From NCBI GenBank assembly GCA_016188575.1, contig JACPHN010000218.1, positions 1 through 35,533 on the forward strand: a stretch of 35,533 nucleotides of DNA. Direction: 5' to 3'. Source of the stretch: Candidatus Schekmanbacteria bacterium. GTDB taxonomy: Bacteria > CSSED10-310 > JACPHN01. Below are positions 1 to 35,533 of this stretch, piece after piece. The first letter of the stretch is position 1; each line of letters opens with the position of its first letter. The notes beneath the pieces were generated by a model that was not told the origin of the DNA, made no database searches, and saw only the letters and a program-made list of their open reading frames with translations. A program made the position numbers and the translations under genes.

Positions 1-992
1 ACACCGAGTACATTACGCTTTCGGGACCCGTCGCCGCCGGGGACACGAGCAAGCGCAAGGTTTTCCAGATTCCGCGCGACGACGACGGGGACGCGTTTCC
101 GGAGGCGCAGTGGCTGCCGTTTTCGGTCAACCCGTGCCCCGGCCAGACGCTGCCGCTGATGCCGGATTCCGACACCGATTGCCACACGGACCGGCTCAAC
201 GGCAAGCGCCCCGGCGATGGGTTGCTGGCTTATGATGAGTATCGGGGGTTTGTCCTTCCGGATGTGAATGGCATTCTCAGCCATGAGCGCACCCCACCCT
301 GGACCAAGGATGCGTTCGTAGTGTACGCAAAGGGGCGTGACGGGGTCACCAATGTCTCGGCCGATCTGAAACCCGGCGTCGAATCCTTCGGAATCGGCGC
401 TCAGGTGAACCTCCACGCGAGGGGAAACAAGGACATCCGCACGGAGCTCCAGGGGCAAGCGCTCATCATCAACCCGTACCGCACCGACCCGCTGACAGGA
501 GAGCAGCGCCTCATCCAAGTCCTGATTCCGAAGGCAATGGGGAACACGGCCTGGCGATGGGGAACAACGCAAATCGGCAAGTTCCTCGCGAGGGTCGATG
601 TCGAGCGCATCCGCGAGGACGTCGTCGACACGCCGCTGGGACCCCAGGACGCGGCGATCGTCAACCTCACCGGCAACGAGTTGACGCACGCGGTTGGCAT
701 CGACGACCACCAGCCCACCGCGGCTTGCCCGGTCCCCCTTGCTTGCACCATGGTCCCGGTGCCGGGGCGGCGCCGAGCCGACCTGGGGCAGGGGGAGATG
801 TGCCTCTTGTGGGGGCAGGCCAGCGGCGACCCGTGCATCCAGAGGGATGTCGTGCTGCTTTTCTACTGCGCCTACCAGAGAAACCCAGGTTCACCCAACT
901 ACACCAACGCGATCGCCTTCATCACCAATAACCTCGTCTGCAACTCGGCGCCAGACCATTGTCGCGACGAGATCGATATCAGGAGCTGGTAG
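1..992 (+). CDS. C-terminal part of a secreted Asp-rich protein with a degenerate metallopeptidase-like motif (5' end outside window)
   Basis: The reading frame is open from the first complete codon (position 3), so the gene begins before the window; the ATG at 159 is internal. Visible residues include an Asp-rich, calcium-loop-like stretch (IPRDDDGDAFPEA) and then GDGLLAYDEYRGF. I associate that signature with large secreted bacterial proteins that often carry a HELxHAxxxxHH zinc site further on. At that place (675-710) the sequence reads GNELTHAVGIDDH: the Glu, the second His and a distal His remain, but the first His is Asn. If the alignment is right, the site is probably not a working protease. 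The stop (990-992) lies 1 nt before the next gene's ATG, whose Shine-Dalgarno sequence is inside this coding region, so the two are probably co-transcribed. Exact family and function are unknown. Confidence 0.6.
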   Translation, partial: TEYITLSGPVAAGDTSKRKVFQIPRDDDGDAFPEAQWLPFSVNPCPGQTLPLMPDSDTDCHTDRLNGKRPGDGLLAYDEYRGFVLPDVNGILSHERTPPWTKDAFVVYAKGRDGVTNVSADLKPGVESFGIGAQVNLHARGNKDIRTELQGQALIINPYRTDPLTGEQRLIQVLIPKAMGNTAWRWGTTQIGKFLARVDVERIREDVVDTPLGPQDAAIVNLTGNELTHAVGIDDHQPTAACPVPLACTMVPVPGRRRADLGQGEMCLLWGQASGDPCIQRDVVLLFYCAYQRNPGSPNYTNAIAFITNNLVCNSAPDHCRDEIDIRSW

Positions 993-993
993 C

Positions 994-1904
994 ATGAATC
1001 GGTACAAGATCTCGGTGCAAGTCAGCATTGCGATCATTGTCGCATTCACGTCTTTGGCTGCGGCCGAGCACCGCCCGGCTCCGGCCGGGATTGCGCTGGA
1101 ATTCGGGATCGATGTCTCGGGTGGTGTCGCGGACGGAGTTACGAATCACGGCTCTTGGACAAACAACCCGTACTCTCACATCTACGTTCGCGGTGGGCCA
1201 TTGCGCTTTTGGGTCGCGATCGGCACTTGGGGCTGGGCGCCCGGGCCTGTGTCGGGCGACTGGATACGCACTATCAAGTGCGATATCGTCGGATCAGGAG
1301 GCGAAGCGATACCCCTCGGGGACTGGTTCCGCTGGACCTCGCCCGCCGTAGCGGATGCCTATCAGATCCCACCCGACAAGGCGGTTTTCGGTGGCTTGGT
1401 GCCACTCGAAATCGTACAGCAGCTTCCCGTTGGACCGATCGAAGCGAAATGCACCGCGGAGTGGCAAGGCGAGCCAGTAACGAGCGCGCCAAGCTTATCG
1501 CCGTACCCGATGTCCGTCTGGTGGAGCCGGACACGCCGGTCCACAGCGCCATCTACTACTATCAGTGGGCAGCCGATGTCGACCTGCGGGCAACGGACGC
1601 CGGACGTCCAAAGGCAAAGGAGGAGGCGTGGCGCCTGATCCAGGGCGCCCTCCAGGAAAACGCCTCGCTCCCCTGCATCTGGGAGTGGGCGGCGGCATGG
1701 GCGCGCAACACCGGGCGCAACCGCCGCGCGGCGGAGCTGTTTTCCCGGCATCTCGAGGAGCTCACCGCGGCCGTCGAGCGTGGCGATTCCGGCTATCGGC
1801 CCGAGGACTTCACGAGCGATGATCCCCGGGAGAAGCTCAATGAGGTGCGCCCCGATACGTTGGAGCAGATCGCGCGCCTACGGGCTCTCCCGGAAGTGGA
1901 GTAG
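994..1904 (+). pseudogene. Exported protein of unknown function, split by a frameshift
   Basis: The ATG at 994 follows an AGGAG (981-985) and opens with a Sec signal peptide (MNRYKISVQVSIAIIVAFTSLAAA). The frame encodes a plausible mature protein rich in Gly and Trp as far as ...KCTAEWQGEPVT. It then degenerates into Ser/Arg-rich sequence and stops at 1638. The -1 frame continues sensibly from about 1490 (AKLIAVPDVRLVEPDTPVHS...) through a helical, alanine-rich part with a repeat-protein-like look (AWRLIQGALQENASLPCIWEW) to a stop at 1902-1904. The two halves join best at 1470-1495, implying loss of one base, a sequencing error, or less likely programmed slippage; I see no good heptamer slip site there. 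Intact, the product would be about 300 residues. I do not recognise the family. It lies 1 nt after the preceding secreted-protein gene and is probably in its operon. Confidence 0.6.
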
Positions 1905-2109
1905 GCGAGTTGGGGCCAAAGTTCCCGCGCCTCGAGGTCGGTTTCGGAAGCAGCAGCGCGGTTTGCCGCTGACTGCCACGCTTCCATCGCACGGCGAATA
2001 GTGGACAGCATGCGAACCCGACGGCCTGAATCCCTGCCGGCAGTGAACGGACGGGGGCATTGTCACGCCGACGTCGAAGGATCGGTGGATCCAGGCAGTC
2101 GGGGCCGGA

Positions 2110-2138
2110 TTGACATCGCTGGCATCGAAGTCTACAAT
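2110..2138 (+). promoter_or_regulatory. Sigma-70-type promoter, TTGACA-17-TACAAT
   Basis: A perfect -35 hexamer TTGACA (2110-2115), a 17-bp spacer and TACAAT (2133-2138, 5 of 6 to consensus) form the best promoter match in the window. Transcription should start near 2145 and run toward the response regulator, leaving an untranslated leader of about 200 nt. The activity is inferred from sequence only. Confidence 0.6.
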
Positions 2139-2256
2139 CCTGAATGGCGTGCTGACAACCGCGCCGCGACTGCTACACCTTGGCGATCTGGCACGGCCTC
2201 TACCGGCGACGAAACCCCAGGTGTCGGAGGGGTGCCGGCCCCAATGAAACACGGAG

Positions 2257-2294
2257 CCGCCACCGAGCATGGGTGCGCGCAACTCGGTGGGCGG
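2257..2294 (+). promoter_or_regulatory. Leader hairpin in front of the response regulator
   Basis: CCGCCACCGAG (2257-2267) pairs with CTCGGTGGGCGG (2283-2294), giving an 11-bp stem with one bulged base and a 15-nt loop. It lies in the predicted leader, 54 nt upstream of the ATG. No T-run follows, so it is not an obvious intrinsic terminator. It could affect mRNA stability or translation, or be incidental. Confidence 0.35.
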
Positions 2295-2348
2295 CGGTTT
2301 AGCAGATGAGACAAGATAAGCAGACTCCCGGGATATAGGAGCACCTTG

Positions 2349-3497
2349 ATGGGGCGTCATATCTTGCTGGCCGATGACAGCGTAACGATTCAACGCGTGG
2401 TGGAGCTGACGTTCTCGGATGAAGGCTACACCGTGACCGCGGTCTCGAACGGCCAGGAGGCGCTCGGCGCCATGGTTTCCAAGCTTCCCGACATCATCCT
2501 CGCCGACGCCAACATGCCGGCCCTTGATGGCTACGCGCTGTGCGCGAAGGTCAAGTCAGACGCCGCTACCCGCCACATTCCCGTGCTGCTGCTGACCGGT
2601 GCCTACGAGGAGTTCGACAGGAAACGGGCGACCGAGGCCGGCATGGATGGCTATATCACCAAGCCGTTCGACTCGGGTAAGCTCGTCAACCGTGTCGCCA
2701 AGCTCATCGCGGACGGCTCCAAGCTGGCGCCGCAGGAACCGACGGCAGCTCCGGAAATGGCCACGGTTCAGCTCGCCATCGGCGGCCGAGCCGCCGCCGC
2801 GGAGACCTTTCCGGCGGTTTCTTTCGACTCCGCCAGCGATGACGAAGAAGAAGACGCTCTCGACCTGGCTCTCGGCCTCCGAGCCGAGGACGAAGCGGCC
2901 GCCGAGTCGCTGTGGCAAGAACCCCGCAAGGACGCCTCGGCCACGCCTCTGCGGGATGCGCATGACGACGGCCCTGAGTTCGAGTTTGAGAAGGACTACG
3001 ACGTCACCAAACAGCGCGAGGTCGACGAGTCCGAGATCGACAACGAGCTCCCCGCGGAAATGAGATCGCCCATCGACTTCATGGGCCTCGAGGAGAGCGA
3101 GGAGGACGTTGCCCCCGTGCCGCCCAAACGCGTACCGCCCCTTGACAGAGGACCCGACGCCGGCGTCGCTTCGCAGGTTTTCGAACCCGCGGAGCTGGCA
3201 TCACCCGAAGGAGTCGACGTGGCCGCAATGCTTGATCCCCAAGTGGTACTGAGCGCTCTGGAACGAAAGTTCGAGCAGTTTCTCTCCGCGAACCTCGACC
3301 AGATCCTGGACAAGCTCGCAGACAACCTGGGCCGCGCCGTGGCGGCGCGCCTCGTAGAGCAGATCGAGACCCGTGACTTGCCGGCGCGCGCCCAGGAAGC
3401 CCTGGAACAGATCGCCTGGGAGGTCGTTCCGGACTTGGCCGAGATCACGATCCGCAAGGAAATCGATCGGATCAAGGAGGCCGCCGCGCGTCATTGA
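2349..3497 (+). CDS. Response regulator: CheY-like receiver with long acidic linker and C-terminal helical tail
   Basis: The 382-residue cytoplasmic protein starts at ATG 2349, 7 nt after AGGAG (2337-2341); a TTG codon directly before it is not needed. Residues 1-120 are a full receiver domain: acidic pair D9/D10, phospho-acceptor D53 in LADANMPALDGY, T83 and K105 in TKPFD. No DNA-binding or enzymatic output domain follows. Instead there is an acidic, low-complexity linker (about 150-260) and a conserved-looking helical tail ending in WEVVPDLAEITIRKEIDRIK. Known deltaproteobacterial receivers with this tail act as protein-protein signalling modules, for example in motility or polarity, but the partner here is unknown. 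No histidine kinase is adjacent. nadC follows after 69 nt, so read-through is possible. Confidence 0.85.
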   Translation: MGRHILLADDSVTIQRVVELTFSDEGYTVTAVSNGQEALGAMVSKLPDIILADANMPALDGYALCAKVKSDAATRHIPVLLLTGAYEEFDRKRATEAGMDGYITKPFDSGKLVNRVAKLIADGSKLAPQEPTAAPEMATVQLAIGGRAAAAETFPAVSFDSASDDEEEDALDLALGLRAEDEAAAESLWQEPRKDASATPLRDAHDDGPEFEFEKDYDVTKQREVDESEIDNELPAEMRSPIDFMGLEESEEDVAPVPPKRVPPLDRGPDAGVASQVFEPAELASPEGVDVAAMLDPQVVLSALERKFEQFLSANLDQILDKLADNLGRAVAARLVEQIETRDLPARAQEALEQIAWEVVPDLAEITIRKEIDRIKEAAARH

Positions 3498-3566
3498 CGC
3501 GTCCGGCTCGCCGCACCGAAGGCCGACTTTCGCGATCGACACCGACCCGGCCCGAAAGGAGCACGC

Positions 3567-4457
3567 GTGCAAGCGCCCATCCTCTTCGCATCGCTGGCCC
3601 GCGAGTCCGTTGAACGGGCTCTTCGTGAGGACATTGGGGCGCGCGACCTCAGCACCGAGGCGATGCTGCGTTTCGCCGGCTCTTCTCCCCCGGAACGGCT
3701 CGACGCCGTCATTCGCTTCAAGTCGCCCGGTGTCGTCTGCGGACAGGAGATCGCCCGGCTGACTTTCAATACCCTGGATGCCGGCGTTGAGGTTGACGCA
3801 CAAGTGGCCGATGGCACCGCGGTCGATGCGGGCGCGGTCGTCACCCACGTCCGCGGGCAGCCTGCCGCGATTCTCGCCGGCGAGCGCGTGGCGCTCAACT
3901 TCATGGCGCATCTTTCCGGCATCGCCGCGACGACCCGCGGCTTCGTGGAGGCGCTGGCGGGGACTCGCTGCCGGGTGCTCGACACGCGAAAAACCCTGCC
4001 AGGGCTCCGCGACCTGCAGAGATACGCGGTTCGGTGTGGTGGCGGCATCAACCACCGCAGCAGCCTCCAGGACGCGGTGCTCCTCAAGGAGAACCACCTC
4101 GCTCTTGCCGGCGGCGTTGCCGCCGCGGTCGGCGCCGCCCGCGCCGCGATCGGGCCCGGGGCCCGCATCGAGGTTGAAATCGAGACGCTGGAGCAGCTCG
4201 ACGAGGCGTTACAGCTCGGCATTGAGGCGGTGTTGCTGGACAACATGTCCGCGGCGCAAGTTGCGGAGGCTGTCGGGCGCGTGCGCGCGAAGCAAGCGCA
4301 GAGCGCGGGCCGCCCGCTGATCGTGGAGGTTTCCGGAAACATGACGCTTGACGGGGCACGCGCGGCCGCCGCGGCCGGCGTGGACTATGTCTCGGTCGGC
4401 GCGCTCACCCACTCGGCTCCCGCCGCCGACGTTTCTCTGGTTCTCGCACCGTGGTAA
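3567..4457 (+). CDS. nadC: Nicotinate-nucleotide diphosphorylase (carboxylating), quinolinate phosphoribosyltransferase
   Basis: NadC converts quinolinate and PRPP to nicotinate mononucleotide, CO2 and diphosphate in de novo NAD synthesis. The 296-residue product has the usual family length. It carries DTRKT (139-143), RYAVRCGGGINHR and the KENH segment (active-site Lys/Arg/His of the family), VEIETLEQ, LLDNM and the GVDYVSVGALTHS phosphate-binding end. The GTG start at 3567 is fixed by AAAGGAG at 3555-3561, 5 nt upstream. The end overlaps birA by 7 nt, so the two cofactor genes are translationally coupled; nadC-birA pairing is common in bacteria. No quinolinate synthase (nadA) or aspartate oxidase gene is in the window. 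Confidence 0.95.
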   Translation: MQAPILFASLARESVERALREDIGARDLSTEAMLRFAGSSPPERLDAVIRFKSPGVVCGQEIARLTFNTLDAGVEVDAQVADGTAVDAGAVVTHVRGQPAAILAGERVALNFMAHLSGIAATTRGFVEALAGTRCRVLDTRKTLPGLRDLQRYAVRCGGGINHRSSLQDAVLLKENHLALAGGVAAAVGAARAAIGPGARIEVEIETLEQLDEALQLGIEAVLLDNMSAAQVAEAVGRVRAKQAQSAGRPLIVEVSGNMTLDGARAAAAAGVDYVSVGALTHSAPAADVSLVLAPW

Positions 4458-5437
4458 GCGCGGACAGCGCCGAGCTCGCGGCGCTGCCGGTTCAGCTCGC
4501 GCGCCTGCTCTCGACCACGGCGATCGGGCGGACCGCCGTCTTTCTCGACGAGACCGGGTCCACCAACACGGCGGCAGAAGAGCTGGAGCGCGATTCCGCC
4601 GCTCCGGAGGGAACTGTCGTCGTGGCGCTCACGCAAACCTCCGGGCGTGGGCGCCACGGGCGCCCCTGGAGCTCGCCGCCCAAAAAGGGCCTCTACGCTT
4701 CGTTCTTGCTTCGCCCCAAGGTGCACGCCCGGTACGCAGTCGCGCCGGCGATGCTGCTCGCCGCCGCCGCCTGTGACGCGCTCGCGGAAGAAGGCGTTCA
4801 GGCGCTGCTGAAATGGCCCAACGACCTGCTGGTCCGCGGACACAAGTGTGGCGGCCTGCTCAGCGAGGGCAAGATTCAGGGCGACATGCTCACCTCATGC
4901 ATCGTCGGCCTGGGGATCAACCTGCTCCAGACGGCCGCCGAGCTGCCTGGCCGGCCGCTTTTTTCGGCGACTTCGCTGTTCCTGGAGTGCGGGCGAGCGC
5001 CCGGTCTCGCCGAGCTGCTCGCGCGCATCTGCAACTGCTTCGAACCGCCGTACATGAGCTGGCGGCAAGCCGCTCTCGCGGTGACCGCAAGCAGCACCGG
5101 CAACCCGAATCCACCGCCTATTCGCCTGCAAGGTTCGCAGAGAGCGCATCACGAGGACCCCCTACCTCACTTCCCCCCGCCAGCGGGCGGCGAGACGGAG
5201 GGGGGCGCCGCCGCGTCGACGTCTAATCGGCGGTGGATTCAGGGCAATGAGCTCATGGCCTGGCGACGTCGCGCCGACGCGCTCCTCGCATTTCGCGGTG
5301 CCCGGGTCCGCGTGGCGTGCGCCAGCGGCGACGTTGAAGGCGTCGTCCTCGGGCTCGGCGACCGCGGCGAGCTCCGCCTGGCCGGAGACGACGGCCGCGA
5401 GCGCCACCTGATCGAAGGGGATCTCTTGCTCCTCTGA
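4451..5437 (+). CDS. birA: Biotin--[acetyl-CoA-carboxylase] ligase carrying an in-frame palindromic-repeat insertion
   Basis: Biotin protein ligase makes biotinyl-AMP and attaches biotin to carboxylase BCCP domains. The start is GTG 4451, inside the end of nadC. The catalytic domain is intact: GSTN, GRGRHGR (65-71), KWPND (121-125), KCGGLL and GLGINLL. There is no N-terminal winged helix, so this is the monofunctional (class I) form without repressor activity. Residues 218-265 are not BirA sequence: they are translated from repeat element A1 (5104-5244), which entered in frame with no stop. After it the C-terminal SH3-like domain resumes (LMAWRRRADAL ... GDVEGVVLGLGDRGELRL) to the normal end. 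Without the insert the protein would be about 281 residues, close to family size. The insert lies between domains, so activity may survive. Confidence 0.92.
   Translation: MVSADSAELAALPVQLARLLSTTAIGRTAVFLDETGSTNTAAEELERDSAAPEGTVVVALTQTSGRGRHGRPWSSPPKKGLYASFLLRPKVHARYAVAPAMLLAAAACDALAEEGVQALLKWPNDLLVRGHKCGGLLSEGKIQGDMLTSCIVGLGINLLQTAAELPGRPLFSATSLFLECGRAPGLAELLARICNCFEPPYMSWRQAALAVTASSTGNPNPPPIRLQGSQRAHHEDPLPHFPPPAGGETEGGAAASTSNRRWIQGNELMAWRRRADALLAFRGARVRVACASGDVEGVVLGLGDRGELRLAGDDGRERHLIEGDLLLL
5104..5244 (+). repeat. Palindromic repeat A, copy A1, full length, inside birA
   Basis: The element is 141 bp with inverted ends GAATCCACCGCC (5107-5118) and GGCGGTGGATTC (5229-5240), extending outward to CCC and AGGG. 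Between them are the family's conserved GCGCATCACGA box, a C-rich then G-rich core able to fold (CCGCC-AGCG-GGCGG) and a CGTCGACGTC box. It aligns almost end to end with the reverse complement of copy A3 (15947-16086). Its length is 47 codons exactly and one frame is free of stops, which keeps birA open. Confidence 0.9.
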
Positions 5438-5439
5438 AG

Positions 5440-5474
5440 GCTGCTGCCAGATCAGAAGCAAGTGCGGCAGCAGC
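5440..5474 (+). terminator. Hairpin directly after birA, possible terminator
   Basis: GCTGCTGCC (5440-5448) and GGCAGCAGC (5466-5474) form a perfect 9-bp stem with a 17-nt loop, starting 2 nt after the birA stop. It lies between convergent transcription units. No clear T-run follows, so it would be at best an imperfect intrinsic terminator. Confidence 0.35.
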
Positions 5475-5604
5475 AGGAGCGATACCAGCAGGCCGGCGCC
5501 GACGCCAGCGAAGGTCACCGCGCCGAGACTCACGAACCCTTAAAATTCGCCAGGCACAGCGATCCAAAGCCGGCCGTACAGCTCGGCGATTCGCCCGGTC
5601 GCGC

Positions 5605-6339
5605 TCATGTTTTCCGCCCTCCGCGGCGCTTCGCCAGCGCGTGCGCCAGGTAGGTAGCGATGATGCGGGCCGTATCCTTACCGGCGCGGAAGTTGCTGGC
5701 GACATCCGGGTAACGCCCGTAGACCGTGGAGATTTCTGCGGTGGCGATGGGAAGATTGCGGCGGGCGAGAGCCAGAATCACCTGATATTCGTACTCGAAC
5801 CCTGTCCCCGGACTAAGCAGCACGTCGGGCGGAATGGCCTGCAGGTCGTAGACTCGGAAGCCGGATTGGGAATCCCCGAGGTGCCGGTAGCCGGACACGA
5901 GCTTGAGCCAGAAGCTCGAAAAACGGTTGCCGAATCGGCGCAGCGGCGGCATGTCACCGGCGAGGCGCCGGGAGCCGATGACGAGCGGCGCGGCCGTGCG
6001 CCGTTGGCAGTCCAGAAGCTCCGGAATGAATGCGGGCTCGTGCTGCCCATCGGCGTCGAGCGTCACCACGAGCCGATATCCTTGGGCGCGACAGTATGCA
6101 AAGCCGGACTTCAACGCCGCTCCCTTGCCCAGATTCCTGGCGTGCGGGAGGACGGTAGCGCCGGCCTCCGCGGCGCGTCGGGCCGTGTCGTCCTTGGACC
6201 CGTCGTCGACGACGATCACCTGACGCACGTGTCGGGCGGTCGCGTGGACCACGTCGAACACGCTGGGTGCCGCGCGGTAGGCAGGGATGAGCGCGGCGAC
6301 CGGGGCCGCGAGAGAGTGACGCGTCGAGGTGTCGGACAT
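5605..6339 (-). CDS. GT2-family glycosyltransferase, dolichyl-/polyprenyl-phosphate mannosyltransferase-like
   Basis: The 244-residue cytoplasmic or membrane-associated enzyme is likely to move a sugar from a nucleotide donor to a polyprenyl phosphate or other lipid acceptor. The fold signatures are VVDDGSKDDT (43-52), GKGAALKSGF, the DAD metal-binding motif in LDADGQH (94-100), GSRR, and GDSQSGFRVY, typical of the DPM1-like branch. I chose ATG 6339 because the preceding in-frame codons overlap the upstream radical SAM gene and are Arg/Pro-rich out-of-frame translation. The gene follows the radical SAM gene after 41 nt in the same direction. That suggests joint work on a lipid or glycolipid, but the substrate cannot be read from sequence. 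No C-terminal membrane helices are present. Confidence 0.85.
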   Translation of the reverse strand: MSDTSTRHSLAAPVAALIPAYRAAPSVFDVVHATARHVRQVIVVDDGSKDDTARRAAEAGATVLPHARNLGKGAALKSGFAYCRAQGYRLVVTLDADGQHEPAFIPELLDCQRRTAAPLVIGSRRLAGDMPPLRRFGNRFSSFWLKLVSGYRHLGDSQSGFRVYDLQAIPPDVLLSPGTGFEYEYQVILALARRNLPIATAEISTVYGRYPDVASNFRAGKDTARIIATYLAHALAKRRGGRKT

Positions 6340-6380
6340 GCGCTGAGCTCGGTTGAGGTCTTCGGCCTCCTCCGGGCGGG

Positions 6381-7802
6381 TCAGGAGCGGACGCCTGCTT
6401 CCAGCTCGAGCTGCCGGGCCGTGATCGGGTGGAGGTAACCGCCCATGTTGCGAACTTCTGCGGGGCTCGGCGTGTGGATGCGATCGCCGGCAGGCTCGCC
6501 CGCCGGGGGGATGGGATGCCGCATGTCGCGGTATGCCCGAGCGAAAAAGTAGTTTTGTGGAATCCACAAGAAGCGGTTCTGGCGCCACGCGGGTAGCCGC
6601 CGGAACATTGATGGCACCGAGTAGAATCGCTTGCCGAGCCACATGAGGCCGTCTTGCAGCTCGCGTTCGGTCATCCCGTTTGGCCGGTAGACGACCGTGT
6701 TCATGTCGTAGCGGGACCAATCCTCGTGATAGATGCGGCCCTCGCGCTTGAGGCGATGGTGCGTCTCGGTTCCGGGAAAGGGAGTAAGAACACTCAGCAT
6801 CACAGCCTCGAGCCGGACCTCTTCGACAAAGCGCAGCGTGCGCTCGAAAACTCCCTTGTCATCGCCATCGCTGCCGAAGACAAACGACCCCTGAATACCG
6901 ATGCCGTAGCTGTGGATTTTCTTGATGGACTCCTTGTAGGTTTCGAGCTTCACGAAGGTCTTTCCCATGCGACGCAGAGTCTCTTCATTGAGCGACTCGA
7001 AACCGATGAAGAGGCCCCAACAGTTCGAATCAGCCGCGAGCTTCAACAGCTCCTCGTCCTTGGCGATATTGATCGTCGATTGCGTGGACCACGCGATATT
7101 GAGCCTGGCAAAGGCCTTCATCATCGCCTTGGCGTGGCCCTTGTGGGCGATGAAGTTGTCGTCAGCGAAAAACATGAACTTGTGGCGGTCGCGAATCGCC
7201 TCGAGCTCGGCGACGACCTCCTCGATCGGCCGGCGGCGAAAGGCGCCGCCAAACAAGGAGGTGACGACGCAGAATTCGCATTCGAACGGGCAACCGCGCG
7301 TGGTGATGACGATGCTCTTGGTGACGTAGGCGTTGTCCGCGAGCAGGTCGCGCCGTGGCATGGGCATGCCCGCGAGCTCGGGGCGAAAGCCGGCATTGTA
7401 CACGCCATTGAGCTTCCCCTCGGCGGTATCCGACAGGACGCGGTCCCAAACTCCCTCGGCTTCGCCTGTAACCACGGCGTCACAGTGCTGCAGAGCCTCG
7501 GCGGGTAACGCCGAGGCGTGTGGCCCACCCATGACGACCGGGATGCCGCGCCCGCGGTAGTGCTCCGCGATCGCATACGCACGCGGCGACTGCGCGGTGA
7601 GGCCACCGATGCCGACGAGATCCCAGCTCCCGTACCAGAGATCGCTGGGGATCGGTCCGAGCTGTTCGTCGGCAAAGTGAACGTCATGTTCGCGCGGCGT
7701 CAGCCCGGCGACGGTGAGGAGTCCGAGCGACGGGAACTTGTCGCGCGACACCGCCCAGAACGAACCGGCCGGCCAACTGGGAAGGACCAGCAAGAGCTTC
7801 AT
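6381..7802 (-). CDS. B12-binding-domain radical SAM protein (DUF4070-like C-terminus)
   Basis: The 473-residue enzyme has an N-terminal cobalamin-binding-type Rossmann domain (1-145; LVGIGGLTAQSPRAYAIAE, VVMGGPHASALP). The radical SAM barrel follows, with the 4Fe-4S ligands C171, C175 and C178 in RGCPFECEFC. The C-terminal segment (MTERELQDGLMWLGKRFYS) resembles DUF4070. Members of this class include methyltransferases and ring-modifying enzymes such as HpnP, the hopanoid C-2 methylase, and BchE-like proteins. This one is similar in layout to HpnP, but I cannot assign a substrate. The start ATG 7802 is supported by GGAG about 7 nt upstream. The glycosyltransferase follows after 41 nt and apgM precedes by 60 nt, all on the same strand. 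Confidence 0.85.
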   Translation of the reverse strand: MKLLLVLPSWPAGSFWAVSRDKFPSLGLLTVAGLTPREHDVHFADEQLGPIPSDLWYGSWDLVGIGGLTAQSPRAYAIAEHYRGRGIPVVMGGPHASALPAEALQHCDAVVTGEAEGVWDRVLSDTAEGKLNGVYNAGFRPELAGMPMPRRDLLADNAYVTKSIVITTRGCPFECEFCVVTSLFGGAFRRRPIEEVVAELEAIRDRHKFMFFADDNFIAHKGHAKAMMKAFARLNIAWSTQSTINIAKDEELLKLAADSNCWGLFIGFESLNEETLRRMGKTFVKLETYKESIKKIHSYGIGIQGSFVFGSDGDDKGVFERTLRFVEEVRLEAVMLSVLTPFPGTETHHRLKREGRIYHEDWSRYDMNTVVYRPNGMTERELQDGLMWLGKRFYSVPSMFRRLPAWRQNRFLWIPQNYFFARAYRDMRHPIPPAGEPAGDRIHTPSPAEVRNMGGYLHPITARQLELEAGVRS

Positions 7803-7862
7803 ATCGTATCTCCACCGCGTGGGGGAAGGCGGCGAGCTGGGGTGGCAGTCCCCGGTCGCCGG

Positions 7863-9074
7863 TCAAGCACCGAACTTGGCCAGGCGACCCGCGTGGGCGA
7901 GCGCCAGGCGCATGATGCCTTGCATCGGCATGCGCCCGAGACCACCATGGCCGCAGGCGCGCTCGGAAAATGCGTGCACGTCGTCGACGAAGGCGACGCT
8001 AGCGTTGAGCATGATTGGCACCGGATGGAAGCTGTGCGCTTTCATGAGCGCCGGCGTGCTGTGATCGCTGGTGACGACCAGGACATCGGCGCCCAGGCCG
8101 CGGACCTCCGGCACCAGCGCGTCGACATCCTCCAAGACCTTGACCTTACCGTCGAAATCTCCGTCCTCGCCGCGCGCGTCGGCCGCCTTTTCGTGGACGA
8201 AGAAGAAGTCGTAATCGTTCCACCGCTGTCGTACGGCCTGCACCTGCTCCGCCAGGTTCGCGAACCTGTCGTAAAGCACCGTCATGCCGACGAGCTTCGC
8301 CACGCCGCGATAGTCGGGGTAGCGCGCCACGGCGAGAGCCGACAGCCCATACCGATCGGCGACCGACGGGAATGGGCTGAAGCTCGCGAAACCTCGCATG
8401 AGCACGCCGTTTGCCTGCCGCTCTGCGGAGAGAATTTCGCGCGCCTGTGCAGCGAGCTCGTTGGCTAGCTCGGCGGTGCGGCTGGATGCCGAATCGGCGC
8501 CCGATGCCGGGATGGGGACCGCGCCCACGGCCTGAGGATCGGTGTCGGTGACCCGCCCCCCGAGATCGTCGCCGCGCAGCACCATGACGGCGCGGTGCTC
8601 CTTGACGGTCTGCAGCTCGCACCGGCACTCACCCCCGAGATTTACGCGCTGCCGCAACAGATCCACCAGGCGGCGGTTGGTCGCATCGTCGATCCGCCCG
8701 GCGCGCCGGTCGGCAATCGTCCCGTCGCTGTTGAACGTGGCGAAGTTGATGCGGACGGCGACGTCGCCCGCTTGCAAGTCGATCCCGACGCCGAGCGCGG
8801 CGAGCACTCCGCGGCCGACCTGCCAACGTACAGGGTCATACCCGAACAGCGAGAGGTGCCCTGGACCACTTCCCGGGGTGATCCCCGGGCCAACCGGGTC
8901 GAGCAATCCGGTCACCGATTCGCGCGCGAGCGCGTCGAGATTGGGAATTCGCGCCACTTCCAGCGCTGTCCCGTCGCGACCCGGATACGGCAGGCCACCG
9001 GCGCCGTCGAGAACGAGAAAGACGATCTTGCTCGCATTCCTGCGCACGAGCGATGACAACAACCCGCCACTCAT
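7863..9074 (-). CDS. apgM: 2,3-bisphosphoglycerate-independent phosphoglycerate mutase, archaeal type
   Basis: ApgM interconverts 3- and 2-phosphoglycerate in glycolysis and gluconeogenesis without 2,3-BPG. The 403-residue length fits the archaeal-type branch rather than the 510-residue GpmI type. Alkaline-phosphatase-superfamily signatures are visible: metal-binding D23 in FLVLDGAGGL, the phospho-acceptor Ser in GPGHLSLFGYDP (S75), and VTSDHSTPALMKAHSFHPVP. The start is ATG 9074: a longer frame runs back to 9182 but enters tpiA and lacks family sequence, while AAGGA lies just upstream of 9074. The gene follows tpiA by 25 nt, making a two-gene glycolytic unit. Confidence 0.93.
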   Translation of the reverse strand: MSGGLLSSLVRRNASKIVFLVLDGAGGLPYPGRDGTALEVARIPNLDALARESVTGLLDPVGPGITPGSGPGHLSLFGYDPVRWQVGRGVLAALGVGIDLQAGDVAVRINFATFNSDGTIADRRAGRIDDATNRRLVDLLRQRVNLGGECRCELQTVKEHRAVMVLRGDDLGGRVTDTDPQAVGAVPIPASGADSASSRTAELANELAAQAREILSAERQANGVLMRGFASFSPFPSVADRYGLSALAVARYPDYRGVAKLVGMTVLYDRFANLAEQVQAVRQRWNDYDFFFVHEKAADARGEDGDFDGKVKVLEDVDALVPEVRGLGADVLVVTSDHSTPALMKAHSFHPVPIMLNASVAFVDDVHAFSERACGHGGLGRMPMQGIMRLALAHAGRLAKFGA

Positions 9075-9099
9075 CCAGGGATTCCTTGCGCGAGAGAAG

Positions 9100-9906
9100 T
9101 TATTCGGGCTCGGCGCCCGCGATGATACCGAGAAAGGCATCGGCCGCGAGCGATGCGCCACCGACGAGCACGCCGTCGACATCGGGCCGTGCCATCAGCT
9201 CACGCGCATTGTCCGGCTTGACGCTGCCACCGTACAGGATGCGGACTTTTGCCGCCGTGGACCCGTCCAGACGTTCCGCCACGTCTCGGCGAATGTGCGC
9301 GTGCATTTCCTGGGCGTCGGCGGGAGTGGCGGTGCGGCCGGTGCCGATCGCCCATACCGGTTCATAGGCGAGGGCGATTTCCGGCATCACGGTTCGATCG
9401 GCGAGGTGTTTCAGCGCGGCCGCTAGCTGATGCGCCACCACGGACAGGTGCTCGCCCGCCAGACGCTCGGGTTCCCGTTCCCCGACGCACAGGATCGGGA
9501 CGAGGCCGCCGGCGATCGCGGCCGCGAACTTGGCGGCCACTGTTTCGTTGTCCTCGCCGAGCACATGCCGCCGCTCGGAATGTCCCACGAGCACATAGCG
9601 GCACCCGGAGTCCCTGAGCATCGGCGCCGAGATTTCGCCGGTAAACGCGCCGCTGTCGCCGGGATAGAGATCCTGGGCGCCGAGCTGCGCCGCGGGTCGA
9701 CCGTCGTCGAGCAGGCGCTTTGGCAGCGCGTTGCACATGGCCTCCCGGGCAGTCGATAGCGCCGTGAATGGCGGGCAGAACAAGACCTCCGCGGTACTCG
9801 TCGCGGGCACGCGGCGCAGCACGGCGGAAACGAGCTCCGCGGCTTCCGCGCGCAGCTTGTTCATTTTCCAGTTGCCAGCGACCAGGGGAATTCGCTTTTG
9901 CGCCAT
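9100..9906 (-). CDS. tpiA: Triosephosphate isomerase
   Basis: This is the cytoplasmic glycolytic enzyme that interconverts dihydroxyacetone phosphate and glyceraldehyde 3-phosphate. The 268 residues include every key element: N12 and K14 in AGNWKMNK, catalytic H109 in VGHSERR, catalytic E182 in YEPVWAIGTG (the flexible loop 6 follows), and the phosphate-binding ILYGGSVKPDN and GVLVGGASL. The gene lies between hspR and apgM on the same strand. A promoter with a perfect TTGACA lies in the short gap upstream and overlaps the end of hspR. Confidence 0.97.
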   Translation of the reverse strand: MAQKRIPLVAGNWKMNKLRAEAAELVSAVLRRVPATSTAEVLFCPPFTALSTAREAMCNALPKRLLDDGRPAAQLGAQDLYPGDSGAFTGEISAPMLRDSGCRYVLVGHSERRHVLGEDNETVAAKFAAAIAGGLVPILCVGEREPERLAGEHLSVVAHQLAAALKHLADRTVMPEIALAYEPVWAIGTGRTATPADAQEMHAHIRRDVAERLDGSTAAKVRILYGGSVKPDNARELMARPDVDGVLVGGASLAADAFLGIIAGAEPE

Positions 9907-9987
9907 GGTTCCTGCCTCGGGATCGGGTTAGCGCCGATGCGCGTTGCCTTCTGTGCCTCGGGGTGATCGACGTCGGCTGCAGGGGAT

Positions 9988-10016
9988 ACGCTAATGTCGC
10001 TGGCGCAGCGTGTCAA
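9988..10016 (-). promoter_or_regulatory. Candidate promoter of tpiA-apgM, TTGACA-17-TAGCGT
   Basis: On the minus strand, TTGACA (10011-10016) and TAGCGT (9988-9993) are 17 bp apart, about 80 nt upstream of the tpiA ATG. The -35 box overlaps the hspR stop codon. The -10 match is weak (3 of 6). Confidence 0.45.
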
Positions 10017-10408
10017 GGCGAGCTGCCGCGGCGGGCGGCCTTCATCACGAGCTTGCGCACGTCGACCGGGATCAGCGATGTGGGCGGCTGGTCGCGCGCC
10101 TGCTCTTCAAGCAGCGTGAGCAGATAGCGAATGACGTGGTCTCGTTCATCGCGCAGTTGCATGATCTGTCCGCGCATCTGCATGATCACTTCGACGCCGG
10201 CAAGATTGACGCCGAGATCCTGGGTAAGACGGAGAATGAAACGAAGAAGCGACAGATCCTCATCCGAATACAACCGCGTATTGCCTTCGCTGCGAGACGG
10301 TTTCACCAAACCCCGCCGCTCATAGAGCCGGAGCGTTTGTGGATGAATTCCCAGCATATCCGATACCACGCCGATGCTGTAGGCGCCTTCGACTTCGTTC
10401 TCAGTCAT
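10013..10408 (-). CDS. hspR: MerR-family transcriptional regulator, HspR-like
   Basis: The 131-residue protein has the MerR winged-helix N-terminus (about 10-80). Its sequence is typical of the HspR branch: YSIGVVSDMLGIHPQTLRLYERRGLV, NTRLYSDEDLSLL and LTQDLGVNLAGVEVIMQMR. HspR represses dnaK/clpB heat-shock operons by binding HAIR inverted repeats. A coiled-coil stretch follows (MRGQIMQLRDERDHVIRYLLTLLEEQ). There is no cysteine, so metal or redox sensing of the MerR/SoxR kind is not indicated. Unusually, no dnaK, dnaJ or clpB gene is adjacent; it precedes glycolytic genes. AGGAGA lies about 11 nt upstream of ATG 10408. Assignment to HspR rather than another MerR protein is likely but not certain. 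Confidence 0.8.
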   Translation of the reverse strand: MTENEVEGAYSIGVVSDMLGIHPQTLRLYERRGLVKPSRSEGNTRLYSDEDLSLLRFILRLTQDLGVNLAGVEVIMQMRGQIMQLRDERDHVIRYLLTLLEEQARDQPPTSLIPVDVRKLVMKAARRGSSP

Positions 10409-10684
10409 GCTTGTGTCGCTCTCCTTGTGGGTTGCAGTCTATTCCCGCCGACTGAGGTTGTCGAGTGGACTCGGGATCCCCATCTGTGACGCCCGGATCA
10501 CGATCACTCACTGTCTCTGTGAGCTCGCGGTTACACGTGAGCTCTCGGCGTCGCGCCGCCCGTGCCGGCAAGCTCCTACCCAGGCCATCCGGGATGCCAT
10601 GGTCGCGCTTCGGCATCGCGGCGCGGTTTTTGCATCAGGATCTTCGGTGATGTTTTCGATACCGCTCGCTGGATGGGACGACCA

Positions 10685-12157
10685 ATGAATACCGAACCGC
10701 GCCTCTTGCGCCTGAACACCGTAACCTGCCGACGACTCGCCGCGCTGGCGCTCGTGTGCGGCATCCTTCTCTCTCTGCCGGCGGACGGCGCGCACGCGCG
10801 CTCGGCAGCGCCGCTCCGCGCCGACACCGCCAGCTCCGACATCGACCTGTACGTCTGGAATCACTCCGCCCGCGGCCTCACCCTGTACGTCCGGGCACGC
10901 GCCGACGCTGACGTCGCCGAGCTCGAGCTCCTCGGCAGCGCCGCCGGGCCGGGAGCGTTCGAGCTCCTCGATACCGCCGGCCCCGGTGAACGATTCTTCG
11001 AAGTCTCGCGGAGCACCCTGGCTCGGCTCAGCTTTTTCTACGTTATCGGGCGCAACGGCGACGGCGAGCCGCTGTTCCACAGCAACCTGGTCACCACGGC
11101 AGGACTTTCGTTCGGTGCCGATGATTTCCCCGACGCCGTTGGCACCGTCACCGAGAACTTCGTCGAGAAGGGCGTGACGGTCAGCCTGGACCTCGCCGGG
11201 CCAGCCTGGGACTATTCTCAGGAGCTCGGAAGCATCGAGACGCGCACCATCGTTACCCCCGCCTCGACCGGCTTTAGCTCGGATTTTCCCAGCGCGACGA
11301 TCGCCACCAAGTCGGAGCTGGACGGCGTTACCGACTATAACTTCTACGACAATACCGACGCCCGACTGGGCATGTTCGGGTACGTGGAGAACGCCGGAAC
11401 GAGCAACCAGGCCAAATACAAGTTCTCGGCCATGGACCGCCTGGTGGTCTATCCGCTGAGCGCGACCACGGCGAGCTGGAACGACTACACCGAGTTCTCG
11501 CACTCCTCCGGCGCGACCGTGAAGATCACCAATACCAAGACCGTGCTCAAGGAAGGAACGGTATCCTTGATCGGCGGCACCGAGCGCCCGTGCATCCTCG
11601 TGCGCTACGCCATCATTGGCGGCGCGTACTTCGGCTCGATCAAAGTTCTGGACGTCTCGCGCTACGAATACGTGTGGTACGTCCCCGGCATCGGTCCCGC
11701 CGTGCGCATCCAGAGCGCCAACGATGAGAAAAACCCGGTGTTTACGGCGGCCAATCGCGTCTGGCGGGCCCGCGACACGCAGGACGTCGACAATGTGCCG
11801 CCCGAGCAAGTTACTGATCTGGCGGCGAACGGACAGTCCAGTGCCATCCGCGTCGGCTTCACCGCGCCGGGCGACGACGGCGATACGGGCACTGCGGCCT
11901 CCTACCAGCTCCGCTACCTCGCCGGTAACAATCTCATCGACAGCGAGTCCGAGTGGTCCAGCGCCACGCCCGTTAGCGCCCTTTCCACGCCCAAGGCCGC
12001 GGGCAGCGCGGAGGCATTCGACGTCACCGGCCTGGAAGCGGGACAGATTTATGCCTTCGCAATGAAGGCGCTCGACGAGGCCGGGAATCTGTCGCTACTC
12101 TCCAATAGCGCCACGGCGACCACCGAGGCCGGCACCTCCACGGTATCGGTTCGCTAG
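10685..12157 (+). CDS. Secreted protein with C-terminal fibronectin type III domain
   Basis: The 490-residue exported protein has an N-terminal signal peptide with a basic N-region and the core LAALALVCGILLSLPADGAHA. The central region (about 45-365) is beta-rich and unfamiliar, with an N-terminal domain (SDIDLYVWNHSARGLTLYVRARA) and a second that resembles 'VPAG..YYAPG'-type surface domains (KEGTVSLIGGTERPCILVRYAI, YEYVWYVPGIGPAVRIQ). The C-terminus is a fibronectin type III domain: PPEQVTDLAANGQSSAIRV ... YAFAMKALDEAGNLSLLSN. I chose ATG 10685; ATG 10673, 12 nt upstream in frame, is an alternative, and neither has a strong Shine-Dalgarno sequence. A role at the cell surface is inferred. Confidence 0.75.
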   Translation: MNTEPRLLRLNTVTCRRLAALALVCGILLSLPADGAHARSAAPLRADTASSDIDLYVWNHSARGLTLYVRARADADVAELELLGSAAGPGAFELLDTAGPGERFFEVSRSTLARLSFFYVIGRNGDGEPLFHSNLVTTAGLSFGADDFPDAVGTVTENFVEKGVTVSLDLAGPAWDYSQELGSIETRTIVTPASTGFSSDFPSATIATKSELDGVTDYNFYDNTDARLGMFGYVENAGTSNQAKYKFSAMDRLVVYPLSATTASWNDYTEFSHSSGATVKITNTKTVLKEGTVSLIGGTERPCILVRYAIIGGAYFGSIKVLDVSRYEYVWYVPGIGPAVRIQSANDEKNPVFTAANRVWRARDTQDVDNVPPEQVTDLAANGQSSAIRVGFTAPGDDGDTGTAASYQLRYLAGNNLIDSESEWSSATPVSALSTPKAAGSAEAFDVTGLEAGQIYAFAMKALDEAGNLSLLSNSATATTEAGTSTVSVR

Positions 12158-12180
12158 GAGCCGACCCCAAGGTCTTACTT

Positions 12181-12228
12181 ACCTTCCGCGGAGGCCGTCT
12201 TCTCGCTCATCTGACCTGCGCGGAAGGT
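12181..12228 (+). terminator. Inverted repeat after the FN3 gene, possible terminator
   Basis: ACCTTCCGCG (12181-12190) and CGCGGAAGGT (12219-12228) are perfect 10-bp arms separated by 28 nt, 24 nt after the FN3 gene stop. No T-tract follows, so it may be a rho-dependent 3' end structure or a protein-binding dyad. Confidence 0.35.
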
Positions 12229-12255
12229 GGTAGAGGCCGCGCCCTATCCGGGCGC

Positions 12256-12363
12256 CGCATCACGAATGCCCCTCACCTCGCCTCGCCTCCCTCCTCCGTC
12301 CCTCCCGCCGCAAGTGGGGGAGGGACTGAGGGGGGCGCTGTCGCGTCACCGCTTTCGCCGCCG
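12256..12363 (+). repeat. Palindromic repeat A, copy A2, ends lost
   Basis: It has the same orientation as the birA copy. The CGCATCACGA box, the C-rich/G-rich core (CCCTCCCGCCGCAAG...GGGGGAGGG) and GGCGCTGTCGCGTC are present, but both terminal GAATCCACCG arms are missing or unrecognisable. Confidence 0.7.
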
Positions 12364-12502
12364 TGCTCATGCGGCAATCGGATCGCGGTGAGCGTATACT
12401 GAAGAGCATGCGCACAAAATCCTGGAGCCGCGACATCGGTGATGCTCGGGCCCGCGGTAGGGCCGCCGCCGTCGCGGCACCCGACCCCAGAGGAAGCGAG
12501 CC

Positions 12503-12946
12503 ATGAAACACTGCCCGAGCTGCGATAACGAATTTACCGACGAGTCCGACGTGGTGGTCTGCCCGACATGCGAAGCGGAGCTCACCGACGGACCCAATCC
12601 CCACCTGGATGTCGTCGGCCGGCACGTGGAGCCCGAAGAGGAAGAAGATCCCCTCGTCGAGCTCGTGTCCGTGTACCAGCAGATGGAAGCCGACGTCATT
12701 CTGGGAGCACTGCAGCAGGTGGACATCGAGTGCGACCAGTTTCCGAGCGCCTACGTCCAGACGACGCAGATCCCGCCGGTGGAGACGTCGACAAACGTAT
12801 CGATCCGGGTGCGGCGCAAGGACCTCGGCGAGGCGCACGCGATCCTCGAGGAGCTGACCCGGGGTCAGACGTTCTATTGCCCCGAGTGCGAGGCGCCCCT
12901 GCCGGGCGAAGACGAGCCGTGTCCGGCGTGCGGAGCAAAACCGTGA
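12503..12946 (+). CDS. Double zinc-ribbon protein with central DUF2007-like (putative signal-transducing) domain
   Basis: The 147-residue cytoplasmic protein has two zinc-binding knuckles: C4/C7 with C20/C23 at the N-terminus and C126/C129 with C140/C143 at the C-terminus. Between them, after an acidic spacer (EPEEEEDP), residues 51-118 (LVELVSVYQQMEADVILGALQQVDIECDQF ... VRRKDLGEAHAILEELT) match the DUF2007 pattern, a small ferredoxin-like fold of unknown function sometimes called putative signal transducer. ATG 12503 is preceded by AGAGGAAG. The stop overlaps the next gene's GTG in GTGA, so the two products are made together and may interact. The biochemical role is unknown. Confidence 0.75.
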   Translation: MKHCPSCDNEFTDESDVVVCPTCEAELTDGPNPHLDVVGRHVEPEEEEDPLVELVSVYQQMEADVILGALQQVDIECDQFPSAYVQTTQIPPVETSTNVSIRVRRKDLGEAHAILEELTRGQTFYCPECEAPLPGEDEPCPACGAKP

Positions 12947-13290
12947 GCGAGGCGCCGGAGCAAGGCGGAAGAACGCGTCCCAACGGCGAATATGATGAGC
13001 TGAAAGCGCTTGTCCGGGAGAGCTCGGAGCTGCTCCGCGACCTGGCGAAGCGGCAGAGCGGGCTCGAGCGCTGGGCGCTCCACCAGCAGATGGAAAACCA
13101 CCGCCTACACGGCGAGCTGGCGAAGAGGCAGCTCGCGATCGACGAGCGCGTGGCGCGAAACGACGAACGCTGGCTCGGGCTGGCGTGCAAGCTGGACCAG
13201 GTCATTGCCGTGCAGGAAAAACACTCGCAGATTCTCGCCAACTTGCCCGAGGCGATCCGGCAGAAGGTCGGGTTCGGCAAGAGCGAGTAG
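12943..13290 (+). CDS. Small coiled-coil protein coupled to the zinc-ribbon protein
   Basis: The 115-residue product starts at GTG 12943, overlapping the previous stop by 4 nt, with GGAG about 10 nt upstream. The sequence is soluble and almost entirely helical (YDELKALVRESSELLRDLAKRQ, LAKRQLAIDERVARNDERW), with regular hydrophobic spacing suggesting a coiled coil. There is no signal peptide, membrane segment or Cys/His motif, and I recognise no family. The tight coupling suggests a partner role for the zinc-ribbon/DUF2007 protein. Confidence 0.65.
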   Translation: MSEAPEQGGRTRPNGEYDELKALVRESSELLRDLAKRQSGLERWALHQQMENHRLHGELAKRQLAIDERVARNDERWLGLACKLDQVIAVQEKHSQILANLPEAIRQKVGFGKSE

Positions 13291-13371
13291 TGCCGTCTGT
13301 GCGACCGTGCGGCGATCCGGCGCCGGTCGCCGCGGGTGTGAGCAGGACATGTGAGCGGAGGAGAATGTACG

Positions 13372-14682
13372 ATGTCAAGGGAGATTCGGGGCGTGTGGTC
13401 CGCGGCGGGAGCGCCGCCTGTGGGGGGGAAATCGCGGCGCTGTGGCGAGCGGCGATGTGCTCTGACGGTATCCGCCGCGCTCGTGGCCGCGGTGGTTGCT
13501 GGGGTCGCTACTGCGGCGGCGAGCTCTGACCCCGACTTCCCCTTCGCCGCCGGCTCCGCTGGCCGCGAGGCGACGCCCGTGACGTTGTCTTCGGTAAAAC
13601 TCCTGGGGGCGAACGACGTGCTCCTGACCTGGACGAAGTCCGTGGATCCCCGTTTTGCGGCCTACGGAGTCTGGCGGTCGACGCAGCCGCTGCCGGTACC
13701 CGTCTCCGCGCTCGCTCTGCTCGCGGCCGCTACGGTCGTCCTCGGCGCCGCGGCAGCTATACGCTCCCGCCGTATGCGCGCCGCGCTCTCCAGCGCTGCT
13801 CCGGGTGCTCGCGTCGCCGCCGCCGCGATCGCAGCAGCTCTTGCCGCCGCCGCCACGGCTGGGATCGCGGCGGGCATCTCCATGCTACCGGCGGATCCTC
13901 CGGGCGCCGGCGAGTGGCTCGCCGAAATCTCGCAGCGCTCAACCGTCCAATTCCTCGACCAAGACGTGCCGGTGGGAATCTATTACTACCGGATCTACGG
14001 CTTCGACGACGAAGGCCATGGCGTGTCTTCAAACGAGGTCGGCTTCTTCGCGCTGGCCCCTACGCCCACCCCGACATCCACGCCCACGTCCACGCCTACG
14101 GCGACCGCCACGCCAACGTCCACAGACACGCCGACGCCGACCGTCACCGCCACGAGCACGCCGACGCCGACCGTCACCGCCACACCAACACCGACTCGCA
14201 CCCGCACGCCGACGCCGACTCCCAAGCCGCCCTCGAAGCCCATCTTCCCGCTGTCCACCGGCAATACCTGGAAATACAGCGAACCCTTGGTCGGTGAGTT
14301 TACCTCCACTGTCATCGGGACCTATCAGACTGGCGGCAAGACCGTGTTCCGCGTTCACAGTTCCCTGTCATCCGATGACGGGCTGCTGCGCAACGAGAGC
14401 GACGGCACCTACTCGTATGGCTCGGTCGGCGACCCGTGGAGCACCGGGGAGCTCTGGCTCAAGTACCCGACTTCACCCGGTGAATCGTGGAATTTCGCCG
14501 GCACGGAGGTTTCGGTCGTCTCCGTCGACACCTCGGTCGACGTGCCCGCCGGCACTTTCACATGCGTCGTCTACCAGACGGGAAACCTGCTGTTGTACTT
14601 CGCTCCGGGTGTCGGCATGGTGCGGACCTACGAACCGGGAGGCGCGATCAACACGCGACTGTTGAGCTATTCGGTAGACTGA
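13372..14682 (+). CDS. Exported surface protein: FN3 domain interrupted by two hydrophobic helices, Thr-Pro linker, C-terminal beta domain
   Basis: I chose ATG 13372, 8 nt after GGAGGAG (13357-13363), giving 436 residues; a GTG at 13351 lacks such support. The order is: N-terminal signal or anchor (about 28-52); first half of a fibronectin type III domain (70-103, VKLLGANDVLLTWTKSVDPRFAAYGVWRS); an unusual insert (about 105-182) with two Ala/Leu-rich hydrophobic helices and IRSRRMR between them; the second FN3 half (STVQFLDQDVPVGIYYYRIYGFDDEGHGVSSNEV); a Thr-Pro linker (about 230-290); and a beta-rich C-terminal domain (LSTGNTWKYSE ... VPAGTFTCVVY ... YFAPGVGMVRTYE) of a kind found in bacterial surface lipoproteins. 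The last 16 nt overlap the convergent MFS gene. Function is unknown; a cell-surface role is inferred. Confidence 0.7.
   Translation: MSREIRGVWSAAGAPPVGGKSRRCGERRCALTVSAALVAAVVAGVATAAASSDPDFPFAAGSAGREATPVTLSSVKLLGANDVLLTWTKSVDPRFAAYGVWRSTQPLPVPVSALALLAAATVVLGAAAAIRSRRMRAALSSAAPGARVAAAAIAAALAAAATAGIAAGISMLPADPPGAGEWLAEISQRSTVQFLDQDVPVGIYYYRIYGFDDEGHGVSSNEVGFFALAPTPTPTSTPTSTPTATATPTSTDTPTPTVTATSTPTPTVTATPTPTRTRTPTPTPKPPSKPIFPLSTGNTWKYSEPLVGEFTSTVIGTYQTGGKTVFRVHSSLSSDDGLLRNESDGTYSYGSVGDPWSTGELWLKYPTSPGESWNFAGTEVSVVSVDTSVDVPAGTFTCVVYQTGNLLLYFAPGVGMVRTYEPGGAINTRLLSYSVD
14064..14232 (+). repeat. Tandem Thr-Pro codon repeats encoding a surface-protein linker
   Basis: Short degenerate ACGCCGACG-type units encode TPTPTxT. 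Within them a 27-bp unit beginning CACGCCGACGCCGACCGTCA recurs exactly with a 30-bp period at 14127 and 14157. Such tracts are prone to copy-number change by slippage. The resulting linker would be extended and possibly O-glycosylated, which is inference. Confidence 0.75.
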
Positions 14683-15941
14683 GGCGGCGCCGGCGTGGCG
14701 TGAGCCGCATGCACCTCGGGGATGCGCCGAAACAGGCGCACCACGACCACCAGTGACAGGGCGAAGAGGACGGCGCCGACGAGGAACGGCGCCCCCGGCA
14801 GGGGGGCGGGTGCCGACTGTGAAGCGAAGTAGGCAAACAAGCCGGCGGTAAAGATCAGTGGCGCCGCAATGTTGGTGAGGCTGACCAGAGAGGTCAGCGC
14901 CCCCTGGACCTTGCCTTGCTCCGATGGCGGAATCTCGCCGGCGATGATCGCCTGGATCGCCGGCCCCGAAATGCCGCCCAGGCTGCCGAGAGCGATGAGA
15001 GGCAAGATCATCCAGCCGCGCGAAGCAAGGCCGTACCCGAGAAAAGTGACCGCGGCGACGCCAAGACCGGCAATGACCGCAGTGCGTTCGCCGACCTGGG
15101 CGATGATGGGGCGGATGAGACCGCCCTGAACGATGGTGGCCATGAGCCCGACAAGCGCCAGGACCAGCCCGTTGGTCTTCTCATCCCAGCCATAGCGCGC
15201 CTGGGTATAGAGCACCCATACGCTTTCGAGTCCGCGATGGGCCAGCGACGCCAGGACAAAGGCCATGGCCAGGCCGGCCACCAGGGGGTAGGCGCGCAGG
15301 CGCCGCATGCTCGCCAGCGGGTGGTTGCGGCGCAATGAGAAGCTGGAACGTTCCTCGCGCGGCAGCGATTCCGGCAAGACGAACAGACCATACAGGCAGT
15401 TGAGCAAGGCGAGCCCGGCCGCGACGAAGAACGGCAGGCGAAGGTGAATGCCCCCGAGGATGCCCCCCAGGGCGGGACCGAAGATGAAACCCAGACCAAA
15501 TGCGACACCGACCAACCCGAAGTTTCGCGCCCGCGTCTCCACGGTGGAAACGTCGGCAATGTAGGCGTTTGCGGCGGTGTAGCTCGCCCCCATGGCCCCG
15601 GCGATGACGCGGCCGACGAAGAGCCAGGCGAGCGATGGTGCCATGCCCTGAATCACGTAGTCGACGCCCAGGCCACACAATGCGGCGAGGATAACCGGCC
15701 GCCTCCCGAAGCGATCGGAAAGCGCTCCGAGAAGCGGTGCACAGAGAAACTGCGTGATGGCGTAGGAAGCGGAGATCAGACCCACGAAGTGCCCGGCGCT
15801 CGCCGCCTCCCCTCCGGCGAGCTGCTTGATCAGCATGGGCAAGACGGGAACGACGATGCCGAGGCCGAGAATGTCGACGACCAGTGTAATGAAGATAAAG
15901 GCCATCGCGGGCCGGCGGGCGTGCGGACTGGCAGGGGTCAT
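14667..15941 (-). CDS. MFS transporter, TetA/drug:H+ antiporter (DHA1)-like
   Basis: This is a 12-helix inner-membrane protein of about 424 residues. Signatures are the motif A loop GALSDRFGRRPV, the TetA-type NAYIADVSTVETRARNFG after helix 4, and motif-C-like FGLGFIFGPALGG in helix 5. It looks like a TCR/Tet-family proton-coupled efflux pump; the substrate cannot be told, and tetracycline resistance should not be assumed. The start is ATG 15941; GTG 15947 is an in-frame alternative. Repeat copy A3 abuts the start, and its terminal AGG contributes to the AGGTG Shine-Dalgarno sequence. The 3' end overlaps the convergent surface-protein gene by 16 bp. Confidence 0.88.
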   Translation of the reverse strand: MTPASPHARRPAMAFIFITLVVDILGLGIVVPVLPMLIKQLAGGEAASAGHFVGLISASYAITQFLCAPLLGALSDRFGRRPVILAALCGLGVDYVIQGMAPSLAWLFVGRVIAGAMGASYTAANAYIADVSTVETRARNFGLVGVAFGLGFIFGPALGGILGGIHLRLPFFVAAGLALLNCLYGLFVLPESLPREERSSFSLRRNHPLASMRRLRAYPLVAGLAMAFVLASLAHRGLESVWVLYTQARYGWDEKTNGLVLALVGLMATIVQGGLIRPIIAQVGERTAVIAGLGVAAVTFLGYGLASRGWMILPLIALGSLGGISGPAIQAIIAGEIPPSEQGKVQGALTSLVSLTNIAAPLIFTAGLFAYFASQSAPAPLPGAPFLVGAVLFALSLVVVVRLFRRIPEVHAAHATPAPPQSTE

Positions 15942-15946
15942 GAGCA

Positions 15947-16086
15947 CCTGAATCCGCCGCCGATTCGATGTCGACGCGACAGTGCCCCCCTCCGTCCCTC
16001 CCCCCGCTGGCGGGCGGAGGTGAGGGGGGGGGTCTTCGTGATACGCTTTCCGCGCACCTTGCAGTCGAACCGGCGGTGGATCCGGG
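15947..16086 (-). repeat. Palindromic repeat A, copy A3, full length
   Basis: The 140-bp element with ends CCTGAATCCGCCGCC (15947-15961) and CGGCGGTGGATCCGGG aligns, after reverse complementing, along its whole length with the birA copy, including the GCGTATCACGA box, GACCCCC, the folded core and GTCGCGTCGAC. It lies between ileS and the MFS gene and touches the MFS ribosome-binding site. Confidence 0.88.
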
Positions 16087-16181
16087 AGCCGCGCCGATCC
16101 AGGCTCAGCTTGAGCAGGCGCGCCAAGATCCGGCCGTGCCGCGCGGCCCAGGTCGCGCCGTATTTTCCCCCGCCAGACAGC

Positions 16182-19100
16182 TCAGTGCCCCGCCACGGCG
16201 CGGCGCAGGACGACTTGCAGCACGCGCTCATCCACATCCATGACCTCGGCGCCGGCTTCCGAAGTCTGAGCGGAAATCTCGAGGCTGGTGGCGAGCACCT
16301 CCTCCGCGATGTGCTCGGAAAACTGTTCGAGCGCCTGGCGCAGGTCGGCGGCGCCAGTGGCCAGCCGCAGCTCGATGCGGTCGGTGACTTGCAGCCCGCT
16401 GTCCTTGCGGAGCCTCTGCAGCCTGCTTACCGTCTCACGCATCAGGCCCTCGGCCCGAAGCTCATCGGTAAGGTGCGTGTCGAACGCCACGGTCAGCGTG
16501 CCCTCGGTTTGCACGACGACGTCGCCACGCGCCGCGCGGGTGACGATCACGTCGTCCAATCCAATCCTCTCGCCGCAGACTTCGACGGTCTGGCCAGCCT
16601 GGAGCTCTTGCCATTGCGCGCCGCCCCACGCCGAAATCGTTGCCGCTGCCTCCTTCATGCGTTTTCCCAGGCGCTTTCCGAGCGTGCGGAAGTTCGCGGC
16701 GAAGCTCAGCCGGCAAAGCGACGCGTCGTCGTCAACCACAACGACATCTTTGACGTTGAGCTCCTCGCAAATCAGCTCGGCGTGAGCCCGCAGCGCGCGC
16801 TGCTCGAGCTCGTCATGCGTGACCACGGTGCATGACGCGAGCGGCTGCCGCGTCCTGAGGCGGTGCTGTTCGCGCAATGCCCGCCCGCGGCTGACGACCT
16901 GGCGCGTGATGGCGACCTGCGCCTCGAGGTCGCGGTCGATCTTGGCATCCTCGACTTCGGGGTAATCGCACAAGTGGACGCTTTCGCGCGCCGAATCGTG
17001 CGCGCCTGGCGCGACGACCAGGCTCTGATAGACCGTTTCGGTGATGAATGGCAGGACGGGAGCGAGCACCTTGGTAAAGCTCACCAGAACCTCGTACAGC
17101 GTCCCGTAGGCGCACAGCTTGTCCTGCCAGTTCGCCGCGTCGTCGGCGTTTCGCCAGAAGCGCCGGCGGCTGCGGCGGATGTACCAGTTGGTCAGATCGT
17201 CGATGAAGGAGACCATCGGCGGCACCACCTTGTACAGGTAGTACCCCTGCATTTCGCTATTGACGTTGCGCACGAGAGATTGCAGGACGGAGAGGATCCA
17301 GCGGTCGAGCTCGGGACGCTGGCCAAGCGCGGGAGTGTCGGCCAGGTGGCGGCTGGGGTCCCAGCCGTCGACGTTAGCATACTGTACGAAGAACGACCAG
17401 GCATGGTAGATGGGCAGCAACACCGTGCGCACGACCTCGCGGACGCCGCGCTCCGAAAAACGCAGCGGCTCCGCGCGCACCACCGGGGAATCGATCAGGT
17501 AGGCGCGCAGCGCGTCCGCGCCGTACTCGTCCAGAATGCGATCCGGTGGCGGAAAGTTGCGCTTGGACTTGCTCATCTTGGAGCCGTCTTCGGCGAGCAC
17601 CATACCGTTGACGATGACGTTGAAGAAGGGCGGCTCGTTGAATATTCCCGTCGATAGCACGAGCAACGTGTAGAACCAGCCGCGGGTCTGGTCGAGGCCC
17701 TCGGCGATGAACTGGGCAGGGAACTGGCGCTCGAAGCGCTCCTTGTTCGCGAAGGGATAGTGGATCTGGGCGTACGGCATCGCGCCGGACTCGAACCAGC
17801 AGTCGAAAACGTCGGGAATACGGCGCATTTGGCCGCCGCATGCCGCGCAGGTGTAAGTCAAGCAGTCGATGAAGTGCGGGTGGATATCGGTGATGCGGCT
17901 CGCCGTCTTTTGTTCCAGCGCCGCCACAGACCCGACGCAATCCAGCGCCTTGCACGACTCACATTCCCAAATGGGAATCGGCGTTCCCCAAAAGCGGCTT
18001 CGCGAGATTGTCCAGTCCCGAGCTTCCGCGAGCCAGTTTCCGAAGCGCTTCTGCCCTACCGCGTCGGGGACCCAGTGGATTCGCTCGTTGAGCTCCACCA
18101 TGCGATACCTGAGCTGTTCCACGCGCACCGCCCAGGTCGGTACGGTCTTGTAGATGAGCGGCGTGCCGCTCCGCCAGCAGTATGGGTAGCTGTGCTGGAT
18201 CGTGGTCTGGCGGATCAAGCTACCCTGCTCCTTCAGGTCGCGGATGATGTTCTTGTCGGCATCCTTGACGTGCTGGCCGGCATAGCTGTGGACGGCGGGA
18301 AGAAAGCGACCTTCCTCGTCCACGGGATCGACGGGCTCGATCCCGGCGGCGGCGCACGCGTAGAAGTCCTCCTCGCCGTACGCCGGCGCCATGTGCACGA
18401 GCCCGGTTCCCTCATCGGTCGTCACACTCGCCGAGGGAATGACGAAGAAAGCGCCACCCTTGCCGCGGGGGTGCGTCTTTTTCTCCGCGAAAAAGGGGAA
18501 CAGCGGGGCATAGCCGAGACCTAGCAGCTCGCTGCCCTTGAGCTCGGCGAGGATTTCCGCGTCGTTGTCCAGGGTGGCCTCGAGCCGGGCGCGGGCGAGC
18601 ACGTACACGCGCCCATCTGTTGCCCAGCGCGCGCGGACATAGTCGATATCCGGGCCGACGGCGATCGCCAGATTGGACGGCAGCGTCCAGGGGGTCGTGG
18701 TCCAGATCAACAGCGAGGCACCGTCGGGGTCGCCGTCCAGGGGCACCCGAACGGTGATCGCCGGATCCTGAACGTCCCGATAGTCGAGGTTTGCCTCGAA
18801 GTTTGACAGCGGTGTCGACAGCCGCCAACTGTACGGCATGACGCGAAACGTCCTGTAGACCAGGCCGCGCTGCCAAAGCTGCGAAAGCACCCACCACACG
18901 GACTCCATGAACTCGAGGTCCATGGTCTTGTAGTCGTCGTCGAAATCGACCCAGCGGCCGAGCCGCGTGATCGTTTCCCGCCACTGCTCGGTATAGCGCA
19001 AGACGTTGGCCCGGCATGCCTCGTTGAACTTGTCGACGCCGTATTGCCGGATCGACGCCGGTCCGGTGAGGCCCAGGGCCTTCTCCATCTCCATTTCGAT

Positions 19101-19409
19101 CGGCAGCCCATGGGTATCCCACCCGAAGCGCCGCTCCACGCGCTTGCCGCGCATTGCCCAGTAGCGGGGCACGATATCCTTGATCGTGGAGGCGACAAGG
19201 TGCCCATAGTGAGGCAGCCCCGTGGCGAACGGAGGGCCGTCGTAGAACACGTACGCATCATCTGCGGCGCGCTGGTCGACGGATCTCCGGAAGGCGTCGG
19301 TCTTTTCCCAGAGCGAGAGGATCTGCCGCTCGAGGTCGGGGAAAGATGGGTTTTCGGGAACGGGAGGAAAGGCGCCCATGGCGATACCCGTATCAGGCAA
19401 GCTGTTCAT
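16182..19409 (-). CDS. ileS: Isoleucyl-tRNA synthetase, type 2 (eukaryote-like)
   Basis: This class I aminoacyl-tRNA synthetase charges tRNA-Ile and edits mischarged valine. The 1075 residues match the long type-2 form. The HIGH motif appears as HYGH (67-70) in GLPHYGHLVASTIKDI and the second signature as KMSKSKR (about 610). The editing domain and the GWDTHGLPIE segment are clear, as are Cys pairs (CESC, CAAC) and the long C-terminal anticodon-binding and helical region. Type-2 enzymes are often mupirocin-tolerant; that is family knowledge, not shown here. The start may be ATG 19409 or ATG 19379 (MGAFPPVPENPSFPDLE), which fits family N-termini better; neither has a strong Shine-Dalgarno sequence. 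lspA, often found next to ileS, is absent. Confidence 0.95.
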   Translation of the reverse strand: MNSLPDTGIAMGAFPPVPENPSFPDLERQILSLWEKTDAFRRSVDQRAADDAYVFYDGPPFATGLPHYGHLVASTIKDIVPRYWAMRGKRVERRFGWDTHGLPIEMEMEKALGLTGPASIRQYGVDKFNEACRANVLRYTEQWRETITRLGRWVDFDDDYKTMDLEFMESVWWVLSQLWQRGLVYRTFRVMPYSWRLSTPLSNFEANLDYRDVQDPAITVRVPLDGDPDGASLLIWTTTPWTLPSNLAIAVGPDIDYVRARWATDGRVYVLARARLEATLDNDAEILAELKGSELLGLGYAPLFPFFAEKKTHPRGKGGAFFVIPSASVTTDEGTGLVHMAPAYGEEDFYACAAAGIEPVDPVDEEGRFLPAVHSYAGQHVKDADKNIIRDLKEQGSLIRQTTIQHSYPYCWRSGTPLIYKTVPTWAVRVEQLRYRMVELNERIHWVPDAVGQKRFGNWLAEARDWTISRSRFWGTPIPIWECESCKALDCVGSVAALEQKTASRITDIHPHFIDCLTYTCAACGGQMRRIPDVFDCWFESGAMPYAQIHYPFANKERFERQFPAQFIAEGLDQTRGWFYTLLVLSTGIFNEPPFFNVIVNGMVLAEDGSKMSKSKRNFPPPDRILDEYGADALRAYLIDSPVVRAEPLRFSERGVREVVRTVLLPIYHAWSFFVQYANVDGWDPSRHLADTPALGQRPELDRWILSVLQSLVRNVNSEMQGYYLYKVVPPMVSFIDDLTNWYIRRSRRRFWRNADDAANWQDKLCAYGTLYEVLVSFTKVLAPVLPFITETVYQSLVVAPGAHDSARESVHLCDYPEVEDAKIDRDLEAQVAITRQVVSRGRALREQHRLRTRQPLASCTVVTHDELEQRALRAHAELICEELNVKDVVVVDDDASLCRLSFAANFRTLGKRLGKRMKEAAATISAWGGAQWQELQAGQTVEVCGERIGLDDVIVTRAARGDVVVQTEGTLTVAFDTHLTDELRAEGLMRETVSRLQRLRKDSGLQVTDRIELRLATGAADLRQALEQFSEHIAEEVLATSLEISAQTSEAGAEVMDVDERVLQVVLRRAVAGH

Positions 19410-19440
19410 TCGGGAGTAGCGGAGGAGATCTCGGAGTCGG

Positions 19441-19470
19441 ACGGTATCAGGGGAGAAGCCACCGCGTCAA
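19441..19470 (-). promoter_or_regulatory. Candidate promoter of ileS, TTGACG-18-TACCGT
   Basis: On the minus strand, TTGACG (19465-19470) and TACCGT (19441-19446) are 18 bp apart, about 30 nt upstream of the first ileS ATG. Repeat copy A4 starts 5 bp behind the -35 box. The -10 box is weak. Confidence 0.4.
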
Positions 19471-19475
19471 GGGTA

Positions 19476-19673
19476 CCTGAATCCACCGGCTGCTTGACGT
19501 CGACGCGACAGCGCCCCCCTCCATCCCTCCTCCCGCAAGCCGGGGAGGTGCTGCTCCCACCGCTTGGTGCTTGGATCGTGTGGTCCTTCCCTCCGCCAGC
19601 GGGGGCGGGCGGTGGGGTGTTCGTGATGCGCTTTCCGAGCAGTTTGCAGTCGCAGGGGCGGTGGAATCAGGGG
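19476..19673 (-). repeat. Palindromic repeat A, copy A4, long form
   Basis: The copy is 198 bp with ends CCTGAATCCACCGG (19476-19489) and GGCGGTGGAATCAGG. It carries the family's GTCGACGCGACAG and GCCCCCCTCC boxes and the TTCGTGATGCGCTTTCC box, but its core has about 55 extra bases compared with copies A1 and A3. It fills most of the gap between ileS and the downstream MBL hydrolase gene. Confidence 0.85.
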
Positions 19674-19713
19674 TAGACGATCATGGCGGGCGACGGGCTC
19701 CTCGGCTGCAGGA

Positions 19714-20568
19714 CTACGGCAGCAAAAACACGGGGTCGCCGTCCGGTGCCTCGCCAGCCGAGAGCGCTCGGCCCTCGCTAACGAGCATGTCCAGGTGAGC
19801 CAACGCGGTCATGCGGGCGAAGGGCATCAGCGCCTGCGGCACTTCGGCTGCATAGATGGCGGTTGCCACTGCGGTTGCCGTGGCCGGGCCGGAGGCGAGG
19901 GCGGCCAAGACCTGCTGCTCGCGCTGCAATCGATGCTCCAGAACCGCTGTGGCGCGCCTTTCGGGCGCCGCGTCGAGGGGGCCGTGAGCCGAGGCCAGGA
20001 TGGCCAGCGCCGGGCGCGCGGCGATCTGGCGCAGGGAGTCCAAATACGCGCGCATGTCCCCGAAGGGTGGGCCGATCCACGTCGTCCCGCGCGCCAGAAC
20101 CAGGTCGCCCGAGAACAGGATGCCGCACGCGGCGAGCTCGAAGCAACAGTGCCCGGGCGTATGACCGGGCGTGTGCAGGACGGCGAGCGCGCCGTGCGCA
20201 GTGTCGACAGCGGCGCCCGGCAACTCCCGCCAGCTTCCGGCGAGTCCGGCCGCGGCGAGCACCGGGGCCTCCGCGGCGTGGGCGTAGATAGGGACTCCAA
20301 GTGCGGCCAGCGCCGCGACCCCGCCCACGTGGTCGGGGTGTCCGTGCGTCAGCAGCACGGCGCGCGGTCTGCCCAGGCGTTCCCACAAAGCGCGCCGCTC
20401 GACGTCTCCCGCAGCCCAGGGATAACCCGTGTCGATGAGCACTCCTTCGCGATCGCCGACCAAATAGGCATTGACGTCACCCTCGAGCGCTCCTGCGTAC
20501 GGCGCCGTAAATGTGAGGCGAGAGACGCCTCGGCAGACGGGCTCAAGCGCCGGGTTCGCGGTCTCCAC
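19714..20568 (-). CDS. Metallo-beta-lactamase-fold hydrolase with C-terminal winged-helix (LACTB2-like)
   Basis: The 284-residue cytoplasmic protein has the metal-binding HGHPDH motif (75-80), H136 in HTPGHTPGH and D155 in SGDLV, as in glyoxalase II-, LACTB2- and RNase Z-type MBL enzymes. The C-terminal 70 residues (LEHRLQREQQVLAAL ... MTALAHLDMLVSEGRA) fit the BLACT winged-helix domain, which suggests a LACTB2-like hydrolase or nuclease, but substrate prediction in this superfamily is unreliable. The GTG start at 20568 shares its G with the TAG stop of the transglycosylase gene upstream, so the two are translationally coupled. Confidence 0.85.
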   Translation of the reverse strand: METANPALEPVCRGVSRLTFTAPYAGALEGDVNAYLVGDREGVLIDTGYPWAAGDVERRALWERLGRPRAVLLTHGHPDHVGGVAALAALGVPIYAHAAEAPVLAAAGLAGSWRELPGAAVDTAHGALAVLHTPGHTPGHCCFELAACGILFSGDLVLARGTTWIGPPFGDMRAYLDSLRQIAARPALAILASAHGPLDAAPERRATAVLEHRLQREQQVLAALASGPATATAVATAIYAAEVPQALMPFARMTALAHLDMLVSEGRALSAGEAPDGDPVFLLP

Positions 20569-21278
20569 TACACACCTCTGAGGCGAAAACCCGCGGTGGA
20601 CGCGAATGCGGGCTCGAAGTCGCGCATGCGCTCAAGCACCTTGGACGAGTATCTCCCCCGAGTGCGCGCGCCTTTCTCGAGCTGCTCGGCAACCGCTCGC
20701 GGACCCTTGCAGAACGCCTCGAGCGCCACGGCGATGTCTTCGAACTGCACGATCAGCTTCGACAGGTAGTAGGTCCCGATGCGGACGTTCTGAATGGGGT
20801 CGAGCAAGGTCTGCTCGCCGGCCCACAACATTCCTCTTTCGGTGGCCAGTCGCTCGGCGGTTGCGGGCTGGATCTGCATCAGCCCGACCGCACCATCTTC
20901 GGATCGGGCGGATGCCTGAAAGGCGCTTTCGATCGCGATTACCGCCATGAGCATCGCGGGAGGAAGGCTGAGGCTATGGGCTTCATCCTGAATCACGCGC
21001 GCCAGCGCGCGCTCCTCATGGCGCGCAAGCCCGGTGCGAAACGAGCGGACGAGCTCAAGAATGTCCCGAAATTCGCCCAGGTCCGCGTCGAGTCTTGCCA
21101 GGTAGGCGGCCTGTGCCGCCAGCTCCCGCTCGGCACGGCGAAGCTCCGCGAGCTTCGCGGACAGGGCGGCAAGCGTTGCATGCTGTGCGATTTCGATCCG
21201 GAATAGCGAGCTGACCTGGAAGAAGAGTGCACCGAATACGGCGACACCGGCAATGATGCGTCGTAAGGAAACCTTCAT
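20568..21278 (-). CDS. Membrane-anchored lytic transglycosylase (SLT domain)
   Basis: The 236-residue protein is predicted to face the periplasm, held by an N-terminal helix (RRIIAGVAVFGALFFQVSSLF) and followed by a coiled-coil stalk (about 35-95). The SLT goose-type lysozyme domain begins near 100: the catalytic Glu is E117 in MAVIAIESAFQASARSEDGAVGLMQI, followed by LLDPIQNVRIGTYYLSKLI. It should cleave peptidoglycan to 1,6-anhydro products. The domain is compact, like the MltC/Slt catalytic module without LysM. It forms a two-gene unit with the MBL-fold hydrolase. Confidence 0.88.
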   Translation of the reverse strand: MKVSLRRIIAGVAVFGALFFQVSSLFRIEIAQHATLAALSAKLAELRRAERELAAQAAYLARLDADLGEFRDILELVRSFRTGLARHEERALARVIQDEAHSLSLPPAMLMAVIAIESAFQASARSEDGAVGLMQIQPATAERLATERGMLWAGEQTLLDPIQNVRIGTYYLSKLIVQFEDIAVALEAFCKGPRAVAEQLEKGARTRGRYSSKVLERMRDFEPAFASTAGFRLRGV

Positions 21279-21410
21279 GATGTTGGAGCTCCTGCACGTC
21301 GTAGGGTCGTCACGACGCGCGCGTCGCTGTTCGGCACACCCGGAGCAAATCGGGCGAAACCGCTTCGCGACGCGTTTGTTGGCGAGGCACGATATGTATG
21401 AGTCTTGCAG

Positions 21411-21439
21411 TCTTTAAGCTCGGCCGCGGGCCGTGTCAA
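21411..21439 (-). promoter_or_regulatory. Candidate promoter of the transglycosylase/MBL operon, TTGACA-17-TAAAGA
   Basis: On the minus strand a perfect TTGACA (21434-21439) lies 17 bp before TAAAGA (21411-21416). The predicted leader to ATG 21278 is about 125 nt. The -10 match is weak, so confidence rests on the -35 box and the spacing. Confidence 0.4.
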
Positions 21440-21501
21440 GCTGGCGTCCAAGAAAGGTGACAGTGATCGCCTTTCTGGGCTCCCGTGATGCCGGCTTTTT
21501 G

Positions 21502-21542
21502 GGCGTCGGCCGAATGTCGGGTGATGCTCCTCTACAAGTGTC
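21502..21542 (+). repeat. Repeat B, copy B1
   Basis: The 41-bp sequence beginning GGCGTCGGCCGAATGTCGGG and ending CAAGTGTC is matched at 39 of 41 positions by 25674-25714, and its first 17 bp by 35332-35348. In this copy it runs directly into a repeat A core. Confidence 0.8.
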
Positions 21543-21544
21543 GC

Positions 21545-21586
21545 AGGCGCCCCCCTCCCTGCCTCCCCCTGCAAGCGGGGGAGGCG
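21545..21586 (-). repeat. Palindromic repeat A, core remnant A5
   Basis: Only the C-rich/G-rich centre (CGCCCCCCTCCC ... GCAAGCGGGGGAGG) is present, in the same orientation as A3 and A4. No terminal arms are visible. It adjoins repeat B1. Confidence 0.55.
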
Positions 21587-21955
21587 GTGAACAGATACCA
21601 CCGCACCACGAGATTCTGTACCGTGGCGCTGAACAGCACTCCTGCGCCAAGATCTACGACACGTGTTTCGGACGTTGGCCTTCCCTCACTTCTTGGGTTG
21701 CAAGGGAATCAGCCACCGTGGCTTGCCGATGTCAGCACTGCGCAGGCATAGGGCTCCTCCTGCGGGCTCTGCGCCTGGTCTCGCCTGCATTTTCCGTCAC
21801 TCACAGATGCCAGGTGCGCAACTCGTGGGTTTGGACCCCGCCCAAGCCACCGCCGAAACCGCGGCCTTCAGGCCGGGGTTCGGGCTCCCTCCCACCGCCT
21901 GCGGCGGCGGGCGCCTCCCGAGACCTCGCTGTGCTCGGTTCCGCGGCGATTCCCC

Positions 21956-23083
21956 ATGACAGGGCAGCGGACGCACAACGCTTCATTGCGCGCGGCGAAA
22001 GCGGCGTGGATGGCGCTGTCGGCGTGGCTCGTCCTCGGCGCGGTGTCGCTGGCTTGTAGCGGCGATGAGCCCGCGTTGATCGCGCTCCCCCAGAGTGATC
22101 TCGTGCTGTTCAACCCCGATGCCGCCGCGATGCCGCTGACGCGGCTCGCCGATGGGATGCAAAGTTACTCGGATCTGTTCCGCGAGCAGGGTCTGGTCGA
22201 TTTTCGTCCGCGATTATTCCGGCACCGCGAGGACCTCGAGCGGTATTTTTCGGAGATAGACTCCAGGGGCGGCGCCTTCCCGTGGGTTGCGGCACTTCAC
22301 GGCGGCTACCTGCTGCAGCGCGGCTTCCGCTGGGGATACGAACCGCTGGTGTGCGCCGTCGTCGACGGCTCGCAGGAGCTCACCTACTCGTTGATCGTGC
22401 GGCGCGACTCCCCGATTCAACGAATCGAGCAGGCAAAGGGCGCCATTCTCGCCATGAACGACCTCGGCATCGACGTGGTCGACTGGTTCAACGTGATCGT
22501 TTTTCGCAACCAGCTCGATCTGCGCACCTTTTTCCGCCAGGCCATCGAGACCGACTCGCCGGCCTCAACGGTGTCGGCGGTGCTCTTTCGCCAGGCCGAG
22601 GTCGGCATCGTGCCACGCTACCTCCTCGAAGCGATGACGGAGGCTTCGAGCCGGATCTGGAAGGAAGTCCGGGAAATCTCGATATCGCGTCCCATCATGC
22701 TGGGCGGTGTTGCGCTGTGGGCAGGAGCTCCCGCTGAATTTGCGCGACGCGTGCGCGGGCTGCTGACCTCGGACCTGCGCAAGCAAGTGGGCGGGCCGGC
22801 GATTCTGGATGCGTTTCTGATCGATGGGCTCGCGGACTGCTCGTGGGAGGATCTGGATCGGCGCGAGGGGCGCTATCTCAGTGAGGCCGGCGCGGCCGTT
22901 CCCGACGCGCTCACCCGCCGCTTGGAGCTGGACCGCTTGAAGGCGAGGTGGCACAGCGAACTGAACCCACCGGCGGTTCGCCCTCAAGCTACGCGGAAAG
23001 GGCTCCGACGTCAAACCGGCGGTAGATTCCGGGCGACAGGTGAACCGGGCCGTCCGCCGCGACACCCGGCAAGATCGGGCTAG
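21956..23083 (+). CDS. PhnD-like periplasmic substrate-binding lipoprotein with repeat-derived C-terminus
   Basis: The 375-residue product starts with a lipoprotein signal peptide whose lipobox is VSLAC (C34), so it is probably anchored in the membrane facing the periplasm. The body has the phosphate/phosphonate-binding (PhnD/SsuA-type) look: LRTFFRQAIETDSPASTVSAVLFRQAEVGIVPRYLLEAM. No ABC permease or ATPase gene is nearby, so it may serve in sensing or with a distant transporter. From about residue 336 the protein is translated from the short repeat copy A6 (22961-23033) and following sequence, giving an Arg/Pro-rich tail of about 40 residues. The TAG stop (23081-23083) lies in a CTAG shared with the stop of the convergent glgP. 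The original C-terminus was probably near RLKARWHSE. Confidence 0.72.
   Translation: MTGQRTHNASLRAAKAAWMALSAWLVLGAVSLACSGDEPALIALPQSDLVLFNPDAAAMPLTRLADGMQSYSDLFREQGLVDFRPRLFRHREDLERYFSEIDSRGGAFPWVAALHGGYLLQRGFRWGYEPLVCAVVDGSQELTYSLIVRRDSPIQRIEQAKGAILAMNDLGIDVVDWFNVIVFRNQLDLRTFFRQAIETDSPASTVSAVLFRQAEVGIVPRYLLEAMTEASSRIWKEVREISISRPIMLGGVALWAGAPAEFARRVRGLLTSDLRKQVGGPAILDAFLIDGLADCSWEDLDRREGRYLSEAGAAVPDALTRRLELDRLKARWHSELNPPAVRPQATRKGLRRQTGGRFRATGEPGRPPRHPARSG
22961..23033 (+). repeat. Palindromic repeat A, short form A6, in the end of the PhnD-like gene
   Basis: The 73-bp copy runs from CTGAACCCACCGGCGG to GACGTC...CCGGCGGTAGATTCCGGG. Both arms and the adjacent TTCG.C.TCAAG..ACGCGGAAAG box are kept, but the C-rich/G-rich centre is deleted. 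It is translated in frame as part of the host protein. Confidence 0.75.
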
Positions 23084-25584
23084 AGCAATTCGAGCGTCAC
23101 GGACACCGGTTCGACCTTCCAGATCCGCTCGCAGTATTCGCGAATCGCCCTGTCCGACGAGAACCACCCCATACGCGCCACCGTCAGAATCGCGGTACGC
23201 GTCCATGCCTCGACATCGCGGAAGGCCGCGCTCACGCGCTGCTGACACGCGACGTAGTCATCGAAGTCGGCAAGCACGAGGTAGGGGTCACGGGTGCGCA
23301 GATCGTCGACCAGAGGCGCAAACAGGTGCTTGTCGCCACCCGAGAAGACGCCATTGCGGAGCTGCGTGAGGATTTCCCGCAGGCGGGCATCGCCATCCGC
23401 AATCTCGCCAGGATGGTAGCCGCGAGCTCGGGTCACCTCTACCTGCTCGGCCGTCAGGCCGAACAGGTAGAAGTTGTTTTCCCCGACGGCCGCCCGGATT
23501 TCGATGTTTGCCCCATCCAGAGTACCGATGGTCAAGGCACCATTGAGCGCGAGCTTCATGTTGCCAGTCCCCGAGGCTTCGGTGCCGGCGAGCGAGATCT
23601 GCTCGGAGAGGTCAGCAGCGGGATAGATGCGCTGGCCGGTCTTGACATTGAAATCCGGAATGAACGAAACGCGGAGTCGACCGGCAACGTCCGCATCACT
23701 ATTGATGATCTCGGCGACCGAATTGATCAGCTTGATGATCAGCTTTGCCATCCGATACCCAGGCGCCGCCTTGCCGCCGAAAAAAAACGTGCGCGAAACG
23801 AAGTCGTCCTGGGGACGGCGTTTCATCTCGTTGTAGAGCGTAAGGATGTGGAGGACGTTCAGGTGCTGCCGCTTGTATTCGTGTATGCGCTTGACCTGGA
23901 TGTCGAAGAGAGATTCAGCGGAGATCTCCGTGTCCATGGACCTGCGGGCGAATTCGGCGAGGTTGCGCTTGCAAGCCACCTTGACCCGGCGAAACTCTTC
24001 GCGAAACGCCGGGTCGTCGGCAAGGGGTTCGAGGCGCCTGAGCTGCTCGAGGTCCTTGATCCACCCGTCGCCAATGGCGTCGCAAATGAGGCGCGACAGG
24101 CCGGGGTTGGCCAGGACCATGAACCGGCGGGGAGTCACGCCGTTGGTGATGTTGGTGAGCTTCTGCGGCCACAGCTCGTGAAAGTCTTTCATGGTGCGCC
24201 GCTTCAGGAGCTCGGTATGCAGAGCCGAAACGCCATTGACCGCATGGCTGCCGGCACATGCGAGGTGCGCCATGCGCACGAAGCGCTGGCCGCTCTCGTC
24301 GATCAGGGAGAGGCGCGCGGCGCGGGCATCGTCGCCGGGATAGCGCGCCCGCACCTCGTCGAGAAAGCGGCGGTTGATCTCGTAGATGATCTCGAGGTGG
24401 CGCGGCAAGTGAGAGGCAAACAGCGGTAGCGGCCATCGTTCCAGCGCTTCGGGCAGTAGCGTGTGGTTGGTATAGGCGAAGGTTCGACGCGTAATGTCCC
24501 AGGCCGTTTCCCACGCGTAGTCGTGCTCGTCGACAAGAAGCCGCATGAGCTCGGCGATAGCGATCGAGGGGTGCGTGTCGTTGAGCTGCACCACGTACTT
24601 GAGGTGAAAATCGTCGAGGTTATGCGCGCGCTGCAGGTGGATCCGGATCATGTCCTGAAGTGAGCACGACGCAAAAAAGTACTGCTGCTCCAGGCGCAGG
24701 ACCTTGCCCTGGATCGGCTCGTCGTTTGGATAGAGGACCTTGGTCAAGTTTTCGGAGATGAGCTTCTCCTCGACCGCGCCATAGTAGTCACCGACATTGA
24801 AGGCTTCGAAGTCGAACGACTCGCATGCTTGTGCCGACCACAGGCGCAGCATGTTGGCGGTGTTGACGCGATAGCCGAGCTGCGGCGTATCGTAGCCGAT
24901 ACCGCGGACCGCGTGGGCGGGCACCCAGCGGACGCGCTGGCGCCCGTCGCCGGCGGTGTAGGTCTCCGTGCCCCCGCCAAACCCGATGTTGTAGGCAATT
25001 TCCGGCCGCGGGATTTCCCACGGGTTGCCGAGCTGCAGCCACTTGTCGGTAACCTCGAGCTGCCAGCCATCGCGGATTTCCTGGTCGAAGATGCCGAATT
25101 CGTAGCGGATCCCGTACCCGATCGTGGGGATCTCGAGAGTTGCGAGCGAGTCGAGATAGCAGGCGGCGAGCCGTCCGAGCCCGCCATTGCCAAGGCCCGG
25201 CTCCTCCTCGCGTTCGAGCAACGCCTCGAGATCGATACCAAGGCCAAGTTGCGCGACGGCCTGCCGCACCTGCTTCTCGATCCCCATGTTGATGAGGTTC
25301 TTCCCGAGGTGCGGGCCGAGCAGGTATTCGGCGGACAAATAGCATACTGTTCGGCTGGCGCGTTCGAAATAGGTCTCGGCGGTACGGATCCAGTGCCGGA
25401 GAAGGCGATCGCGAACCGTATAGGCGAGCGCCAGGTAGTAGTCGTTGGTGGTGGCGATAGGCGGGAATCGCGCCTGGAGGTAGTACAGGTTATCCAGGAA
25501 ACCCCTCGCGAGCGCCTCGACACTGAGCCCCGTGCGGTTGCTGTCGGCAGCGGCGGTGGTGGTGGCAGTCCGAAAAGCGGTCAT
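23080..25584 (-). CDS. glgP: Glycogen/starch/alpha-glucan phosphorylase
   Basis: This GT35 enzyme releases glucose-1-phosphate from alpha-1,4-glucan. At 834 residues it has the standard length. The pyridoxal-phosphate lysine is K677 in GTGNMKLALNGALTIGTLDGANIE, with EASGTGN just before it; other family blocks are YLSAEYLLG, NGGLGRLAACYLDS, YGIRYEFGIF, QLNDTHPSIAIAEL and KRIHEYKRQHLN. ATG 25584 is preceded by GGAGC. The gene stands alone, with no glgA, glgB or glgC in the window, but supplies the glycolytic route that the nearby tpiA and apgM serve. Its TAG stop is in the same CTAG tetranucleotide as the stop of the convergent PhnD-like gene. Confidence 0.97.
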   Translation of the reverse strand: MTAFRTATTTAAADSNRTGLSVEALARGFLDNLYYLQARFPPIATTNDYYLALAYTVRDRLLRHWIRTAETYFERASRTVCYLSAEYLLGPHLGKNLINMGIEKQVRQAVAQLGLGIDLEALLEREEEPGLGNGGLGRLAACYLDSLATLEIPTIGYGIRYEFGIFDQEIRDGWQLEVTDKWLQLGNPWEIPRPEIAYNIGFGGGTETYTAGDGRQRVRWVPAHAVRGIGYDTPQLGYRVNTANMLRLWSAQACESFDFEAFNVGDYYGAVEEKLISENLTKVLYPNDEPIQGKVLRLEQQYFFASCSLQDMIRIHLQRAHNLDDFHLKYVVQLNDTHPSIAIAELMRLLVDEHDYAWETAWDITRRTFAYTNHTLLPEALERWPLPLFASHLPRHLEIIYEINRRFLDEVRARYPGDDARAARLSLIDESGQRFVRMAHLACAGSHAVNGVSALHTELLKRRTMKDFHELWPQKLTNITNGVTPRRFMVLANPGLSRLICDAIGDGWIKDLEQLRRLEPLADDPAFREEFRRVKVACKRNLAEFARRSMDTEISAESLFDIQVKRIHEYKRQHLNVLHILTLYNEMKRRPQDDFVSRTFFFGGKAAPGYRMAKLIIKLINSVAEIINSDADVAGRLRVSFIPDFNVKTGQRIYPAADLSEQISLAGTEASGTGNMKLALNGALTIGTLDGANIEIRAAVGENNFYLFGLTAEQVEVTRARGYHPGEIADGDARLREILTQLRNGVFSGGDKHLFAPLVDDLRTRDPYLVLADFDDYVACQQRVSAAFRDVEAWTRTAILTVARMGWFSSDRAIREYCERIWKVEPVSVTLELL

Positions 25585-25673
25585 GGCGTGCTCCGTTCCT
25601 GGCTTCGAGGCCGTGCTCGAGGGCGGCCATAGAATTTGTAACCGCTTTTTGCCCGCTGTGCCAGCGAATTTCC

Positions 25674-25714
25674 GGCGTCGGCCGAATGTCGGGTGATGCT
25701 CCTATGCAAGTGTC
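25674..25714 (+). repeat. Repeat B, copy B2
   Basis: It matches B1 (21502-21542) at 39 of 41 positions over GGCGTCGGCCGAATGTCGGG...CAAGTGTC. Upstream, both copies share a weaker CGC(C)TTT.TG..C pattern, suggesting the full repeat is longer than 41 bp. Confidence 0.8.
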
Positions 25715-25835
25715 CACGCGCATTGCGCCCGCCATGGTGCAAACCACATTCCGCCGCCGCCCAGTTTCCGCACTTGCTGGGGAGAGGGTGCGACGAACCG
25801 CAGGTGCCGGCGGTCGAGGCCCGCGGGGCCGGCCA

Positions 25836-25865
25836 TTGACTCGCGCCTGACCGGCGGCCTAAATA
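25836..25865 (+). promoter_or_regulatory. Promoter of the M29 aminopeptidase gene, TTGACT-18-TAAATA
   Basis: TTGACT (25836-25841) and TAAATA (25860-25865) are 18 bp apart and end 41 nt before the GTG start, giving a short leader that carries GGGAGA. Confidence 0.5.
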
Positions 25866-25906
25866 GGAGCACAAGGGTCAGCGCATCGGCGGACGGGAGA
25901 AGTAAC

Positions 25907-27025
25907 GTGTGGGCACAGGGCGACTGGGCAGGGGATTGGGAGAAAGAGATCGAAGCCATTGCAGCGACGCTGTGCGAGCTTACCCGGATCGAAGGGCCGG
26001 GCGAGACGGTCTGGCTGGACGGTGACATCGGGGCGCGGCCGCTACTGCTCGCGCTGTACCGCCGGGTGCTCGGCCTGGGCAGCCTGGTCGAGCTCGAAGT
26101 CAAGATTCCCGAAGCGAGGCGGATCGCTCTGGAGGCTGCATCCCTCGAAATGCTGGCGGCGGTTTCCCCGGTGGAGAGCGCGCGCATCGCTTCTGCGACG
26201 CGGTATATCATGGTCGAGTGCGAAACGCCGTCCGGCAGCCTGGCCGGCGCCGACATGGAAAAGCTCGCGGCCATGCGCAAGGCTCGACACCGAGCACGAC
26301 AGCGGCTCTACGAGCTGCCGTCGTGCAGCACACTCTTCCCCAACCCATACTACGCGATGCGTGCGCACATGGGGTGGGACGAGTATCTCGAGCTTTTTTT
26401 TCGGGTGATGGCTGTCGACTTGCGAGCGCTCTACGGGCGATTCCGCACCGCGACCGCACTGTTGACCAGCGGCTCCCGTCTCCGGCTGCAGGGACCCGGC
26501 GTGGATCTCACCATGGACGTCACCGGCAGGCGCTTCGTCGCCGACGATTGCACCTACTGGAACCTGCCGGACGGCGAGCTCTTCAGCAGCCCGGTGGAGA
26601 CTAGCACTGAGGGCTACATCTACTTCGAGACGCCGCAGTATTACTATCAGGACACGCCGGTGGAGGAGCTCGCCCTGCGGATCGCGTCCGGGCGCGTGGT
26701 GGAGGTGCGGGCGAGACGCAATGGCGACTTCGTCGAGAAACTGCTCGCCATCGACGATGGGGCGCGCGGCATCGGGGAGATCGGCATAGGAATCAATGGC
26801 GCCGTTGACCGCCTGACGGGTGACGTCGCCTTCGACGAGAAGGCGGCGGGCACGATTCACATCGCGCTCGGCCAGGGATATGAAGAATGCGGTGGGCGGA
26901 ACGAGTCGGCCATCCATTGGGACCTGGTGAAGGACATTCGCCGCGGGGGCGAGATCAGCATCGATGGCAACCGGATCTTTCGCGGCGGACGGCTGTTAGA
27001 AGATAGTGACCTGCTCGCATCATGA
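25907..27025 (+). CDS. M29-family metallo-aminopeptidase (AmpS/AmpT/PepS type)
   Basis: The 372-residue cytoplasmic dinuclear metallopeptidase removes N-terminal residues from peptides. The five metal ligands known from Thermus AmpT have clear counterparts: E224 (LPDGELFSSP), E291 (GIGEIGIGIN), H318 (GTIHIALGQGYEECGG), H337 and D339 (SAIHWDLVKDI). The conserved Tyr-containing stretch is retained in GYEECGG. The GTG start at 25907 follows GGGAGA by 6 nt. The stop TGA overlaps an ATG (27022) that could start the small membrane protein gene, so the two form an operon. Confidence 0.93.
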   Translation: MWAQGDWAGDWEKEIEAIAATLCELTRIEGPGETVWLDGDIGARPLLLALYRRVLGLGSLVELEVKIPEARRIALEAASLEMLAAVSPVESARIASATRYIMVECETPSGSLAGADMEKLAAMRKARHRARQRLYELPSCSTLFPNPYYAMRAHMGWDEYLELFFRVMAVDLRALYGRFRTATALLTSGSRLRLQGPGVDLTMDVTGRRFVADDCTYWNLPDGELFSSPVETSTEGYIYFETPQYYYQDTPVEELALRIASGRVVEVRARRNGDFVEKLLAIDDGARGIGEIGIGINGAVDRLTGDVAFDEKAAGTIHIALGQGYEECGGRNESAIHWDLVKDIRRGGEISIDGNRIFRGGRLLEDSDLLAS

Positions 27026-27048
27026 CTGGGTGGGCTCAGGAGGCAGCC

Positions 27049-27192
27049 ATGGGTCGAAGCGACCTTCCCTCGAAATTCATCATCATCCTTGTGCTCACGC
27101 CGTTCGTCTACCTGTATTGCAAGCTGACGGGAAACCGCGCGCTGTGGCGCCGGTGGCTGCTCATCCTCAGGCGCTACTTGCCGAAACCGTGA
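27049..27192 (+). CDS. 47-residue single-helix membrane protein
   Basis: ATG 27049 lies 5 nt after a perfect AGGAGG (27038-27043). An in-frame ATG at 27022 overlaps the aminopeptidase stop (ATGA) and would give 56 residues; the strong Shine-Dalgarno sequence favours 27049. The product has one hydrophobic segment (KFIIILVLTPFVYLYCKLTG) and a basic, aromatic tail (RALWRRWLLILRRYLPKP), giving a positive-inside anchor. I recognise no family. Its ribosome-binding site and tight coupling to the peptidase gene make it more likely real than chance. Confidence 0.6.
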   Translation: MGRSDLPSKFIIILVLTPFVYLYCKLTGNRALWRRWLLILRRYLPKP

Positions 27193-27223
27193 TCGTGCAG
27201 CCGGAAGGTGAAGCTCTCTCGCC

Positions 27224-27628
27224 TTACTCGCTGCCTCCGAGGTCGGTGAGAAAGGCGTCCATGACCAGGGAGTTTTCGGCGTCCTCGTGCGCGCGCAGGA
27301 GCTCGACGAGGGCGTCGCGGCGGGCGAAAAAACGCGCGACCGCACGTTCCAGGTAGTCACGAACATCGCTTTCGAGGGACGCAACATCGGCCGTGATATC
27401 GGTGTGCTGGCGCTGGAGGGAGCACACACGCGAGTCGAGATTCGGATTCTCCGAAACGACGCGCGCAAAGAAGCCGTCAGACCGCTCCTCGTCCGCGAAA
27501 TGCGGGGGAAGTAGCGATCCGAGATCACCGAGAATCGCGCAGACCTCGGGGAGGTCGCAGGACCGGGCGAGTCGATCCAGAACGGCGCGTATCTCGCGGT
27601 GGGTTTCGATGATGCGCTTGGTGCTCAT
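27224..27628 (-). CDS. Hemerythrin-like (HHE domain) protein
   Basis: The 134-residue four-helix-bundle protein starts at ATG 27628 (MSTKRIIETHREIRAVLDRL); a longer frame to 27715 is Arg/Pro-rich and enters repeat A7. Candidate non-heme iron ligands fall in the HHE pattern: H in ETHREIR, H and E in PPHFADEE, H in QRQHTDI, and H/E in RAHEDAEN. Such proteins bind oxygen or NO or store iron; not every canonical hemerythrin ligand can be placed with confidence. It is convergent with the small membrane protein gene (31 nt apart) and separated by repeat A7 from the exported-protein operon. Confidence 0.75.
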   Translation of the reverse strand: MSTKRIIETHREIRAVLDRLARSCDLPEVCAILGDLGSLLPPHFADEERSDGFFARVVSENPNLDSRVCSLQRQHTDITADVASLESDVRDYLERAVARFFARRDALVELLRAHEDAENSLVMDAFLTDLGGSE

Positions 27629-27760
27629 GAGCGGTGCCTTGGCTGGGAGGGATCCGCGGCGGCGCGGAGCACCTGGCTCGGTGGCGAGCCGCCGCTCCTT
27701 CGGTTCTCGGAGCAACTGTAGCCGCGCGGGCGACCGCTGGCAAGCGGCGAGCGATCCCGC

Positions 27761-27891
27761 GGATCGCCCGCCTGTTAGCCCGCAAGCTGTGCGAAAAGCG
27801 CATCACGAAGACCCCCTACCTCACCTCCCGCCGCCGCAGGGGGGAGGCGCGGAGGGAGGCATTGTCGCCTCGACCACTACGATTTCGGTGC
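27761..27891 (+). repeat. Palindromic repeat A, copy A7, degenerate ends
   Basis: It is in birA-copy orientation. GCAAG..GTGCG.AAAGCGCATCACGAAGACCC is well kept, followed by CTACCTCACC, a CCGCCGCAGGGGGGAGG core and GTCGCCTCGAC. The outer arms have decayed (GATCGCCCGCC on the left). The right end overlaps the last codons and stop of the sulfatase-like gene (27877-27879). Confidence 0.75.
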
Positions 27892-29238
27892 GAGCCAAGG
27901 CCGCGGTGCAGGTCGCCAGCGGGCCGATCGGCCCCAGCGATCCAGAATCGCTCTCAGCCGCTTGATTTCACTCGCGTCGACGGCGTGCGGCGGCAGCGCA
28001 TGGTGCTCGCCGGGGTCACGGGAGAGATCGTAGAGCTCCTCAGTAATCGTCGCCCCGCTCTCGTCACGCCGGCGCAACAGCTTTATGGCGCCATCGACGA
28101 CTGCCTCATTGCGGCGGCGCTCGGCGCGGTTCTCGCATTGCCAGCCGCACGGCGTGGCGCGCGCGCACATCGGGCGGTTCCGCCATTCCCGTGGGTTTTC
28201 GACCAGAGGCAGCAGGTTTCGCCCGTGGAGCCGCCGCGGAATCTTCACGCCGATCGCCGCGAGAACTGTGGGGAGGACGTCTTCGAGCCCCACCGGATAC
28301 CCCGCGCCGACGCGCGCGCCTTCGCGATAACCGGGAATATGAACCAGCAAGGGCACGCGCAAGAGCTCTTCGTAGGGCGCGCTGTCACGGCTCGTGGAGG
28401 CGTGCCCGATGTAGCCGTGGTCAAGAAGCTCTTCGCCGTGGTCGGAGGTGACGACGACCAAGGTCCGCTCGTCAAGCCGCTGTTCGGCAAGCACGCGCAG
28501 GATCTCGCCCACCGCTTCGTCCTGCGCCTTGACTTCGGCGTCGTATAGGGAGCGAATCCACTCCGCATCTCCGGCTACGGCAGTCCAACTGCCTTTGAAG
28601 ACCATCGGTTCGGCCATCAGGCGCCGCAATCGGGCGCGGACCTCGTCGCTGGGCGCCGTACCACCCGGCCAGAACTGCCGCCACACCTCCATCGGGGGTG
28701 AATAGGGCAGGTGCGGCCCGCGCAGGTGCATCCATGCCAGAAACGGCCCCTGTTCGCGGTTCCGCAGCAGGCGAACGAGGTCCTTGTCGGGAATCGGCGC
28801 GAAACCGAGGTTTTCGTAGTTTTCGCCGAGCGTGTAGCCAAAGGCCGCGTAGCCGGCTTCCTGCGCGGCCTCGACGGGGGTGTGAAGCCGGGGGGACGGC
28901 ACCACGCCGCGGCCCTCGACCCCATGCGCGGGAGGAAACAGCGAGGTAAACAGCGAAATGAGCGACGGGCTCGTCCAGGTGCCGGGGCTGCGAGCGTGCT
29001 CGAAGACGATCGAGTGCCGCGCCAGCTCGTCCAGAACGGGGGAGGTCGGCAGCGGGTAGCCCATGAAACCGAGGTGGTCGGCGCGCAGCGAATCAATGGT
29101 GAGAATGAGTGCGTTCAGGGGGACCGCCCGTTCGCCGCCGGCAGCCGGGCCGCTGCGCGCCCTTCCCGAGCACGCGAGCGCGACGACCGAAACCAGTACC
29201 GCCGCCCGTACCGCCGCTGTCACCCGCACGCGTCTCAT
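27877..29238 (-). CDS. Sulfatase-superfamily lipoprotein with Thr/Ser at the nucleophile position
   Basis: The 453-residue product has a lipoprotein signal (lipobox VALAC, C23) and an alkaline-phosphatase/sulfatase fold: metal ligand D49 in LTIDSLRADHLG, the region GTWTSPSLISLFTSLFPP, FLAWMHLRGPHLPYSPP, and VVTSDHGEELLDHG with a later GHASTSRD. The formylglycine-forming C/S-x-P-x-R motif is replaced by T-S-P-S-L (89-93). The enzyme therefore is probably not a classical sulfatase, and may act like phosphoglycerol- or phosphoethanolamine-transferases and related phosphodiesterases that use Thr. ATG 29238 overlaps the upstream gene's TGA. The last codons and stop fall in repeat A7, so the C-terminus may have been altered. 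It is the last gene of the four-gene operon. Confidence 0.82.
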   Translation of the reverse strand: MRRVRVTAAVRAAVLVSVVALACSGRARSGPAAGGERAVPLNALILTIDSLRADHLGFMGYPLPTSPVLDELARHSIVFEHARSPGTWTSPSLISLFTSLFPPAHGVEGRGVVPSPRLHTPVEAAQEAGYAAFGYTLGENYENLGFAPIPDKDLVRLLRNREQGPFLAWMHLRGPHLPYSPPMEVWRQFWPGGTAPSDEVRARLRRLMAEPMVFKGSWTAVAGDAEWIRSLYDAEVKAQDEAVGEILRVLAEQRLDERTLVVVTSDHGEELLDHGYIGHASTSRDSAPYEELLRVPLLVHIPGYREGARVGAGYPVGLEDVLPTVLAAIGVKIPRRLHGRNLLPLVENPREWRNRPMCARATPCGWQCENRAERRRNEAVVDGAIKLLRRRDESGATITEELYDLSRDPGEHHALPPHAVDASEIKRLRAILDRWGRSARWRPAPRPWLAPKS

Positions 29239-31748
29239 GGCGCCTCCGCAGCGAGCTCGCCGCTCACCGTGCCCGCAAGATCGAGGCGCAACGCCAGCTC
29301 CCCGCGCGCCACAGCGTCGTTGTTTTGCGCTCCGTGCTCATATTCGTCGGCATCTCCGCCGGCATCCACGGCCAGGGCAAAAGACGTTCCTTCATGATAC
29401 TCGTTCGGTCCGCCGATGCCGGGATCATCGGCGCCTCCATAGCGATCTTGCCCGCCGCGGTCGACAAAAAGAGCAAAGGCGCTCTGCGCGGCGGCTCCCT
29501 GCGAAAAAAACTCACCGCCCCAATATGTGTCGCGGCCGCGAGCATCGACAAACACGGATGCGGAGAGGTCCCAGGCCAGGCCCTGGGCTGCTCCCTGCAA
29601 GGTCGAGTAGCGATCGTCGCCCCCCTCATCGTAGAGAAGGCCGGCGCCGAAGTGCGCGGAAAATCCCTGGTTGTAGCGCGAGCCCACATACGTGTCGTCT
29701 CCGTCGCCGCCGTTCCACAAGACGCCCCAGCCATGGTAGACGCCGCCGCCCTGCGAGAAGTGGCCGCCCTCGAACCGATCGTGGCCTGCGGCATCGATCA
29801 GGATTCCGGCGCCTCCGGATGCCTCCTCGTCGCGATCGCCGAACCCGCAGCCCTGCCCGAGCCCGTTGTACAGGCCAGGGTCCCCATAATCGTTGGCGTA
29901 CCGTCCCTTGAGATAGTAGCGGTCATTCCCGGTCAGGTCCAGCAGCAGGCCGATGCCCCTGGACAGACCGAGCCCCTGTCCGAGCGCTCCGGCCTCGTAG
30001 GTATCGGCGCCCCCCAGATCCGCGAGGATGCCGGCGCCGACTTGCCCGACACCTTGCGTGAGCTCCTGGCCCCGGTAGGCGTCATCGCCCGCTGCGTCGA
30101 GGAGCAGGCCGATACCGGCGATAGCGCTGCCCTGGGCGACGGTCGTGGCCAGATACGAGTCGTCGCCGGCGAGGTCGACAAGCACCGCGATGCCGCCGAC
30201 AGCCGCCGCCTGCGCTACCGCGGCCGTCGCCTGGTAGGCATCGTCGCCCGCGAAGTCGACGGCGACCGCAACCGGCATACCGGGCCAGCGCGCCGCGGCG
30301 GTGCCATCCGCATAGACATCGTCACCGCCGAGGTCGATGGCGAGCGCGGCAACTTCGCCGCGGTGCCGATTCCGCGCGGTGCCGCTCACCACCGTGCGCC
30401 CCGCCGGGCCAGCTCGATCCACGAGCACGGGATCGGTCAAATGCGCCGCGTGCTCTGCTCTCAGCTCGCGCTCCAAAGCGAGCAAGAAATCGCGCTCGAG
30501 CACCGAGGCGAGCGCGAGCGCGGCGGCATAGAGCGCCTCATGGTCGATCTTTTCGGCGACCTCCAGGAGTTGCCGCGGCGCAATCTCGCCGGTGGCGGCA
30601 GCGCCGCCCTTGGCGGGGGTTGCCAATGAAGTTGCCAGGATTTGTCGATCCGCCTCTGACAGGTCATCGAAAGCCCGGGTAATCATCGTGCGGCTGCGAC
30701 CGACGGCCACTTCCATCTGCTCGAGCCGCGTGCGTCCGCCGGTAGTGGTGCCAGTGCCGGCTCCGATTCCGGCTCGAGGCTCGTCTGCCAGGACGGCCAG
30801 CGCCCGCAGCAGCGCCGCGCTCGACCAGGTGTCGGTGGCGGCAAAGGCCGCGCCGATCTCGCCCACCTGGCGTTGCGCGAGCGCCAGCATTTGCCACGGG
30901 TAGCGGCGAGCGGCCGCCGCAAGCGACAGCCGGCAGGCGTCCGCGGGCCGATCTTCGGCGCGCAGCTCGGCAAGTACGCTCGCGATCGGATTCGGGCGGC
31001 CGCGCGTGGACAGCCACCGAGCCGCCAGCACTGCTTCCAAGGAAACCGCCGGCACCGCCGCAAGCCAGCGTTCGGGCGGTGGCGATGCAGAGGCGCGCGG
31101 GGCGCGGAGCGGTCGCGCCACGAGCGGCACGTCAACCGTAAGAGACTGCCGCTGCCTTTGCCCTTGCAGTGCCACGGTAGCTCCCGGTGGCGCTTCCGCG
31201 AGCGCACCGCGCAATGCCGCCTCGGCCTGCTCGAGGAGATCCGTGCGCACGCGCGCTGCGGCCTCCGGCGACAGGTCGCCGGCGAGGCGGTGCACCGTGG
31301 TCTCCTCGCGCACGATCCCCAGGCGCAGCGCATCGCCTTCGTGCCGGTCGCCGACGGCATCCCAGAGCTCCTGGATAACCTGATCGCCACTCCCGCCCAG
31401 CGGCCGCCCATCGATCGCCTCGATGATGTCCCCGCTTCGGAGGCCATGGGCCGCGGCCGGCGACTCTGCGGCCACACGGTCGACGCGAATTCCCTTTCGA
31501 CTCGCGCCGTCAACGTCGCCATTCTCCGGCACGTCCACGGCGATGATCGAAATTCCAAGCCAGAGCCGCGGCGTCTCGTGAAGCGCCGGCAGCCGGTACC
31601 AGACCGCGCCCGCCGTCGCGCCCACGGCGAGCAGAAGCAACGCGCGCGCGCGCCGGCGCCGGCGCCGACGTCGCTCCGCCACACCACCGTCCCCGCCTCC
31701 CCCCACCGGCGGCGACTGCGGCTCGTGGTTTCCTCCATGCGTAATCAT
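29235..31748 (-). CDS. PDZ-domain membrane-anchored protein with about twelve GDDxY beta-repeats
   Basis: The start is ATG 31748; GTG 31754 is an alternative. The 837-residue protein has a basic N-terminus, one membrane helix (ARALLLLAVGATAGAVWYRL), and a PDZ domain (about 65-150; GIRVDRVAAESPAAAHGLRSGDIIEAIDGRPLGG). An alanine-rich helical middle (about 150-470) follows. Residues about 475-815 hold about twelve repeats of 22-35 residues with a core LxDxxGDDxY followed by QGxGxxGxGxL. The Asp-rich turns suggest calcium binding and the periodicity a beta-solenoid or beta-roll, but it is not the GGxGxDxLx nonapeptide of RTX toxins. It would face the periplasm or cell surface. It overlaps the sulfatase-like gene by 4 nt and lies 27 nt after the cytochrome gene. 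Function is unknown. Confidence 0.78.
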   Translation of the reverse strand: MITHGGNHEPQSPPVGGGGDGGVAERRRRRRRRARALLLLAVGATAGAVWYRLPALHETPRLWLGISIIAVDVPENGDVDGASRKGIRVDRVAAESPAAAHGLRSGDIIEAIDGRPLGGSGDQVIQELWDAVGDRHEGDALRLGIVREETTVHRLAGDLSPEAAARVRTDLLEQAEAALRGALAEAPPGATVALQGQRQRQSLTVDVPLVARPLRAPRASASPPPERWLAAVPAVSLEAVLAARWLSTRGRPNPIASVLAELRAEDRPADACRLSLAAAARRYPWQMLALAQRQVGEIGAAFAATDTWSSAALLRALAVLADEPRAGIGAGTGTTTGGRTRLEQMEVAVGRSRTMITRAFDDLSEADRQILATSLATPAKGGAAATGEIAPRQLLEVAEKIDHEALYAAALALASVLERDFLLALERELRAEHAAHLTDPVLVDRAGPAGRTVVSGTARNRHRGEVAALAIDLGGDDVYADGTAAARWPGMPVAVAVDFAGDDAYQATAAVAQAAAVGGIAVLVDLAGDDSYLATTVAQGSAIAGIGLLLDAAGDDAYRGQELTQGVGQVGAGILADLGGADTYEAGALGQGLGLSRGIGLLLDLTGNDRYYLKGRYANDYGDPGLYNGLGQGCGFGDRDEEASGGAGILIDAAGHDRFEGGHFSQGGGVYHGWGVLWNGGDGDDTYVGSRYNQGFSAHFGAGLLYDEGGDDRYSTLQGAAQGLAWDLSASVFVDARGRDTYWGGEFFSQGAAAQSAFALFVDRGGQDRYGGADDPGIGGPNEYHEGTSFALAVDAGGDADEYEHGAQNNDAVARGELALRLDLAGTVSGELAAEAP
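29310..30360 (-). repeat. Degenerate coding repeats for the GDDxY solenoid
   Basis: The DNA encodes successive units such as IDLGGDDVY, VDFAGDDAY, VDLAGDDSY, LDAAGDDAY, ADLGGADTY, LDLTGNDRY, IDAAGHDRF, YDEGGDDRY, VDARGRDTY and VDRGGQDRY. They are diverged at the nucleotide level, which suggests old duplications rather than recent expansion. Limits are approximate. Confidence 0.7.
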
Positions 31749-31775
31749 GCACACGACCGGATGTTGTCGGCGGGA

Positions 31776-33005
31776 TCAGCGCGGCGCGGGCTGGCCTTGC
31801 TCCAGCGATACGCGTTGCCGAAACACGTCAAAGGCGACCATTTCGTGGTTGTTCTGATAGCCGATCTTTCGCCGGCGCCGCTCCCCGACGAGATGGTACC
31901 GGACCATGGCCTCGACGGCTACAGCGCGCTTCATGGAGCCGCACCGAGGCTTCAGGTGCAGGCGCACGGTCTGCCCTTTGCGCAGGCGCGTATCCCACAG
32001 ATCGAAGATGAACGGACGCCACAGAATCGTCCGCTCCAGCGTCTGGCGGCGAGTCTCCACCTCGGCGCCGGCGGCGTCATACAGCGAAATTGCAAGCGTC
32101 AGCATGCGGTCGGGAGTGCCCGTCGGGAGATAGTGATCCGCACCGACATTGGTGACCGACAGCGTGAGCTCGGGCGTAGGGCAGATGCCCTGCTGAGCGT
32201 CGAAGTCCACGGCAAGCCCGGATCGGACCATGTCCGGGCTATGGCCACCCCGCCACCAATGCCTTCGGGCAGGGCGACTCGTACCTCCCGGCACCAGCGT
32301 CCGCTCGACTGGTGGCATGTGACACCTGACGCAGCCGAGCGACGCGGCGTCGCGTGCGAAGAGCTCCGCCTGGTCAGCTCCTGCGGTCGAGCCGCCGGCG
32401 GTGTCGCGAATCTCGGCCACGGTGCCGCAGGGTGGCAGGCGATAAAACGCGTCCCAACGCCGGCCGCCCACCACGTGGCAACGGATGCAGGTCTCGTTGG
32501 GGTCGCCCATTGGGGTGACGGGATGGGCCGCGGCGGCAGTGCCTAATGGGCCTGCGATCTGGCCGCCGCGCAGGTGGCAGGCCGCACAGGTGACGCCTTC
32601 GCTCTGGAGCTCGGGCGAAAACGCCGGGTTGGGCGCAAGAATGGGATCAAACCGCTCGTCATCGCGAAAGCCCAAGACGAGCTGCTCCTGCTGCCGGTCG
32701 AGTGGAATATGGCAGTTCTTGCATACCGGAAGCGACCCGTCGTAGCGAAAATCGACCTGAAAATACGGATCGGTCCAGGCGCGCGCGTGCATGCTCGTCG
32801 ACCATTCCGCATAGAAGTCGGCGTGGCAGGCGCCACAGGTCTTGGCGGACAAGGCGCCCGGCGAGACGTTCGCGGGTGTCGCGAGTGGGTGCGCAAAGGC
32901 GTCCGCTACCGCGAAAGTGTGCAGCGGGCGAAGCAACCGCCAGGCGAGGAATGTGGCGGCGGTAACGGCCAGCGCCAGCGCCACGATCTGCCCTTTTCGC
33001 GTCAT
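31776..33005 (-). CDS. Pentaheme c-type cytochrome, cytochrome c554-like, with C-terminal beta domain
   Basis: The 409-residue product is anchored or exported by an N-terminal helix (IVALALAVTAATFLAWRLL). Five CxxCH heme-attachment motifs start at C57 (CGACH), C93 (CKNCH), C138 (CAACH), C171 (CIRCH) and C223 (CVRCH). The spacing and sequences around them (FYAEWSTSMHARAWTDPYF; GVTCAACH) resemble the cytochrome c554 family of multiheme proteins. From about 255 a beta-rich domain follows (LTLSVTNVGADHYLPTGTPDRMLTLAISLYDAAG). It should carry electrons in the periplasm; the redox partner is unknown. The ATG overlaps the M16 gene's TGA by 4 nt. Cytochrome c maturation genes are not in the window. 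Confidence 0.87.
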   Translation of the reverse strand: MTRKGQIVALALAVTAATFLAWRLLRPLHTFAVADAFAHPLATPANVSPGALSAKTCGACHADFYAEWSTSMHARAWTDPYFQVDFRYDGSLPVCKNCHIPLDRQQEQLVLGFRDDERFDPILAPNPAFSPELQSEGVTCAACHLRGGQIAGPLGTAAAAHPVTPMGDPNETCIRCHVVGGRRWDAFYRLPPCGTVAEIRDTAGGSTAGADQAELFARDAASLGCVRCHMPPVERTLVPGGTSRPARRHWWRGGHSPDMVRSGLAVDFDAQQGICPTPELTLSVTNVGADHYLPTGTPDRMLTLAISLYDAAGAEVETRRQTLERTILWRPFIFDLWDTRLRKGQTVRLHLKPRCGSMKRAVAVEAMVRYHLVGERRRRKIGYQNNHEMVAFDVFRQRVSLEQGQPAPR

Positions 33006-35065
33006 GGCCCGCTGTCCGTCCGGTTTTCGACGGCGCCGGTCTGTCTGGGCGTCTCCACCGGTTCCGCGCCGCCCGCGCTACCGGCGTCGCCGGGCGGCTG
33101 TGGACGAAGCAGGCCGATCAGCTCGGCAGCAGCGTCCCGGGGCCGCGTTACCGACCAGGCGTACGACTTGCCACGATCGGTCTCAACCAGGAGCACGGGC
33201 TGCCAGAACGCCAGGCGTGTGGACACCACGCGATGGCGCACCCTGCCCAACCACAACCGCAGCGGGAAGGGCCAGCTCAGGATCCGCACCGTCGAAACCT
33301 TGGTGATGCTCGCCAGCGGAATCCGGTACGACCAGTACGAAATACACTTCACCACAAGATCGTCGCCAATCACCATCAGCTTGCGAGGAACGAACACGAA
33401 CATGGCGGCGTAGAGGCAGAATGCAACGGCCGTCTCCAGCAGTCCGCTGAAATACCAGGCGCCGATCGACCAATCCTGAAAGTCAAGCCAGATCAGGGCA
33501 TAGCGAAGCAAGAAAAACACATGGATCGAGAGCAGAAAGCCGGCAAACGCCACCCCGATCTCCAGCATGCGCAATGGCGGGTAAGCGAGCTTGCGGATCC
33601 AGCGTACTTCGTCATGTCGAAACCGGCGCCTAAACACCAGGCGAAAAACCCGGCTGCACAGAATGATTACGAGCATTGCCATGACGACCACATCACCGCG
33701 GAACAGCAGAGGTGGGACATCGAGATCCTCGACTGCGGCTTCCGGGTCAAACAACCGGCGCAGCTCGTCGCGATATGTTTTCACGTCCATCTGCTGAATC
33801 AGCTTGTAAGGCGACACCATGCTTCCGTACCGCCTGATGCTGGAATACGCCTGGTATGCGAAGGCCATCATGGTGGAAACGTCCGGCTCGTCCAGGTCGT
33901 GCTTCTGCAGATAACGCTGTCTTGCGAAGTCAAACTGCTCCTCGGTCACTCCCCCTGCCGTTGCTTCCTCCCGCACCTTTGCCCGCACCAACTCCAAGTT
34001 CCGTTGAAAGGCGTGAGGGGGTGCGGCCAGCGACAGGCCGGCCCAGCCGAAGTTGTGGCGCAGCGACACGATTGGCGAGACCGTGTACGTTTCACCTCTT
34101 TCGTTGCGAAGCACTTTCATCAGCTCGAACGCCGCCTGATCGAGGTACGCCCTGAGCGCCACTTCCGCCCGCGGGGTCAGGTCGATGAAGCGGGTACCCA
34201 CCTGTATCCGGCATCGCTCGCCGGCCGGGGTAATCGAGCGATACGGCCGCCGGTTCAGCGTTGGCAACGGATCCGGGGGCAGGATCGCCGAGCCTGTCCC
34301 ACGCCAGGCTCCAAAAGCCCGAGCGAAACTGGAGTGGATAGAGTCCCGGTCGAAGCGACCGGCGACGAAAATGACCAGGTTCCCCGCGTGGTAGTAGCGG
34401 TCGTAGAGCCCCTGAACGTGATGGCGGCGGAGCTTGGCAGTCCGCAGGCGTATCTGGTTCTGGCTGGGCCTAGGTTCAGCGGGCATGCCAAGCTCCCGCT
34501 CCCAGAAGCCCGGCACCTCGAGGTAGGGCGGATGAAAAATCAAGCCAGGGTCAAAGCCCAAAAACGCCACGAGGGGATGGATCTCGCCGATTTCGAGCGC
34601 CACTGTCGCTTTTTCCATTTCGACCTGGTCGTCGGTAAGCTGTCGTTCGAGGAGCATGCGCGCCATCAGCTCGATCAACCAGCTCCCTTTTTCCGCGGGA
34701 ACAATCGCCCAGAACGTGGTGCTGTCGCTCCCCGTCGATGCGTTCGCCTTGCCCCCCTCCTGCGAAATCACCTGCAGGTACGTCATGTCGCTTTGGAGCT
34801 CCTCGGCGCGAAACAGCGAGTGCTCGAGCAGATGAGCGGCGCCGACTTCAGCGTCGGTTTCGGCTGTCGTGCCTACGTTCACGCGGATCTCGATGTTCAC
34901 GGTGTCGGCCGATTCGGCTGGCGCCAGATAGAGCGGGATGCCGTTGGCGAGCTGCAGAATCTCGATGCGGTCGAGCAGGTCCGCGCCGCGGCACGGCGAG
35001 GATGGCCCTGCCAGGGCGAGGAGCGCGACGGCAGCAAGCGAGGCGCGGGCGTACGAACGCGTCAT
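33002..35065 (-). CDS. M16-family metallopeptidase fused to membrane helices and a PH-like domain
   Basis: The 687-residue product begins with a signal peptide (1-28). Residues about 35-440 are an M16 (insulinase/processing-peptidase) pair of domains: the inverted zinc motif HLLEH (78-82), the third ligand probably E158 in ATVALEIGEI, and the Arg/Tyr substrate-binding pair in LRNERGETYTVSP. Three to four membrane helices follow (VVVMAMLVIILCSRVF; MLEIGVAFAGFLLSIHVFFLL; SGLLETAVAFCLYAAMFVFV). Then comes a cytoplasmic-side segment, VPRKLMVIGDDLVVKC..YWSYRIPLASITKVSTVRI, that looks like a bacterial PH (YdbS/DUF304) domain, and a Pro-rich tail. The peptidase part would be periplasmic. M16 peptidases fused this way are unusual to my knowledge. 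It is the first gene of the operon. Confidence 0.82.
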   Translation of the reverse strand: MTRSYARASLAAVALLALAGPSSPCRGADLLDRIEILQLANGIPLYLAPAESADTVNIEIRVNVGTTAETDAEVGAAHLLEHSLFRAEELQSDMTYLQVISQEGGKANASTGSDSTTFWAIVPAEKGSWLIELMARMLLERQLTDDQVEMEKATVALEIGEIHPLVAFLGFDPGLIFHPPYLEVPGFWERELGMPAEPRPSQNQIRLRTAKLRRHHVQGLYDRYYHAGNLVIFVAGRFDRDSIHSSFARAFGAWRGTGSAILPPDPLPTLNRRPYRSITPAGERCRIQVGTRFIDLTPRAEVALRAYLDQAAFELMKVLRNERGETYTVSPIVSLRHNFGWAGLSLAAPPHAFQRNLELVRAKVREEATAGGVTEEQFDFARQRYLQKHDLDEPDVSTMMAFAYQAYSSIRRYGSMVSPYKLIQQMDVKTYRDELRRLFDPEAAVEDLDVPPLLFRGDVVVMAMLVIILCSRVFRLVFRRRFRHDEVRWIRKLAYPPLRMLEIGVAFAGFLLSIHVFFLLRYALIWLDFQDWSIGAWYFSGLLETAVAFCLYAAMFVFVPRKLMVIGDDLVVKCISYWSYRIPLASITKVSTVRILSWPFPLRLWLGRVRHRVVSTRLAFWQPVLLVETDRGKSYAWSVTRPRDAAAELIGLLRPQPPGDAGSAGGAEPVETPRQTGAVENRTDSGP

Positions 35066-35236
35066 CTTCAGTGTCAGGTTCTCCGCTGAAAGAGCTGAGA
35101 CGCGGACCGCTGCGGTCGGAGCAAGAGGCGTGGTCGCGGACCGGGCTCACCCACAGAGGTTATCGCTCGCCGGACTCCATGTCCAGTCTCAGGCGAGGTA
35201 GCGGGGCCGGCGGTGAGCGCTGCTGGCGCACCGGCA

Positions 35237-35290
35237 CCCTGGATCCACCACCTGCTCGACGTCGCCGTGACAGAGGCCCCCTCCCGACGG
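35237..35290 (-). repeat. Palindromic repeat A, half copy A8
   Basis: CCCTGGATCCACCACCTGCTCGACGTCGCCGTGACAG and the following CCCCCTCCC match the same arm of copy A4 (19476 onward). The other half is missing. Confidence 0.65.
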
Positions 35291-35331
35291 ATTGTAGCCA
35301 AGAAAACGTGGCAAGTGCCGCCGCAGGATGC

Positions 35332-35348
35332 GGCGTCGGCCGAATGTC
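35332..35348 (+). repeat. Repeat B, fragment B3
   Basis: GGCGTCGGCCGAATGTC is identical to the first 17 bp of B1 and B2, then the sequences diverge. It lies about 40 bp from the A8 half copy, as B1 lies beside A5. Confidence 0.5.
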
Positions 35349-35533
35349 CAGTTTCGTCCATTACACTTCTTCACGCCGCAGGTTCGGCGCGGAGGGGCGC
35401 GATTCATCCCACGAGTTGCGCATCGCCTGGCACGCGCCCCCAAAGGCGAGAGCTTGCAGTTCTCCCACGGCGAGTTGCCCGCTCGGGACACCTTTTGACA
35501 GGGATTTCGCGCCTCCGCCACGGCCTCAGGTCG

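Follow-up and report, generated by a model that had tools for sequence, protein, structure and literature searches.

Introduction

The best-known examples of palindromic sequences inserted in frame in functional genes come from Rickettsia, which are small, AT-rich and intracellular. The Rickettsia palindromic elements (RPEs; Ogata et al., 2000, 2002) are described in PMC10969869 and PMC3733652 as ~150-bp palindromic repeats that lie in frame in unrelated, probably functional genes. In R. conorii, nearly half of the RPEs (three of ten families) are found in ORFs (PMC10969869). Bacterial MITEs have also been reported in ORFs, as for QMITE1/2 of Coxiella (PMC5896051) and the enterobacterial RU/ERIC elements (PMC2759123), while the GTAG/CGTC-tagged REPs are repeats of 20-40 bp that carry a GTAG or CGTC tag at one end and are RAYT-linked (PMC3733652). 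Here we describe the same phenomenon in an uncultured bacterium whose genome is large and GC-rich and whose phylum has been sparsely sampled; the target duplications prove transposition. The genome is represented by one draft assembly (275 contigs, 93.8% complete, 9.2 Mb, 66% G+C), and the window refers to the whole 35,533-nt stretch of DNA that was analysed.

Results

A MITE copy is translated in frame within birA

The birA ORF scores 127 bits against TIGR00121 (cut-off 83.1) and is also matched by PF03099. Its start lies within the last bases of the preceding ORF (3567-4457), which we take to be nadC-like. The following features were mapped in the gene:

4451-5437, plus strand: birA, biotin--[acetyl-CoA-carboxylase] ligase, 328 aa, GTG start, TIGR00121 and PF03099
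5100-5103, plus strand: target-site duplication GCAA, left copy, 4 bp, exact
5104-5243, plus strand: MITE copy in birA, 140 bp, element frame +1 reading PNPPPIRLQGSQRAHHEDPLPHFPPPAGGETEGGAAASTSNRRWIQG, placed by family matches, consensus and HMM
5104-5124, plus strand: left terminal inverted repeat (TIR), 2 mismatches to the family TIR
5158-5204, plus strand: internal G+C-rich hairpin module, from folds of the birA copy and of the consensus
5223-5243, minus strand: right TIR, 3 mismatches to the family TIR
5244-5247, plus strand: target-site duplication GCAA, right copy, 4 bp, exact

A first-pass annotation of the window had reported a mobile-looking palindromic element of 141 bp (5104-5244) with inverted ends, a multiple of three in length, that adds about 47 residues to BirA. 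The inverted ends are the 21-bp TIRs flanking the internal hairpin, and the element frame is indeed open and translated, with the 328-aa ORF running through it; the element itself ends one base earlier, at 5243. Divisibility by three is a property of the net gain of 144 bp (5104-5247, the element plus the second GCAA) and not of the 140-bp element alone. This gain corresponds to 48 codons, one more than had been estimated, and the position given for the extra residues, 218-265 of 328, was correct. The protein reads ...SSTGN, followed by 48 residues ending in RRWIQGN and then by ELMAW..., such that the duplication appears as a repeated GN.

The insert separates the catalytic core of BirA from its C-terminal domain, both of which are intact, as had been proposed. 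The 48 residues are missing from all 12 BirA homologues aligned, including three from the same phylum, in a protein-level comparison with more distant relatives; the annotation had allowed that relatives might carry the same segment, and their BirAs lack it.

The element is a mobile MITE with many dispersed copies

Additional copies were detected in the window:

15947-16086, minus strand: second full MITE copy, in the intergenic region that separates the genes at 14667-15947 and 16182-19409
19476-19550, minus strand: partial MITE copy, HMM positions 65-140
19584-19671, minus strand: partial MITE copy adjoining 19476-19550, HMM positions 1-92
27758-27882, plus strand: third MITE copy, HMM positions 5-117, right end degraded

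The intergenic copy at 15947-16086 had already been recognised as the same element, with the caveat that the match might disappear upon pairwise alignment. The two copies are mutually inverted, and a same-strand alignment partly masks the match; in the inverted orientation it becomes stronger, with 84% identity over 140 bp (E 5.7e-38). The target duplication of the intergenic copy has decayed, with three of the four bases agreeing. Overall, nine TIR-like matches were observed in the window compared to 0.55 expected from dinucleotide shuffles, none of which reached nine. The two incomplete copies at 19476-19671 share the same orientation and may represent a single element that has been broken or one copy nested in another. 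Weak or partial matches were also noted at 2045-2095, 12286-12371 (hairpin only), 22961-23004 and 35239-35284.

The family consensus is 140 bp, the modal length; it has perfect 21-bp TIRs (CCTGAATCCACCGCCTGTTCG), ends of the form CCTG...CAGG and, internally, a GC-rich hairpin (DNA fold z = -9.5). It has no transposase inside, 140 bp being too short for one. Copies of the element number in the hundreds in this genome. An initial search listed 455 candidate places, and all 40 that were scored were convincing. The genome contains 1332 ends matching the TIR pattern and 468 matching a reversed-pattern control, an excess of ~860. Using an HMM of the element, we detected 173 copies in 2.32 Mb (~25% of the genome). 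Within this DNA, 803 kb of whole long contigs contained 32 copies, an approximate density given that these contigs were chosen for length among matches already listed. Identity between the two flanks was 0.59-0.68 per position at an offset of 4 and ~0.25 at other offsets, and exact 4-bp target duplications were present for 26 of 79 copies, compared to 0.7% for unrelated flanks. The TIRs, the fixed 4-bp duplication, the many dispersed copies and the lack of a transposase identify the element as a MITE. The target duplications together with the high copy number establish that it is mobile, as first suspected, and has transposed with duplication of 4 bp. By these features we class it as a MITE for which a DDE-type transposase presumably provides mobility. 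The majority of copies are located between genes or directly adjoin them (97 of the 173 are without a coding flank and 66 have one, by thresholds strict enough to miss birA itself).

A second repeat family, with ends GGCGTCGGCCGAATGTCGGGTGATGC ... CACATTCGGCCGACGCC, was found at 21501-21600 and 25673-25749 of the window and at 18 sites in 2.3 Mb. A G+C-rich hairpin of the type found in the MITE in birA recurs in some of its members, as though MITE families had such a module in common.

A full MITE copy also occupies another biotin-related locus, at 2271-2404 of locus L074 (contig C65), between a 1022-aa ORF and the next ORF. The former is presumably a BioA-BioD fusion-like protein and the latter bioF-like. 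Here the MITE adds a tail of ~48 codons to the upstream 1022-aa ORF.

Distribution of the element and search for a parent transposon

The element was not found in seven genomes of the same phylum, nor in plasmid and phage collections, from which its own genome is possibly absent. An exact TIR search of GTDB (85k species, again possibly without the own genome) returned 15 scattered single TIR matches only; these do not represent the element, and none is in a Rickettsia record. A match in a viral contig was a chance 18-mer, and no Rfam 15 family matched in the window. The element appears to represent a new, lineage-specific sequence family.

No parent with matching TIRs was present in the DNA read (25% of the genome). 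Pairs of TIRs spaced 0.7-3.5 kb apart were considered as an autonomous parent and were either pairings of separate short copies or unconvincing. Transposases of PF13701 (IS1380-type) and of PF01609 were likewise rejected, with no matching TIR pair in their flanks.

Copies are translated in other proteins without a common reading frame

The first-pass annotation had likened the element to RPEs in its behaviour and suggested a search for other proteins that contain it in translated form. In the ~25% of the genome that was read, at least five proteins besides BirA harbour an in-frame copy with coding sequence on both sides, a lower bound for the affected genes, in agreement with this likeness:

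C173: kinase-AAA-TPR protein, copy directly after the AAA_16 match
C85: kinase-AAA protein, copy inside the AAA_16 match, exact duplication CGAG
C112: HPt protein, copy on the N-terminal side, exact duplication GCAA
C90: TPR protein
C194: kinase domain, insert dividing the Pfam match into two stretches, left TIR lost

C72 is probably a diverged copy of the element. C102 and C168 were rejected as family copies, as their matches cover mainly the internal hairpin also carried by the second repeat family. Additional long frames (~550-1100 aa) across translated copies, in C158, C128, C4, C160, C60, C64, C225, C165, C120 and C220, may be further in-frame insertions. Four cases of suspected out-of-frame gene disruption all look like copies between or beside genes.

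Element frame +1, the one used in birA, is open in 76% of copies, and frames +0 and +1 are each open in about three quarters, which makes an open frame weak evidence of function. Across all six frames, 2.95 are open per copy compared to 3.15 for random 140-mers of the genome. The proteins of C173, C112 and C85 are read in frame +0; thus, different proteins use different element frames, and a conserved peptide in a fixed frame was not found. Since the element shows no excess of open frames over random genomic DNA and the frames used differ, no coding role is supported for the element, and the in-frame survivors look like passive tolerance.

BirA with the insert is very probably functional

We consider it very likely that a lineage-specific MITE inserted in birA and is read through as 48 residues in what is a tolerated insertion. 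With a transposase supplied in trans, presumably of the DDE type, the element would have entered birA between the segments encoding the catalytic core and the C-terminal domain. As 140 + 4 = 144 bp is divisible by three and the frame entered is free of stops, the ribosome would read through, giving a BirA with 48 additional proline/glycine-rich residues. Since this is the genome's only BirA, cells with an enzyme destroyed by the insert would have been lost, and the insertion seen would then be a tolerated one. In the simplest view this would be survivorship: a MITE in a gene is retained only if its length, its frame and the site in the protein chance to permit it.

The catalytic motifs GRGRHGRPW and KWPND are kept in BirA. 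Past the insert, the C-terminal domain continues in frame and aligns with the family at conserved positions, and the DNA downstream retains the codon signature of coding sequence. No second BirA was found in the assembly with a TIGR00121 profile search and a protein search; the same profile finds BirA in 14 of 14 control genomes. As the sole BirA of the genome, with intact domains, the protein is very probably functional, and judging from its sequence we infer an active enzyme. There is a small chance that birA is instead a recent pseudogene, inactivated by the insertion, with the ligase activity coming from a gene missing in the assembly. At 93.8% completeness the assembly could lack a second birA, and an open +1 frame says little about function for the reason given above; yet neither search recovered another BirA, and the frame, both motifs and an intact, coding-like downstream domain have all been preserved.

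The inserted segment is proline/glycine-rich and probably unstructured, and would form an exposed, tolerated flexible loop. Solved structures represent the BirA family well. A scan of viral contigs yielded no BirA homologues for an alignment, so only a poor single-sequence AlphaFold model was possible (mean pLDDT 45.6, with residues 281-320 of the C-terminal domain as the only confident part, pLDDT 75-85).

Two ideas assign the insertions a benefit. It is very unlikely that the MITE family acts as an in-frame protein diversifier, whose 140 + 4 bp geometry and stop-poor frames would repeatedly furnish essential and signalling proteins with proline/glycine-rich loops, some of them put to use. 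It is likewise very unlikely that the inserted peptides are useful, as proline/glycine-rich linkers or interaction segments, and that the element is kept in frame on this account. Such usefulness would fit the independent occurrence of several in-frame copies, most of them in kinase/AAA/TPR proteins that are large and multidomain, and a length with target duplication divisible by three, but openness of the six frames does not exceed that of random genomic DNA, the differing frames leave no common peptide and nearly all copies are between or beside genes.

Finally, although repeats are often sites of assembly errors and BirA linkers differ in length (one homologue has ~16 extra residues), the idea that a BirA loop of natural origin, or an assembly chimera, just resembles the repeat has next to no likelihood in view of the 84% DNA match over 140 bp, the precise TIR ends, the exact 4-bp duplication and the fact that the sequences on either side of the junction are the halves of a single BirA and share one frame.

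Discussion

The birA insertion provides a clean, testable case of the tolerance of a core enzyme for selfish DNA, combining one essential-type gene, solved homologues and an exact, removable insert. Our observations suggest a rule whereby a GC-rich genome, together with an element-plus-duplication length divisible by three, lets MITEs survive inside genes. Such segments may be mistaken for natural loops by gene callers and family models.

Like the RPEs, the element is a palindromic repeat present in frame in birA and at least five other genes. It differs from them in its host, which belongs to another phylum and has a 9.2-Mb, 66% G+C genome, in its clear 4-bp target duplications and 21-bp TIRs, in its use of more than one frame, and in that the copies within genes are a small minority. 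With QMITE1/2 and RU/ERIC it shares TIRs, the lack of a transposase and the occasional in-frame insertion in, or terminal extension of, proteins; unlike these, it constitutes what appears to be a new family, with internal insertions in a single-copy biotin ligase and a kinase domain. The GTAG/CGTC-tagged REPs are similarly short palindromic repeats, some of them translated within genes, whereas the element described here is 140 bp long, has CCTG...CAGG ends without a tag and generates 4-bp target duplications. The kind of event is already known from RPEs and intragenic REP and MITE copies, while the host and the biotin ligase target are unusual.
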